From positions 124,001-188,000 of the forward strand of contig NZ_FPAU01000005.1 in the NCBI RefSeq assembly GCF_900116535.1: 64,000 bases of DNA, in the 5' to 3' direction. Within the stretch, counting starts at the first letter, position 1. Each line of letters opens with the position of its first letter. Positions 1 to 64,000 of this stretch are shown piece after piece. This DNA is from Kosakonia arachidis (GTDB lineage Bacteria; Pseudomonadota; Gammaproteobacteria; Enterobacterales; Enterobacteriaceae). The position numbers and the translations under genes were made by a program. The notes under the pieces are model-generated. The model saw only the letters and a list, made by a program, of their open reading frames with translations, made no database searches and was not told where the DNA came from.

Positions 1-681
1 TATCGACTCGATCGCTGCAGCGAGGCCTTTTCGTTCAAAGCCCGAGCCCACAAAACAAAAAACAGTGGCACTAGCAGGAAGCCCATACTGCTGGCGCAAC
101 GCTGCACGCTGCGCGTTCTCCGCCGGAATGAAACGGCTGGAATCTATTGAATTATAAATGACGTGTATCTTTTTTGCGTCAACGGCAAAGTCTTCGACGA
201 TTTCTCGCTTAATCATTTCCGCATTGCAGATAACCGCTTTCAGCTCTGGCGATTGATACATCTCGCGTTCGGCGCTCATGACATAGCGGTGATAGCGGTC
301 ATGCATCAGCATTTTTGCACGCCAATTGGGAAGAATACGCGAACGCTGCTGCAGCCACCGCTGATGCACGCCGTCGCCGGCGCGATAAATATCGCAACCC
401 GCGATACGTTCGTGACTCTGAACAATATCAAATTGCTGCTCCTGCCAGAGCGCACGCGCAGCGTTAGCAAAGCCTCTTTCCCGGCTAATTCGTCCCCATT
501 TGGCGGGATTGCAAATATGGATGTGCCAGTCATCCTGACGCTCTCCTTGCCACTCTCGGGTGATGACGTTTAGCTCCAGATTTTGATTACCAAGAGCCAT
601 CAGCGCACGGGAGACAAAGCGCTCCGCACCACCATCAGGGCGATATTTTTGACGAACAATAGCCAGACGGTGGCGCTTCAT
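1..681 (-). CDS. wabG: LPS core glycosyltransferase family 4, WabG-like (3' end outside window)
   Basis: This is the N-terminal 227 codons of a GT4 glycosyltransferase that runs off the left edge. It opens MKRHRLAIVRQKYRPDGGAERFV, with the GGAERF acceptor-side glycine loop typical of the family. The last visible stretch contains VGSGFERKG, the motif that starts the nucleotide-sugar-binding half of WaaG/WabG proteins. The start ATG (681-679) overlaps the waaQ stop in an ATGA, so the two genes are translationally coupled. The N-terminus resembles Klebsiella WabG, which adds galacturonic acid to heptose II, more than E. coli WaaG, which adds glucose there. That assignment is from memory of the families. 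The protein would act at the cytoplasmic face of the inner membrane. Confidence 0.8.
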   Translation of the reverse strand, partial: MKRHRLAIVRQKYRPDGGAERFVSRALMALGNQNLELNVITREWQGERQDDWHIHICNPAKWGRISRERGFANAARALWQEQQFDIVQSHERIAGCDIYRAGDGVHQRWLQQRSRILPNWRAKMLMHDRYHRYVMSAEREMYQSPELKAVICNAEMIKREIVEDFAVDAKKIHVIYNSIDSSRFIPAENAQRAALRQQYGLPASATVFCFVGSGFERKGLAAAIESI

Positions 682-1745
682 GCCAGATACCTCTTCGCTG
701 CATCGACAACTGCATCAACGGGGATGGCGTCGAGATAACGTTCACTGGTTTTGGTATCAACGGCGTCAGGGTCGGGAAGCGGTCCAAAATTACCTGCCCA
801 GATCACTTCGCCATTGACCTGCCAGGGCGACCAGAAAGTGAGTTTTGACGGGCCGAAAAGCGCAACGCAGGGCGTTTGCAACGCAGCAGCCATATGCATG
901 GGAACAGAATCGACACCGATAAACAGGTCGGCATGGTCAATAAGCGACGCAAGCTGGCGCAACGAGAGCTCGCCTGCAAGTGAGATAACACCGGTCTGCG
1001 GCGATGCGCGGAGGATCCTGTCAACCATCGACAACTCTTTTTTATCCGGTCCAGCGGTCAACACAATGGTATGGCCTTCCTGCTGCAACGCTGTGATAGT
1101 TTGCGCCATTTTGTTTTCATCCCAACATTTGAAGAACCAGCGCGATGTCGGCTGAATGACGATATAGCGATCGCCAATGCCTTGTGCTGTCAGCTTTTGT
1201 CGGGCGAAATTCCAGTCATCCGCGCTGTAACTCATCGTCACTGTTGAGACGGGAGGAACCGATAAGGGAGAAAGAATGGATAAATTCTGTTCAACGGTAT
1301 GCAACACATTGTGGTTTGCAACGGAAACCAGTCCGGTATGACAAAAGCGCCAGAAGGCATTTTTACGTTTATTGAAGCCGAAGCCAAGACGAACCGGGGC
1401 GCCGGTAAAGCGAGTCACAATGGCGCTGCGCCATTGATCGGCAAGGTTTATCACCAGATGATATTGGCGGGCTCTGAGCGCGCGCAGTAACTGCCACTCT
1501 TTTTGCAAATGTTTGAGCGTACCAAGTTGCTTCCATTTGCGATCAATACCATAAATCGTATTAATCGCCGGGTGCGCTGCCAGCATGTCGCGTGTTTCTT
1601 CGTACAGTAGGACATCAATTTGTGCATCCGGTAAGCTCTGGCGAAGCGAGTTTATCACTGGAGTCGTCAGCAACATGTCGCCATGATGACGAAGTTTAAT
1701 CAATAAAATGCGTAAATCAGGCGTATTAAGTATGTTATTCATCAT
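678..1745 (-). CDS. waaQ: LPS heptosyltransferase III (GT9)
   Basis: A 355-residue GT9 heptosyltransferase that adds the branching heptose III to heptose II of the inner core. The N-terminal ILLIKLRHHGDMLLTTPVI segment is the GT9 acceptor domain signature. The C-terminal half carries FIGVDSVPMHMAAAL followed by VALFGPS, the ADP-heptose-binding motif. It is the first gene of the leftward waaQ-wabG operon, with a 4-bp overlap to wabG. Two adjacent ATG codons (1745 and 1742) could both start it. I saw no JUMPstart/ops element (GGCGGTAG) in the 150 bp upstream, although RfaH control is usual for waaQ operons. Confidence 0.92.
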   Translation of the reverse strand: MMNNILNTPDLRILLIKLRHHGDMLLTTPVINSLRQSLPDAQIDVLLYEETRDMLAAHPAINTIYGIDRKWKQLGTLKHLQKEWQLLRALRARQYHLVINLADQWRSAIVTRFTGAPVRLGFGFNKRKNAFWRFCHTGLVSVANHNVLHTVEQNLSILSPLSVPPVSTVTMSYSADDWNFARQKLTAQGIGDRYIVIQPTSRWFFKCWDENKMAQTITALQQEGHTIVLTAGPDKKELSMVDRILRASPQTGVISLAGELSLRQLASLIDHADLFIGVDSVPMHMAAALQTPCVALFGPSKLTFWSPWQVNGEVIWAGNFGPLPDPDAVDTKTSERYLDAIPVDAVVDAAKRYLA

Positions 1746-1898
1746 CGTCTTATTGGCAACAACCTTCCTGTAATTCTAATAGACCTGATGTTGTCTTGCA
1801 CTCTTTCTCCATGCCGTCAGGATTTTATCTCTAAGTGTTTACTCATCGTGATGAGAGTGCGTAACATAGCACTGACTTTTATTTTACCTGGGCTAAAT

Positions 1899-2852
1899 AT
1901 GGATAAACCGGCATTTATCATCACGATTGATACAGAGGGGGATAACCTCTGGCAAAATCGCCGTGAGATCAAAACGGAGAATGCGCGGTATCTGGCACGT
2001 TTTCAGGCATTGTGTGAGCGTTTCGGGTTTAAACCCGTTTGGCTAACCAATTATGAAATGGCAACCGATCCGGTGTTTGTTGAGTTCGCAAAAGATGTCA
2101 TTGCCCGAGGGGAAGGGGAGGTTGGCATGCACCTTCATGCATGGAATAGCCCCCCTGATCATGATTTAACGGGTGATGACTGGCGCTGGCAGCCCTATCT
2201 GATTGAGTATCCCTCGGCAGTATTGCGTGAAAAAGTCTGTTTTATGACGCAGTTACTTGAGGATACCTTCAGCACCAAAATGTTGAGTCACCGCGCCGGA
2301 CGTTGGGCATTTGACAGCCGCTACGCGAAATTGCTAATCGAACTGGGCTACCTGGTCGATTGTTCGGTTACACCTCGTGTTAACTGGCGTAATGCGAAAG
2401 GCGCACCGCAAGGTTCTGGCGGTACGGATTACCAGCATTTTCCGCAGCACGCTTATTTCCTTGATGTAGAAGATATTTCTAAGCCCGGAACCAGTTCATT
2501 GCTTGAGGTTCCGATGAGCATTCAATACAAACATTCCGCATGGCTCAACGCGATTAAGCAGAGCTACGATCGGTTGCGTGGCAAATACCGTTCGCCTTCG
2601 GTGAACTGGCTACGCCCTTCCGGCGGGAATACCGCACAGATGATTGATGTTGCGCAAAAATGTCTGGCGCAAGGGAATGGATACGTCGAGTTTATGCTGC
2701 ATTCATCGGAATTTATGCCGGGCGGCAGCCCAACCTTTAAGGATGAAGCCGCTATTGAGGGGTTATACCGGGATCTAGAAGAGCTGTTTGAGTGGCTCGC
2801 TGCCAGAACACAAGGTATGACGCTGGCCGGGTTTTATCAGCAGCAGAAATAA
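1899..2852 (+). CDS. Polysaccharide deacetylase, WabN-like LPS-core deacetylase
   Basis: A 317-residue NodB-like polysaccharide deacetylase. Metal-binding and catalytic features seen are TIDTEGD at residues 9-15, HLHAW at about 78-82 and HRAGRW near 131. The reading frame is open further upstream, but MDKPAFIITIDTEGD at 1899 places the catalytic Asp at the usual distance from the start. The gene is transcribed opposite to the flanking waaQ and waaL genes. Klebsiella waa clusters encode WabN, which deacetylates the core N-acetylhexosamine, and this protein is a plausible equivalent. It has no obvious signal peptide, which fits action on a cytoplasmic or membrane-bound lipid-linked intermediate. 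The substrate is inferred from context only. Confidence 0.75.
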   Translation: MDKPAFIITIDTEGDNLWQNRREIKTENARYLARFQALCERFGFKPVWLTNYEMATDPVFVEFAKDVIARGEGEVGMHLHAWNSPPDHDLTGDDWRWQPYLIEYPSAVLREKVCFMTQLLEDTFSTKMLSHRAGRWAFDSRYAKLLIELGYLVDCSVTPRVNWRNAKGAPQGSGGTDYQHFPQHAYFLDVEDISKPGTSSLLEVPMSIQYKHSAWLNAIKQSYDRLRGKYRSPSVNWLRPSGGNTAQMIDVAQKCLAQGNGYVEFMLHSSEFMPGGSPTFKDEAAIEGLYRDLEELFEWLAARTQGMTLAGFYQQQK

Positions 2853-2855
2853 ATA

Positions 2856-2897
2856 ATGCCCGATTTATGGAGTTAATCCATTATCGGGCATTTTTTA
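2856..2897. terminator. Bidirectional terminator between the deacetylase gene and waaL
   Basis: ATGCCCGAT (2856-2864) pairs with ATCGGGCAT (2883-2891), and a T6 tract follows on the plus strand. On the minus strand the stem is followed by a weaker T-rich stretch. It sits between the convergent deacetylase gene (ends 2852) and waaL (ends 2901). Confidence 0.8.
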
Positions 2898-2900
2898 TCG

Positions 2901-4109
2901 TCACGCTTTCTTTCGAGAAAAGAATGTGGCCAGCGCAAAGACGGTCATAAAGAATAGCACCGCCTCCGAACTGAGGAGGATGACGTCAGTCATTCCGTAC
3001 AGAAGCAAAAGCAGCACTGTCGCCAGCAACAGCCCATTATTATTGCGGATGGCGTAAGAAATCACCGAAATAAAGAAAAACAATAGCAGCAGCAGCCCGG
3101 GGATACCCTGAAGCGAGTATTTCTCGATAAATTCATTGTGCAAATGAATCCTGATGTATTGCAACGAGGCCGCGAGGTGTGGATGCCCCTCTTTGACGTA
3201 ATTTTGCGACCAGGTTTCACGGCTCTCGATGGATTGCCCCAACGGATGTGCAAGGCCATTTTGTACGCCAATAATCCACATGGAGAAACGTGCGCCAAGT
3301 GAAGTACTATCCTGGCCTTTCTGATAATCCTCAATTTCAAATTGCGTTTGTGCAATCTTAGGCGCGATCAGCGGCTTATAGCTGACGACAAAAATACCTG
3401 CCACGATGCAGCAAAAAATCACCATAGATTTAAGATGGATTTTGCGGAAATGGTAAAGTGTCAGCACAATGGCCAGAATTAAATACAGTCCCATAGCCGC
3501 TCGGGTACCGCTCAGCAGAATAATGAACCAGGAAAGCAAAATAGTAATGCCAGCCAGCACGTAGAGTTTTACACTTTGCTGCAAATAGAGGCTATAAACG
3601 AAGGCCAACGAAAGAACGGAATACACATAGGCGGACACGGTGGGGCGATCAATCGCCATCATAACACGCTCCACTCCCTGAGAGGCTTGCCATAAGCCCT
3701 CACCCGTTGCCAACGTAAAACCTGTAGCTGTAGCGATCAGAAAATATTTCTGGAAGTTCTCTTTAGTTATGTAGCACTTAAATCTGTCAATATAGAAAAC
3801 TAACAAGCTTGCCAGGATCAGCTTCTTGCTGGTGCCAAGGTAGGCGTTATATTGGTTAATGCCTTCCGTCTGGTACTCATAAATGAAATACCATACCAAG
3901 TTTAACACGCCGAGAAGTAAAATTGGTAGTGCGATACTAAAAGGACGATGAGAAATTCTTTTTGATTCAAAAAGTAAGCCAATAATACTGGCGTATACGG
4001 CAATATAAAAGCATTGTCTCTGCATGCCTGAATTGACCAGAGCAAGTGCCACCGAGGCAAATACTAAAACAAGTGTTAACTGATAAAGCCGTAATCTTAC
4101 TTTTTCCAT
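2901..4109 (-). CDS. waaL: O-antigen ligase
   Basis: A 402-residue polytopic membrane protein with about ten to twelve hydrophobic segments and a large periplasmic loop before a conserved HLHNEFIEKY motif. That layout is typical of WaaL/Wzy_C O-antigen ligases, which transfer undecaprenyl-linked O antigen to lipid A-core at the periplasmic face. WaaL sequences diverge strongly between core types, so the call rests on topology, the His-containing loop and the position in the waa cluster. It is the last gene of the hldD-waaF-waaC-GT9-GT2-waaL operon and its start overlaps the GT2 gene by 13 bp. The gene is visibly more AT-rich than the surrounding housekeeping genes, as is common for variable core genes. 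Confidence 0.85.
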   Translation of the reverse strand: MEKVRLRLYQLTLVLVFASVALALVNSGMQRQCFYIAVYASIIGLLFESKRISHRPFSIALPILLLGVLNLVWYFIYEYQTEGINQYNAYLGTSKKLILASLLVFYIDRFKCYITKENFQKYFLIATATGFTLATGEGLWQASQGVERVMMAIDRPTVSAYVYSVLSLAFVYSLYLQQSVKLYVLAGITILLSWFIILLSGTRAAMGLYLILAIVLTLYHFRKIHLKSMVIFCCIVAGIFVVSYKPLIAPKIAQTQFEIEDYQKGQDSTSLGARFSMWIIGVQNGLAHPLGQSIESRETWSQNYVKEGHPHLAASLQYIRIHLHNEFIEKYSLQGIPGLLLLLFFFISVISYAIRNNNGLLLATVLLLLLYGMTDVILLSSEAVLFFMTVFALATFFSRKKA

Positions 4110-5005
4110 AATGCCTTAATGACCCTTTTTTTATAGCTAAAGCGAACATCGCCGGACAGATAAAATGAAAGCGAATAAAGCTCACTGACGCGCTGCTTGA
4201 CTATAAGCAGCTGCTTATCAGTAAGATATTTTTTATGATTACTGTAAATATCAAACCAGTGGCAATTAACCAGGTGCCGGAATTGCCGCGGAAAGGTTTT
4301 TTCCATCTGTAACGTACACTCAATAAGCGGCGCGATTTTGCTGGCGCTCAGGGTGCTGGAGAGGCTATCGTTACTTTTAATGTAATAATAATATCCCTGA
4401 TGCTGATAAAATATTTTCTTAGCTTGCATCAACATTCCGGGAAATACAGCAAAATCTTCGTAACAAATCATTGAAGGTATGGGATTACTGTTATAGAGCT
4501 CTCGCCGTATAAACTGCCCAATAAGATGCGCCTGAAAATCTTTATGGAGCAGAAAACGTCGCACAGCATCATGGGTTGATAACGGTATCGGGTTGAAACC
4601 CTGCCACGCGGTAGAAATTTTGCGGGCATCGCGGATCTCAAGCAGATGCGTCAACAGCATATCTGGCTGCTGTGCTTTGAGGAAATTCACGGCATCACGC
4701 AGACTATTTGGTTTTAGCTGGTCATCACTATCGAGCATCGTGATGTATTCGCCTGTGGCCAGGGAAACGGCATTGTTACGTACCTGGCCGACGTTGCGGT
4801 AGCTTACCTGACGGCTAGTCACGTGCGGTAATTTATCTTTCCACGCATCAATAATGGTTTGTGTCGCATCTTCTGAGCTGTCATTAAAGATAATAACTTC
4901 AAGCTCTTTAGTGCAGGTATCGATGGCTGCCAGCAGGCTTTCAAGGGTCGCGGTAAGTGTTTTTTCAGCATTATGCGCTGCGATGATAACGCTAAGAAAA
5001 GCCAT
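4097..5005 (-). CDS. Family 2 glycosyltransferase of the LPS core cluster
   Basis: A 302-residue GT2 (GT-A fold) glycosyltransferase. It opens AFLSVIIAAHNAE, continues with EVIIFNDSSEDAT at about 36-48 and has the metal- and nucleotide-binding LDSDDQ at 91-96. The frame is open to 5185, but the ATG at 5005 lies just after the stop of the preceding GT9 gene and begins directly at the fold, so I chose it. The gene overlaps waaL by 13 bp. It should add an outer-core sugar, but sequence alone does not give the donor or linkage. Klebsiella waa clusters contain several such accessory transferases. Confidence 0.8.
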   Translation of the reverse strand: MAFLSVIIAAHNAEKTLTATLESLLAAIDTCTKELEVIIFNDSSEDATQTIIDAWKDKLPHVTSRQVSYRNVGQVRNNAVSLATGEYITMLDSDDQLKPNSLRDAVNFLKAQQPDMLLTHLLEIRDARKISTAWQGFNPIPLSTHDAVRRFLLHKDFQAHLIGQFIRRELYNSNPIPSMICYEDFAVFPGMLMQAKKIFYQHQGYYYYIKSNDSLSSTLSASKIAPLIECTLQMEKTFPRQFRHLVNCHWFDIYSNHKKYLTDKQLLIVKQRVSELYSLSFYLSGDVRFSYKKRVIKALWKK

Positions 5006-5009
5006 AGAA

Positions 5010-6119
5010 TCAGTTACCTTGTGCGTTGCGGACATTGAGTAATACGCTGGCTTGGGGTAATTCACGAATGAATTGTTCAATCTGATCAAGCGAGGTATCG
5101 GTAACGGCAAATAACGCCTCTCGATCCTGTGAAAAATGGTATTTTGTTTCAAAGACATAAGAGCAAATATTCTTATCGTCACCAATCAAAAGGGTCTTGC
5201 CTAAGGGGCGTTGTTCGTAATGGCAACATGGCCCAAACAGCATAACGACCGGAACATTAACTGCATCGGCGATATAAATATTGCCCGAATCCGAAGCGAT
5301 ATAGCAGTCCATTTTGGAAATAGCCCAGGGCAATTCTTCAAGTGAGACTTTACCTATCATATTAACAAAATGGGGGAAATGGCCGTAGGCTGCGGTTATG
5401 TCATCCATCCACGACTGCTCATCCGGTGTCCCAAATACGTAAAACACGCAGGGCAGCGTTGCCAGGCAATCAACAATACGTTTCCAGATAACCGGAGGAA
5501 CCGTTTTGGCATTGTTACCTGCGGAAATGCTGATACCGATACGAATGACGCCCGGTTTATCGAGGATCTCCGGATAGACGGCCGGTCTGAAAAGCGGTTT
5601 AGTCGCGTGCTTGGGAGACATCTGCCAGGAAAGTGAACGGTCAGCCAGGTGCAAATAATTGGTTACGGACAACGTCTTTTTTCCGTGATCGACGATGCCA
5701 TGTGCCGTTGCATAGAAGACCCCGTGATACCACTTGCGCGCATAGGTACTGATAAATTGCTTATTACTGGCATTACAAACAGCGGCAAAGAACAGATTTA
5801 CGCTATTCGGTTGCAGCAGATAGACATTGTCGTAGCGATTCATGATATGACAGGCAAAACTGAGCTTTTGCCACAGATTGCGTTTGCGCTGCTCAATAAA
5901 AAAAGCTGTTTCAATGGTCTCATCATGCTTTGCCAACATGCTCACGCTTCGGCTTATCAGTACATCACTTTTCTGCAGGTACGCCAGTAAGGGTGTCACG
6001 TTAACAAAATCGCCAATTTTAGCTGTTTGAATGACCAGATTACGCCCGGTTTTCTTACGGAATAGCTTACCGATGGTTTTAATCGGCAGTAATAAAATCA
6101 GCAGAAAAATATAACTCAT
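5010..6119 (-). CDS. Family 9 (heptosyltransferase-like) glycosyltransferase of the core cluster
   Basis: A 369-residue protein with GT9 features: NLVIQTAKIGDFVNVTPLLAYL at the N-terminal end, then IASDSGNIYIADAVNVPVVMLFGPC in the C-terminal half. The usual Ser/Thr-Gly-x-x-H of heptosyltransferases is replaced by SGNIY, so the conserved His is missing and the donor may not be ADP-heptose. A short hydrophobic segment (YIFLLILLLPI) precedes the domain and may anchor it to the membrane. The gene lies 3 bp after waaC and 4 bp before the GT2 start, inside the core operon. It probably modifies the core. Confidence 0.78.
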   Translation of the reverse strand: MSYIFLLILLLPIKTIGKLFRKKTGRNLVIQTAKIGDFVNVTPLLAYLQKSDVLISRSVSMLAKHDETIETAFFIEQRKRNLWQKLSFACHIMNRYDNVYLLQPNSVNLFFAAVCNASNKQFISTYARKWYHGVFYATAHGIVDHGKKTLSVTNYLHLADRSLSWQMSPKHATKPLFRPAVYPEILDKPGVIRIGISISAGNNAKTVPPVIWKRIVDCLATLPCVFYVFGTPDEQSWMDDITAAYGHFPHFVNMIGKVSLEELPWAISKMDCYIASDSGNIYIADAVNVPVVMLFGPCCHYEQRPLGKTLLIGDDKNICSYVFETKYHFSQDREALFAVTDTSLDQIEQFIRELPQASVLLNVRNAQGN

Positions 6120-6122
6120 TGA

Positions 6123-7103
6123 TTAGGCATCTCTATCGCACAGTGGATGGTGGTTCTGAAGAAACGTGAAAATTTCATCCGCTGTTATATCTCTCATCCG
6201 CCCGGTCGGGCTTACCACCTGATGCTGATTTTTACCGTATCCGCCAATTAGCCCCGGATCGGTTGGACCAAACAGTGTGATATTTGGGCGATCGAGCGCG
6301 GCTGTTAAATGGCTCAGCCCCGTATCGACGGAAACGACAGTCTGCGCACCGGCAAGTTGTGCCGCAACCTGCGCCAGCGAAAGTTTAGGCAAAACTTCAA
6401 CATGATCAAAGCCTGCCGCTATGCGCTCCGCGCGTTGGCGTTCATGTTCCGCGCCCCATGGCAGTTTAATATGGATACCGGTTGGTTGCATTAATTCGAG
6501 CAGTTCACGCCAGCGGCCTTCCGGCCAGTGCTTATCATCGCGTGTGGTGGCGTGCAAAAAGATGGCGTACGGCGGATGCGTCGTATCGGCCATTGCAAAA
6601 TGGCGCGCAATCGCATAGTCGCCCTGGGTTTGCGGTTTTGTGTAACCGAGGCTTTTGGCAAACAACTCGCGGATACGTTCCACCGCATGTTGCTGTTTTG
6701 CAATATGGTGACGACGATTGTAAAACAGGCTTGCCAGCGGCTCGCGTGCGCTGCTCCAGTCCAGCCCGTGTTTCACTCCGTGCGCCAACCGGGTGACCAG
6801 CGCGGCGCTTTTCACCAATCCTTGCGCATCAATGATGGCATCGTAACGTTCGGCCTGCACGGCTTCGCGGAAGGCTTTGCGCTCCGCCGCTATGGGCGCG
6901 GAAAACCAGGTTTTACGCCAGCGGCGGATTGCCACCGGAATGACGTGATCAACGGCGGCATGCCAGGAAGGGATCTGTGCAAATCCCTCTTCGACCACCC
7001 AGTCAAAGCGGACCTCAGGAATTGCCTGCATGGCATCTGTCAGCGCAGGCAAGGTATGCAGCACATCACCCATCGAAGAGGTTTTCACGATCAATACCCG
7101 CAT
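6123..7103 (-). CDS. waaC: LPS heptosyltransferase I
   Basis: A 326-residue GT9 enzyme that transfers the first heptose from ADP-L-glycero-D-manno-heptose to Kdo of Kdo2-lipid A. MRVLIVKTSSMGDVLHTLPALTDA at the N-terminus and VVSVDTGLSHLTAAL followed by ITLFGPTDPGLIGGYG at the C-terminus are characteristic of WaaC. The length is typical. It lies 3 bp after waaF and 3 bp before the GT9 gene in the same operon. Confidence 0.96.
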   Translation of the reverse strand: MRVLIVKTSSMGDVLHTLPALTDAMQAIPEVRFDWVVEEGFAQIPSWHAAVDHVIPVAIRRWRKTWFSAPIAAERKAFREAVQAERYDAIIDAQGLVKSAALVTRLAHGVKHGLDWSSAREPLASLFYNRRHHIAKQQHAVERIRELFAKSLGYTKPQTQGDYAIARHFAMADTTHPPYAIFLHATTRDDKHWPEGRWRELLELMQPTGIHIKLPWGAEHERQRAERIAAGFDHVEVLPKLSLAQVAAQLAGAQTVVSVDTGLSHLTAALDRPNITLFGPTDPGLIGGYGKNQHQVVSPTGRMRDITADEIFTFLQNHHPLCDRDA

Positions 7104-7106
7104 CGG

Positions 7107-8153
7107 TTATCCTTCCGCATCCAGCAGTAGTGCATTTAACTCTTCCAGTACGCGTTGTGGCGTAATGTCGATCAGGCTCTGATGATAGCCTTCGGCAGCA
7201 TCGCCTTTACGCACTTTGTGATAACCAGAAATCAGACGGATGACACGCGCTTTATGCGACAACGGAGGGGTGAAATCCGGGCTGCTTGGACCGTACAGCG
7301 CCACCAGCGGGCGGTTGAGCGCGGCGGCGACGTGCATCAGACCAGAGTCGTTGGAGACGACGGCTTTGCAGGCGGCGATCAACACTACGGCTTGCTCCAA
7401 CTGGGTTTCCCCGGCCAGATTGCGGCACCAGGCTTGTTGCTCAATACTCAGCGCGGCGAGGATCTCGTTGCCCGCTTCATGGTCTTTCGCGGAACCGAAC
7501 AGCACCACCTGATAACCTTCATCAATCAACTGCTTTGCCAGTTCCGCATAGTGATAGTGCGGCCAGCGCTTGGCGGGGCCGAACTCTGCACCGGGGCAAA
7601 AGCCAATCATCGGGCGTTCTGCTGAGAGGGCAAACGTGGCACAGATTTGTGATTTTTCCCCTTCATTGACCTGCAACTGCGGCCACAGTAACGGCTGTGG
7701 CAGATCTTTCGCCGACGCCATGACGCCTTTGTCATAGGCAAGTGCTACGTAGCGTTCGACCATCAACGGCCAGGCTTGCTTATCCAGTACTCGTGCATCG
7801 TTCAGCAGACCATAACGCATCTCGCCACGCCAGCCGGTACGATGAGGGATTCTGGCAAAAAAAGGAACCAGTGCCGATTTAAAGGAGTTTGGCAGGACGT
7901 ATGCCCGGTCATAGTGTTTTTCCCGCAGGCTATGGCCCAGCTTGCGGCGCTCGCCAATTCCCAGCGTTCCGTGGCCTAACGGCATCGGGATCGCTTCGTT
8001 GACTTCCGGCATTCGTGATAAAAGAGGACGGCACCACGCGGGTGCCATCACATCGATTATCGCCTGGGGAAAGCGCGCTTTGAGCGTGCGATAGAGACTT
8101 TGCGACATCATCATGTCGCCTACCCATGACGGGCCAATCACCAAAATTTTCAT
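7107..8153 (-). CDS. waaF: LPS heptosyltransferase II
   Basis: A 348-residue GT9 enzyme that adds heptose II to heptose I of the inner core. MKILVIGPSWVGDMMMSQSLYRTL and the C-terminal VVSNDSGLMHVAAALNRPLVALYGPSSPDFTPPL match WaaF, and the length is typical. It follows hldD by 2 bp and precedes waaC by 3 bp, so precursor epimerisation and the first two heptose transfers are encoded together. Confidence 0.97.
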   Translation of the reverse strand: MKILVIGPSWVGDMMMSQSLYRTLKARFPQAIIDVMAPAWCRPLLSRMPEVNEAIPMPLGHGTLGIGERRKLGHSLREKHYDRAYVLPNSFKSALVPFFARIPHRTGWRGEMRYGLLNDARVLDKQAWPLMVERYVALAYDKGVMASAKDLPQPLLWPQLQVNEGEKSQICATFALSAERPMIGFCPGAEFGPAKRWPHYHYAELAKQLIDEGYQVVLFGSAKDHEAGNEILAALSIEQQAWCRNLAGETQLEQAVVLIAACKAVVSNDSGLMHVAAALNRPLVALYGPSSPDFTPPLSHKARVIRLISGYHKVRKGDAAEGYHQSLIDITPQRVLEELNALLLDAEG

Positions 8154-8155
8154 AC

Positions 8156-9088
8156 TTACGCGTCGCGGTTCAGCCAGGCCATATACTCGGTGACGCCTTC
8201 GGCAACAGTTTTAAATGGCTTGTCATAGCCCGCTTTGCGCAGGTTGGTGAGATCCGCCTGGGTAAACGCCTGGTAGCGACCTTTCAGTTTTTCCGGGAAC
8301 GGAACGTACTCAATGGTGCCTTTCTTGTGGAAAGCCAGTGTCGCATCGGCAACTGCCTGGAAAGATTCTGCGCGGCCAGTACCGAGGTTATAAATACCGG
8401 ATACACCGTTTTCCCAGAACCATAAATTCACGGCGGCCACATCGCCTACGTAGACGAAGTCGCGCTTAAAGTTATCGCTACCTTCGAACAGTTTCGGGTT
8501 TTCACCGTTGTTCAGTTGGGTATTGAGGTGGAAAGCCACGCTCGCCATGCTGCCTTTGTGACCCTCACGCGGCCCATAAACGTTGAAATAGCGGAAACCA
8601 ACAACCGGTGAATCCACTTCCGGCAGAATGCTGCGCACATATTCGTCAAACAGCATTTTTGAGTAGCCGTAAACGTTCAGCGGTTTTTCATACTCGCGGG
8701 ATTCAATAAAGTCGGAGGTACGGCCGCCGTATGTGGCTGCGGAAGAGGCATACAGGAAGGGAATCTCACGTTCCAGACAGTAGTGCAGCAGCTCTTTAGA
8801 GTACTGATAATTGTTATCCATCATGTATTTGCCGTCCCACTCTGTCGTGGAGGAGCAAGCACCTTCGTGGAATACTGCGTCAATGTCACCGAATTCTTCC
8901 CCGGCCATAATCTGGATCAGGAAGTCTTCTTTATCCATGTAGTCGGCGATGTGCAGGTCAACCAGATTGACGAACTTGGTGCCGTCTTTCAGGTTATCCA
9001 CCACCAGAATATCAGTGATGCCTTTATCATTCAGGGCTTTAACAATGTTACTGCCGATAAAACCCGCGCCGCCGGTAACGATGATCAT
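8156..9088 (-). CDS. hldD: ADP-L-glycero-D-manno-heptose 6-epimerase
   Basis: A 310-residue extended short-chain dehydrogenase that epimerises ADP-D-glycero-D-manno-heptose to the L,D form used by WaaC and WaaF. The Rossmann motif [11 protein letters not shown] lies at residues 5-15. The catalytic YGYSK (Tyr and Lys) is near 140, and the NVYGPRE substrate loop follows. Length and N-terminus match the E. coli enzyme. It is the first gene of the leftward core operon. Confidence 0.98.
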
Positions 9089-9143
9089 AACTGTACCTTT
9101 GAAAAGTGGAGCGTTGAGACAATCTCAAACACTAATAGTTCTT

Positions 9144-9149
9144 ATCATA
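9144..9149 (-). promoter_or_regulatory. Candidate -10 hexamer for the hldD operon
   Basis: TATGAT reads on the minus strand about 56 bp upstream of the hldD start. The -35 region is poor, and a heat-shock promoter, known for E. coli rfaD, was not clearly seen. The 217-bp interval to kbl must carry divergent promoters. Confidence 0.3.
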
Positions 9150-9304
9150 CCATCACATTGCCGCCCCTTCAGCCATTCCCCCAGGGAAGGACTTAGTGAT
9201 GCGTGATTTATGCTACAAATTACATAATGGATGATGCGTCATCTCGTATCACCGCATAGCTTTCGGTAAGATGTTCCGAAATTTGCCCAGTCTGGAGAAT
9301 TGCG

Positions 9305-10501
9305 ATGCGTGGGGATTTTTATCGGCAGTTAACGAATGACCTGGAAACCGCGCGGGCGGAAGGGTTGTTTAAAGAAGAACGCATTATCACGTCGGCTCAA
9401 CAGGCGGATATCAATGTGGCAAATGGTGGCCACGTCATTAACTTCTGCGCCAATAACTATCTCGGTCTGGCCAACCATCCTGAATTGATTGCCGCCGCGA
9501 AAGCAGGCATGGACAGCCATGGTTTCGGTATGGCGTCGGTACGATTTATCTGCGGTACTCAGGACAGCCACAAAGTGCTGGAGCAGAAGCTGGCCGAGTT
9601 TCTCGGCATGGAAGATTCCATTCTTTACTCCTCCTGCTTCGACGCCAACGGCGGGCTGTTTGAAACGCTGCTCGGCGCGGAAGATGCCATCATTTCCGAT
9701 GCGTTGAACCACGCATCGATCATCGACGGTGTGCGATTGTGCAAAGCGAAGCGCTATCGCTATGCCAATAACGATATGCAGGAGCTGGAAGCACGTCTGA
9801 AAGAGGCACGTGAAGCGGGTGCCCGTCATGTGCTGATTGCCACTGATGGCGTGTTCTCGATGGACGGCGTGATCGCGAATCTGAAAGGCGTTTGCGATCT
9901 GGCAGATAAATATGACGCGCTGGTGATGGTAGACGACTCTCACGCGGTTGGTTTTGTTGGTGCGAACGGTCGTGGCACGCACGAGTACTGCAATGTTATG
10001 GGGCGCGTGGACATCATCACTGGTACGCTTGGCAAAGCGCTGGGCGGCGCATCAGGCGGTTACACCGCTGCACGCAAAGAGGTGGTGGAGTGGCTGCGTC
10101 AGCGTTCCCGCCCTTATTTGTTCTCCAACTCTCTGGCACCGGCGATTGTTGCCGCCTCCATTAAAGTGCTGGAGATGCTGGCATCTGGAGCAGAGTTGCG
10201 TGACCGTCTGTGGTCCAACGCTCGCTTGTTCCGCGAAAAAATGACCGCCGCAGGTTTTACGCTGGCGGGTGCAGATCACGCCATTATCCCGGTGATGCTG
10301 GGCGATGCCGTAGTGGCGCAAAACTTTGCCCGCGAACTGCAAAAGCAGGGCATTTACGTCACCGGTTTCTTCTACCCGGTGGTGCCAAAAGGCCAGGCGC
10401 GTATCCGCACGCAGATGTCTGCGGCACACAGCCCTGAGCAAATTGAACGTGCGGTGGCAGCGTTTATCCGTATTGGTAAACAACTGGGTGTGATTGCCTG
10501 A
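9305..10501 (+). CDS. kbl: 2-amino-3-ketobutyrate CoA ligase (glycine C-acetyltransferase)
   Basis: A 398-residue fold-type I PLP enzyme of the alpha-oxoamine synthase family. It cleaves 2-amino-3-ketobutyrate with CoA to glycine and acetyl-CoA. [13 protein letters not shown] and the PLP-lysine segment [14 protein letters not shown] (Lys near residue 244) are clear, and the length matches E. coli Kbl. A TGGAG Shine-Dalgarno lies 8 bp before the ATG. It is followed 9 bp later by tdh, so the two steps of threonine degradation to glycine are co-transcribed. Confidence 0.98.
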
Positions 10502-10510
10502 GGGCCTGAC

Positions 10511-11536
10511 ATGAAAGCGTTATCCAAACTGAAAGCGGAAGAAGGCCTCTGGATGACCGACGTACCGGAACCGGAAGTCGGGCATAACGATCTGCTGATT
10601 AAAATTCGTAAAACCGCGATTTGCGGAACCGACGTGCATATTTACAACTGGGATGACTGGTCGAAAAAAACCATTCCCGTGCCGATGGTGGTTGGCCACG
10701 AATATGTCGGCGAAGTGGTAGGGATCGGTCAGGAAGTGAAAGGATTCAAGGTTGGCGATCGCGTCTCCGGCGAAGGCCATATTACCTGCGGCCACTGCCG
10801 AAACTGCCGTGCCGGGCGTACGCACCTGTGCCGTAACACCATTGGCGTCGGCGTAAACCGTCCTGGCTGTTTTGCCGAGTATCTGGTGATACCGGCGTTT
10901 AACGCCTTTAAAATTCCGGACAACATCTCTGATGATTTGGCCTCTATTTTTGATCCGTTTGGCAACGCCGTGCATACCGCGCTCTCTTTCGATCTGGTGG
11001 GGGAAGATGTGCTGGTCTCTGGTGCCGGTCCGATTGGCATCATGGCGGCGGCCGTGGCGAAGCATGTCGGCGCCCGTCATGTTGTGATCACCGATGTAAA
11101 CGAGTATCGCCTGGAACTGGCCCGCAAAATGGGCGTTACCCGTGCCGTGAACGTAGCTAAAGAGAGTCTGGATGGTGTGATGGCGGAACTGGGCATGACT
11201 GAAGGGTTCGATGTGGGTCTCGAGATGTCTGGAGCGCCACCCGCATTCCGTACAATGCTCGATACCATGAACCACGGCGGGCGCATTGCAATGCTTGGTA
11301 TTCCGCCTTCGGATATGTCGATCGACTGGAACAAAGTTATCTTCAAGGGCCTGTTTATCAAGGGGGTTTACGGCCGTGAAATGTTTGAAACCTGGTACAA
11401 AATGGCGGCGTTGATTCAGTCTGGTCTGGATCTCTCGCCGATTATCACTCACCGTTTTGGCGTTGACGATTTCCAGCAGGGCTTCAATGCCATGCGCTCA
11501 GGCCAATCCGGCAAGGTGATTCTGAGCTGGGAATAA
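10511..11536 (+). CDS. tdh: L-threonine 3-dehydrogenase
   Basis: A 341-residue zinc-dependent medium-chain dehydrogenase that oxidises threonine to 2-amino-3-ketobutyrate with NAD+. The catalytic zinc motif CGTDVHIY is near residue 38 and [10 protein letters not shown] near 63. The structural-zinc cysteines sit in the [15 protein letters not shown] segment, and the Rossmann GAGPIG lies near 175. The length is identical to E. coli Tdh. It is the second gene of kbl-tdh. Confidence 0.98.
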
Positions 11537-11580
11537 AAATAAGGGGCCGCAGCCCTGACGGTTCCCCATAAATAAACACA

Positions 11581-11638
11581 GGCATAGAAGGTTGTGATCT
11601 TAGTGTTCCACCAACAAGTAAGGTCACTCCTCTATGCC
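11581..11638 (+). ncRNA. Long imperfect hairpin downstream of tdh (candidate structured RNA)
   Basis: GGCATAGA (11581-11588) pairs with TCTATGCC (11631-11638). An inner stem GTGATCTTA pairs with TAAGGTCAC with one G-U pair, and TGTT pairs with AACA around a CCACC loop. The near-continuous 58-nt hairpin is not followed directly by a T tract, so it is a poor terminator. It may be part of the 3' UTR of tdh or of an independent small RNA upstream of the 16-codon ORF. Confidence 0.45.
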
Positions 11639-11778
11639 CGCTTCACACGTTTGCCAAAATTTTTTAGCCAGTCCCTGAACTCACTTCATCAGTACCGCAA
11701 AACGCTTTGCTCGATATGACAGTTACCCTGCTGCGCGGAGCTTCGCTCTCCCTTACCCGTATCAAGCAGGAGAATCTT

Positions 11779-11829
11779 ATGTCGTTGCGGCATTTCTTAA
11801 CCTTTTGGCTTGCACAAAGAGGTTCTTAA
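11779..11829 (+). CDS. Candidate 16-residue small protein
   Basis: A 17-codon ORF (stop included) encodes MSLRHFLTFWLAQRGS. A strong AGGAG lies 6 bp before the ATG, better than many annotated genes here have. The middle of the peptide is hydrophobic and aromatic and both ends are basic or polar. It lies in the tdh-yibQ interval, 140 bp after a long hairpin and convergent with yibQ. I do not recognise it. It could be a leader peptide, a small membrane protein, or the toxin of a type I-like pair. Confidence 0.45.
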   Translation: MSLRHFLTFWLAQRGS

Positions 11830-11871
11830 ATCGAACAGGCTGGGTGATGAGTTTTAGTTAACTGGCGGAAA

Positions 11872-12810
11872 TTATTCTTTCAGGCCCCAACCTTGCCACT
11901 GGTGTTGCATATAACGCACTAGCGAGCTATCCCGAATGCTTTCGCCCACTACACTAAAGAAACGGCTGGCATAAACCGGCTGCAGTTTTTGCTTCGTTTT
12001 ACACTGCTTAACACCGCGGAATGGGTTACGTGGTGGCGGAGTGATGCTGCCAGGCGCTGTGGTGTTTGGTGTTGAAGTATCGATCTGCGGTTCATTCAAC
12101 AGGCTGCTCGGGCGCACCAGCGTGATATCCGCAGGCAGGCTGGACAGCGCCTGTTGCAGAACGCGAACAGTGGTCGGATGCGGATGACCGATAGCAATAG
12201 CGGAACCGTTACGGCGAGCCAGCTCAACGGCGTGGTTAAACTGACGACGAATATCGCCTTCGTTTTGCGTATCGTCGAGAAACACTTTGCGCTTCAGCAC
12301 CTTCACGCCGGTTCCCGTCGATGCGCGTAGCGCCTGGCTGTTGCCGATGGTCATACTGTCGAGAAAGTAGAGGTTATAGTGTTCCAGCGCTTGCATCACT
12401 TTCTGCATGCCGAAAAGGCTCGAAGTCATGGCGCTGCCCATGTGATTATTCAGCCCCACGGCGTAGGGCACTTTGCTGACGGCATCGCTGATAATACGTT
12501 CAATCTCCGCGCTGCTCATTTCGGGACGCAGAGTGTCTTTTTCCAGCGGTTGCTTGCTGAGCGGCGCCATCGGCAGGTGAATCAGCACTTCATGGCCGCT
12601 GTTGTGGGCTTTGGTCGCCATTTCCCGTGCATATGTGGCGTTGGGCAACACTGCAACGGAGACCGCCTGTGGCATCGCCAGCACTTGATTTTCAGTCTGG
12701 GGACGGTAACCAAAGTCGTCGATAACGATAGCCAGTTTTCCGGCGAGGACCGGCGCGGAGAAAACCAGCGCACCGGCGAGAGAAAGCACGAGATGACGAA
12801 ACTGAAGCAA
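11872..12810 (-). CDS. yibQ: Divergent polysaccharide deacetylase family protein YibQ
   Basis: A 312-residue exported protein with a signal peptide ending near VLAGKLA. The domain starts LAIVIDDFGYRP, has SGHEVLIHLPMAP and GLNNHMGS in the middle and AIAIGHPHPTT later, all typical of the YibQ/divergent polysaccharide deacetylase family. Its biochemical role is not settled. It starts 3 bp after the envC stop, so it belongs to the gpmI-envC-yibQ unit and probably acts in the periplasm near the cell wall. Confidence 0.93.
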   Translation of the reverse strand: MLQFRHLVLSLAGALVFSAPVLAGKLAIVIDDFGYRPQTENQVLAMPQAVSVAVLPNATYAREMATKAHNSGHEVLIHLPMAPLSKQPLEKDTLRPEMSSAEIERIISDAVSKVPYAVGLNNHMGSAMTSSLFGMQKVMQALEHYNLYFLDSMTIGNSQALRASTGTGVKVLKRKVFLDDTQNEGDIRRQFNHAVELARRNGSAIAIGHPHPTTVRVLQQALSSLPADITLVRPSSLLNEPQIDTSTPNTTAPGSITPPPRNPFRGVKQCKTKQKLQPVYASRFFSVVGESIRDSSLVRYMQHQWQGWGLKE

Positions 12811-12813
12811 AAC

Positions 12814-14079
12814 TTATCTTCCCAACCACGGCTGTGGATTGACCGCCTGACCCTGACGGCGAATTTCGAAATAGAGTGAAGGCCGGCCCTGACCGCCACT
12901 GCTGCCTACGAGGGCTATCGGTTGGCCTGCGTGCACCTGCGTGCCGACGCTGACCAGGGCGCTCTGGTTATAACCGTAGAGGCTCATATCGCCTTTACCG
13001 TGCTCAACCACGACCACCAGACCATAACCCTGGAGCCAGTCGGCCAGGATCACGCGTCCATCGGCGATCGCTTTGACTTCGCTGCCTTCAGACGCACCGA
13101 TAACAATCCCTTTCCACCGTAGCTCACCCTGCAACTGTTCGCCATAATGATGCAGCAACGGACCGCGAACCGGCCAGATCGCCTGGCCCGATGGCGAGCC
13201 TAACCCGCCGGTACGGGACATCAGCGAGCGTTCACTTTCGGTTGGTTTGTAGGTAGTACCTTTGCTACTGGCTTCTTTCTGGCGATCACGCACGGCCTGC
13301 GCTTCACGTGCTTCGCGATCGGCGCGCGCTTTGGCTGCCGCTTCCGCACGGGCTAAGCGGTCACGTAGGCGGGATTCGTTGGCGCGCATCTCACTGAGCT
13401 GCTGTTGTCCCTCCTGGATGGAGGATTCAAGCCCGGAAAGGGTTTTCTGCCGCTCATTACGGGCTTGTTCAAGTTTGGCCTGCTGCGCTTTTTGCTCGTA
13501 AAGCAGGGTTTGTTGCTGGCTCTGCTTAGCTTCCAGTTCGGTTTTCTGCGTCGCCACTTCTTCACGCGTCTGCTTCAACTGGGCGATCGTTTCCTGGCGC
13601 GCCTGGTTGAGATAGCCGAAGTAAGCCTGTAAACGTTGGCTGCGCTGTCCCTCTTCACCACTTAAAATCAGTTGAATGCCCGTATGCGGCCCCTGACGGA
13701 ATGCGGCATCAAGTTGCGCGGCAAGGTTGCGTTCCTGTGCGACGCGCTGGCGTTCCAGTTTGGCGATCGAGGCATTCATCTCATCGATTTGGCGGTTGAG
13801 TTGCGCAAGTGTGTTCCGGGTTTCCCGCAACTGGCGGGCGGCGGCGGAAATAACCTGTTCCTGCGCTTTAAGCTGGGCAAGAAGGCCGGAGCGTTGCTGT
13901 TGTTGCTGGCGTACCGCGCGCTCTTTCTCGGCGATATCGGCCTGAATGGATTTGAGCTGGTCGCGGTCATCTGCATGGGCGGAAACGGCGCACAGCAATG
14001 CGCCAGCGCTGAGTGCGCTGGCGCAAAGAAGGGGCCGAAACCTACCCCATGTAATTGAAAAAATCGCCTTTCCCCTCAT
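12814..14079 (-). CDS. envC: Murein hydrolase activator EnvC
   Basis: A 421-residue periplasmic protein that activates the amidases AmiA and AmiB at the division site. The signal peptide ends at AVSAHADD. A long coiled coil spans about residues 35-280, rich in E, Q, R and K heptads (IQADIAEKERAVRQQQQQ and onward). The C-terminal LytM (M23) domain, about 300-421, ends WKGIVIGASEG...LYFEIRRQGQAVNPQPWLGR. As in other EnvC proteins the LytM zinc ligands are degenerate, which fits an activator rather than a hydrolase. It sits 9 bp after gpmI. Confidence 0.97.
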   Translation of the reverse strand: MRGKAIFSITWGRFRPLLCASALSAGALLCAVSAHADDRDQLKSIQADIAEKERAVRQQQQQRSGLLAQLKAQEQVISAAARQLRETRNTLAQLNRQIDEMNASIAKLERQRVAQERNLAAQLDAAFRQGPHTGIQLILSGEEGQRSQRLQAYFGYLNQARQETIAQLKQTREEVATQKTELEAKQSQQQTLLYEQKAQQAKLEQARNERQKTLSGLESSIQEGQQQLSEMRANESRLRDRLARAEAAAKARADREAREAQAVRDRQKEASSKGTTYKPTESERSLMSRTGGLGSPSGQAIWPVRGPLLHHYGEQLQGELRWKGIVIGASEGSEVKAIADGRVILADWLQGYGLVVVVEHGKGDMSLYGYNQSALVSVGTQVHAGQPIALVGSSGGQGRPSLYFEIRRQGQAVNPQPWLGR

Positions 14080-14088
14080 GGGGAGCGA

Positions 14089-15633
14089 TTATTCCACGAT
14101 GAACAGCGGCTTACCAGTCATCTCTTGCGGGATTTCCATGCCCATCAGCGTCAGCATGGTCGGTGCGATATCGGAAAGTTTTCCGCCTGCAGCCGCCTTC
14201 ACTGACTTATCGCCAACGTAGATCAGCGGCACCGGCAGGTTGGTGTGCGCGGTATGCGCCTGGCCGGTTGCCGGGTCGCGCATCTGTTCTGCGTTACCGT
14301 GATCGGCGGTGATCAGCAATTGACCGCCCACAGCTTCGACCGCTTTGGTCACTTCCGCCACACAGTGATCCAGTGCTTCAACCGCGGCAACGGCCGCATC
14401 AAACACGCCAGTATGACCAACCATATCGCCGTTCGGGTAGTTACAGATGATGGTGTCGTATTTGCCGCTGGCGATCGCCGCAACCAGTTTTTCGGTCAGC
14501 TCGGCCGAGCTCATTTCCGGCTGCAAATCGTAAGTCGCCACTTTTGGCGAGTTGATCAGAATACGGTCTTCGCCCGGGAACGGCTCTTCAACACCGCCGT
14601 TAAAGAAAAAGGTCACATGCGCATATTTTTCTGTTTCAGAGATGCGCAACTGCGTTTTGTTGTGCTTCGCCATCCACTCGCCAAGCGTGTTAGCGAGAGA
14701 GGCTGGTGGGTAAGCCACGGCGGTTTTGATGTCTGCGGCATATTCCGTCAGCATAACGAAATCCACATTAACTACTTTCTTACGTGCGAAGCCGTCGAAA
14801 TCAGCATTGACGAAAGCGCGGGTAATTTCACGCGCGCGGTCAGCACGGAAGTTCATGAAAATCAGTGCATCGCCATCCTGCATAGCGGCATCAGCCTGGC
14901 CTGCAGCACGGATCACGGTCGCTTTGACAAATTCATCGTTTTCATCGCGGGCGTAAGCCGCTTGCAGGCCAGCCACAGCGCTGTCGACAGTAAACGCGCC
15001 TTTCGCTTGCGTCATCAGATCATACGCCTGTTCTACGCGATCCCAGCGATTGTCGCGATCCATGGCGTAGTAACGGCCAATGATCGACGCGACGCGGCCT
15101 TTGCCCAGCGCGGCGAATTTGTCTTCGAATTTTTTCAGTGAAGATTCAGCGCTGCGTGGCGGCGTATCGCGACCGTCGAGAAACGCATGCAGGTAAATTT
15201 TGTCAGCGCCGTGCTCTGCGGCCAGTTCAACCATCGCCATAATATGGTCTTCGTGGCTGTGCACGCCGCCTGCGGAAAGTAGGCCCATAATATGTACGGC
15301 TTTACCGGCTGCCACGGCTTTATCTACTGCGCCGCTCAACACCGGGTTGCTGAAGAAGGTTCGTTCTTTAATTTCAACGTCCAGACGGGTCAGATCCTGG
15401 TAAACAATGCGACCAGCGCCGAGGTTGACATGACCGACTTCGGAGTTGCCCATCTGGCGATCCGGCAGACCGACTTCCAGACCTGACGCATCAATCAGTG
15501 TGTGCGGTCGCTTTGCCCACAGCTGGTCCATTACCGGGGTTTTTGCGTTGAAAATAGCGTTATCCTGCTGGTCTTCGCGGTAGCCGTAGCCATCCAGAAT
15601 CACCAGTACCATAGGTTTTTTAGAAACCGACAT
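14089..15633 (-). CDS. gpmI: 2,3-bisphosphoglycerate-independent phosphoglycerate mutase
   Basis: A 514-residue Mn-dependent phosphoglycerate mutase that interconverts 3- and 2-phosphoglycerate in glycolysis. The N-terminal metal-site motif [13 protein letters not shown] and the catalytic Ser segment [15 protein letters not shown] are intact. The C-terminal metal site [10 protein letters not shown] is also present. The frame is open to 15717, but [17 protein letters not shown] at 15633 gives the standard 514 residues. It is the first gene of a unit with envC and yibQ. E. coli also calls it gpmM. Confidence 0.97.
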
Positions 15634-15882
15634 TGCGACACCCTCTTGCTCAGAAGACAAAAAAATTTTGCGTAATTTTACTACAGCTGAATCGATAAAA
15701 TAGCCGCAGAAGATCAAAGAAAACGGCTGCCTGACCAGCTGATTTACGGGGGTTTCCTTCTTTTTTTCGTAACACTCCGCAGAAAATGCATTCCATCGTG
15801 CTCGCTGGCTGTATTTGCCACACTGCGCAGGTATACTCCTTTCCTGGTTTTTTAATCACTAAGTCGGGAGCTGTTACCCCAG

Positions 15883-16314
15883 ATGCAAGAAATTATGCAA
15901 TTTATTAGCCGCAACCCCATACTGTGTATCGCCTGGATTGCGTTATTCGGGGCTGTATTATTCACTACTTTCAAAGGCCTGGCGTCGAAAGTGAAAGTGA
16001 TATCTCGCGGCGAAGCCACACGCCTGATCAACAAAGAAGAGGCTGTCGTTGTGGATTTGCGTCAGCGTGATGATTTCCGAAAGGGGCACATTGCAGGCTC
16101 AGTTAATTTGCTGCCAAACGAGATCAAAGCCAATAATGTAGGTGAGCTTGAGAAACACAAAAGCGCGCCAATTATTGTTGTTGACGGTACTGGCGTGCAG
16201 GCGCAGGTGCCGGCAAATGAACTGGTGAAAGCGGGCTTCGAGAAAGTCTTTGTGCTTAAAGACGGTATCTCAGGCTGGATCGGTGAGAATCTGCCACTGG
16301 TTCGTGGTAAATAA
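15883..16314 (+). CDS. yibN: Membrane-anchored rhodanese-like protein YibN
   Basis: A 143-residue protein with one N-terminal transmembrane helix ([19 protein letters not shown], about 12-30) and a cytoplasmic rhodanese domain ([19 protein letters not shown]). The position of the rhodanese catalytic Cys is occupied by the VDGTG loop, so classical sulfurtransferase activity is unlikely. The same holds for E. coli YibN. It heads the yibN-grxC-secB-gpsA-cysE series, which suggests a link to membrane or redox homeostasis. Confidence 0.95.
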
Positions 16315-16362
16315 TTGCTCCGGCGAGCTGCGGCTCGCAGGGGACATCAGGAGACTAAAGTT

Positions 16363-16614
16363 ATGGCCAATATTGAGATCTACACGAAAGCAACCTGCCC
16401 GTTCTGCCACCGCGCAAAAGCGCTGCTGAGCAGTAAAGGCGTCGCTTTTGCTGAGCTGCCGATCGATGGCGACATGGTAAAACGTGAAGAGATGATTCAA
16501 CGTAGTGGCCGTACAACGGTTCCGCAGATTTTTATTGATGCACAGCACATCGGCGGCTGTGACGATTTATATGCGCTGGATGCGCGTGGCGGGCTGGATC
16601 CGCTTTTACGTTAA
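16363..16614 (+). CDS. grxC: Glutaredoxin 3
   Basis: An 83-residue dithiol glutaredoxin. The CPFC active site is at residues 11-14, and TVPQIFI followed by GGCDDL forms the glutathione-binding groove. The frame is open from 16315, but the ATG at 16363 follows an AGGAG and gives exactly the E. coli Grx3 length. It reduces disulfides and glutathione mixed disulfides in the cytoplasm. It lies between yibN and secB. Confidence 0.97.
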
Positions 16615-16652
16615 TGCTTAAAAGCACTACAACATTTAAGGGTTATTCACTC

Positions 16653-17120
16653 ATGTCTGAACAAAACAACACCGAAATGACTTTCCAGATTCAGCGTATT
16701 TATACGAAAGATATCTCTTTCGAAGCGCCGAATGCGCCCCACGTCTTCCAGAAGGAGTGGCAGCCGGAGGTGAAACTGGATCTCGACACGGCCTCCACAC
16801 AGTTGGCTGAAGGCGTTTATGAAGTCGTATTGCGCGTTACTGTAACGGCTTCTCTTGGTGAAGAAACCGGCTTCCTGTGTGAAGTGCAGCAGGGCGGCAT
16901 CTTCTCTATCGACGGTATCGAAGGAACGCAGATGGCGCATTGCCTGGGTGCATACTGCCCGAACATTCTGTTCCCGTATGCTCGCGAATGCATCACCAGC
17001 CTGGTATCCCGCGGTACATTCCCGCAACTGAACCTTGCGCCGGTTAACTTTGATGCGCTGTTCATGAACTACCTGCAACAGCAGACTGGCGAAGGTGCTG
17101 AACAACATCAGGATGCCTGA
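16653..17120 (+). CDS. secB: Protein-export chaperone SecB
   Basis: A 155-residue tetrameric chaperone that keeps preproteins unfolded and delivers them to SecA. The [19 protein letters not shown] start and the [27 protein letters not shown] core are diagnostic. The upstream ATG at 16614 is rejected because the ATG at 16653 gives the canonical SecB N-terminus [11 protein letters not shown]. The stop codon overlaps the gpsA start by one base. Confidence 0.98.
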
Positions 17121-18139
17121 TGAACGCACTTAATGCTGCAATGACTGTGATCGGTGCCGGTTCTTACGGCACCGCTCTTGCCATCACGCTGGCAAGAAAT
17201 GGCCACCAGGTTGTGCTGTGGGGTCATGACCCGAAACATATCGCAACCCTGCAACATGATCGTTGCAATGCCGCATTTCTTCCCGATGTGCCTTTTCCTG
17301 ATTCGCTGCAATTAGAAAGCGACCTTGCGCGCGCGCTGGCCGCTAGCCGCAATATTCTGGTGGTCGTACCCAGCCATGTTTTTGGCGATGTGCTGTCGCA
17401 GATAAAGCCGCTGATGCGTGATGATGCACGTATTGTGTGGGCGACGAAAGGTCTGGAAGCGGAAACCGGACGACTGCTACAGGACGTGGCGCGTGAAGTT
17501 TTAGGTTCGGCGATCCCGCTGGCGGTGATCTCCGGTCCGACATTTGCCAAAGAACTGGCGGCAGGTTTGCCGACGGCTATTTCCCTGGCTTCTACCGATC
17601 CACAATTTTCTGAAGATCTTCAGCAGCTTCTCCACTGTGGCAAAAGCTTCCGTGTTTACAGCAACCCGGATTTCATCGGCGTGCAGCTTGGCGGCGCGGT
17701 GAAAAACGTGATTGCGATCGGCGCGGGAATGTCTGATGGCATTGGTTTTGGCGCGAATGCCCGTACGGCTCTGATCACTCGCGGTCTGACGGAAATGTCG
17801 CGTCTTGGTGCAGCGCTGGGGGCCGATCCGTCCACCTTTATGGGCATGGCGGGTTTAGGCGATCTGGTATTGACTTGTACCGACAACCAGTCGCGTAACC
17901 GCCGCTTCGGCATGATGCTTGGCCAGGGAATGGATGTGCAAAGCGCACAGGACAAAATTGGCCAGGTGGTGGAAGGTTATCGCAATACCAAAGAAGTTCG
18001 CGCGCTGGCGCATCGGTTTGGCGTTGAAATGCCAATAACCGAGGAAATTTATCAGGTATTGTATTGCGGAAAGAATGCACGCGAGGCAGCATTGACGCTA
18101 TTGGGTCGTGCTCGCAAAGACGAACGCAGCAATCACTAA
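17120..18139 (+). CDS. gpsA: Glycerol-3-phosphate dehydrogenase [NAD(P)+]
   Basis: A 339-residue cytoplasmic enzyme that reduces dihydroxyacetone phosphate to sn-glycerol 3-phosphate for phospholipid synthesis. The Rossmann motif [12 protein letters not shown] lies at residues 11-22. The catalytic Lys segment [13 protein letters not shown] and [13 protein letters not shown] are typical. The start overlaps the secB stop (TGATG), and AGGA inside secB can serve as its ribosome site. Downstream cysE is 137 bp away. Confidence 0.98.
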
Positions 18140-18276
18140 ACACTTCTTCTTGTTGCCTCTTTGTTGGCTGAGCCTGTGTCCCCGGTTGCTTGTATAAGCG
18201 CCTGGGCGCACGGGCTTGCTGCTTCGACGCATCAATATTTTTGTTTATGGAAACGCAGATATTCCTGGAGTAAGCA

Positions 18277-19098
18277 ATGCCGTGTGAAGAACTGGATCTG
18301 GTCTGGAAAAATATCAAAGCCGAAGCCCGGGCGTTGGCGGAGTGCGAGCCGATGCTGGCCAGTTTTTATCATGCAACGCTACTCAAGCACGAGAATCTGG
18401 GCAGCGCTCTGAGTTATATGCTGGCGAACAAACTGGCGTCGCCGATTATGCCGGCGATTGCCATCCGCGAAGTGGTGGAAGAAGCCTATGCTGCCGATCC
18501 GGAAATGATCGCCTCCGCTGCCTGCGATATTCAGGCCGTGCGTACGCGCGACCCGGCGGTGGATAAATATTCCACGCCGTTGCTCTATCTGAAAGGTTTT
18601 CACGCCTTACAGGCCTATCGGATTGGTCACTGGCTGTGGTCACAGGGCCGCCAGGCGCTGGCAATTTTCCTGCAAAATCAGGTGTCGGTGAGCTTCCAGG
18701 TGGATATCCACCCGGCGGCGAAAATCGGCCGCGGCATTATGCTCGATCATGCCACCGGTATTGTGGTTGGTGAAACCGCTGTCATTGAAGACGACGTTTC
18801 GATTCTCCAGTCAGTCACTCTCGGCGGTACCGGGAAAACCAGTGGCGATCGTCATCCGAAGATCCGCGAAGGGGTGATGATTGGTGCCGGAGCGAAAATC
18901 CTCGGGAATATTGAAGTCGGACGCGGCGCGAAAATCGGTGCCGGTTCGGTGGTGCTACAACCCGTACCGCCGCACACTACTGCGGCTGGTGTCCCGGCGC
19001 GCATCGTGGGCAAACCCGAAAGCGATAAACCGTCGATGGATATGGATCAGCATTTTAATGGCATCAAGCACGGGTTCGAGTATGGCGACGGCATCTAA
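18277..19098 (+). CDS. cysE: Serine O-acetyltransferase
   Basis: A 273-residue enzyme that acetylates serine with acetyl-CoA, the committed step of cysteine synthesis. It has an N-terminal helical domain and then a left-handed beta-helix of hexapeptide repeats (about 140-250). DHATGIVVGETAVI contains the catalytic Asp-His region. The C-terminal tail ends EYGDGI, the peptide that binds and inhibits CysK in the cysteine synthase complex. Length matches E. coli CysE. Confidence 0.98.
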   Translation: MPCEELDLVWKNIKAEARALAECEPMLASFYHATLLKHENLGSALSYMLANKLASPIMPAIAIREVVEEAYAADPEMIASAACDIQAVRTRDPAVDKYSTPLLYLKGFHALQAYRIGHWLWSQGRQALAIFLQNQVSVSFQVDIHPAAKIGRGIMLDHATGIVVGETAVIEDDVSILQSVTLGGTGKTSGDRHPKIREGVMIGAGAKILGNIEVGRGAKIGAGSVVLQPVPPHTTAAGVPARIVGKPESDKPSMDMDQHFNGIKHGFEYGDGI

Positions 19099-19199
19099 CT
19101 TTCTGGCTATTTTCCTCGGCAGTTTGAACCAGGGCAGTGCTCAATCTGCCATCGCCAATAATGCCAGAAAAACTGACGTGTTAGCACCAACCTCCAGTT

Positions 19200-19224
19200 C
19201 GGATAAGCTATCGCCGCTATCCGA
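19200..19224. repeat. Short inverted repeat between cysE and trmL
   Basis: CGGATA...TATCCG with inner AGC/GCT forms a small hairpin in the 133-bp gap between convergent cysE and trmL. It has no adjacent T tract on either strand. It may be a decayed REP-like unit or a weak convergent terminator. Confidence 0.3.
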
Positions 19225-19231
19225 CAATACG

Positions 19232-19705
19232 TTAACTACGCAGCACCGCGCCGGGATAGCCCAACTGGCGCCAGGCTTCATACACCACCACGGATACCGC
19301 ATTCGACAGGTTCATGCTGCGGCTGTCCGGCATCATCGGAATACGGATTCTTTGCTCTGGCGGTAGCGCATCAAGGATCGTAGCGGGTAGGCCGCGCGTT
19401 TCCGGGCCAAACATCAGATAATCCCCGTCCTGAAAACTGACCGCGCTGTGTGCAGGGGTGCCTTTAGTGGTGAGCGCAAACAGGCGCTGTGGCTGCTGGG
19501 CTTCGACAAACGCAGCATAATCTGCGTGGCGCTTCACGGCAGCGAACTCATGATAATCCAGCCCTGCGCGACGCAGGCGTTTATCGTCCCAGGTAAACCC
19601 CATAGGTTCGATAATGTGCAGGCTGAAACCGGTGTTGGCACACAGGCGAATAATGTTCCCGGTATTGGGCGGGATTTCTGGTTCAAATAATACGATGTTT
19701 AACAT
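19232..19705 (-). CDS. trmL: tRNA (cytidine/uridine-2'-O-)-methyltransferase TrmL
   Basis: A 157-residue SPOUT methyltransferase that 2'-O-methylates the wobble nucleotide 34 of tRNA-Leu isoacceptors. [35 protein letters not shown] and the knotted C-terminus [27 protein letters not shown] are diagnostic. The frame is open to 19738, but the ATG at 19705 gives the family length. It lies 36 bp after lldD on the same strand. A hairpin just before the start covers its ribosome-binding site. Confidence 0.96.
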
Positions 19706-19707
19706 AC

Positions 19708-19729
19708 TGCCCCCTTGATAGCGGGGGCA
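19708..19729 (-). promoter_or_regulatory. Hairpin that covers the trmL ribosome-binding site
   Basis: In the transcript TGCCCCC and GGGGGCA form a perfect 7-bp stem with an 8-nt loop. The 3' arm contains the AGGGGG ribosome-binding sequence and ends 2 bases before the trmL ATG. Folding would hide the ribosome site, and the hairpin also separates lldD from trmL. Confidence 0.55.
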
Positions 19730-19741
19730 GGATAGCACTCT

Positions 19742-20929
19742 CTAAGCCGCATCGCCATGCGCCAGCGGCGCCAGCGCGGCAGGTAGTTGATGGAGCGTCT
19801 GCACCAGAGATTCTTTGCTGATTTCGCGAATCGATTTCGCACCGGTCAGCGTCATTGCCACTTTCATCTCTTTCTCGATCAGATCCAGCAAGTTCGTCAC
19901 ACCCTTACGGCCATGCGTTGCCAGTGCGTACAGATACGCACGGCCCAGCAGCACAGAATCAGCACCGAGCGCAATCATACGCACTACATCAAGACCGTTG
20001 CGAATGCCACTGTCAGCCAGAATGGTGATATCGCCTTTTACTGCATCGGCAATGGCCGGTAATGCACGGGCGGAAGAGAGCACACCATCTAACTGGCGGC
20101 CACCGTGGTTGGAAACCACAATACCATCAGCGCCGAAACGCACTGCATCGCGGGCATCTTCCGGATCGAGGATCCCTTTGATCACCATCGGACCGTCCCA
20201 GAATTCGCGGATCCACTCCAGGTCTTTCCAGGAAATAGAGGGATCAAAGTTTTTCGCAAGCCAGCCAATATAGTCTTCCAGCCCGGTCGGTTTGCCGAGA
20301 TAGGCGGAAATATTACCCAAATCATGCGGGCGACCATTCACCCCCACATCCCACGCCCATTGTGGATGAAATACCGATTGCACATAGCGGCGTAGGGCGG
20401 CATTGGGACCGCTCATTCCAGAATGGGCATCGCGGTAGCGCGCGCCGGGCGTCGGCATATCTACGGTGAAGACCAGCGTCGAACAGCCTGCAGCTTTTGC
20501 CCGCTCCAGCGCGTTACGCATAAAGCCGCGATCGCGCAGCACATAAAGCTGGAACCACATCGGGCGTTTGATGGTTGGCGCCACTTCTTCAATCGGGCAC
20601 ACCGAAACGGTGGAGAGAGTAAATGGAATGCCTTTCGCATCGGCAGCGCCTGCGGCCTGCACTTCGCCACGACGGGCATACATACCGCACAGTCCGACCG
20701 GCCCCAGCGCCACCGGCATACTGAGTTTCTCATTGAACAGTGTGGTGTCGAGGCTGAGTGTGGACATATCCTTCAACACTCGCTGGCGTAGCGCCACCTG
20801 TGACAAATCCTCCACGTTGCGGCGCAGGGTATATTCGGCATATGCGCCACCGTCGATATAGTGAAACAGAAATGGCGGCAAAATGCGTTTTGCCGCTGCG
20901 CGATAGTCACTGGCTGCGGAAATAATCAT
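19742..20929 (-). CDS. lldD: L-lactate dehydrogenase (quinone), FMN-dependent
   Basis: A 395-residue FMN-dependent alpha-hydroxyacid oxidase that oxidises L-lactate to pyruvate and feeds electrons to the respiratory chain. [30 protein letters not shown] is the standard N-terminus. The catalytic His lies in [11 protein letters not shown], and [21 protein letters not shown] binds the FMN phosphate. It is the last gene of lldPRD and its start overlaps the lldR stop by 4 bp. Confidence 0.98.
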
Positions 20930-21702
20930 GCTTTTTTCTCCCTTGAATGCGAATGCTGCTCGTCGGGCAGGCGGGTGATGCGCGCATGGCGGGCCCGATC
21001 TTCATCAAATTGTCGAATAGTGGTGTGTACAAAACCGAGGTGCGCCATCATCGCCTGACGCGCGCCATCAGCATCGCCCGCGAAAATAGCATCCATCACC
21101 GCGCGGTGCTGTTCGGTCAGACGGGCAAAAACGGGCGGCACGAGATACATGCGCTGGCGGCTCTGTTTTACTGAGGATTGCAGCAGATCGAAGAAGCCAC
21201 GCATGGTTTGCAGCAGCACTACGTTATGCGAGGCTTCCGCAATGGCGAGATGGAAACGCACATCCGCCTGTGACGCGAGATCGGGATCATCTGACTGCGA
21301 GGCGTCAAAGCACAGGGCAATCTTCTCTTTATCCGCTTCGGTGGCACGCATGGCGGCATGCCAGGCAGTACTGGCTTCAATGGCGTGACGGGCTTCAAGG
21401 ATATCAAAGCTGTAATCGGGATCGTCATTGAGCAGTGTTTTCAATGGCTGAACAATATTTTGTTCTGACCAGGTTTCGTGCTGCCAGCGAACAAACGTAC
21501 CACCGCCGCGACGGCTCAGTAGCACGCCTTCGCTGACCAGCTTCGCAAGGGCTTCACGCAACGAATTGCGCGAAATCCCAAGCTGTGCGGCCAGCTGGCG
21601 TTCGGCGGGCAGTTTCATACCCGCTTCCAGTTGTTGTTCAGCAATCAGCGCCCGAACGCGGTCTGCAACCTCGTCTACCAGGCGTCGGGGTAAAACTGTC
21701 AT
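20926..21702 (-). CDS. lldR: Lactate-responsive regulator LldR (GntR/FadR family)
   Basis: A 258-residue FadR-subfamily regulator. The winged helix-turn-helix (about 10-75) contains [26 protein letters not shown]. The all-helical FCD ligand domain follows, with metal-site candidates [20 protein letters not shown] and HRAVMDAI. It represses or activates lldPRD depending on lactate. It overlaps lldP and lldD by 4 bp each, and its two predicted operators lie upstream of lldP. Confidence 0.97.
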
Positions 21703-23354
21703 GGGATCATCCAGGTCAATACATAAGCCTGAAGTGTGGTGATCACACCCACCATGCAGGTGAAAATCAGGCTGTGTTTAACGGTAAAGCGGAACAGGTC
21801 AGACTCTTTGCCAACCAGTCCTACCGCCGCACAGGCAATGGCAATCGACTGTGGTGATATCATTTTGCCGGTGACGCCGCCGGTGGTGTTAGCGGCCACC
21901 ATCAGCACATCCGAGACGCCGATCTGCTGAGCAGCGGTCGCCTGCAGCGCGGCAAACAGCGCATTCGATGACGTGTCGGATCCGGTGAGAAATACCCCCA
22001 GCCAGCCGAGGAACGGCGAGAAGAAGGTGAAGGCGCTACCGGTATGTGCCAGCGCGAGCGCCAGCGTCGACGACAGCCCGGAATAGTTCGAGATAAATGC
22101 GAAGGCCAGCACCATACCGATCGAGTAAATCGGCAGTGCCAGATCTTTGAGCGTACTGACGAAGGTGCTAACCGCCTCTTTTGGCTTCATACGCAGCCAG
22201 ACAATCGACAGGATCGCCGCGAACAAAATGGCGGTGCCGGTTGCGGAGAACCAGTCGAATTTATACACCGCAGCATACGGCGTGGCGGCACTCACAACTG
22301 GCGGCATGCGGGCAACAAGCTTGTCGAGATGTGGCACGGAAATATTGAAGACCCAGTCATACAGCGCACCGCCTGGTGCAAACAGTGCTTTGAACGGCGG
22401 CACGCTCCACAGCGTGACAGTTGCCGTCAGGAACAGGAACGGCGACCAGGCGCGCAGAACCTGCCCGGCACTGTAGTGCGTGCGTTTTAAATCGAGAGCG
22501 ACCTGCGACGCGCCTATATCGCCAAAGCGGAAGATACGCACTGGCTGCCAGCGTTTCAGGAACAGCGTCAAACACACCAGTGAAACCAGCGATGAAATGA
22601 TATCCGGCAGTTCCGGGCCGATAAAGTTGGAGCTCAGATATTGGGTAACAGCAAATGAACCACCTGCCACCAGCACTGCAGGCCAGGTCTCTTTCACGCC
22701 ACGCCAGCCATCCATAATTGCCATGATCCAGAACAGCACGATAATGGTCAGGAATGGCAACTGGCGACCGACCATCTGGCCAATTTCAAAACTCTCCAGC
22801 CCGGTGACCTGGCCTGCGACCAGAATCGGAATACCCATCGCGCCAAATGCCACGGGCGCAGTATTTACAATCAGGCATAAGCCGGCAGCATACAGTGGAT
22901 TAAAGCCCAGCCCAACCAGCAATGCGGCGGTGATGGCCACCGGTGCGCCGAACCCGGCCGCCCCTTCGAGAAACGCGCCAAACGAGAAGCCAACAATCAG
23001 CATTTGCAGGCGCTGGTCGTGCGTAATTGAGAGGATTGATGAGCGGATAATGTCGAACTGCCCGGTTTTCACCGAAATCTTGTAGACAAATACTGCTGCC
23101 ACGATGATCCATGCAATGGGCCACAGGCCATAGAAGAAGCCGTAAGCTACTGAAGCAAGGGCGTGATCCACTGGCATCTTGTAAAACAGCAGCGCCACCG
23201 CAAGGGCGATGGCGACCGTCCAGCTCGCGGCCACGTAGCCTTTGAGCTTGAGTTTTATCAGAGCAAAAAAGAAAAACAGGATCGGTAGCGATGCGATCAA
23301 ACTCGATAGCCAGAGGTTCCCGGCGGGGTCGTAATTCTGTTGCCAGAGGCTCAT
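21699..23354 (-). CDS. lldP: L-lactate permease
   Basis: A 551-residue proton-coupled lactate/glycolate permease of the LctP family with about twelve to fourteen membrane segments. [22 protein letters not shown] and [31 protein letters not shown] are conserved. The frame opens at 23381, but [24 protein letters not shown] at 23354 reproduces the E. coli start and length. It is the first gene of lldPRD. Confidence 0.97.
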
Positions 23355-23431
23355 GCAGGTATCTCCAGAGAACCACAACAAAGCCGGTACGCGGTAAATC
23401 TGTGCTTAACTCTGCGTCACAAGTTTTGTAA

Positions 23432-23447
23432 AAGTGGTCCTGCCAAT
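23432..23447 (-). promoter_or_regulatory. LldR operator O2 (downstream)
   Basis: ATTGGCAGGACCACTT on the minus strand is an imperfect copy of the palindrome at 23558-23574. It lies about 80 bp before the lldP start. The centre-to-centre distance to the upstream copy is about 126 bp, matching the published O1/O2 spacing in E. coli lldPRD (-105 and +22) as I recall it. Confidence 0.75.
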
Positions 23448-23557
23448 GTGATGGTGTAGGGTTGGTGATAACGAATGGTTATCCAGATGTTGCATTTGAG
23501 CAATGGCTATGTGACAGGATTTGATGGATCTGTGAAGCAGGGAGAAAGTCAAAGTGG

Positions 23558-23574
23558 AATTGGTAGGGCCAATT
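23558..23574 (-). promoter_or_regulatory. LldR operator O1 (upstream)
   Basis: AATTGGTAGGGCCAATT is a near-perfect palindrome of the LldR type. It pairs with the weaker site at 23432-23447 so that a dimer bound at each could loop the lldP promoter. Confidence 0.8.
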
Positions 23575-23618
23575 TAGGTCGCCCCTCCGCGCTCAGTACG
23601 CGACAAGGGCGATACCGT

Positions 23619-23981
23619 TTAGAATTCGTTTTTGGCAAAGCCAGTCATTACGTCGAGATCCATTTCGCGGCCCAATGCTGTCATGGGGTGCACAACCACC
23701 AGCCCACGAATGCTTTTTTTCAGCTTACCGAGATCGGCCTGCTCTTTTTTGCTGATGGCGCGTCTGAACGGCATTTTCAGAAGTTTTTGCGCTTCTTTGC
23801 TCAGTTTCTGACTGTGCTGCTCGCGCAGGCGGGCAATTTCCGTCTCCAGTGTGGCTTTCTCTTTTTCCAGTTCGGCGTATTTCTCTGCCGCATCGACTAA
23901 AGAGAGGTCAGCCTGCTGGTGGTGAATCGCATCGAGGCGGTCGCTCAGGCGCTTGATTTCGTTCTTTTCAACGTCTTTCAT
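23619..23981 (-). CDS. yibL: Ribosome-associated protein YibL
   Basis: A 120-residue highly charged helical protein. Residues about 1-65 form a predicted coiled coil ([21 protein letters not shown] onward), followed by [16 protein letters not shown]. It matches E. coli YibL, which is reported with ribosomal fractions but has no defined role. The frame is open to 24011, but [18 protein letters not shown] at 23981 is the conserved start. It lies downstream of mtlR. Confidence 0.92.
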
Positions 23982-24034
23982 GGTGCTCAGTTTTGTTGGG
24001 GGAAAATGCAAGGATACAACATTTGCGGCGGCGC

Positions 24035-24580
24035 TTACTTATGGAATGCCTTTTTTAAGCTGATGCGGGAAATCAGCTCAGTCAATGAAAGCACCATGGT
24101 AGAGCGCACCACTTGCTGGTAGCGCTGTTTCTGCATGGCGAACAGATCGGCATCGCTGGTATCAAATTGCGGGGTTAGTGGCAGGGCTGCCACGCAATGC
24201 AGTTCGCCAAACGGACCGAGAATTTCATCGTCGGTAAAGGCATATTCCGTGCCGTCGTGATTCAGCTCTTCACGGAGTGCCATCAGGAGCTCCGCGTCTT
24301 CGTACTCCGCCCGGGAAATCACGCCCAGGCCGTAAATCAACTTCAGCCGCACAGATAAATTGCCCAGCGGTCCATCTCCGTCAAGCAGCGGCTCTACAGC
24401 ATATTTCACCGCGTAGTCATCTTTGCGGAATACCTGCAATACCAGAATATTGATGGCTTCATTGAGCAGTTCAACGGCAGCAATCAAAAAGCTTCGTACG
24501 GTTTTGCCCGCATTCAGACGCTCGAGTACACGGTTTTCGAAAGCCTGCGTTTGTTCCATTATTGCCTGCATATCTGACAA
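24035..24580 (-). CDS. mtlR: Mannitol operon repressor MtlR
   Basis: A 181-residue MtlR protein, the regulator that dampens mtlADR expression. The core [25 protein letters not shown] and [15 protein letters not shown] end are conserved. E. coli MtlR has about 14 extra N-terminal residues before LSDMQA. Here the in-frame upstream sequence has no ATG between the mtlD stop and the gene. The start is either TTG at 24580 or ATG at 24571, neither with a good ribosome site. Translation may depend on coupling to mtlD, which ends 40 bp upstream. Confidence 0.92.
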
Positions 24581-24591
24581 TTTCGTTAACT

Positions 24592-24610
24592 GGCGCGGGA
24601 TCCCCGCGCC
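24592..24610 (-). terminator. GC-rich hairpin between mtlD and mtlR
   Basis: GGCGCGGG and CCCGCGCC form a perfect 8-bp stem with a 3-nt loop, 10 bases after the mtlD stop. There is no T tract, so it more likely stabilises mtlAD mRNA or attenuates mtlR than fully terminates transcription. Confidence 0.5.
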
Positions 24611-24620
24611 AAAACCGGCA

Positions 24621-25769
24621 TCATGCCTTTGCGTTATATGCGTCGATGGCTTCGGTAATTACCGGGCTGTTGGCATCCAGGCCGGAAATTTGCGCCAGCG
24701 CTGCCTGCGGGCCTTTCTCTTCGATAAGCTGTGCCAGTTCTTGCGCCTGCGGATCCTGCTCGCTGCGGTAGTGCATCGCGGCGGCGATACCTTTTACCAG
24801 GTTTGCGTGCGGCAGGTTGTACTCCAGCGTGCCGAGCAGCGGTTTAATCAGACGGTCACCGGCGCTCAGTTTACGCAGCGGCTGACGGCCAACGCGTTCC
24901 ACATCGTCTTTCAGCCACGGGTTTTCAAAACGGCCGAGGATTTTCTGAATGTACGCAGCATGCTTTTCGGGATCGAAGCCATAACGCTTGATCAGTACCT
25001 CGCCGCTCTCTTCCATCGCGCCCTTCACCACGGCGCGAATAGCGTCGTCGAGGATGGCATCACGAATGGTCTGATGGCCAGTCTGTTTTCCAAGGTACGC
25101 GGTTATAGCATGCCCGGTATTCAGCGTGAAGAGCTTGCGCTCAACAAATGCCATTAGGTTATCGGTTAACTCCATTCCTGGAATGACCGGCAGGGCACCT
25201 TTGAACTGCGTTTTATCAACAATCCACTCGCTGAAGGTTTCCACGGTCACTTCCAGCGGATCGTTAGTTGCGGATTCCGCTGGCGGAACGATACGGTCAA
25301 CGGCCGAGTCGACAAAGCCGACATGCTCTTCTACCCACGCTTTATCGGCATCGGCCAGTGCGGCAATAACATGGCCTTTCAGTTGGGTGGTGCCGCGTAC
25401 CATGTTTTCACAGGCAATGATATTCAGCGGCGTGTTGATGCCCTGCGCTTTGCGCTTCGCCAGACCTTTGGCAATCGCCGGAGCGATGCGCTCCAGAACA
25501 ACCGGTCCCACGGCAGTGGTAACCAGGTCGACGTGCGCAATCAGGTCAATCACTTCATCACCGATGCTGCTGACAGCGTTGACGCCGGAAACGGTATCAA
25601 TCTGCTGTTTTTCTCCCACAACATGAACCTGATAACTATGACGGGCATTCAGGGCATCAAGCACGACCTGATTCACATCGGCGAATGTCAGTTCAATCCC
25701 CGCGTCGGCAAGCAGTTTGCCGATAAAACCACGTCCGATATTACCTGCGCCAAAATGTAATGCTTTCAT
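24621..25769 (-). CDS. mtlD: Mannitol-1-phosphate 5-dehydrogenase
   Basis: A 382-residue polyol dehydrogenase that oxidises mannitol 1-phosphate to fructose 6-phosphate with NAD+. [17 protein letters not shown] is the Rossmann motif. The catalytic Lys region lies in [20 protein letters not shown]. The frame is open to 25820, but the ATG at 25769 gives the canonical length and N-terminus. It is the second gene of mtlADR. Confidence 0.97.
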
Positions 25770-25797
25770 AAAATTAACCTTCATAAATGTTTTACCC

Positions 25798-25861
25798 GAG
25801 AGGGCCTGGGTGAAGAACACATATCGTTCTCCTCACCCTGACCCTCTCCCCGAAGGGAGAG
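25798..25861. repeat. Composite inverted-repeat element in the mtlA-mtlD spacer
   Basis: GAGAGGGCCTGGGTGA (25798-25813) is an imperfect inverted copy (14 of 16) of TCACCCTGACCCTCTC (25833-25848). The second arm continues into a tight hairpin, CTCTCCC-CGAA-GGGAGAG (25844-25861). The CTCACCCTGACCCTCTCCC motif is a familiar dispersed intergenic repeat in Enterobacter/Klebsiella-type genomes. Here it lies inside an operon. Confidence 0.6.
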
Positions 25862-25864
25862 TAC

Positions 25865-25897
25865 AAAAGCCCGGTAAGCATTTGCCACCGGGCTTTG
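25865..25897 (-). terminator. Hairpin after mtlA (partial terminator)
   Basis: AAAGCCCGGT (25866-25875) pairs with ACCGGGCTTT (25887-25896). On the minus strand the stem ends in a short T run. As it lies between mtlA and mtlD, it probably reduces readthrough to mtlD or protects the mtlA 3' end. Confidence 0.65.
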
Positions 25898-25901
25898 TTG
25901 A

Positions 25902-27812
25902 TTACTTGTTCAGTAACGCCAGCACTTCCTCAACGCTGGAAGTCTGAGCCAAGCGTTCAATGACCGTCTCATCATCCAGTGCGTTGGTCAGGCTGGTGAT
26001 AACCTGGATATGCTCGTTGTTACGCGCGGCGATACCGATGACCAGACGGGCTATGTCATCTTCTTCTTCGCCGAAACGCACACCTTGCGGATACTGGCAG
26101 AAAACCACGCCAGTTTTGAGTACACGGTCTTTGGCTTCCACCGTACCGTGCGGAACAGCGATTGACTCACCCAGATAAGTAGGGGTCAGTTTTTCACGAT
26201 CCAGCATCGCTTGCACATACTCCGGCTCAACATAGCCGCCTTTCACCAGCTGCTCTCCGGCAAAACGAATCGCTTCTTCTTTGGTGTTCGCGCTGCGGCC
26301 AAGGAAGATGTTCTCTGCGCCCAGTTTGAACAGATTGCTGTCTGCCTCATCAAAGCTGTCTTTCAGGCTGGTTGTCACCTTTGCTTCGTTGTCTGTGTGG
26401 CGCTGTGCCGCAACCAGACGTTCAGTCAGGCTGGTGTACAGGCCACTGTCGAGGAAGTTAGTCAGCGAAATATGCTGCGCCTGCGGTACCTGACGCATTG
26501 CACGTTCTGTCAGATCGCGGTGCGTGATCACCAGGTCGACATCCGGCGGCAGGCTGTTAATTGCGCTGTTCGTCACCGAGATATTGGTCAGCCCAGCATC
26601 CTGCACTTTCTTACGCAGTACGCCTGCCCCCATGGCGCTGGAACCCATACCGGCATCACAGGCCACGATGATTTTACGAACATGGCTCAGGTCATTGGTG
26701 ACATCGCCAGCCGACAGCGGAGTTGCGCCTTTGGACTCGGCTTTCATGTCATGCACGCGACGGGTAGCCGCTTCGATATCTTCATCTTCTTCTTTCACTT
26801 TGCTGGTTTTCAGCAGGATAGAAGAGATAACGAAGGAGACGACCAGTGCAGCCAGAATCGCCGTGATGTTAGCGAAGTAAGAGCCTTTCGGCGTCATCGC
26901 CAGCACCGCCAGGATGGAACCCGGAGAAGCCGGAGAAACCAGACCGCCGTTCAGCACGCTCAGGGTGAACACGCCAGTCATACCGCCGAGGATTACCGCC
27001 AGCAGCAGACGCGGGTTCATCAGCACATACGGGAAGTAAATTTCGTGGATACCACCCAGGAAGTGGATGATTGCCGCGCCGCCCGCAGACTGTTTCGCGC
27101 TGCCACGGCCGAAGAGCATATACGCCATCAGCACACCCATACCTGGACCCGGGTTTGCTTCGATCAGGAAGAAGATGGACTTGCCGAGTTCATGAGACTG
27201 CTGAATACCCAGTGGCGAGAAGATGCCATGGTTGATGGCGTTGTTGAGGAACAGGATTTTCGCCGGTTCAACAAAGATGGACGCCAGCGGCAGCATGTCA
27301 TGAACAACCATGAAGTTAACGCCCGCAGCCAATGCTTTGGACAGCACTTCTACGGCAGGGCCGATGCCAAGGAATGCCAGAATGGCGAGGATCATACCGA
27401 TGATGCCAGCAGAGAAGTTGTTCACCAGCATTTCGAAACCGGATTTGATCTTGCCGTCTACGGCAGCGTCAAATTTCTTGATGCAGTAGCCGCCAAGCGG
27501 TCCAGCAATCATCGCACCGAGGAACATCGGCATATCAGCACCGACGATAACCCCCATTGTGGTGATAGCACCCACTACGCCGCCGCGATCACCACCAACC
27601 AGACGACCACCGGTGAAACCGATGAGCAGCGGTAGCAAATACGTAATCATGGGGCCGACGAGTTTCGCCAGCGTCTCGTTTGGTAACCACCCTGTAGGAA
27701 TAAACAATGCGGTAATGATACCCCACGCGATAAACGCGCCGATGTTGGGCATCACCATATTGCTGAGAAAACGACCAAAGCTTTGCACCTTGATCTTGAT
27801 ATCGGATGACAT
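25902..27812 (-). CDS. mtlA: PTS mannitol-specific EIICBA
   Basis: A 636-residue PTS permease that imports mannitol as mannitol 1-phosphate. The membrane EIIC domain (about 1-340) contains HFLGGIHEIYFPYV. The EIIB domain has the phosphocysteine in ACDAGMGSSAMGAG near residue 384. The EIIA domain has the phosphohistidine in YLGESIAVPHGT near 554. All three active sites are intact. It is the first gene of mtlADR, with AAGGGG upstream of the ATG and multiple CRP sites beyond. Confidence 0.98.
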   Translation of the reverse strand: MSSDIKIKVQSFGRFLSNMVMPNIGAFIAWGIITALFIPTGWLPNETLAKLVGPMITYLLPLLIGFTGGRLVGGDRGGVVGAITTMGVIVGADMPMFLGAMIAGPLGGYCIKKFDAAVDGKIKSGFEMLVNNFSAGIIGMILAILAFLGIGPAVEVLSKALAAGVNFMVVHDMLPLASIFVEPAKILFLNNAINHGIFSPLGIQQSHELGKSIFFLIEANPGPGMGVLMAYMLFGRGSAKQSAGGAAIIHFLGGIHEIYFPYVLMNPRLLLAVILGGMTGVFTLSVLNGGLVSPASPGSILAVLAMTPKGSYFANITAILAALVVSFVISSILLKTSKVKEEDEDIEAATRRVHDMKAESKGATPLSAGDVTNDLSHVRKIIVACDAGMGSSAMGAGVLRKKVQDAGLTNISVTNSAINSLPPDVDLVITHRDLTERAMRQVPQAQHISLTNFLDSGLYTSLTERLVAAQRHTDNEAKVTTSLKDSFDEADSNLFKLGAENIFLGRSANTKEEAIRFAGEQLVKGGYVEPEYVQAMLDREKLTPTYLGESIAVPHGTVEAKDRVLKTGVVFCQYPQGVRFGEEEDDIARLVIGIAARNNEHIQVITSLTNALDDETVIERLAQTSSVEEVLALLNK

Positions 27813-27958
27813 AAAACACCCCTTCTTATGTTTACTATCGCACAGGCCGGAAGCCCGAGGTTTGTTGTTAACGTGGCGGCAGAGGTAGCCGGACCTGGGT
27901 TATCTGTGAGGCGAAATCTCGCACCGAATTGCCTAACTGTCCAGACGATGACCTTTAA

Positions 27959-28178
27959 TGTGATCTTGATCACGCAAATGTGGGGGATATCTCGCTTATT
28001 AGCGTGATTTACATCACAAAAAATCAGTGTAAAAAAAGAACAACGGATAAAAACCGAACGCTTATGGGGGTTTAATGTGATTATGATCACATTTTGTCAT
28101 GGCTATTTTGTTATTTATTTGTGATCCAAATCACAAGATATTTTTGCCGGGAGTTTTCCGAGTGTGATCACCAGCAAA
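27959..28178 (-). promoter_or_regulatory. Array of CRP sites upstream of mtlA
   Basis: Four clear TGTGA-N6-TCACA-type sites lie at 27959-27974 (GTGATCTTGATCAC core), 28003-28018 (GTGATTTACATCAC core), 28076-28091 (perfect TGTGATTATGATCACA) and 28120-28135 (perfect TGTGATCCAAATCACA). A fifth, half-conserved site begins TGTGATCACC at 28163. Centres are about 44, 73, 44 and 43 bp apart, all near whole helical turns. Five CRP sites are also described for the E. coli mtl promoter. The 514-bp gap to yibF holds no other gene that I can see. Confidence 0.85.
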
Positions 28179-28326
28179 CTGTCTTTTTACAATCAGGACA
28201 ACCTGTAACTTCCTTTCAGGCAGTATGGCGAAGCTTAATTTAGTATCGGAAGTTTTCACGTTGATGAACCAATTTACGACGACTAGTACATAATTAACTT
28301 TTTGTTGGCAAAAAAGGACCCAAAAA

Positions 28327-28935
28327 ATGAAACTTATCGGCAGCTACACCAGCCCTTTTGTCCGCAAAATCTCCGTGATGCTGCTGGAAAAGGGGATCAC
28401 CTTTGAATTTATCAACGAGCAGCCCTACAACGCGATCAATGGCGTAGCGCACTACAACCCGCTCGGTAAGGTCCCCGCGCTGATTACAGATGAGGGTGAA
28501 GTCTGGTTCGACTCGCCGATCATCGCGCAGTACATTGAGTTACTAGGTATCGCACCGGCGTTATTACCGACGGAGCCTGTGGCTGCGCTGAAAATCCGCC
28601 AACTGGAAGCGCTGGCCGACGGCATTATGGATGCTGCGCTGTTTTCGGTGCGTGAACTGGCACGCCCGGTTGAGCAGCAATCGCAAAGCGAGCTGCTGCG
28701 CCAGCGGGAGAAAGTTTCGCAAGGTCTGGATACGCTGGAACGCTACCTGCAAGAGGGAACGCTCAGCGTGGAAACGCTGAACCTGGCGACCATTGCTATT
28801 GCCTGCGCGATTGGTTATCTCAACTTCCGCCACGTCTCGCCGGGCTGGTGCGTGAATCGCCCGCTGCTGGTGAAGCTGGTTGAGAACCTCTTCCAGCGTG
28901 AAAGTTTCGCCCGTACGGAGCCGCCAAAGGCCTGA
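28327..28935 (+). CDS. yibF: Glutathione S-transferase family protein YibF
   Basis: A 202-residue GST-like protein. It has an N-terminal thioredoxin fold ([28 protein letters not shown], then the [10 protein letters not shown] helix) and an all-helical C-terminal domain. The SPFVRK loop follows the beta-class GST pattern. It is the orthologue of E. coli YibF, which binds glutathione but has no known substrate. AAAGGA precedes the ATG. It lies just upstream of selAB. Confidence 0.94.
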
Positions 28936-28973
28936 TAAGCATGGTGTCGGCCTGCGCAAAGTCGCTGTACAAT

Positions 28974-29004
28974 CCCCTCACGTCAATCCCCCTGACGAGA
29001 GGGG
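28974..29004 (+). promoter_or_regulatory. Leader hairpin upstream of selA
   Basis: CCCCTCACGTCA (28974-28985) pairs with TGACGAGAGGGG (28993-29004) with a single A-A mismatch, 23 bases before the selA ATG. E. coli selAB mRNA carries a SECIS-like leader element that SelB binds for feedback control. This hairpin occupies the same place, but its loop lacks the GGUC typical of SECIS, so it may be structural only. Confidence 0.45.
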
Positions 29005-29027
29005 GCAACTTATAGCCAGGCCTTTTC

Positions 29028-30404
29028 ATGACAACTCTTTACAGCCGGATCCCATCGACCGATCGCCTGTTACGTGACGAGGCGTTCGCCACTTTATTAA
29101 CGCTGTTCGGCCACAACCGCGTCACGCAGGTGCTGCATCAGTTGCAGGACGAAGCGCGTGAGCAAATCCGCCAGCAACAGACACTACCTGACTGGTGTGA
29201 TGCCTGGGCCAGCGAGACGAAAAAGCGGCTGGAACAGTGCAGCACCAGCGCGCTGCGCCCGGTGTTTAACCTGAGCGGTACTGTACTGCATACCAACTTA
29301 GGCCGCGCGGTGCAGCCGCAGGCAGCGGTCGATGCCGTTGCGGCGGTGATGGGCTCCGCGACGACGCTGGAATACGATCTCGACGGTGCCGGACGTGGTC
29401 ACCGCGATCGCGCACTGGCGGATTTACTCTGCCAGCTAACCGGTGCGGAAGATGCCTGTATCGTCAATAACAACGCTGCTGCCGTGTTGTTGATGCTGGC
29501 ATCCACGGCAGCGGGGCGTGAAGTCGTTGTGTCGCGCGGCGAGCTGGTGGAGATTGGTGGCGCGTTCCGCGTTCCGGACGTGATGCGTCAGGCGGGTTGC
29601 GAGCTACATGAGGTGGGAACCACTAACCGTACACATGCCAAAGATTACCGCCAGGCGATCAACGACAACACGGCGCTACTGATGAAGGTGCATACCAGCA
29701 ATTATCATATTGACGGTTTCACCGCCGCAGTGGATGAAGCAGAGCTGGTAACGCTTGCCGAAGCGGCCGGCCTGCCGGTGATTGTTGATTTAGGTAGCGG
29801 TTCGCTGGTGGATTTAAGCCGCTACGGCCTGCCAAAAGAGCCGATGCCGCAGACGCTGATTGCCGCAGGCGTCAGCCTGGTGAGCTTCTCCGGCGATAAG
29901 CTGCTCGGTGGCCCGCAGGCGGGTATTATCGTCGGTAAAAAAGCGCTGATTGCGCAGTTGCAGCAGCACCCTCTGAAACGGGCGCTGCGGGCGGATAAAA
30001 TGACGCTGGCGGCGCTGGAAGCTACGCTGCGTCTCTATCTGCACCCGGAAACGCTGCCGCAACGCCTGCCGACGCTGCGTTATCTGACGCGCCCGGAGCC
30101 GGAGATCCGCGAGCAGGCACGGCGGCTGTGCGTGGCACTGAGTGCGCGATATAGCGAGTTCGACCTGCGTGTCGAAGCTTGTCTGTCACAGATTGGCAGT
30201 GGCTCTTTGCCCGTCGATCGCCTGCCTGGTGCGGCTGTGACCTTTACACCGCGCGACGGCAGTGGGCGTCGGCTGGAGGCGCTGGCAGCGCAGTGGCGGA
30301 CGTTGCCGCAGCCGGTAATTGGCCGCATTTACGATGGTCGCTTGTGGCTGGACTGCCGCTGTCTTGATGATGAATCCCGCTTGCTGGAGATGTTGCTGAA
30401 ATGA
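29028..30404 (+). CDS. selA: L-seryl-tRNA(Sec) selenium transferase
   Basis: A 458-residue PLP enzyme that converts seryl-tRNA(Sec) to selenocysteyl-tRNA(Sec) using selenophosphate. [26 protein letters not shown] and the PLP-lysine [15 protein letters not shown] are present. It is about five residues shorter than E. coli SelA, mainly near the N-terminus. It overlaps selB by 4 bp (ATGA). Its presence implies selenoproteins, such as formate dehydrogenases, elsewhere in the genome. Confidence 0.97.
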
Positions 30405-32245
30405 TTATTGCCACTGCCGGGCATGTTGACCACGGCAAAACGACCCTGATTGAGGCGTTGACCGGCGTGAATGCCGATCGTTTGCCGGAAGAGAAAAAAC
30501 GCGGCATGACTATCGATCTTGGCTATGCCTACTGGCCGCAGCCGGACGGGCGCGTACCGGGGTTTATTGATGTGCCGGGACACGAAAAATTCCTCTCGAA
30601 TATGCTGGCGGGCGTCGGCGGCATCGATCATGCGCTGCTGGTCGTCGCCTGCGACGATGGCGTGATGGCGCAGACCCGCGAGCACCTGGCTATTTTGCAG
30701 CTTACCGGTAACCCGGCGCTGACCGTGGCACTAACCAAGGCCGATCGCGTGGATGACAGGCGAATTGAGCAGGTGCGTGCAGAAGTGCAAGAAACGCTGA
30801 AAACCTTTGGTTATTCGCAGGCGACAATGTTTGTCACTGCCGCAACAGAGATGCGTGGCATCGCTGAATTACGCGCGCATTTGTTGCACTTGCCGGAGCG
30901 CGCGCACCCGGAAAACCAACGTTTTCGCCTGGCGCTGGATCGTGCGTTTACCGTCAAAGGCGCCGGGCTGGTGGTGACCGGTACGGCGCTCTCTGGTGAT
31001 GTGCGCGTGGGCGATACGTTGTGGCTGACCGGAGTGAATAAACCGATGCGCGTGCGTGGTCTGCATGCGCAGAACCAGCCGGTCGATCATGCTCACGCCG
31101 GGCAGCGCATTGCGCTCAATATTGCCGGTGACGCGGAAAAAGAGGCGCTCAGCCGCGGTGACTGGTTGCTGTCACAGCAACCGCTGGAGCCAACGGAGCG
31201 GGTAATTGTCGCGCTGCAAACGCACACGGCGCTGACCCAGTGGCAGCCGGTACATATTCACCACGCCGCCAGTCATGTTACCGGCCGCGTTTCGCTGCTG
31301 GAAAATGGTCTTGCCGAACTGGTGCTGGATACGCCGCTGTGGCTGGCTGATAACGATCGGCTGGTGCTACGCGATATCTCTGCGCGCACTACGCTGGCTG
31401 GAGCGCGCGTGGTCACGCTCAACTCACCGCGCCGCGGCAAACGTAAAACCGAGTATCTGCAATGGATTGTGCAGTTGGAGCAGGCGGGCGATGATGCGCA
31501 GGCGCTGCTGGCGCATTTATTGCGCGGCGCCGTCGATCTGACGGCGTTTGGCTGGGCGCGGCAGCTCAGCGCGCGTGGGCTGGAAGCGCTGCTGGATAAC
31601 CCCGGTTTTATTCGTGCTGGCTATAATCTTTTGAATGCACCGGTGGCGGCACGCTGGCAGCGTAAGCTGCTGGAGACGCTGGCAATCTACCATGAGCAGC
31701 ACCGGGAAGAGCCAGGCCCTGGGCGCGAGCGCCTGCGGCGCATGGCGTTGCCGATGGAAGATGAAGCGCTGGTGCTCACGCTTATCGAACGGATGCGCGA
31801 GGCGGGCGATATTCACAGCCATCATGGCTGGCTGCATCTACCGGATCACAAAACCAGCTTCAGCGATGAACAGGCGCATCTTTGGCAAAAGGTCTCGCCA
31901 CTGTTTGGTGACGAACCGTGGTGGGTACGCGATCTGGCGTGCGAAACAGCAAGCGATGAACAGATGATGCGCGGCGTGCTGCGGCAGGCTGCTCAGCAGG
32001 GGCTCATTACGGCGATCGTGAAAGATCGTTATTACCGTAACGATCGGATCGTCACCTTCGCCAGTATGATCCGCGATCTGGATCAGGCGCGCGGTTCCAC
32101 CAGCGCCGCCGATTTCCGCGATACCCTGAACGTGGGACGCAAACTGGCGATTCAGATTCTGGAATATTTTGACCGCATTGGTTTTACCCGCCGACGCGGC
32201 AATGACCATATCCTGCGCGACAAAGCCCTTTTCCTGAAGGAGTAA
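30401..32245 (+). CDS. selB: Selenocysteine-specific elongation factor SelB
   Basis: A 614-residue translational GTPase. G1 is GHVDHGKT at residues 7-14, G3 is DVPGHE, and G4 is TKAD. The EF-Tu-like beta barrels follow. The C-terminal third is winged-helix repeats that bind the SECIS element of selenoprotein mRNAs. It delivers Sec-tRNA to recoded UGA codons. It is translationally coupled to selA. Confidence 0.97.
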
Positions 32246-32371
32246 GTCCCAGGCAGAGCGCCAGAAATATTCATGCAAATGACAAATCTGGCGTCTTTCC
32301 CTTCTGCGATCAAAGCGCGGCAGCGACGCTTTCGGCACTCTTGGCTTTTTTAACGCCTGCAGGAGTGGGGA

Positions 32372-32845
32372 ATGAACTGTTTTATTATCGCCGATTCGGC
32401 AAAATGCATTGGCTGTCGCACTTGCGAAGTGGCCTGCGTAGTGTCGCACCAGGATGATCAGGATTGCGCAACCCTCTCGGCCTCCACCTTTTCTGCCCGC
32501 ATTCGGGTGGTGAAAACCGGCACATTTTCCACGGCTGTGACCTGTCATCACTGTGAAGATGCGCCCTGTGTGAATGTCTGCCCGGTTGGCGCAATTTATC
32601 GCGCCGACGGCGCGGTACGGGTGGAGCAATCCCGCTGCATCGGCTGTAAAAGCTGCATGATCGCCTGCCCGTTTGGCGCGATGCAGGTGATGCGGGTTGA
32701 CGTGTGTGCACTGGTGCTGAAGTGCGATCTCTGCCAGCACCGCGAAACGGGACCCGCCTGCGTTGAAGCCTGCCCGACCAGCGCCCTCAGCTGTGTCAAC
32801 CCGTCGCAACTGCGTGAGTGCCGTCTGCGAAGCCAGCTAGCGTAA
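32372..32845 (+). CDS. ysaA: 4Fe-4S ferredoxin-like electron carrier YsaA (HydN family)
   Basis: A 157-residue protein with four CxxCxxCxxxC-type cysteine clusters: CIGCRTCEVAC, CHHCEDAPCVNVCP, CIGCKSCMIACP and CDLC followed by CVEACP. This is the HydN/HycB/DmsB-like pattern for four 4Fe-4S clusters. E. coli YsaA has the same size and neighbour (avtA). It has no signal peptide, so it should be a cytoplasmic electron-transfer subunit. Its partner is unknown. Confidence 0.9.
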   Translation: MNCFIIADSAKCIGCRTCEVACVVSHQDDQDCATLSASTFSARIRVVKTGTFSTAVTCHHCEDAPCVNVCPVGAIYRADGAVRVEQSRCIGCKSCMIACPFGAMQVMRVDVCALVLKCDLCQHRETGPACVEACPTSALSCVNPSQLRECRLRSQLA

Positions 32846-33000
32846 GCCGTTAAAGTCCCTCGTCAGCGTCAGGCTGTAGCGCCAACTGCGCGTATGGCTG
32901 CCTCATGGCAAATCGCCGGTTGGACGTGCGGCTTCCAGCGAGCGTGTAATGCTATTCCATCGATCAAACGTCGGACGGCGATGGCTTTTTTAAACGCTCT

Positions 33001-34257
33001 TCAGGCCTCGTTTTCTTGCCAGGCTTTTTCAACCTCTTCGGCGAGAATTTTCACTCCGGCTTCGATAAGTACGGGTTCCGGCACATAGTTCATGCGCATG
33101 CACTGATGCGTGTGCGGCCAGGGTTTATCCAGCCCCGGGAAGAAGTAATCGCCCGGCACCATTAGCACGCCACGTTTTTTCAGGCACTGATAAAGTAATT
33201 CGGTGCTGATGGGCAGATCCTTGAACCACAGCCAGAGGAAAATTGCCCCTTCTGGTTTATGGATCAGGCAGCGTTCTTCCGGCAGGTAACGGCGCAGAAC
33301 GGCGATGGTTTCCTGAACCCGCTGGTAATAAAACGGTTTGATCACGTCTTTGGAGAGGCGCAGCAGGTCTTTGCGCTTAATCATCTCGCACATCATTGCC
33401 GGACCGATACCGCCTGGTGCAAGGCTGATGATGCCGTTCATATTGCGAATGGCGGAGATGATTTTATCGTTGGCGATGATAATACCGCAGCGACTGCCCG
33501 GCAGACCCAGCTTCGACAGGCTCATGCACAGGATGATATTCGGGTTCCACAGTGGACGTGCTTCGCTAAAGATGATGCCCGGGAAAGGCACGCCGTAAGC
33601 GTTATCGATCACCAGCGGAATGTTGTGCTGATTTGCCAGCACATCGAGTTTCATTAACTCTTCATCGGTGATCACGTTACCTGTTGGGTTAGTTGGCCGT
33701 GAAACGCAAATCATCCCGGTCTCTTCGCCGATATGCAGATGTTCGAAATCGACATGGTATTTAAACTGGCCATCAGGCAGCAGTTCAATATTAGGTCGCG
33801 CCGAGACGAATAAGTCCTCTTCCAGCCCGGAATCCGCGTAGCCGATGTACTCCGGTGCCAACGGAAATAATACTTTTCTGGTGGTTCCATCGGCACGACG
33901 GCCTGCAAAGAGATTGAATAAGTAGAAAAACGCGCTCTGGCTGCCATTTGTTAGTGCAATATTCTGTGGTTCAATATCCCAACCCAACTCTTCGCGCAGC
34001 ATCCCGGCCAGAGCTGTCAGCAGCTCGGTTTTGCCTTGCGGGCCGTCATAATTGCACAGCGCATCAGTCGCTTTGCCGTTTTCTACCATCCCGGCAAGCA
34101 GGTTATGGAAGTAATCGGTCATAGCCGGGATTTGTGCCGGGTTACCGCCGCCGAGCATGATGGCGCCAGGGGTGCGTAAACCGTCATTGAGATCCTCCAT
34201 CAGGCGTGTAATGCCTGCATGGCGGGTAAATTTGTCGCCGAAAAGTGAAAATGTCAT
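33001..34257 (-). CDS. avtA: Valine-pyruvate aminotransferase
   Basis: A 418-residue fold-type I aminotransferase that makes alanine from pyruvate using valine, also called transaminase C. NYDGPQGKTELLTALAG, VSRPTNPTGNVITDEEL, VIDNAYGVPFPG and the PLP-lysine region MSLSKLGLPGSRCGI are conserved. Length and sequence track E. coli AvtA closely. It is monocistronic, convergent with ysaA. Confidence 0.97.
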   Translation of the reverse strand: MTFSLFGDKFTRHAGITRLMEDLNDGLRTPGAIMLGGGNPAQIPAMTDYFHNLLAGMVENGKATDALCNYDGPQGKTELLTALAGMLREELGWDIEPQNIALTNGSQSAFFYLFNLFAGRRADGTTRKVLFPLAPEYIGYADSGLEEDLFVSARPNIELLPDGQFKYHVDFEHLHIGEETGMICVSRPTNPTGNVITDEELMKLDVLANQHNIPLVIDNAYGVPFPGIIFSEARPLWNPNIILCMSLSKLGLPGSRCGIIIANDKIISAIRNMNGIISLAPGGIGPAMMCEMIKRKDLLRLSKDVIKPFYYQRVQETIAVLRRYLPEERCLIHKPEGAIFLWLWFKDLPISTELLYQCLKKRGVLMVPGDYFFPGLDKPWPHTHQCMRMNYVPEPVLIEAGVKILAEEVEKAWQENEA

Positions 34258-34406
34258 CGCTACTGCTCTGTCGGGCTACTGTTCAAAGTGGCTAACCATA
34301 ACGCTCTGCAGAGCAGTGTGCAAATTGCCGCGCCGTGACGATTCTAGCTGTTTATACTAAATAAGTATTTTTTGTTGGCATAATATTCTGATGTTTGCCT
34401 TATGGC

Positions 34407-36443
34407 TCAGTGTGGGGGTGTACCTGCCCAGATAACCATGACTTTGTCTTCTCCTTGCTCGCGAACGAATCCATATCCTTGCGGCAGTGTCAGCGAGGTT
34501 TGTTTTCCCGCGCCCAGTGCCGGATGGCGCGCGCGGAACTGGCCCAGGGTTTGCCAGTGGCGCAGGCTTTGCGCTGCTTTGCCGTCAAGATCCTGCCAGT
34601 TCATGTCCGAACGCGTGCCTTGCAGCGGATCGGATCCCGTGGGGCCAAACGGACGTGCGGATTCATCGCCATAGAAGATTTGCACTGCGCCTGGTGCAAG
34701 CAATAACAGCTCTGCCGATTGTTGGCCGCCTTCGCGGAACAGGCGCGTATCGTGTGAGGAGAGATAACTCAGGGCGTTAAAGCTTTGCAGCTTGTCCGCC
34801 ATTTGCTGCCAGACAGTATCCATATTTGCCAGGCACGGTACGGCGCTGGCGGCCTGCTCCTGATAATCAAAATTGATCATCGCGTCGAAACCGTGGTCGT
34901 AGTAGGCGCTGCGCATGACGCCGTGGCCCCAGGATTCGCCGGTCATCCAGAATGGCGTATCATCGATTTTCTTCTGCGGGTTGGCTTTTTTCCACTCAGC
35001 CAGCGCCTCTGTCGCCTGGGTTTTGAGTTGCTGCCAGGCTGCCAGTTCTACGTGTTTGGCGGTATCTACGCGAAAACCGTCGATACCATAATCGCGCACC
35101 CACTGGCTGAGCCAGTGGGTCAGATAATCTCGTGGCGTGTAACCGGCAATCTCCTGAGCGTGGGTGTCCGGTTTATGTTGGTAGAAGACGGGCAAGCCGG
35201 ATGGCGTGGTCGATTCTGTTTTCAGATCCGGCAAAAACGCCAGCGACATGGTCAGATCGTCAAAACCGGGGTTGTCATAATCGCCGATATCTGTGCGGAT
35301 CCAGTTTTTGCCCCACCAGTTTTGCCACGCCGTTTTATCGCTGAAATTGATGTAATCATTGAAACTGTGCCACGTCTGGCCGGCGCTGGGCTTCCAGTCT
35401 GTCCAGTGTTCGCCGAGGATTTTGCGTCGCTCATCCTCTTTCAGATAAAGCGCGCCAAACTGATACGTCTGCATATCTGCAAGTGTGGCGTAGCCGGTGT
35501 GGTTCATCACCACGTCAAACAACACGCGGATCCCGCGTCGGTGTGCTTCATCTACCAGCGTGCGTAAATCCTCTTCGCGGCCCATATTGGCATCCAGCCG
35601 CGTCCAGTCTTGCGTGTAGTAACCGTGGTAGGCGTAATGGGGAAAATCGCCTTTCGTGCCGCCGCCTACCCAGCCGTGGATCTGCTCCAGCGGCGAGCTT
35701 ATCCATAACGCATTCACGCCCAGTTGTTGCAAATAATCGAGTTTACTGGTTAGGCCTTTCAGATCGCCGCCGTGGAAGGTGCCAATCTCCTGCATACCAT
35801 CTTTGTGCCGTCCGTAGCTATTGTCATTTGACGGGTCGCCATTCACATAACGGTCGGTTAAAACAAAATAAACGGTGGCGTTATGCCACTGGAAGGGGGC
35901 CGGGCCATGAGTTTCGGCTCTTTCTAACAGCAGCAGTCCATCGCTTTCTGCCGCAGGCTGAAGGGTGATTTTGCCGTTGCGGACGGTGGCGGTTTGCTGG
36001 CTGTAGAAATCGCGCACCTGGCTGCCTTCCGGGAAGGTTGCACCGACGTCTATCGTCAACGGCTTATCGCTGCGCACCGGGCACTGGCGCGCCACGTTTG
36101 CGCGGGTGTCGGTGTTCTCGCTTTTCACGCTCAGTAACAGAGTGGGCGTGCCGGAACGGGTATCGAGCTGCAACTGGTAATCGCCATCGCGGAAAATGCG
36201 CCACTGTGGCGCGCTGCCTGCGCAGGGAACCAGGGACAACATCTGATTGAGCTTTACTTCTTCAGCAGGTTGCCAGCATTGCTGGCCCCCCTGCAATGTG
36301 AGCGGATAAGCCCCTTTTTTCAGCATCGTCTGGCTGCGCCACAGACCGGTGCCATCGTTGGTTAAGCCAGGGAAATGGCTCACAGACCAGTCGGCAAAAG
36401 CGAAGCAGGGTATAAATAGCAGTGAAAGCGCGGCGTGTTTCAT
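34407..36443 (-). CDS. malS: Periplasmic alpha-amylase MalS
   Basis: A 678-residue exported alpha-amylase that cuts maltodextrins in the periplasm for uptake by the maltose system. The signal peptide is MKHAALSLLFIPCFAFA. A beta-rich N-terminal domain precedes the TIM barrel, which has GFRVDTAKHVE (nucleophile Asp), a TGESWGHG acid region and SSHDTRLF. Cysteine residues in the N-terminal half fit the disulfides known for MalS. Possible MalT boxes lie upstream. Confidence 0.95.
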   Translation of the reverse strand: MKHAALSLLFIPCFAFADWSVSHFPGLTNDGTGLWRSQTMLKKGAYPLTLQGGQQCWQPAEEVKLNQMLSLVPCAGSAPQWRIFRDGDYQLQLDTRSGTPTLLLSVKSENTDTRANVARQCPVRSDKPLTIDVGATFPEGSQVRDFYSQQTATVRNGKITLQPAAESDGLLLLERAETHGPAPFQWHNATVYFVLTDRYVNGDPSNDNSYGRHKDGMQEIGTFHGGDLKGLTSKLDYLQQLGVNALWISSPLEQIHGWVGGGTKGDFPHYAYHGYYTQDWTRLDANMGREEDLRTLVDEAHRRGIRVLFDVVMNHTGYATLADMQTYQFGALYLKEDERRKILGEHWTDWKPSAGQTWHSFNDYINFSDKTAWQNWWGKNWIRTDIGDYDNPGFDDLTMSLAFLPDLKTESTTPSGLPVFYQHKPDTHAQEIAGYTPRDYLTHWLSQWVRDYGIDGFRVDTAKHVELAAWQQLKTQATEALAEWKKANPQKKIDDTPFWMTGESWGHGVMRSAYYDHGFDAMINFDYQEQAASAVPCLANMDTVWQQMADKLQSFNALSYLSSHDTRLFREGGQQSAELLLLAPGAVQIFYGDESARPFGPTGSDPLQGTRSDMNWQDLDGKAAQSLRHWQTLGQFRARHPALGAGKQTSLTLPQGYGFVREQGEDKVMVIWAGTPPH

Positions 36444-36498
36444 CTGATGTCCCGTTAACGGCGGTTTCTTTCAGTTTGCCACGCTGAGAACAGAGCCG

Positions 36499-36532
36499 AC
36501 TCATCCTGTGCGCGTTATCGCCAGGGAGGAGA
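36499..36532. promoter_or_regulatory. Possible MalT boxes between malS and bax
   Basis: AGGGAGGAGA at 36523-36532 matches the MalT consensus GGGGA(T/G)GAGG at 8 of 10 positions on the plus strand. CAGGATGAGT, read on the minus strand at 36499-36508, matches at 7 of 10. They lie 56-89 bp upstream of malS, a MalT-regulated gene in E. coli. Confidence 0.35.
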
Positions 36533-36758
36533 ACAACGGGTGAGTGATATGCCACACAGAACGTCATAGATTTGCGATAACCACCACAATTATCACTCTC
36601 TGTCCATTTTCTACACCATTCCCTGGTGACATGGTTTCGGAATTGGATTATTTCTGTACGTGCTCTTGTACGCTATTTTTGGTATGATTCGAGGTTCAGC
36701 CCTCAAATTTATGCAAAAAAGAAGGTGTTGGAATGTTCATATCCGACCAGGAGACCTA

Positions 36759-37586
36759 ATGATATCGATACCCATGCGACGACCTGGGGCGACGATACTC
36801 ATGTTTTTCACCCTTATATTTTCGGGTGGGGTGCTGGCAAAGACGCACACAGAAACAGCGAGTCACAAAGCCCACGTCACTAAGGCAAACGTAAAAAAAC
36901 AGGCAAGCAGTAAACAAGAGTATTCTCGCAATAGTGTAAATAGCAGTCCACTTCCTGATTTGCGAAAATACCCTTCCGGAACCCCAAGGAAAAAAGCGTT
37001 TCTCCGGACAGTAATGCCTTACATAACCAGTAAAAACGCAGCGATTACCGCCGAGCGTAACTGGCTGCAAAAGAAACAGTACGACAGCCAATGGTCGCCT
37101 GCAGAACGCTCGCGCCTGAAGGATATTGCCAACCGCTACAAAGTGAGCTGGTCCGGGAATACGCGCCGTATCCCCTGGAACACGCTGCTGGAGCGCGTGG
37201 ATATTATTCCTGACAGTATGGTCGCTACCATGGCGGCGGCGGAAAGCGGCTGGGGTACATCCAAACTCGCGCGTACCAATAACAATCTGTTTGGTATGAA
37301 GTGTGCCAAAGGTGCCTGTAAAAATGGCCCGGGTAAGGTGAACGGCTATTCCCACTTTGAATCCTTGCAGGAGTCGGTGGAGGCTTATGTCACAAATCTG
37401 AACACGCACTCTGCTTATGCGTCGTTCCGTAAATCCCGCGCGCAATTACGCAAGGCCGATCAGGAAGTGACGGCTTCAAACATGATTCATAAGCTGAAGG
37501 GTTACTCGACTCGCGGCGCGAGTTACAACAATTATCTGTTTGCCATGTATCAGGATAATCAGCAGTTAATCGCAGCACATATGTAA
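36759..37586 (+). CDS. bax: Bax protein, putative glucosaminidase
   Basis: A 275-residue exported protein with a hydrophobic signal segment (ATILMFFTLIFSGGVLA) and an alkaline low-complexity linker. The C-terminal FlgJ/Bax-type glucosaminidase domain (VATMAAAESGWGTSKLARTNNNLFGMKC) carries the likely catalytic Glu of AAESGWG. The frame is open from 36660, but the ATG at 36759 has an AGGAG and aligns with E. coli Bax. It probably hydrolyses peptidoglycan, but the role is not proven. Confidence 0.92.
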   Translation: MISIPMRRPGATILMFFTLIFSGGVLAKTHTETASHKAHVTKANVKKQASSKQEYSRNSVNSSPLPDLRKYPSGTPRKKAFLRTVMPYITSKNAAITAERNWLQKKQYDSQWSPAERSRLKDIANRYKVSWSGNTRRIPWNTLLERVDIIPDSMVATMAAAESGWGTSKLARTNNNLFGMKCAKGACKNGPGKVNGYSHFESLQESVEAYVTNLNTHSAYASFRKSRAQLRKADQEVTASNMIHKLKGYSTRGASYNNYLFAMYQDNQQLIAAHM

Positions 37587-37600
37587 CTGTTTTCCTCGAT

Positions 37601-37629
37601 AAAACGCCTTCCCTGTGGAAGGCGTTTTT
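37601..37629. terminator. Bidirectional terminator between bax and xylR
   Basis: AAAACGCCTTCC and GGAAGGCGTTTT flank a short loop, with T runs on both strands. It serves the convergent genes bax (ends 37586) and xylR (ends 37639). Confidence 0.9.
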
Positions 37630-37638
37630 CTTTGTGCG

Positions 37639-38817
37639 CTATATTAGCACTTCGCTGTAGCGGTCGCGGTAGTCTTTCGGCGTGCTGTCGTACTCTTTGC
37701 GGAAGACGGAATAGAAATATTGCAGCGACGGATAGCCGCACATCTGTGAAATTTCGTTGATCGAGAGCGATGTTGAAATCAGCAGGCTACGCGCTTTTTC
37801 CAGTTTCTCCGCGTGGATCACCGCATGAATGGTTTCCCCCACTTCCTCTTTAAAGCGCTTCTCCAGATTGGAACGCGAAATACCGACAGCATCCAGTACT
37901 TGATCGACCTTGATCCCCTTGCAGGCATGATTGCGGATGTAGTGCATCGCCTGGATGACAGCCGGATCGTTCAGCGATCGGTAATCAGTCGAGCGTCGTT
38001 CCACCACCCGCACTGGCGGCACCAGCAGCCGCTGAAGTGGTAAGGTTTCGCTATCCAGCAGACGATGCAGTAATTTCGCCGCCTGGTAGCCCATCTGCCG
38101 CGTACCCTGTACCACGGAAGAGAGCGCGACGCGGGAGAGATAGCGGGTCAGCTCTTCATTATCGATGCCAATCACGCACAGCTTTTCCGGCACAGGAATA
38201 TGCAGATGGTCGCACACTTGCAGAACGTGGCGGGCGCGGGCGTCGGTAACGGCAATGATGCCGGTTTGCGGGGGTAGCGTTTGTAGCCAGTCGGCGAGCC
38301 GGTTCTGTGCGTGCTGCCAGTTTTCCGGCGCGGTGGTCAGTCCCTGATAGACTACACCACGGTATTTCTCCTGCGCGACAAGTCGGCAAAAAGCATATTC
38401 ACGCTCAGCAGCCCAGCGCTTACTGTTGGACGCGGGCAGGCCGTAAAAGGCAAAACGGTGTACGCCTTTCTCTTTCAAATGCAAGAATGCGCTCTCAACC
38501 AGCGCGTGATTGTCGGTGGCGATATAATGAACCGCAGGGTAGCTTTCCGGTGTGTGATAGGAGCCGCCAACGCCGACGATCGGGACATCAACATCGGCCA
38601 ATACCTGTTCTATTTCCGGGTCGTCGTAATCGGCAATAACACCATCGCCGACCCACTCTTTAATATTTTCAATGCGTGCGCGGAAATCTTCCTCAATAAA
38701 GATATCCCACTCGGATTGCGACGCCTGCAAATACTCGCCTACACCCTCGACAACCTGGCGGTCATAGGCTTTATTAGCATTAAATAACAGCGTGATGCGA
38801 TGGCGTTTTTCAAACAT
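37639..38817 (-). CDS. xylR: Xylose operon activator XylR (AraC family)
   Basis: A 392-residue regulator. The N-terminal part is a LacI/periplasmic-binding-protein-like domain that senses D-xylose. The C-terminal AraC-type double helix-turn-helix (about 285-392) includes GISRSNLEKRFKEEVG and SINEISQMCGYPSLQYFYSVFRKEY. It activates xylFGHR and xylAB. It lies about 105 bp downstream of xylH, behind a long hairpin. Confidence 0.97.
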   Translation of the reverse strand: MFEKRHRITLLFNANKAYDRQVVEGVGEYLQASQSEWDIFIEEDFRARIENIKEWVGDGVIADYDDPEIEQVLADVDVPIVGVGGSYHTPESYPAVHYIATDNHALVESAFLHLKEKGVHRFAFYGLPASNSKRWAAEREYAFCRLVAQEKYRGVVYQGLTTAPENWQHAQNRLADWLQTLPPQTGIIAVTDARARHVLQVCDHLHIPVPEKLCVIGIDNEELTRYLSRVALSSVVQGTRQMGYQAAKLLHRLLDSETLPLQRLLVPPVRVVERRSTDYRSLNDPAVIQAMHYIRNHACKGIKVDQVLDAVGISRSNLEKRFKEEVGETIHAVIHAEKLEKARSLLISTSLSINEISQMCGYPSLQYFYSVFRKEYDSTPKDYRDRYSEVLI

Positions 38818-38864
38818 GTCTCTGGGATTCCTAGCTTTCCACCTACTCTGATTATCATATCCAG

Positions 38865-38897
38865 CACACTGCCGGATAAAAAAGATCCGGCAGTGTG
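38865..38897 (-). terminator. 13-bp stem hairpin between xylH and xylR
   Basis: CACACTGCCGGAT and ATCCGGCAGTGTG form a perfect 13-bp inverted repeat around a 7-nt loop that is T-rich on the transcript strand. No long T tract follows, so partial termination is likely, which would set xylR below the transporter genes. Confidence 0.7.
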
Positions 38898-38922
38898 ATC
38901 GCGCCTGTATTCATCACCCTTT

Positions 38923-40104
38923 TCAGGCCCGGCGTTTGGTCGCGGAATCCATCCACACCGCCAGCAGTAAAATCGCGCCTTTGACGATGTATTGCCAGAA
39001 GGTGGGCACATCCATCATGCTCATGCCGTTATCCAGCGAGGCCATAATAAATGCCCCCATTACGGCACCCGCAACGCTACCAATCCCGCCTGCGAGGCTG
39101 GTGCCGCCAATTACACAGGCGGCAATGGCGTCCAGCTCGGCAATATTCCCTGCCGAAGGCGAGCCCGCACCGAGGCGTGAACTGAGGATTAACCCGGCGA
39201 TTGCCACCATCAAACCGTTAATGGCAAATACCGCCAGCTTGGTACGCTCAACGTTGATACCGGAAAGCCGGGCGGCTTCCAGGTTGCCACCGATGGCGTA
39301 AATCCGGCGGCCAAACGCGGTTCGCGTAGCCATAAACATCCCGGCCAGCAGAAGAAACGCCAGCAGCAGCACCGGCGTGGGAACGCCACGATAATCATTG
39401 AGCAACCAGATAGCGCCCAGCACAATCACTGCGATAAGCGCCTGACGACCAATCGCGCTGGTGGCGGCTGGTGTTGTGAGGCCGAGAGACTGGCGGCGTA
39501 ACCGCCCGCGCCATTGCCAGAGCACAAACACCACCATGCCCAGAATGCCGACGCCGAAACCAACACCGTCTGGCAGGTAGCTTTGGCCGATTTGCGACAT
39601 TGCCGCACTGGTGGGAGAAACCGTGGTGCCGTTGGTGATGCCGATTAACACGCCGCGAAACGCCAGCATACCGGCGAGGGTGACGATGAATGACGGCACC
39701 TTACGGTAGGCCACCCACCAGCCATTCCATGCGCCAAGCAGCAGACCGAGCACCAGCGTTACCGCCACGGTGAGCGGTAGCGGCCAACCGAGCCAGACAT
39801 CAAAAATTGCCGCTGCGCCGCCGAGCAGGCCCATCATTGAGCCAACGGAGAGGTCAATTTCTGCGGAAATAATGACGAACACCATACCGACTGCCAGAAT
39901 ACCGGTGATGGCGGTCTGGCGTAGCAGGTTAGAGATATTGCGCGCGCTCAGGTAAGCGCCATCGGTCATCCCGGTGAAAAACAGCATGATCACCACGATG
40001 GCAGCAATCATGACAAAGACCTGTAAGTTGAGGGATTTCAGACCGGAAAATATGCCCGGTGAGACCGTGGATAGCTTCATTTCAGACGGGTTGCTTTTCG
40101 ACAT
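38923..40104 (-). CDS. xylH: D-xylose ABC transporter permease
   Basis: A 393-residue membrane permease of the ribose/xylose (CUT2) ABC class. It has about ten hydrophobic segments and the conserved cytoplasmic loop [12 protein letters not shown]...[21 protein letters not shown]. The start overlaps xylG by 23 bp. Length is identical to E. coli XylH. Confidence 0.97.
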
Positions 40105-41623
40105 GATGTTCGCTCCTCAGTGCCGCTTCCATGACCTGCTCCTGGGTCAGATTACGATTGATAAGATCGGCTTTCAGCTTGCCCTCATGCATCACCAGCA
40201 CCCTGTCGCTTAATCCCAGCACTTCGGGCAGCTCGGATGAGATAACGATGACGGCAATCCCTTGCTGCACCAGTTGGTTAATGAGTTTGTAGATTTCATA
40301 CTTCGCGCCGATATCAATACCGCGCGTCGGTTCGTCGAGGATTAAAATGCGCGGGTTGAGCAGCAGGCAGCGGGCCAATATCGCCTTTTGCTGATTGCCG
40401 CCGCTGAGGCGACCAATGGCAAGCGATGGCGATGAAGTTTTTACTTTCAACCGTTGTAGAGACTGTAAAATGCAGGCCTGCTCTGCAGCATCGTCCAGGC
40501 TGCTGAGTGCGCCGGTAAACTGATCCAGCGCCGCAAGGGTAATATTTTTTCCCACCGCCATAACCGGCACGATGCCATCTTTTTTGCGATCTTCCGGCAC
40601 CATCGCAATGCCGTGTGCAATGGCCTGCTGGCAGTTGTGGATCTCCACCTGCTTGCCATCAAGGTAAATCGTGCCCTCCCAGCGGCCCGGCCACACGCCG
40701 AACAGGCACTGTACGGCTTCCGTTCTGCCAGCGCCGACTAACCCGGCGATACCGAGTATTTCGCCGCGTTTCAGGCTGAAGGAGACATCGTTGACGCGTT
40801 TAATATGGCGATTAACCGGATGCCAGGCGGTCAGGTGTTCAACGCGCAGGATCTCCGCGCCGGTAGTATGTGGCTCGCTGGGATAAAGCGCCGTGAGTTC
40901 GCGACCAACCATCATGGTGATGATGTCATCTTCGCTCATGCCCGTCGCATCGCGAGTGCCGATATGTTTGCCATCGCGAATGACACAAACCATGTCAGAT
41001 ATCGCTTTGACTTCATTGAGCTTATGGGAAATATAGATACAGGCGATATCATGGTTGCGCAGGTCGCGGATGATATCCAGCAGTACCGAGGTTTCCTTTT
41101 CGGTGAGCGAGGCTGTCGGCTCATCCAGAATAAGCAGCCGTACCTGCTTATTTAGCGCTTTAGCAATTTCCACCAGTTGCTGCTGCCCCAGTCCTAAATC
41201 ACCTACCCGGGTGTCGGGTGAAATGGCCAGGTTCACCTGGTTAAGGAGTTTTTCGCAACGCAGCGTCATCAGGTCGTAATCCATCACGCCATTACGGGTG
41301 ATTTCCGCGCCGAGGAAAATATTTTCCAGCACCGTCAGGTGTTTCACCAACGCCAGTTCCTGGTGAATGATAGCGATACCTTTACGTTCGGTGTCGCGGA
41401 TATGGCTGGCCTGCAAGGTTTCACCGGCAAACACTATCTCCCCGTCGTAGCTGCCCGCCGGGTAGATCCCGCACAGGACTTTCATCAGTGTTGATTTACC
41501 GGAACCATTCTCGCCGCACAGTGATAACACTTCACCAGCATTCAATCGCAGGCTGACATTATCAATGGCTTTCACAACACCAAAGGCTTTGGTGATGTTT
41601 TTCATTTCGAGTAAATAAGGCAT
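40082..41623 (-). CDS. xylG: D-xylose ABC transporter ATP-binding protein
   Basis: A 513-residue protein with two fused ABC domains. The first has Walker [10 protein letters not shown] (about 37-45), [16 protein letters not shown] as signature and Walker [13 protein letters not shown]. The second has a degenerate Walker A ([11 protein letters not shown]), signature [15 protein letters not shown] and Walker [12 protein letters not shown]. This is typical for CUT2 transporters, where the second site is altered. Confidence 0.97.
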
Positions 41624-41710
41624 AGCTGCTCCACGTCATTTGCTGGTCTGACAACGCCTGAAAGAGGAGGCGGAGGGCACGCCCCACAATGGAGAGGCGC
41701 GCCGAACGTG

Positions 41711-42703
41711 CTAGAGCTGGTTTTTCTGATGGAAACCATCTTTGATGACAGTGGCGTCGATATTGTCTTTCGTCACCTCGATAGGCGTCAGCAAGCGGGA
41801 CGGGACATCCTTCAGACCGTTGTTGAGCGTAGTATCTGCTTTCGGCTGCTGGCCATTGCCCAGTTCAACGGCAATTTCCGCCGCCGTGTTGGCAAGCTGC
41901 GTAATCGGCTTGTAGACGGTCATTGTCTGACTACCGTTAATCAGCCGTTTTACCCCGGCGAGATCCGCATCCTGGCCGGAGATGGCGACTTTCCCTGCCA
42001 GGCCCTGGGCGCTAAGCGCCTGGATTGCGCCGCCAGCGGTGGCATCATTTGAAGCGACTACAGCATCGATTTTGTTGTTGTTAGCGGTGAGCGCGTTTTC
42101 CATTATTTTCAGCGCATTTTCCGGCAGCCAACCGTCGACCCACTGATCGCCGACAATTTTTATTTTTCCGCTATCAATATACGGTTTTAACACTTTCATC
42201 TGCCCGGCACGGAACAGCTTAGCGTTATTATCCACCGGTGAGCCGCCCATTAAAAAATAATTCCCTTGCGGCACTTTCTTGACCAGGCTTTGCGCCTGTA
42301 ATTCCCCGACTTTTTCATTATCGAAGGAAATATAGAAATCGATGTCGGCATTATTAATCATGCGATCATAAGCCAGAACTTTAATACCTTCCTGTTTGGC
42401 TTCTTTTATTACGTTGCTTAATACCTGACCGTTGTAGGGAATAATAACCAGGACATCAACGCCACGGTTTATCATATTTTCAATTTGCGACATTTGTGTT
42501 TCTTCATTGCCGTTAGCGGATTGAACAAACACATTGGCGCCGAGCGATTCGGCTTTTTTAACAAAAATATCGCGATCTTTTTGCCAACGTTCAAGGCGCA
42601 GATCGTCAATCGCCATACCAATCTTCACTTCTTTGGCATGGCCAACGGCGCTGGCAAGGAGCAGGGAGGCGCAGAGTGTAAGGCAAAGATTCTTTATCTT
42701 CAT
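41711..42703 (-). CDS. xylF: D-xylose-binding periplasmic protein
   Basis: A 330-residue periplasmic binding protein. The signal peptide is MKIKNLCLTLCASLLLASAVGHA, and the mature protein starts KEVKIGMAIDDLRLERW. The type I binding-protein fold includes VLVIIPYNG and VVASNDATAGGAIQAL. The frame is open to 42790, but the ATG at 42703 gives a proper signal peptide and the E. coli length. It is the first gene of the leftward xylFGHR unit, divergent from xylA. Confidence 0.97.
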   Translation of the reverse strand: MKIKNLCLTLCASLLLASAVGHAKEVKIGMAIDDLRLERWQKDRDIFVKKAESLGANVFVQSANGNEETQMSQIENMINRGVDVLVIIPYNGQVLSNVIKEAKQEGIKVLAYDRMINNADIDFYISFDNEKVGELQAQSLVKKVPQGNYFLMGGSPVDNNAKLFRAGQMKVLKPYIDSGKIKIVGDQWVDGWLPENALKIMENALTANNNKIDAVVASNDATAGGAIQALSAQGLAGKVAISGQDADLAGVKRLINGSQTMTVYKPITQLANTAAEIAVELGNGQQPKADTTLNNGLKDVPSRLLTPIEVTKDNIDATVIKDGFHQKNQL

Positions 42704-42933
42704 AATAGTAATACCTTTCGTAGGGTGATGAGCGAGATAAAAGAAACATGCACTGCTTTGGACGAGCAAATTTTTAACACGGAACGTCAACTTAGCAATT
42801 ACTGATTTTTATCCACGCATTACGTTTTTTGGTTTATTTGCTGATTTATGACCGCGATCTTATTTTAAAAAAAGAAAAATCGATTTTGCATAAAAATGAG
42901 GAAGGCAACACGCAACAATAATCGGTGTTATTT

Positions 42934-42949
42934 TGCGAGCCAGCGCACG
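42934..42949. promoter_or_regulatory. CRP site in the xylF-xylA control region
   Basis: TGCGAGCCAGCGCACG fits TGTGA-N6-TCACA at most positions and resembles the CRP site described between xylA and xylF in E. coli. The 349-bp divergent region also contains A-rich direct-repeat-like segments that may hold the two XylR sites, but I could not define their limits. Confidence 0.6.
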
Positions 42950-43052
42950 TTTGTGTATTCTCTTAATGGCGGTGTGAAATAACGTAATTGAGCAAGCCAG
43001 AGAGAGAATCCAGTATTACTTCAGAATTGTTCACTCGCCAATGGAGCTCATT

Positions 43053-44375
<1,323 letters not shown>

Positions 44376-44425
44376 CCGGTGCTGCGCCGTGGGTAACGCG
44401 GCGCACATCAACAGGAGTGGTCACT

Positions 44426-45880
44426 ATGTATATCGGGATCGATCTCGGCACCTCAGGCGTGAAGGCTATTCTGCTCAGTGAGCAGGGGGATGTGCTGGCC
44501 TCTCATACGGAAAAACTCAGCGTATCGCGCCCGCAGCCATTATGGTCCGAGCAGGATCCTGAACAGTGGTGGCAGGCGACGGATCGTGCAATTCAGGCAC
44601 TGGCTGCCGCGCATTCGTTACAGCAGGTGAAGGCCATCGGACTTGCCGGGCAGATGCACGGCGCCACGCTGCTGGATAATGAAAACCGCGTGCTACGTCC
44701 GGCCATTTTGTGGAATGACGGTCGCTGTGGCGAAGAGTGCAAGCTGCTGGAAGCGCAGGTGAAAAATTCCCGCACTATTACCGGCAATCTGATGATGCCC
44801 GGTTTTACCGCGCCGAAGCTGCTGTGGGTTCAGCGCCACGAGCCGGACATCTTCGCCAGAGTTGCTAAGGTATTACTACCCAAAGATTATCTGCGTCTGA
44901 AAATGTCCGGTGCTTTTGCCAGCGATATGTCAGATGCTGCGGGCACTATGTGGTTGGATGTTGCGAAGCGCGACTGGAGCGATGAGATGCTGGCGGCCTG
45001 CTCGCTCACTCGTGCACATATGCCTGCGTTGTTTGAAGGTAGCGAAATAACCGGCGAACTGCTGCCGGAGGTTGCGCGACGCTGGTCAATGCCCGTTGTT
45101 CCCGTGGTGGCGGGCGGTGGTGATAATGCGGCGGGTGCTGTAGGGGTGGGCATGGCTGATGCCGGTCAGGCGATGCTCTCGCTGGGGACGTCCGGCGTTT
45201 ATTTCGCGGTCAGCGAAGGGTTTCTGAGCAAGCCGGAGAGCGCAGTGCACAGCTTTTGCCACGCGCTGCCGGGGCGCTGGCATCTGATGTCGGTGATGCT
45301 TAGCGCCGCCTCTTGCCTGGACTGGGCAGCACGGCTGACGGGTCTGGAATCGGTGCCTGCCCTGATCCACGCAGCGGAGCAGGCGGACGACAAGGCGGGC
45401 GATCTCTGGTTTCTGCCCTATCTTTCCGGCGAACGCACGCCGCATAATAACCCGCAGGCGAAGGGGGTTTTCTTTGGCCTGACGCATCAACACGGGCAGG
45501 GTGAACTGGCGCGTGCGGTGCTGGAAGGTGTGGGTTATGCGCTGGCGGATGGCATGGATGTGGTGCATGCCTGCGGCGTGATGCCGAAGAGTATTACGCT
45601 TATCGGCGGTGGCGCGCGCAGCGCCTGGTGGCGGCAAATGCTGGCGGATATCAGCGGCCTGCAACTCGATTATCGTACCGGCGGCGATGTTGGCCCGGCG
45701 CTGGGCGCTGCGCGGCTGGCGCAGGTCGCAATGAACCCGGATGTCCCGCTGATAACACTGTTACCGCAGCTTCCTATTGAACAACAACACCTGCCGAATG
45801 CTGAACGTCATGCCGGGTACGCTTCGCGTCGCGAGATGTTCCGGCGCATCTATCAGCAGCTGTTACCGCTGATGTCCTGA
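44426..45880 (+). CDS. xylB: Xylulokinase
   Basis: A 484-residue FGGY-family kinase that phosphorylates D-xylulose to xylulose 5-phosphate for the pentose phosphate pathway. MYIGIDLGTSGVKAILL is the N-terminal phosphate-binding loop. AGGGDNAAGAVGVG holds the catalytic Asp, and TLIGGGARSAWWRQMLADI is the FGGY C-terminal motif. The ATG at 44426 follows an AGGAG and is preferred to the GTG-context start 9 bp upstream. Confidence 0.98.
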   Translation: MYIGIDLGTSGVKAILLSEQGDVLASHTEKLSVSRPQPLWSEQDPEQWWQATDRAIQALAAAHSLQQVKAIGLAGQMHGATLLDNENRVLRPAILWNDGRCGEECKLLEAQVKNSRTITGNLMMPGFTAPKLLWVQRHEPDIFARVAKVLLPKDYLRLKMSGAFASDMSDAAGTMWLDVAKRDWSDEMLAACSLTRAHMPALFEGSEITGELLPEVARRWSMPVVPVVAGGGDNAAGAVGVGMADAGQAMLSLGTSGVYFAVSEGFLSKPESAVHSFCHALPGRWHLMSVMLSAASCLDWAARLTGLESVPALIHAAEQADDKAGDLWFLPYLSGERTPHNNPQAKGVFFGLTHQHGQGELARAVLEGVGYALADGMDVVHACGVMPKSITLIGGGARSAWWRQMLADISGLQLDYRTGGDVGPALGAARLAQVAMNPDVPLITLLPQLPIEQQHLPNAERHAGYASRREMFRRIYQQLLPLMS

Positions 45881-45883
45881 CTG

Positions 45884-45913
45884 TTCCGGCTCACTTTCTT
45901 CAGTGGGCCGGAA
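45884..45913 (+). terminator. Hairpin after xylB
   Basis: TTCCGGCTCAC pairs with GTGGGCCGGAA (one wobble) around an 8-nt loop, 4 bases after the xylB stop. The following T tract is weak. It probably terminates xylAB. Confidence 0.55.
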
Positions 45914-46001
45914 TTACCCTGAGGTTGTCCTTTTTTGGTCTTAGCAGATGTAACACTCCTTGCCAGAATAGCATTATTCCCACTGAGCAAGGAGTCCTGA
46001 A

Positions 46002-46541
46002 ATGTCACGTACCGCCCTTATCAATATCGACACACAACAATCTTTCTTTCACCGTGAATACTGGCAGGAGAAGGATTTTCCTGACTTTCAGCAGGCCATT
46101 TCTGCTCTGATTGCTGGCTGTGAAGCGCGCGGCGTTCCGGTTGTCGATATCTTTCACGTTGCTGACAGCGGCCCCTTCTCGCTGGAAAGTGGTTTTGTCG
46201 CGCCGATGCCTTTTCTGACGCATCAACCGGCCGTTACCTTCTACAAGCATGTACACAATGCTTTTACCGATACCGGGCTCGATCGCTGGTTGCGCGTGCG
46301 TGATATCAACCATTTGATTATCTGCGGTATCCGCACTGAACAGTGCTGCGAAACCACAGCGCGCGTGGCTTCGGATTTAGGTTATCGTGTGACGTTTGCC
46401 AGCGAAGCGACGCTGACCTTTCCGATGACACATAAAGGGATTACGCTGGATTGCGATGCGTTGCGCCATCGTACTGAAACGGTGCTGGAAGGCCGCTTTG
46501 CCACGATTAAAACCGTCCACGAAATCCTGGAATGCGAATGA
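46002..46541 (+). CDS. Isochorismatase-family cysteine hydrolase
   Basis: A 179-residue alpha/beta hydrolase of the isochorismatase/nicotinamidase superfamily. The triad pattern is visible: Asp in ALINIDTQQSFF (residue 9), Lys in VTFYKHVHNAF and Cys in IICGIRTEQCCETTARVASDLGY. The substrate is unknown, and amide or N-carbamoyl hydrolases fall in this family. The stop overlaps the start of the downstream GlxA-type regulator, so they form an operon. In E. coli K-12 this position holds yiaA/yiaB, so the pair is accessory here. Confidence 0.88.
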   Translation: MSRTALINIDTQQSFFHREYWQEKDFPDFQQAISALIAGCEARGVPVVDIFHVADSGPFSLESGFVAPMPFLTHQPAVTFYKHVHNAFTDTGLDRWLRVRDINHLIICGIRTEQCCETTARVASDLGYRVTFASEATLTFPMTHKGITLDCDALRHRTETVLEGRFATIKTVHEILECE

Positions 46542-47458
46542 CGATAGATGTCTGGTTTGTGATGTTGCCGGGAGTACTGGCACTGGATATGACCGGCCCG
46601 GCGGAAACATTCGTGCTGGCGCAGGATGCTTTTCGCCTGCATTACATCGGGCCGGACGCCGAAGTACCCACATCGATTGGCCTGAATATGGGCAACATCT
46701 CGCCGCTGCCGGAAACACTGCCGGCAGGAAGTTTGCTGGTGTTGCCCGGCGTCAGCGATTCGGCGAATTTTTTCAACACGCCGCAGGCCAGTCTCGTACT
46801 GCACTGGTTGATGCGCCTGCAACCTCAGATCCACAATCAGAGCATTACCCTGATGTGCGTCTGCTCAGGCGCGGTGTTGGCGGCGAAAGCCGGGTTGTTG
46901 AGCGGCGTGCAGTGCACCACGCATCATGATGTGATTGCGCGTTTAAAAGCGGTAGCGCCGACGGCGCAGGTGAAAGAGAACCGTATCTTTATTGAAGATC
47001 GCGGCATCTGGACCAGTGCGGGCATCACTTCCGGCATCGATTTGGCCTTACATCTGATCAACCGCCTGCGGGGCCCGGAAACGGCGTTGTCGGTGGCGCG
47101 TGAAATGGTGGTCTGGTTTCGCCGTTCCGGGGACGACCCGCAGATTTCGCCGTGGCTGCGCTACCGCAATCATCTTCACCCGGCAGTGCATCGGGCGCAG
47201 GATGCACTCACCGCCGAGCCGCAAAAAGCGTGGCAACTGGCGGATATCGCTGAATGCGCGCACGTCAGCCCGCGCCATTTGACGCGCCTGTTCCAGCAAC
47301 ATCTGGGCATCAGTGTGCGCGACTACCTTGAACAGTTACGCCTGGTGATTGCTGAGCAGAGCTTGTTGCAGGGGCAAGGCGCGGAGCAGGCGGCGCAGGC
47401 TGCCGGATTTTCCTCGCCGCGTCAGTTGCATCGGGCGCGGGCGCGAATGGCTAGCTAA
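46538..47458 (+). CDS. GlxA-type AraC-family regulator (DJ-1/PfpI domain)
   Basis: A protein of about 306 residues. An N-terminal DJ-1/PfpI glutamine-amidotransferase-like domain ([23 protein letters not shown] ... [16 protein letters not shown]) is followed by an AraC double helix-turn-helix ([26 protein letters not shown]). The ATG at 46538 overlaps the hydrolase stop as ATGA and has GGA at a good distance. The ATG at 46532 is possible but its spacing is poor. It probably regulates the adjacent hydrolase. The stop overlaps convergent wecH by 8 bp. Confidence 0.88.
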
Positions 47459-48446
47459 CGAAACGCCGTCGGTCGAGGTGCTGAACCAGAATTGATAGCG
47501 CCAGGCTTGCCAGCAGCGTGGCGACAAAAATCCACACGATATCGAGTAGTGGCCAGTTGCGCAGTTCCATGCCGCGAGTGCGTAGCGCATGGATGATTAG
47601 TGCATGGAAACCGTAAATCCCCAGCGAGTGGCGCGAAATCAGCGCCAGGCCCGGCAGCGTGCGATCGTTCAGTGTATTTTTAACCAGCGTGAACAGCGCG
47701 ATGGCACAGAGAAATACCAGCGGACCGCAGTAGAGATACCAGGTGTCGGCAAAGTTGCCGCGCCACCTCAGTTCGTGCAGCGTACCGCGCGAAATTCCCC
47801 AGACCGCCAGCAAAAATATCGCCGCGCTGAAAAGTGTCAACTGCCGTCTTTGCGTCTCCATCATGCCGATCGCCCGTCCCAACATGCCGTAAAGGATGTA
47901 GTAAAACGTGTCGCCACTGATATAGAGGTTGATGGGCAGCCATTCAAAGTGGCCAATCTTCTGCGACACCGTATTCGGATTGGCCACAATGCCTGTGACT
48001 ACGACCAGCACAAGCAGCATTTTGCCGCTGAGCGCTTTCACCTGAATCAACGGCGAAACCAGGTAGATAACGATAATTGCGAAGAAAAACCACAGATGGT
48101 AGAACACCGGTTTTTGCAGCAAGTTACGCAGAGATAACTCGCTGTTAATTGAGGTAAAGAGCACGATATAGAGCAGGGCGATAACGCTATAAAACACCAG
48201 ACACAGTGCGATGCGCAGGAAATGGCGTGGCTGTGCGCTACGTTCGCCAAAAAAGAGGTAACCCGAAATCATAAAAAACAGCGGCACGCTAACGCGGGAG
48301 GCGGAGTTCAGCAGATTCGCGATATTCCAGTCGAAAGTGGTAATACTGGCCGGGTTGGTGATGTACCAGGTAGTGGTATGAATCATCACCACCATCAAAC
48401 AGGCTATCCCTCGCAGATTATCTATCCAGTAAATTTTCGACTGCAT
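47451..48446 (-). CDS. wecH: O-acetyltransferase WecH
   Basis: A 331-residue membrane acyltransferase of family 3 with about ten transmembrane segments. [23 protein letters not shown] contains the conserved Arg and His of the family, and [17 protein letters not shown] follows. WecH acetylates GlcNAc residues of enterobacterial common antigen. The frame extends to 48551, but the ATG at 48446 gives the E. coli length. Its 3' end overlaps the convergent GlxA-type gene. Confidence 0.95.
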
Positions 48447-48619
48447 CAGTTCCTCTGTTTTTAATGTTAAATATCCTCTGACCTGCCATTTATGCACTTG
48501 ATGCTCTGGATAATTCTGAGTTTTCCCGCATCCGCTTGTGCAGTTTTCCACAGTTTTGCAAAACTATTGTTGTTACCCTTTAAAAATAACAGTCAGCGAA
48601 CCGGGCGGTGATAAAATTG

Positions 48620-48916
48620 ATGAAATCTCTTGTACCGATGTTGCTACTGTTAGTGGCAGGATGCAGCGCCGCGCCGGCTACGCCCGTGCAACGTGCGCAA
48701 AACGCCAGACCGGGCCCCGTTCGCTCCCTCGACATGGAGCAATTATGTCGGCAAAACGCCGCGTATCGCTACAATACCGCAGCGCAAAAAATTTCCGTTA
48801 CCGGTTTTGAACAATTTCGCGGCAGTTACGAAATGCGCGGTGTGACACCCCGTAGTGAGGCGTTTGTCTGCGCTTTTGACGAAGAAGGGCAGTTTCTACA
48901 TCTTTCGATGCGCTAA
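48620..48916 (+). CDS. ysaB: Lipoprotein YsaB
   Basis: A 98-residue lipoprotein. The signal sequence MKSLVPMLLLLVAGCSAAP has a clear lipobox (VAGC). The mature part contains KISVTGFEQFRGSYEMRG and ends FDEEGQFLHLSMR, as in E. coli YsaB. A GTG start at 48608 is possible, but GGTGA precedes the ATG at 48620 at good spacing. Function unknown. It lies upstream of glyQ. Confidence 0.88.
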   Translation: MKSLVPMLLLLVAGCSAAPATPVQRAQNARPGPVRSLDMEQLCRQNAAYRYNTAAQKISVTGFEQFRGSYEMRGVTPRSEAFVCAFDEEGQFLHLSMR

Positions 48917-49052
48917 GCGCCCAGAACATGGTCAATGGCCGTATGATTCTCCCAATTTTCCTTAAACACCTCCGTTTCATACTGTATATCTTGCAGTCAG
49001 CGGGTATACTGGTCGCTTCCTTTAAATCCACACGTATCCAGCACGAAAGAAT

Positions 49053-49964
49053 ATGCAAAAGTTTGATACCAGGACCTTTCAGGGTCTGATCCTGACCTTA
49101 CAGGATTATTGGGCCCGTCAGGGCTGCACCATCGTTCAACCTCTGGACATGGAAGTTGGCGCCGGCACCTCCCACCCGATGACCAGTTTGCGCGCGCTGG
49201 GGCCAGAACCGATGGCGACTGCCTATGTCCAGCCATCCCGCCGCCCGACCGATGGCCGTTATGGCGAAAACCCGAACCGCTTACAGCACTATTACCAGTT
49301 CCAGGTGGTGATTAAACCTTCCCCGGATAATATTCAGGAGCTGTACCTCGGGTCACTGAAAGAGCTGGGTATGGATCCGACGATTCACGATATTCGTTTC
49401 GTGGAAGATAACTGGGAAAACCCGACGCTGGGCGCCTGGGGACTCGGCTGGGAAGTGTGGCTGAATGGTATGGAAGTGACGCAGTTCACTTACTTCCAGC
49501 AGGTGGGTGGTCTGGAGTGCAAACCGGTTACGGGTGAGATCACTTATGGTCTGGAACGTCTGGCTATGTACATTCAGGGCGTAGACAGTGTTTACGACTT
49601 GGTCTGGAGCGACGGCCCGCTGGGTAAAACCACTTACGGTGACGTCTTCCATCAGAACGAAGTGGAGCAGTCCACTTACAACTTTGAATATGCAGACGTC
49701 GACTTCCTGTTTAGCTGCTTTGAGCAGTATGAAAAAGAAGCGCAGAAGCTGCTGGCGCTGGAAAACCCGCTGCCGCTGCCTGCGTACGAACGCATCCTGA
49801 AGGCCGCCCATAGCTTCAACTTACTGGATGCGCGTAAAGCCATCTCCGTAACGGAACGTCAGCGCTATATCCTGCGTATCCGTACGCTGACCAAAGCAGT
49901 CGCTGAAGCGTATTACGCTTCCCGTGAAGCACTTGGCTTCCCGATGTGCAACAGAAATAAATAA
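49053..49964 (+). CDS. glyQ: Glycyl-tRNA synthetase alpha subunit
   Basis: A 303-residue catalytic subunit of the alpha2-beta2 glycyl-tRNA synthetase. [61 protein letters not shown] and [25 protein letters not shown] are diagnostic class II motifs. It forms an operon with glyS, 9 bp downstream. Confidence 0.99.
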
Positions 49965-49973
49965 GAGGCGGCC

Positions 49974-52043
49974 ATGTCTGAGAAAACATTCCTGGTGGAA
50001 ATCGGCACCGAAGAGCTGCCACCAAAAGCACTGCGCAGCCTGGCCGAGTCCTTCGCTGCCAACTTTACTGCTGAACTGGATGCTGCGGGCCTGGCCCATG
50101 GCGACGTGCAGTGGTTTGCCGCGCCGCGCCGTCTGGCGCTGAAAGTGGCAAAACTTGCCGCATCGCAAGCGGATCGCGAAGTTGAGAAACGCGGCCCGGC
50201 AATTGCCCAGGTGTTTGATGCTGAAGGCAAACCAAGCAAAGCTGCTGAAGGATGGGCGCGTGGTTGCGGTATTACCGTCGATCAGGCCGAGCGTCTGACG
50301 ACCGACAAAGGCGAGTGGCTGCTCTATCGCGCCCATGTAAAAGGCGAAAGCGTTGAAACGCTGCTGCCGAATATGGTTGCCACTTCGCTTGCTAAGCTGC
50401 CGATCCCGAAACTGATGCGCTGGGGCGCATCGGAAGTGACGTTTGTGCGTCCGGTGCATACCGTTACGCTGCTGCTGGGCGACACCGTTGTTCCGGCGAC
50501 GATTCTGGGTATTAATTCCGATCGCGTGATCCGCGGCCATCGCTTTATGGGCGAGCCGGAATTCACCATCGATAATGCCGATCAGTATCCGCAAATTCTG
50601 CTCGAGCGCGGCAAAGTGATCGCCGATTACGATGCGCGTAAAGCCAAAATCAAAGCAGATGCCGAAGAAGCGGCGCGCAAAATCGGCGGAAATGCCGATC
50701 TGAGCGACAGCCTGCTGGAAGAAGTCACCTCACTGGTGGAATGGCCGGTGGTGCTGACGGCGAAATTCGAAGAGAAATTCCTCGCTGTCCCGGCGGAAGC
50801 GCTGGTCTACACCATGAAAGGCGACCAGAAGTACTTCCCGGTTTACGGTAACGACGGCAAATTGCTGCCGAATTTTATCTTCGTTGCCAACATCGAATCG
50901 AAAGATCCGCAGCAGATTATCTCCGGTAACGAGAAGGTGGTGCGCCCGCGTCTGGCGGATGCCGAGTTCTTCTTTAATACTGACCGTAAAAAACGTCTTG
51001 AGGATCATCTGCCGCGCCTGCAAACCGTGCTGTTCCAGCAGCAACTGGGCACGCTGCGCGACAAGACCGACCGCATCCAGGCGCTGGCGGGCTGGATCGC
51101 CGGGCAGATTGGTGCTGACGTCAATCATGCTACCCGCGCTGGCTTGCTCTCCAAGTGTGACTTAATGACCAACATGGTGTTTGAATTTACCGACACCCAG
51201 GGCGTGATGGGCATGCACTATGCGCGTCACGATGGCGAAGCAGAAGATGTTGCCGTTGCGCTGAACGAGCAGTATCAGCCGCGTTTCGCCGGTGATGAAC
51301 TGCCGTCGAACCCGATTGCCTGCGCGCTGGCGATTGCTGACAAGATGGACACGCTGGCGGGTATCTTTGGTATCGGCCAGCATCCAAAAGGCGATAAAGA
51401 CCCGTTCGCGCTGCGCCGCGCTGCGCTTGGCGTGCTGCGTATTATCGTTGAGAAGAGTCTGGCGCTGGATCTGCAAACGCTGACCGAAGAAGCGGTACGT
51501 TTGTACGGCGACAAGCTGACCAACGCGAATGTGGTGGATGATGTCATCGACTTTATGCTGGGGCGTTTCCGCGCCTGGTATCAGGACGAAGGTTTCAGTG
51601 TTGACACTATTCAGGCCGTACTGGCGCGCCGTCCGACCAAACCGGCGGACTTCGATGCGCGTATGAAGGCGGTTTCACACTTCCGTACGCTGGATGAGGC
51701 AGCAGCACTGGCGGCAGCCAACAAGCGTGTTTCCAACATCCTGGCGAAGTCTGATGAAACACTAAACGATATCGTTCACGCCTCGGTGTTGAAAGAAGCG
51801 GCCGAAATCAAGCTGGCGGGTAATCTGGTGGTGCTGCGCGATAAACTGGAGCCGTTCTTTGCTGAAGGTCGCTATCAGGAAGCGCTCATTGAACTGGCGC
51901 AATTGCGTGAGTCGGTCGATGAGTTTTTCGAGACAGTAATGGTAAACGCCGACGATAAAAATGTGCGTATCAACCGACTGACACTGCTGGCGAAACTGCG
52001 TGAATTGTTCCTGCAGGTGGCGGATATCTCCCTGCTGCAATAA
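49974..52043 (+). CDS. glyS: Glycyl-tRNA synthetase beta subunit
   Basis: A 689-residue beta subunit that binds tRNA-Gly. [19 protein letters not shown] is the N-terminal B3/B4-like start. [12 protein letters not shown] and the HD-like [11 protein letters not shown] stretch lie in the middle, and the C-terminal anticodon-binding domain ends [18 protein letters not shown]-like. Length matches E. coli GlyS. A strong terminator follows. Confidence 0.98.
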
Positions 52044-52059
52044 AAGTCAGCTGCAATGA

Positions 52060-52112
52060 AAAAACCCGCTCAGGCGTTGGGGGGATCCCTCAGCACTTCG
52101 GCGGGTTTTTTT
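52060..52112 (+). terminator. Terminator of glyQS
   Basis: AAACCCGC and GCGGGTTT enclose an imperfect arm, followed by a T7 tract. It ends glyQS 17 bp after the stop and also separates it from the convergent diguanylate cyclase gene. Confidence 0.85.
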
Positions 52113-52123
52113 ATGGTCTCACA

Positions 52124-53071
52124 CTATAAGCTTTTAACCAGTTGCGGCTGTCTGGTAGCAACCTTATTGCGGCCAGCGCGTTTGGCTACGTATAGCATGT
52201 CATCAGCGCTCTGAATAAGCTGACCGTATTCTGTGTGCTGTTGCTGGTTATGGCTGGCGACACCAATGCTCACGCTGACGATGCGGTTGGGTGAGTTGAT
52301 ATGGGGTAAATCCAGCCGTTGAACGCTGGTACGCAACCGTTCGGCGATTTCCACCGCATCGGCGGAGTGCGTTTCCGGCAGCAGGGCGCAGAACTCTTCG
52401 CCGCCATAGCGAAACAGCATGTCGGTTGGGCGATCCAGTGCATTACGCATAGCGGTCGCGATCTGTTGCAGACATTCATCTCCGCGCTGGTGGCCATAGC
52501 AATCGTTATAGCGTTTGAAGTGATCGACATCGATAAGCAGCAGCGACAGCGATTTGTTGTTGCGCTTGCTGGCGCGCCATTCGCGATCAATGCAGAGATC
52601 GAAGTAACGCCGGTTGCCTACGCCGGTAAGACCATCAGACAGTGATTGTGATAATAATTCATGCGCCTGATCGCGCAGCAGGGATTCGCGGCGGACCGTG
52701 GTTGTAACGTCTACAATCTGGATCAGGCAAAACCGTTCAGCTGTACCTAGCGGAACAATCGTCACGGCCTGGCTCAGCCGGGCTGCAGGTCGTGCCGGTT
52801 CGGCATAAAGCGGAAATGGAGAACGGTGCAGCGACTGCGACAGCAGAGCAGATAAATTGTTGCCAATCGCCTGACGAATAGCATCGCCCACGCGGTGACA
52901 CTGCAAGTCAGGAAAGACAGTAAAAAAATCCTCCCCCAGCGTTTCGCTGGCGGCAAGACCGGTATGGGCTTCCAGCCAGTCGTTCCACAACGTAATGCGG
53001 TATTGCGCATCAACGATGATTACGCCGAGGCTGAGCGCCGAGAATGCATCCAGTAACAACTTATCTTTCAT
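52124..53071 (-). CDS. PAS-GGDEF diguanylate cyclase of the CheY-CheC module
   Basis: A 315-residue cytoplasmic protein. The N-terminal PAS-like domain (about 1-125; GVIIVDAQYRITLWNDWLEAHTG) is followed by a GGDEF domain (about 140-305). The active site GGEEF is at 223-227 and metal ligands in LLIDVDHFKRYNDCYGH near 180. An inhibitory RxxD site (RPTD, 214-217) lies exactly five residues before GGEEF, so product inhibition by c-di-GMP is expected. It starts 2 bp after the CheC-like gene and is the last gene of the operon. The combination is absent from E. coli K-12 at this place. Confidence 0.92.
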   Translation of the reverse strand: MKDKLLLDAFSALSLGVIIVDAQYRITLWNDWLEAHTGLAASETLGEDFFTVFPDLQCHRVGDAIRQAIGNNLSALLSQSLHRSPFPLYAEPARPAARLSQAVTIVPLGTAERFCLIQIVDVTTTVRRESLLRDQAHELLSQSLSDGLTGVGNRRYFDLCIDREWRASKRNNKSLSLLLIDVDHFKRYNDCYGHQRGDECLQQIATAMRNALDRPTDMLFRYGGEEFCALLPETHSADAVEIAERLRTSVQRLDLPHINSPNRIVSVSIGVASHNQQQHTEYGQLIQSADDMLYVAKRAGRNKVATRQPQLVKSL

Positions 53072-53073
53072 GA

Positions 53074-53712
53074 TTACATTCCGTCAGGAACACAACCGGA
53101 CTCAAGGCGGAGGATATAGAGCCGGATTTGCTCACGTAAGTCTTGCAGGGCGGACATATCCAGGATAAATGCGAGATATCCCTGAATTTGCTGGCGCTCC
53201 AGCGCAAAATCGATGCGCAACATCATCACCATCGGATCATTTTCATCCTGGTCCGGATTGAGGATCTGATTGCTGGTGCCGACGCGAACCTCGGGCAGAG
53301 AGCCCTGTAGCTCTTTCTGGAACATATTCGCCAGCGTACCAACACAGGCATTGAGCACGATATTACCGATTTCGCTCATCGCTTCGCGTTCCATCTCTCC
53401 CAGCTCATGGGCAGGGATCAGATCGCCAACCATCATGCGTACGATTTCAAAACTGGCAGCTTCCGGAAACATCAGAATCGCTTCTGTGGCATACGCGCCC
53501 TTATAATGCTGGCTGATACCAAACAGCGAAATGTCTGCGCCCAGTTCGTCCGCGGCTTCCGAGCGGGTGGTGAAGCGAAGGGTCGGTACCGACATGCGTA
53601 CTTCTTCATTAACGATATTACTCATTGCTGCGGCCGCATGGCCGACGCCAATGTTGAAGATCTCCATCAGGCTGTCGGCTTCGATATCGCTGATATCTGA
53701 CAGTGCGTTCAT
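53074..53712 (-). CDS. CheC/CheX-family CheY-P phosphatase
   Basis: A 212-residue CheC-type protein. The phosphatase consensus (D/S)-x3-E-x2-N-x22-P occurs twice. The first copy is D13, E17, N20 and P43 in DSLMEIFNIG. The second is in EAMSEIGNIVLN with a Pro 23 residues after the Asn. Both pseudo-symmetric sites are intact, so it should dephosphorylate a receiver domain, most simply the CheY-like product encoded just upstream. Genes overlap by 4 bp. CheC is typical of Bacillus, Thermotoga and some proteobacteria. Enteric chemotaxis uses CheZ instead. Confidence 0.88.
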   Translation of the reverse strand: MNALSDISDIEADSLMEIFNIGVGHAAAAMSNIVNEEVRMSVPTLRFTTRSEAADELGADISLFGISQHYKGAYATEAILMFPEAASFEIVRMMVGDLIPAHELGEMEREAMSEIGNIVLNACVGTLANMFQKELQGSLPEVRVGTSNQILNPDQDENDPMVMMLRIDFALERQQIQGYLAFILDMSALQDLREQIRLYILRLESGCVPDGM

Positions 53713-54080
53713 GGATTTTCCTCCAGACTATTCAGCAATGCATGGAGCTGCGGCTCTTTCAGCGGTTTCGGCAGGAAGCCAAGGCCAAGTTCTTCAGCGG
53801 CGGTTTGCACAGAATTCTGCACATTGGCAGTGAGCAGAACAATATGGGTTTGCGGGTGGCTTTTACGAATGCGCGAAGCCGTCTCCAGCCCGCCAATGCC
53901 CGGCATATTAACGTCCAGCAAGATCAGATACGGCGCCATTGTTTCAGCCAGAACGATCGCCTCCTCGCCCGTGCTGGCCTCGTCAATTTTCCAGTCTTTA
54001 TGCAGATTTGTGACAAACTGGCGTGAAATCATGCGCGACAGGCGGCTGTCGTCAACAATCAGAATATATCTGGACATCAT
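53709..54080 (-). CDS. Single-domain CheY-like response regulator
   Basis: A 123-residue stand-alone receiver. The acidic pair is D10-D11 (ILIVDDS), the phospho-acceptor D56 (ILLDVNMPG), T84 (VLLTAN) and K105 (LPKPL). All key residues are intact and no output domain is present, so it works through a partner. A second ATG at 54077 is equally usable. The gene overlaps the CheC-like gene by 4 bp. A sigma-28-type promoter is found about 190 bp upstream. Confidence 0.92.
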   Translation of the reverse strand: MMSRYILIVDDSRLSRMISRQFVTNLHKDWKIDEASTGEEAIVLAETMAPYLILLDVNMPGIGGLETASRIRKSHPQTHIVLLTANVQNSVQTAAEELGLGFLPKPLKEPQLHALLNSLEENP

Positions 54081-54269
54081 TCATTCTCTTTTAGTTGTTT
54101 GTTGCCGTAGCACCAGAACAAGGCTTTTCTATGGAACTGCGTTCCTGATTATTGCTTGCACCTGCCGCCGCGTTGCGTTTTGTGCTAACGCTTTGTGTAG
54201 TCGCTTTCTTTATGAAGTTGATATCGGGATTACACGTCCGGCCTACTGCTTTTAGTTAAGTCATCATAT

Positions 54270-54296
54270 TCATCGGCAATCGCGCACAAAAAATTA
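54270..54296 (-). promoter_or_regulatory. Sigma-28 (FliA) flagellar class 3-type promoter
   Basis: On the minus strand TAATTTTT-N11-GCCGATGA is present. The enteric FliA consensus is TAAAGTTT-N11-GCCGATAA, so the match is 6 of 8 and 7 of 8 with exactly the right spacer. It would drive the CheY-CheC-GGDEF operon with a leader of about 180 nt. Confidence 0.7.
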
Positions 54297-54560
54297 GTGC
54301 TGAATAACAGCCCCGCGTGAAATTTAATGCTGAAGCACAGAGGGTTAGGTCTACTGGTGTGGGGGACTCGTTAGCGGGTATGGAGTGTCAGCGGAGAGCA
54401 TTTTTCTCCAATGACCAGATCATAGGGATGTGCCAGAGCTATAAAATAAAAGCGTTAAATTTTGTAACGCGTTTATTTAAGGGTGATGGCAGTGAAAGTG
54501 AATGATTTTTCGCCATGGTCCTGCGCGCTTTGGGAACATTCGGCTAAAACAGAAATAACA

Positions 54561-54582
54561 AACCCCCGGCTCAGCGGGGGTT
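54561..54582 (-). terminator. Terminator of yiaG
   Basis: AACCCCCG and CGGGGGTT form an 8-bp stem with a 6-nt loop, and the minus strand continues T-rich. It lies 16 bp after the yiaG stop. The rest of the 517-bp gap to the CheY-like gene holds the sigma-28 promoter and no gene that I can support. Confidence 0.75.
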
Positions 54583-54597
54583 CTGGTGGAAAAACGT

Positions 54598-54891
54598 TCA
54601 ATCTATAAGCTGTTTGCTGAGCGTCGGGTTGGCATGAATCAGACGCATCAGTTTCATTTCGGTAGCGGTGGGGGTTATTCGTTGTGATTCCCACTCATGT
54701 ACCATTGATACTGAGACTCCCATTACACGAGCGAAGTCATCAATCTTAAGCCCGGTTCCGCGTCGCAATTGTTCAAAGTCACTAAAGGAATTCGGCTTTT
54801 TGCTCAGAGTTACCGGCTGCGTTACTTCATTTTTCAAAACAATTTGTTCCAGACTGCTCAGCAGTTCAAACATAGGATCTTTATATTCCAT
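54598..54891 (-). CDS. yiaG: HTH-type regulator YiaG
   Basis: A 97-residue protein with a C-terminal XRE-type helix-turn-helix (FEQLRRGTGLKIDDFARVMGVSVSMVHEWESQR, about 41-73). The N-terminus MEYKDPMFELLSSLEQIVLKNE matches E. coli YiaG. Proteins of this HigA/NadS-like group are often antitoxins, but no toxin gene is adjacent, so it is probably a stand-alone regulator. In E. coli cspA lies next to it, but no cspA is found in this window. Confidence 0.9.
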   Translation of the reverse strand: MEYKDPMFELLSSLEQIVLKNEVTQPVTLSKKPNSFSDFEQLRRGTGLKIDDFARVMGVSVSMVHEWESQRITPTATEMKLMRLIHANPTLSKQLID

Positions 54892-55282
54892 TGAGAACTC
54901 CTCGTAAAAATCACACAGCGGGATCGTGATACAGCTTATTAAGAATAGTCGTGAAAAGTCCTGGTGTGTGGTTTTGGCTGTAATTAATTGTAGGGTAAAT
55001 GGCTTTTCATGCGCTTCAGATGCATCTTAAGTGAAGCTTCTGCCGCTTAATTCTTTGATTTATCTATCTCTCCCGGCGCTCAGTATTTTTATGTAAAACC
55101 TTTTGTTTAATCTGGATTAAGAGTTATCTGCACACCTTGCGGGAAATTTTCATGCCAGGTCGAATTAATAGTCTTAAGAATGCAAGGAAAGGGTATCTTG
55201 CGAGGCGGACCTGGACTATCCTTGTAAGCCGTCAGGCACGTGTGTGCCGGTGTGCGCTTTTATGGGTGAAAGGAGTAAGAAA
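54892..55282. other. Intergenic region yiaG-yiaF
   Basis: About 390 bp of fairly AT-rich sequence carry the divergent promoters of yiaG and yiaF. I found no cspA and no convincing small gene. A 66-codon frame at 55137 overlaps yiaF out of frame and lacks a ribosome site. Confidence 0.5.
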
Positions 55283-55996
55283 ATGGCGACAGGAAAGTCC
55301 TGCTCTCGCTGGTTTGCGCCTCTTGCGGCGTTATTAATGGTAGTTAGCCTGAGTGGGTGTTTCGATAAAGAAGGCGATCAGCGCAAGGCGTTTATCGACT
55401 TCCTGCAAAATACGGCAATGCGTAGCAGCGAACGTCTGCCCGCTCTGACGGCAGATCAGAAAAAACAGTTCGGCCCGTTTGTCTCTGATTATGCTGTAAT
55501 TTATGGCTATTCCCAACAGGTTAATCAGGCTATGGACTCCGGTCTGCGTCCGGTAGTGGACAGCGTTAACGCCATCCGCGTACCGCAGGACTATATGACT
55601 CAGCGTGAACCGCTTCGTCAGGCCAATGGCTCGCTCGGCGTACTCAGTCAGCAGTTGCAGAATGCGAAAATACAGGCGGATGCTTCTCATGCGGCGTTAA
55701 AGCAGGCGGACGATCTCAAGCCGGTGTTTGACCAGGTGTATACCAAAGTGGTCACCAATCCGGCCAACGCGCTGCAACCGCTGATCCCGGCGGCGCAGGT
55801 CTTTACTCAGCAACTGGTACAGGTTGGCGACTTTATTGCCCAGCAGGACACGCAGGTGAGCTTTGTTGCCAACGGTATCCAGTTCCCGACGTCTCAGCAG
55901 GCCAGCCAGTATAACGCGCTGATTGCTCCGCTGGCGGCGCAGCATCAAGCGTTCAATCAGGCCTGGACCGCGACCATTAGCGCCACGCAGCAGTAA
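55283..55996 (+). CDS. yiaF: DUF3053 lipoprotein YiaF
   Basis: A 237-residue lipoprotein with signal sequence and lipobox in FAPLAALLMVVSLSGC. The mature domain is helical (DFLQNTAMRSSERLPALTADQKKQFGPF ... VSFVANGIQFPTSQQASQYN), as in E. coli YiaF (DUF3053). AAGGAG precedes the ATG at 55283. The longer frame from 55244 lacks this. Function unknown. It lies at the left edge of the AT-rich insertion. Confidence 0.92.
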   Translation: MATGKSCSRWFAPLAALLMVVSLSGCFDKEGDQRKAFIDFLQNTAMRSSERLPALTADQKKQFGPFVSDYAVIYGYSQQVNQAMDSGLRPVVDSVNAIRVPQDYMTQREPLRQANGSLGVLSQQLQNAKIQADASHAALKQADDLKPVFDQVYTKVVTNPANALQPLIPAAQVFTQQLVQVGDFIAQQDTQVSFVANGIQFPTSQQASQYNALIAPLAAQHQAFNQAWTATISATQQ

Positions 55997-56017
55997 GCGA
56001 GCGCAGACAATAAATAA

Positions 56018-56038
56018 AGAGGCGATTCATCGCCTCTT
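56018..56038 (+). repeat. Left copy of a 21-bp terminator-like repeat flanking the AT-rich island
   Basis: AGAGGCGATT-C-ATCGCCTCTT is a hairpin 22 bp after yiaF. It differs from the copy at 58091-58111 at one base only. Here only TT follows, so the T tract is short. Confidence 0.75.
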
Positions 56039-56297
56039 GAGGTCACTGAAAAAGCCCGGACAAAACTGCAATAGCACACTGATACGGTTATAAACAGCAA
56101 TTTACTACTCTTGATTACTGATTATTTGTTCAAATCAGGTGACAAGTGCAGCAGGCCTATAAGGATACAGGTTAAATACAGGAAAGCGCCTGGCTGTCGT
56201 TTCCCTGCAACGAAGCAGAAAAAATGACTTTGGTTGCCACCTCGCAGTAATTGAAAACTAATAAAGGGAAACCCGGCAAAGTCGGATATTTCTCGAC

Positions 56298-57169
56298 ATG
56301 AGCCTGGATATGGAGAATACGGATGTGGTGCAAGGTGTCTATTTGGCAGTGAGGGTGACTTTCACGGGTGGCCAACAATATTGCTGAAAACATTAACCTG
56401 CTTTATGCAGAAGCTGTGAAATTAGATGCGCGGTGTAAACATTCTCTGAAGAATCTGCATTATTTTATTAAGGTTCGCAAAGGATATTTTTAGCAATGAG
56501 ATAAAGCAAAAGCACCTTTTTCAAGAAGTTTGTGTAGGCATACTGGGTAGTATGATTGCTGCCGTACTGCTTATGTCAGGCATAAAGTATATGGAAAGAA
56601 CCTCGTTATTCCTGCTGCTTAATGAAGTGTTAAGCTGATTTCTAAATGATGATGTAGTAACCTGGAATATTGAGAAGAAAGATCTGGCAAGCCATCCTAA
56701 TGAAATTTTATGCTAGTTAGCGCCATTATTGATTTGGATCGCAGTACGACCAAGTGATGAATTACTTCTAAAAGGTGCGCTCCTTGCTAAATGTTTTGAA
56801 AAGGCGTGACCGGGCAATCTTGCCAGTCAGAAATGGAGTCATGAATGGCAAGATAAGGCAAACAATTTACCATTCGAGCGTAGTTATGAAAAAATTACTG
56901 CCGACCTGGATGAGTACGACGCAAAACTGATTAGTACTGAGCGGAAAAAGGGAATATATAACAATATATGAACTGAAACGTTTCCGTGGGAAATATGTAG
57001 GGAGCGGGAACGAGGTGGTATTTCATCTGTAGAGTTAATTAGGTCTCCGGCAAAAAAATAGTCAGCCTCACGCGCAGCAGATATAAAATCTGTCGCAGGA
57101 AATATTGCGGCATTTAACGCACTGTATCTGTTATCGATAATAGATGATACTGATGGCAAAGTCGGATGA
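56298..57169 (+). pseudogene. Decayed gene of unknown function with five in-frame stops and frameshifts
   Basis: One plus-strand frame from about 56492 to the stop at 57167-57169 reads as protein-like sequence but is broken by stops at 56636 (TGA), 56714 (TAG), 56807 (TGA), 56969 (TGA) and 57059 (TAG). Pieces include FSNEIKQKHLFQEVCVGILG, MIAAVLLMSGIKYMERTSL, SHEWQDKANNLPFERSYEKI and ADIKSVAGNIAAFNALYLL. Upstream, a second frame starting near 56368 (VANNIAENINLLYAEAVKLD) runs into it across a T5 tract at 56487-56491, which suggests a frameshift. Another piece (MSLDMENTDVVQGVYLAVR) begins at 56298. The intact protein would have had about 290 or more residues with one or two hydrophobic segments. 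I do not recognise the family. Confidence 0.65.
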
Positions 57170-57326
57170 TTTTTTTTGAGGGGGGGTAAAGCAATATAGC
57201 TAATTATTAAAGCCTGGAATTTACTTAATTATATATCCCGAATTGTTAGAATAGATGTTTCGGCCTGTTTTTCAAAACTTATTATCTAGTGATAAATTAT
57301 TGTTCTTATTTAATGGAGTATAAATA

Positions 57327-58043
57327 ATGTTAGGAGAATGTAAGAATGAGAAAAGTTTACATGCAAAGTTGTCAGAGTGGCGAAACCTGAAAGACACTCA
57401 AGTGCTAATTCATACAATAAACCCTGCTTATGAAAATAGCTCTCCACTTTTTCTTAAGGATGCGTGTTCTGTTTTCAGACAATGGGATGTGCTGTCTTCA
57501 TCCTTAATTGATTTGGATAAGATTAAGCATGTTAGAGATAAAATGGAAAATTTGCGAAGTTGGGAAGAACTTCGTCGGGATACCGGGATTTTTTTTGAGA
57601 TTGGATTTGTATTAGACTTTGCACCGCAAAATATTTTAGGTACATTTGCCGAAGATGTCTGGTTTCCTAATCATGCAGGCATAAATAATCGTAACACCTA
57701 TGCACTGACAGATGCTATTTTATCTGGGAAAGGTAAGCCCGGGGGACGGCATGCATGGCCTGGTGAAAATGGTCATTCATATAATGAAATAAATTCACCA
57801 AAATATATACTTAATAGGTCTGATCTTCAGAGACATAATGAGATACTGGTTGTATGCAAACCCTTTATTAATATCTACCCAGGCTTGCCTCCAACTGAGC
57901 CGTTGAAAATAAAAAAAATAATATATGCTCCGAAAAGGGTTACGGGCCACCCTCTGTTTAGGAGTATGGAACGAAAAGCGAAAAAAAGAGTAATAAACAA
58001 GTTAGCAGCATTAAACCCTGGTGTTCCCATGACAGAAATATAA
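57327..58043 (+). CDS. Orphan protein of unknown function in the AT-rich island
   Basis: A 238-residue protein preceded by TGGAG 10 bases before the ATG. Base composition is far more AT-rich than the flanking core genes, a sign of transfer. No signal peptide or membrane segment is evident, and the C-terminus is strongly basic (MERKAKKRVINKLA). Readable motifs are ELRRDTGIFFEIGFVLDF, EDVWFPNHAGINNRNTY and QRHNEILVVCKPFINIYPGLPP. The NEILVV stretch faintly recalls the catalytic-Glu strand of ADP-ribosyltransferase-like toxins, but without the rest of the signature this is only a guess. It follows a pseudogene and ends before a strong terminator. Confidence 0.7.
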   Translation: MLGECKNEKSLHAKLSEWRNLKDTQVLIHTINPAYENSSPLFLKDACSVFRQWDVLSSSLIDLDKIKHVRDKMENLRSWEELRRDTGIFFEIGFVLDFAPQNILGTFAEDVWFPNHAGINNRNTYALTDAILSGKGKPGGRHAWPGENGHSYNEINSPKYILNRSDLQRHNEILVVCKPFINIYPGLPPTEPLKIKKIIYAPKRVTGHPLFRSMERKAKKRVINKLAALNPGVPMTEI

Positions 58044-58090
58044 GAAACGCTGCTACGTAGATAAGAGATGGTTAACTGTCATTAGTCTGC

Positions 58091-58116
58091 AGAGGCGATT
58101 AATCGCCTCTTTTTTA
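58091..58116 (+). terminator. Terminator after the orphan gene; right copy of the 21-bp repeat
   Basis: AGAGGCGATT-A-ATCGCCTCTT followed by more T residues forms a canonical rho-independent terminator. It repeats the hairpin at 56018-56038 with one change in the loop. The group II intron remnant starts directly behind its T tract. Confidence 0.88.
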
Positions 58117-58117
58117 T

Positions 58118-58405
58118 GTGTGCGACGGACATCGTGCTGTTCTTTATCTGTGGTGACTAAAGAGGGATTAAGAGGTGAAGGTCCTTCACACCCCCGCTAA
58201 GGGGTAATAACCTGAGCGTGGTGGAGCCTGCCTGGGAGCCAGCCATATGAACCAGGCAATAAAGGCTGGAATGTTCAAAAGCTGGGCTTAATATCACTGG
58301 TGGAGTTGCAAAGGCAGTTCCCGCGTTAACATGAACCGCGGTATGTGGAACCGCGTGTACAGTAGTGTGAGAGGGCGGCGGGAGAGATCCCGCCTCCTGC
58401 TCGAT
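58118..58405 (+). mobile_element. ORF-less class IIC group II intron remnant
   Basis: About 288 bp start GTGTGCGAC (the GUGYG group II 5' end) just behind a terminator T tract, the hallmark insertion site of class C introns. At 58333-58374 lies a segment with the layout of IIC domain V: GAACCGC, a GAAC tip loop, GTAC, then GTGTGAGAGG. A domain VI-like stem GGCGGG...CCCGCC follows, and the 3' end reads CTGCTCGAT. From memory it aligns without gaps to the Oceanobacillus iheyensis IIC domain V. No reverse-transcriptase ORF is present. Two mismatches in the lower domain V stem suggest it is decayed. Confidence 0.65.
58333..58374 (+). ncRNA. Group II intron domain V-like element
   Basis: A 42-nt segment opens GAACCGCGGTAT, has a GUG-GAAC-CGC tip and closes GTACAGTAGT before GTGTGAGAGG. 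The lower stem pairs at 7 of 9 positions. This is the catalytic core signature of IIC introns and the firmest part of the intron call. Confidence 0.6.
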
Positions 58406-58423
58406 CCGCAGCAGGGTAAACCG

Positions 58424-59398
58424 TCAGCCCACAACCTGCGGATTGACACAGTTTTTCTCCACCTTGCCATTGAGCGCGTCAATCAGGTTATCCACTGCGC
58501 AGGCCGCCATGTTGTAGCGTGTCTCGTGCGTTGCGGAGCCAATATGCGGCAGTGCAACGACGTTGGGCAGCGACAGCAGCGGCGAATCAACGGGCAGCGG
58601 TTCTTTCTCGAAGACGTCCAGCCCGGCCGCATGGATCTCGCCGTTTTGCAGGGCTTCCACCAGCGCATTTTCATCCACCACAGGGCCGCGTCCGGCGTTA
58701 ACGAAGATCGCCGATTTTTTCATCATTGCAAACTGCGCTTTACCGATCAGATGATGTGTCTCTTCCGTCAGCGGCAACACCAGGCACACAAAGTCGGACT
58801 CTTTCAACAGGGTATTGAGATCGCAATAGCGCGCCTGAAAGCGCGCTTCCGCTTCAGTGTGATGGTGACGCGCGTTATAGAGAATCGGCATGCCGAAACC
58901 GAAGTGCGCGCGTTGCGCCAGCGCCAACCCGATACGGCCCATCCCGATGATGCCCATTGTCTTGTGATGCACATCGACACCAAACCAGTCAGCACCAATA
59001 CCGGATGTCCATTCACCCGCTTTTACCCGCCCGGCGACCTCCACCACTCGGCGGGCGCTGCTCAGCACCAGTGCCATAATGGTGTCGGCGACCGTTTCCG
59101 TCAGTACTGTCGGGGTATGCATTAATAAAATCTTACGTGCGTTCAGCGCGTCCACATCAAAATTGTCATAGCCTACCGAGACTGTTGACGTCGCGCGCAA
59201 CTGCGGCATTTTCTCCAGCAGCACAGCATCGACTGTCTCGCTGGAACCCAGCAGCCCTTGTGCAGTGGCGAAAGCCTCAGCGTGCTGTTGCACCGTTTCC
59301 GGTTTCAGGTTGGCAACCTGGGTTACGGTGAAATGCTCGGCCAGACGTTGTTGCAGATCATCAGGTAAGGCTTTGTACAGGATGATAGACGGCTTCAT
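58424..59398 (-). CDS. ghrB: Glyoxylate/hydroxypyruvate and 2-ketogluconate reductase (KguD role)
   Basis: A 324-residue D-2-hydroxyacid dehydrogenase. The nucleotide-binding [18 protein letters not shown] is near 150, the catalytic Arg in [13 protein letters not shown], the Glu in EKEP and the His in [11 protein letters not shown]. It matches E. coli GhrB (TkrA), which reduces glyoxylate, hydroxypyruvate and 2-ketogluconate. Its start overlaps the kguT-like transporter stop by 4 bp. The core gene therefore serves as kguD, reducing 6-phospho-2-ketogluconate or 2-ketogluconate in this operon. Confidence 0.95.
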
Positions 59399-60687
59399 GC
59401 GGTTCTCCCTTGTGATGGTGCGCCTGCCGGAATGTGCTTATTGTTAGCAGGCTTAACAATTAAAGTAAGCCACACAGAGGCGAAAAGCGCTACCCCCATG
59501 AAAATGTACGAGGCCGACGGGCTGCCGGTTGCGCCGTTCAGGTAACCCACTACCCACGAGCCGCAGAATGAGCCGAGCGCGCCCATACTGTTAATCAGCG
59601 CCATTGCGCCACCGGCAACGTTGCGCGGCAGCATCTCCGGGATGATGGCGAAGAACGGCCCGTACGGGGCATACATTGCTGCACCGGCAATCACCAGCAG
59701 GGTATAAGAGATCCAGAAATGGTCGCTGCCAACCGCCCATGAGCCGATGAAAGCGAACGCGCCAATCAGCAGCAGCGGCCAGACAAACAGTTTACGGTTT
59801 TGCAGTTTATCGGAAGCCCATGAGGCCAGTATCATTGCCAGCGTTGCGGCAAGGTACGGAACGGCAGAGAGCCAGCCCACTTCGACCATGCCCAGGTTTT
59901 CGCCGCCGCTGCGAATAATGGACGGTAGCCACAGTACAAAACCGTATACACCAATGCTCCAGGCAAAATATTGCAGGCATAGCAGAACGACATTACGTGA
60001 GCGGAAGGCTTCACTGTAATTACGCACGGCTTTGATGCCCTGCTGCTCTTTTTCAAGCTGGGCCTGCAATGCCGCTTTCTCATCGCCTGAGAGCCACGTT
60101 ACCTGCGCCGGTTTGTCTTTCGCCAGCGCCCACCAGCAAAACGCCCAAATTACTGCCGGAATGCCTTCAATAATGAACATCTCGCGCCAGCCGAAGGACT
60201 GGATCAGATAGCCTGAAACCACCGACATCCACAGTACGGTGACCGGATTACCGAGGATCAGGAAGGTGTTAGCGCGCGAGCGTTCCGATTTGGTAAACCA
60301 GTTGCTGATGTAGATAAGCATCGCGGGCATGACCGCAGCTTCCACCACACCGAGAATAAAGCGGATGGCGGCCAGCATCGGGATATTACTGACGATCCCG
60401 GTTAACGACGCACAGCCGCCCCACAAAATCAGGCAGATAAAAATCAGTTTGCGGACGCTGCGACGCTCTGCATAAATCGCGCCGGGGATCTGGAAAAAGA
60501 AGTAGCCGAGAAAGAAGAGCGCGCCGAGCAGTGAAGAGATGCCTTTAGTGATGCCCAGGTCATCATTGATACCGGCGGCGGAGGCGAAACTGAAGTTCGC
60601 ACGGTCGAGATACGCCAGACTGTAGGTGATAAATACAATCGGCATGATGTACAGCCAGCGTTTGGACGAATTTGTCGCGTTACTCAT
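59395..60687 (-). CDS. kguT: MFS 2-ketogluconate transporter (KguT-like)
   Basis: A 430-residue MFS permease of the anion:cation symporter (ACS) type with twelve predicted membrane helices. [22 protein letters not shown] in the first loop and [33 protein letters not shown] are typical of ACS sugar-acid transporters. The frame is open to 60735, but [19 protein letters not shown] at 60687 is the likely start. It sits between kguK and ghrB (4-bp overlap), which points to 2-ketogluconate import. Confidence 0.85.
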
Positions 60688-60761
60688 AAGATTGCCTCTA
60701 TGGTTGAGGTTACTTACCGCCTGTGTGTAGGGCACAGTGCGGCGGATGTTTTTGGTTGAAT

Positions 60762-60793
60762 AACTTCAGGCTTTACAACTTCAGGCTTAACAA
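60762..60793. repeat. Short tandem repeat between kguK and kguT
   Basis: Two consecutive 15-bp units, AACTTCAGGCTTTAC and AACTTCAGGCTTAAC, end right at the kguK stop. They lie in the 106-bp kguT-kguK spacer, which otherwise shows no clear signal. Confidence 0.6.
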
Positions 60794-61735
60794 CTACAAC
60801 GCGCCTAACTGCGCGCGGGTCGGTAATCCTTCGCTGTCGCCCGGCACCTGAATGGCCATAGCGCCGATGGCGTTACCCCGGCGTACTGCCTCAGGCAGTG
60901 TTTTGCCTTCCAGCAGAGCGCTCAGTACGCCCACGGCGAAACCATCCCCGGCACCGACCGTATCGACAACATTTTCCACTTTCACTGGCGGCACTGCGCC
61001 CTGCTCACCGCTGGCGGCTTTAAACCATGCGCCATCTGCGCCTGTTTTGATCACCACTACCTGAACACCGCGTTGCAGATAGAAATCGGCGATCCCTTGC
61101 GGTGTGTGCTGGCCGGTCAGAATGAAACCCTCTTTCATCCCCGGCAGAACCCAGTCGGACTGAAAAGCGAGGCGGTTAAGTTTCTCCACCATTTCGGCTT
61201 CGCTGTTCCACAATACCGGGCGCAGATTGGGATCGAATGAAATAGTTTTGTTTTGCGCTTTCATCCGCGCGACAGCATGTTCCAGTAGAGCATAAGAGGT
61301 TGCTGACAGCGCAGCCGCCACGCCGCTAACGTGCAAATGGCGCGCCTGGCTAAAGATGTCGGCATTAAAATCCTCCGGCGACAGATGGCTGGCCGCCGAG
61401 CCCTTACGGAAATACTCCACAATGGGATCGGTTCCATTTTCAGCTTTAGATTTAAGCTGAAACCCGGTAGCGAAGCGTCCATCCAACGTCACGCAACGGG
61501 TATCAATTCCCTCCCGGCGCAACGTATTGAGGATGAAACGCCCGAAGCTGTCATTGCCGACGCGGCTGACCCAACTGACTTTCAACCCCAGCCGCGACAG
61601 GCCCGTCGCGACATTCAGTTCTGCGCCTGCCGCGCGTTTAATAAAGTGTCCGGCATCGGCAAGGTCGCCGGTTTCGGTGGCGACAAACATGGCCATCGCT
61701 TCGCCAATGGTGATGACATCCAGCGTGTTATGCAT
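60794..61735 (-). CDS. kguK: PfkB-family 2-ketogluconate kinase (KguK)
   Basis: A 313-residue ribokinase/PfkB sugar kinase. The N-terminal substrate-side motif is GAELNVATGLSRLG, and the C-terminal DTVGAGDGFAVGVL has the catalytic Asp and anion hole. The start at 61735 (MHNTLDVITIGEAMAMF) overlaps the kguE stop by 8 bp. The longer frame lacks homology. By context it phosphorylates 2-ketogluconate to 6-phospho-2-ketogluconate. The related 2-keto-3-deoxygluconate kinase KdgK is a possible alternative. Confidence 0.85.
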   Translation of the reverse strand: MHNTLDVITIGEAMAMFVATETGDLADAGHFIKRAAGAELNVATGLSRLGLKVSWVSRVGNDSFGRFILNTLRREGIDTRCVTLDGRFATGFQLKSKAENGTDPIVEYFRKGSAASHLSPEDFNADIFSQARHLHVSGVAAALSATSYALLEHAVARMKAQNKTISFDPNLRPVLWNSEAEMVEKLNRLAFQSDWVLPGMKEGFILTGQHTPQGIADFYLQRGVQVVVIKTGADGAWFKAASGEQGAVPPVKVENVVDTVGAGDGFAVGVLSALLEGKTLPEAVRRGNAIGAMAIQVPGDSEGLPTRAQLGAL

Positions 61736-62489
61736 GGCGTGACTCCTTACGTAACAGTTCAACGTAATGACGGGTAACGGCAATCAGGTCGTCGCCCTGC
61801 AGGGGGAATTCAATACCGCGCGGCGCATCGGCGGGCAGGTTATCAAGCAGCGCCAGCCAGCGGGCATCGACCTCATCCGGCGGTACGGCGTGAAAAGTGT
61901 GCCCGTGAGTGATAACAGCTTTGACATGGATATAGCTGATTGCGGGCGCCAGATGGCGTGCAGCCTCTTCGGGTGAATCACCGACCCACAGCCAGTTGCC
62001 GGTATCGAATGTCAGTGTCACTGGCAGCGCGAGGATATGGCTGGCGGCTTTAAAGCGCAGCATCGGCGCAAGTTTGCCGCAGTCCGTCTGGTCATTTTCT
62101 ACCACCAGTGGCACCGGGCTGGTCAGCAGCCAGTCGCGCAGGGTTGCCAGTACCGCCTGATCGGTAAAATGGCCCAGCGAGACTTTCAGCCAGCGGGCTT
62201 TCAGCGTGTGGGCTTCATGCAACAAAGCAGGTAAACGAGGATTGAGCGTGCCATCCGCCAGACACAGTGGCTCCGGCGCGGAGTAACAAGCTTGCAGGTT
62301 GTGCATTTCAATGGCGAATGCCAGCGAGGGTAAATGGCCGATCTCCTCGCTGCTCAGCAGCTCGCGGCGGATTTCTACGCCGTCAGCTCCGGCGGTGGCG
62401 ATAATGGGCAGCAGGGCCATCTGCCCGCCCATTGCGTGGATCGTGTCATGACCGTATGCGGCGGTAACAACGATAATTTTTCTCGGCAT
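61728..62489 (-). CDS. kguE: TIM-barrel sugar-phosphate isomerase/epimerase (KguE)
   Basis: A 253-residue xylose-isomerase-like (AP endonuclease 2) barrel protein. Metal-binding features are VENDQTD, LTFDTGNWLW, YIHVKA and GIEFPLQG. GGGGAG lies 7 bp before the ATG at 62489. The longer frame to 62597 runs through the operator and is rejected. KguE heads the Pseudomonas kguEKTD operon, and the same order is seen here, but the reaction of KguE is not well established. Confidence 0.84.
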   Translation of the reverse strand: MPRKIIVVTAAYGHDTIHAMGGQMALLPIIATAGADGVEIRRELLSSEEIGHLPSLAFAIEMHNLQACYSAPEPLCLADGTLNPRLPALLHEAHTLKARWLKVSLGHFTDQAVLATLRDWLLTSPVPLVVENDQTDCGKLAPMLRFKAASHILALPVTLTFDTGNWLWVGDSPEEAARHLAPAISYIHVKAVITHGHTFHAVPPDEVDARWLALLDNLPADAPRGIEFPLQGDDLIAVTRHYVELLRKESRHA

Positions 62490-62540
62490 ACTCCGGCTCC
62501 CCGGCAAAGACAGCAAATAGGTTCTGTCTTTAACGCTAGA

Positions 62541-62554
62541 TGGAACCGGTTCCA
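62541..62554. promoter_or_regulatory. PtxS-like operator upstream of kguE
   Basis: TGGAACCGGTTCCA is a perfect 14-bp palindrome between kguE and the LacI-type gene. It differs from the Pseudomonas PtxS operator TGAAACCGGTTTCA by one symmetrical base pair. Confidence 0.82.
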
Positions 62555-62602
62555 AAGAAAAGTGCAGTATGCTGAATTTATGATCGCTATCACGCACTAT
62601 CG

Positions 62603-63619
62603 TTAACGAGAGGTGGAGCCGCGAACGATCAGTTCGCCGGAAAAGAGTTGTTCACGTACCGTGTTGCTCTGGCCCTCAATGCGCCGCACCACTTGCTCTA
62701 CAGCGGCATAACCGATTTGCCAGGTTGGTTGTTTGAGAGTGGTAATACCTACGCCCGCCAGCTCGGCCCATTCCAGCTCGTCAAAACCGAGCAGGCCAAT
62801 GTCGCTGCCCCAGTTCAGGCCAATGCGTTTGAGTGAACGTGCTACCTGTAAGGTCAGCGCGCCGTTGGCGGAGATCACCGCTTTGCGCATCCCGCGGTGG
62901 CGGGCATGGAACTGGCGCAGGGCATTGTCCATTAGTGCAGCTTCATGCAGCGGCACTTCGGCGTTTTCCGCCATCACGCCCGGATAGCGGGCGAGAGTAG
63001 CACGAAAGGCGCTAAGCCGCTCGCGGCGCGTGTTTACCGTTCCTAGCGGTTCGCTGAGAAAGAGCAACGCTTCAAAACCCTGCTCAATCAGGTGCTCTGT
63101 GGCCGTGGTGGCGGCCTGGGTATTATCCAGGCCGACCACATCGCAGGCGAAATCAGGGATTTTACGGTCAATCAGTACCATCGGCAGGGCGGATTGTTGC
63201 AGCCGGTTTAACCCCTCTTCACGCATGCCGACCGCATTCACTACGATACCTTCCACCTGATAACTGCGCAGCAAGTCGAGGTAATGCAGCTCCTGATCCA
63301 GCTCGTTATTGGTATTACAGACCAGCGGCGTAAACCCTTTTTCCCGGCAGGCAGCTTCTATGCCGCTTAGCACATGCACTGAATAGGGGTTGGTGATATC
63401 GGCGATGATCAGGCCGATAAGGCGGGTTCGACCACGTTTAAGACCGCGTGCCATCAGGCTTGGGCGATAATCCAGATCGGCAATGGCCTGCTCAATACGC
63501 GCCAACAAGGCAGCCGATAGCAGATGCTTTTCACCGTTAAGGTAACGTGAAATGCTGGTTTTCCCCGTTTTCGCTGCTTTTGCCACATCGCTAATGGTTG
63601 GGCGCGCTGTTTTCGCCAT
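62603..63619 (-). CDS. LacI-family repressor, PtxS-like
   Basis: A 338-residue LacI-type regulator. The N-terminal helix-turn-helix and hinge are TISDVAKAAKTGKTSISRYLNG and ARGLKRGRTRLIG. The ligand domain follows (IADITNPYSVHVLSGIEAA ... VVGLDNTQAATTATEHLI). The frame opens at 63679, but MAKTARPTISDVAK at 63619 is the normal start. It lies upstream of kguE on the same strand, and a palindrome of the PtxS type separates them. Repression of kguEKT-ghrB, relieved by 2-ketogluconate, is the likely role. Confidence 0.88.
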   Translation of the reverse strand: MAKTARPTISDVAKAAKTGKTSISRYLNGEKHLLSAALLARIEQAIADLDYRPSLMARGLKRGRTRLIGLIIADITNPYSVHVLSGIEAACREKGFTPLVCNTNNELDQELHYLDLLRSYQVEGIVVNAVGMREEGLNRLQQSALPMVLIDRKIPDFACDVVGLDNTQAATTATEHLIEQGFEALLFLSEPLGTVNTRRERLSAFRATLARYPGVMAENAEVPLHEAALMDNALRQFHARHRGMRKAVISANGALTLQVARSLKRIGLNWGSDIGLLGFDELEWAELAGVGITTLKQPTWQIGYAAVEQVVRRIEGQSNTVREQLFSGELIVRGSTSR

Positions 63620-63824
63620 TGCTGCTTCCCTCGCCGTAAATGATTGCCCACACCTTAGCGCGAAATCGCGGGCAATCAAGCACTAACACACGCATATTGC
63701 CCGGAGTGAACGCGTAATGACGTTTAATTCTTTGCGATTACACTGCTGCTGTGGATGATAGAGCAAACAGAACATCAGAGCGGCATTGTGCCGCCATCAC
63801 CTGCAAGCTATTCAGGAGCGCGCT

Positions 63825-64000
63825 TTGGCAAACCCTGCTATCAAAACAGTTCTTACGGCGGCCCACTGGGGGCCGATACTGGTCGATACCGACGGTGAAA
63901 ATGTGCTCGCTTCCCGCGGCGCGTTACCGACTCGCCACCCTAACTCACTGCAAACCGTGGTACAGGAGCAGGTACACAGCCCGACGCGCGTGCGCTTCCC
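63825..64000 (+). CDS. bisC: Biotin sulfoxide reductase, N-terminal part (runs off window)
   Basis: The first 58 codons of a DMSO-reductase-family molybdoenzyme. The start is TTG at 63825 with AGGAG 7 bp upstream. The visible sequence ANPAIKTVLTAAHWGPILVDTDG and QTVVQEQVHSPTRVRF matches the E. coli BisC N-terminus. There is no Tat signal, which fits the cytoplasmic BisC rather than a periplasmic TorA/TorZ. BisC reduces biotin sulfoxide and methionine sulfoxide. Confidence 0.85.
   Translation, partial: MANPAIKTVLTAAHWGPILVDTDGENVLASRGALPTRHPNSLQTVVQEQVHSPTRVRF

Follow-up and report, generated by a model that had tools for sequence, protein, structure and literature searches.

CheC has so far been known mainly as a chemotaxis phosphatase, and chemosensory systems of the Wsp type couple a CheA-type input to a c-di-GMP output. 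We take the PDB entries 1xkr and 2f9z to be structures of Thermotoga maritima CheC. The same assignment is made in passages of PMC3513319. Psyr_0886 of Pseudomonas syringae, a REC-CheC protein, is listed among predicted BphP1 interactors in an excerpt of PMC5654926. In E. coli, PdeH, YcgR and Nfr are controlled by FliA according to passages of PMC8669469, and FliA control of PdeH is also given in parts of PMC6119863 and PMC5635695. The oxygen-sensing Kosakonia enzymes KoBdcA, KoBdcB and KoBpdA, which adjoin the bcsIII operon (PMC13141831, in part), were set apart from the locus described here, and the main text of that paper held no occurrence of CheC, CheY or response regulator. Passages of a V. 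cholerae HubP paper (PMC8789113) contained nothing on a cassette of receiver (RR), CheC and PAS-protein genes, and the archaeal CheC interactions presented in part of PMC3579733 had no bearing on the operon. No description of the operon or of the cassette was found in the titles and abstract openings of the open-licence literature, a scope outside which most subscription papers fall; the cassette family is apparently unstudied. The locus analysed here lies in a 64,000-nucleotide stretch of the Kosakonia arachidis genome (contig NZ_FPAU01000005.1), referred to below as the window.

Results

The window carried an intact minus-strand operon encoding a receiver, a CheC protein and a PAS-GGDEF cyclase, in that order, flanked by a convergent gene and a further neighbour which we take, after the E. 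coli gene names, to be glyS and yiaG, respectively. The first gene (53709..54080, minus strand, 123 aa) encodes a stand-alone, CheY-like response regulator (Pfam Response_reg, 1.5e-23) with the acidic pair D10 and D11, the phospho-acceptor D56, T84 at the T/S position and the lysine K105 all in place. The second (53074..53712, minus strand, 212 aa) overlaps the receiver gene by 4 bp (ATGA). Its product matched the Pfam profiles CheX and CheC (5.2e-10 and 2.1e-7; PF13690 at 39.7 bits with a cut-off of 27, PF04509 at 31.2 bits with a cut-off of 22) and carries the ExxN pairs E17/N20 and E114/N117, which characterises it as a CheC-family protein and putative CheY-P phosphatase. The receiver residues and both ExxN pairs were kept in 20/20 enteric sequences compared, and CheC was 94% identical in the nearest named records (K. 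sacchari and K. oryziphila). After a 2-bp gap follows the third gene (52124..53071, minus strand, 315 aa), a predicted PAS-GGDEF diguanylate cyclase with the signature GGEEF (Pfam GGDEF, 1.8e-51; PAS_4, 1.3e-5). The coordinates, strand and spacing given in the original prediction were confirmed, and its description of a lone receiver with an intact phosphorylation site, a CheC-type phosphatase with both sites intact and a PAS-GGDEF cyclase agreed with the profiles and residues found. The I-site that it also reported, an optional cyclase feature of the form RxxD, was present in the window as RPTD, but it was not a conserved trait, being kept in only 9/20 enteric sequences, the window's included. 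The convergent ends of glyS and the operon are separated by an inverted repeat containing A/T runs (52058..52112), which was recognised by eye and was absent from the pattern-scan list; it is a probable terminator shared by both. No Rfam match was obtained in the window at the gathering threshold. At the sequence level, the operon was under purifying selection, with dN/dS of 0.04-0.27 in 29/30 gene comparisons between the window and 10 loci; dS was saturated in the 30th.

Upstream of the receiver gene, a predicted sigma-28 (FliA)-type promoter, TAATTTTT-N11-GCCGATGA, was located at 54270..54296 on the minus strand. The box matched 13/16 positions of what we take to be the FliA consensus, a TAAAGTTT-N11-GCCGATAA-like box, with a spacer of 11 and three mismatches. 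A genome-wide scan allowing up to three mismatches returned 153 FliA-like sites versus 86 for the reversed pattern, so a three-mismatch box by itself proves little and is not clearly beyond chance. What made the box credible as a FliA promoter was its conservation across loci. It was kept as TAAT..TT-N11-GCCGATGA in 21/21 Kosakonia-type loci (15 distinct), where it stood at positions -213 to -227 relative to the receiver start. Of its 27 columns, 17 were invariant, compared with an average of 6.1 for 27-nt windows of an intergenic region that was otherwise diverged. The frameshifted record of Enterobacter sp. EA-1 (L010/L049), excluded from the 21-locus count, retained GCCGATGA with a spacer one base shorter. 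The -10 element GCCGATGA was also kept, at -114 to -130 and with a weaker -35, in 7/7 Phytobacter-type loci (4 distinct, including one record labelled Kosakonia sp. S29). A Phytobacter plasmid copy kept the -10 too. The FliA-type promoter of the original prediction was therefore upheld as a box conserved in the genus, and FliA would recognise it in the cell.

The box might still be fortuitous, with another promoter running the operon, a role unrelated to flagella and a cyclase that senses a PAS ligand of its own. The frequency of sites with up to three mismatches would be compatible with this explanation, as would the Enterobacter kpr-6 copy, in which the operon is present without a FliA box; in addition, according to part of PMC13141831, hemin is bound by PAS domains in other c-di-GMP enzymes of Kosakonia. 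We consider such an arrangement improbable, however, because the box persisted amid diverged sequence in every Kosakonia-type locus and its -10 in every Phytobacter-type locus, and because sigma-70-like matches in 51900-55300 amounted to a single one, inside the receiver gene, versus 3.8 expected.

In the genome of K. arachidis, 31 FliA sites with up to two mismatches were detected, and the downstream frames of 30 were inspected. Many preceded pdeH-, flgK-, fliD-, motA-, flgM-, ycgR- and MCP-like genes (names assigned by eye), and several preceded only short or unrecognised frames. One MCP gene of this genome had a -35 identical to that of the operon box (TAATTTTT). Shortly after the -10 and near the expected transcription start, the stretch TGACTTAAC (54255..54263, minus strand) was at least as conserved as the box; it fell within the 27-nt windows that scored highest for conservation between the genes in Kosakonia loci, and Phytobacter-type loci carried TGACCTAA or a near version of it. 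With the start placed according to the box, the predicted 5' leader would span 54081..54263 (minus strand, roughly 180-190 nt), and folding indicated no stable structure in it beyond that of shuffled sequences (z about 0). Among distant loci carrying CheC, a FliA-like match of at least 12/16 was present in 6/55, three of them scoring 13, which is suggestive only, given 55 tests; the two distant loci closest to the window, L110 and L112, were not among them.

A search beyond the enteric bacteria showed that the three-gene order is not an enteric novelty. We examined 58 distant gammaproteobacterial CheC loci, namely the best-scoring 29 of 172 matching genomes in the order search and the best-scoring 29 of 70 in the class search (the K. 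arachidis genome is counted within the 172 and the 70), which makes the sample a biased subset. A receiver lay just upstream of CheC in 55/58 of these best-scoring loci, and two of the three exceptions (L122 and L127) had a second CheC close by in the same genome. A homologous PAS protein followed within 1.5 kb downstream in 53/58, in 51 cases within about 200 bp and in two more than 1.1 kb away. GGDEF similarity was seen within the stretch in 40/58 and histidine kinase similarity in 7/58 of the best-scoring loci; each stretch extends 1.5 kb beyond CheC and so truncates long third genes, several of which, at 690-842 aa, were GGDEF-EAL-like by eye. In three loci of one family (L030, L042 and L126; f7), a PAS histidine kinase replaced the cyclase within the cassette. 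L110 and L112, the closest among the loci examined, had the same layout as the window and CheC proteins 46 and 48% identical to that of the window, which itself carries the adjacent RR, CheC and PAS-protein genes that define the cassette. Three genomes (G809 C206, G810 C241 and G862) harboured more than one CheC of the cassette family, and in G809 and G810 two CheC genes lay on one strand, approximately 0.5-0.6 kb apart. CheC matches occurred in 31 plasmid records, of which seven were inspected, one from Phytobacter and six alphaproteobacterial. The order was RR-CheC-PAS kinase on the Rhizobium and Agrobacterium plasmids and CheC-PAS-RR on the four Azospirillum plasmids, and cheA was present in 3/6 of the alphaproteobacterial stretches inspected. 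On this evidence, the cassette is an old and widespread proteobacterial family with an output part that has been exchanged between species.

Two features of the distant loci bear on how the parts may work together. The swapping of the output while PAS stays suggests that PAS is the receiving domain, and the single open frame shared by receiver and CheC in 14/58 best-scoring loci argues for joint action of the two. The fused frames would also suit a scheme in which the receiver regulates CheC rather than being its substrate: phosphorylation would switch CheC as a partner of the PAS domain, and another CheY, or none, would be dephosphorylated. A precedent is B. subtilis CheC, for which CheD binding outweighs phosphatase activity according to passages of PMC3513319. 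Pure binding would not need the residues of the first catalytic site, and yet these were invariant in 58/58 best-scoring distant CheC sequences and in 20/20 enteric ones. The second site was less constant (both ExxN pairs in 38/58). On balance, we regard regulation of CheC by the receiver as doubtful.

CheZ was found in 15/15 genomes of the genus, and CheD was lacking from the K. arachidis genome (no match of PF03975; a control query matched in 5/14 genomes). A replacement of CheZ by CheC was thereby ruled out, as was a CheC/CheD adaptation system, and CheC appears as an addition rather than a substitute. Two CheA, two FliM, two CheZ and two FliA proteins exceeded the cut-off in the same genome, which seems to carry two flagellar/chemosensory sets. 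These copies were noted on C12 and C14 of this genome. Neither a cheA gene next to the operon nor a dedicated array was apparent in the window. The association with flagella, a check that accompanied the original prediction, was evaluated in 369 genomes of the class, 70 with the cassette CheC family and 190 with FliM. FliM was present in 60/70 carriers versus 130/299 non-carriers (odds ratio 7.8, Fisher p 5e-11, a comparison that ignores relatedness and genome size). The remaining 10/70 carriers were without a FliM match and included all three f59 carriers, so flagella seem not to be a requirement for the cassette. Within the enteric family, FliA exceeded the cut-off in 153/246 genomes, including 6/6 intact carriers; the best match of a further genome, G365, was weaker (3.7e-47). 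The operon was accordingly not confined mainly to non-flagellated relatives.

The receiver and CheC could also serve flagellar chemotaxis itself, as an extra phosphate sink or phosphatase that draws on CheA phosphate or CheY-P and tunes the motor, the cyclase being merely co-expressed. CheC belongs to a CheY-P phosphatase family (Pfam, and parts of PMC3510030 and PMC3513319), the promoter is of the FliA type and the lone receiver has every acceptor residue, all of which would fit. We nevertheless judge this unlikely, if slightly less so than the two alternatives above, since the genus already has CheZ throughout, a PAS gene is linked in the great majority of the best-scoring distant loci (53/58) and FliM was not seen in ten of the class genomes with the cassette CheC family.

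Among the enteric genomes examined, the operon was almost restricted to Kosakonia and Phytobacter. In the GTDB family, 8/246 genomes matched, including one weak partial match (G500) and one fragmented copy in a low-quality genome (G365); these two were left out of the count of six intact carriers. Within the genus, 14/15 genomes carried the operon. In the single non-carrier, glyS and yiaG were approximately 290 bases apart, and the stretch examined had no match to the three genes. For E. coli, 5,426 genomes (20,395 records) gave no DNA-level match. In 8/8 Kosakonia-type loci compared for their neighbours, glyS and/or yiaG lay within the stretch examined. At the Phytobacter loci L007 and L009, an aldehyde dehydrogenase gene preceded the operon; downstream lay a tyrosine phenol-lyase/transporter pair in L007 and different genes in L009. 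The kpr-6 copy (L013) was followed by a formate dehydrogenase-like gene (all by eye). P. diazotrophicus TA9730 carried the operon on a 99-kb plasmid, pTMTA97303 (L144, 7627-9580), beside the same aldehyde dehydrogenase gene and tyrosine phenol-lyase/transporter pair as in L007. Behind glyS, gene content differed between genera in L138-L143, with an MCP-like gene in L141, and this place may therefore be insertion-prone. In the CheC tree, which had a midpoint root only, the 20 enteric rows formed one group (100/100), and the rows nearest to it were L110 and L112, which belong to a family (f143) outside the order of Kosakonia (support 97/91); rows from other families of that order were not nearest in this midpoint-rooted tree. 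This placement favours acquisition from outside. Together, one enteric clade, several gene neighbourhoods and one plasmid copy indicate that the enteric operon was probably acquired.

Discussion

Starting from the operon, its catalytic residues, the conserved promoter and the constant RR-CheC-PAS order with exchanged outputs, all of which are read from DNA, the best reading is that of a FliA-timed phospho-switch of receiver and CheC gating a PAS-coupled cyclase, to which we assign a probability of roughly 0.5. The cassette would belong to the flagellar class 3 regulon, with FliA transcribing the operon while flagella near completion. A co-made kinase, most likely CheA from either chemosensory set, would phosphorylate D56 of the receiver. 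We infer CheA as the likeliest donor in Kosakonia from its gene neighbourhood in some alphaproteobacteria and from co-expression under FliA; in cassettes with a histidine kinase as third gene, this kinase may be the donor instead of CheA. The ExxN sites of CheC would remove the phosphate from the receiver of its own operon, so that the receiver state would decay with a fixed lifetime. Either the receiver alone or its pair with CheC would then act on the cyclase at its N-terminal PAS domain, the presumed receiving end, and set c-di-GMP synthesis; both the identity of the kinase and this direction of signalling are our proposal. The cyclase output would oppose the FliA-dependent phosphodiesterase PdeH and feed the FliA-dependent receptor YcgR. 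The role of a timer that acts as cells leave motility, put forward originally, would be one conceivable use of such a switch.

A broader statement, which we put forward tentatively and at somewhat less than even odds, is that RR-CheC-PAS-X forms a distinct portable cassette of Proteobacteria, in which a dedicated PAS domain is the docking site for a self-resetting switch, made up of a receiver and its own phosphatase, and X (cyclase, cyclase-phosphodiesterase or histidine kinase) is swapped behind an unchanged input. The acquired Kosakonia/Phytobacter copy would have joined the sigma-28 regulon, so that flagellating cells make a cyclase reporting chemosensory phosphorylation. If true, the conserved linkage of RR, CheC and PAS with an exchangeable output would make the resetting of a phospho-switch a general role of CheC, and plant-associated enteric bacteria would have a direct wire from a chemosensory kinase to c-di-GMP. 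It would also reveal an oddity, with the flagellar sigma factor driving not just PdeH, a phosphodiesterase, and YcgR, a receptor, but a cyclase too.

By sequence, the window CheC is of the same family as the CheC of T. maritima and B. subtilis (1xkr, E 4e-8), with the two ExxN sites aligned. It differs in that the Kosakonia genome is without CheD and the partner genes encode a lone receiver and a PAS-GGDEF cyclase, and it lies far under the NCBIfam CheC equivalog cut-off (68 vs 250 bits). Psyr_0886, likened here by its partial description, shares the combination of receiver and CheC but holds both in one protein. The plasmid operons of Rhizobium and Agrobacterium have the same order of RR, CheC (or CheX) and PAS genes, whereas their output is annotated as a histidine kinase and showed no tblastn similarity to the PAS queries used; the Rhizobium operon sits behind cheW-cheB-cheR-cheA. 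Wsp-type systems resemble the proposed switch in their working, but in Kosakonia the receiver and the cyclase are separate proteins, CheC is inserted and no dedicated array was seen in the window. Finally, PdeH, YcgR and Nfr of E. coli are likewise c-di-GMP elements under FliA, as given in passages of PMC8669469, but they represent a phosphodiesterase, a receptor and an exopolysaccharide system, whereas the Kosakonia operon would place a cyclase behind a phospho-switch.
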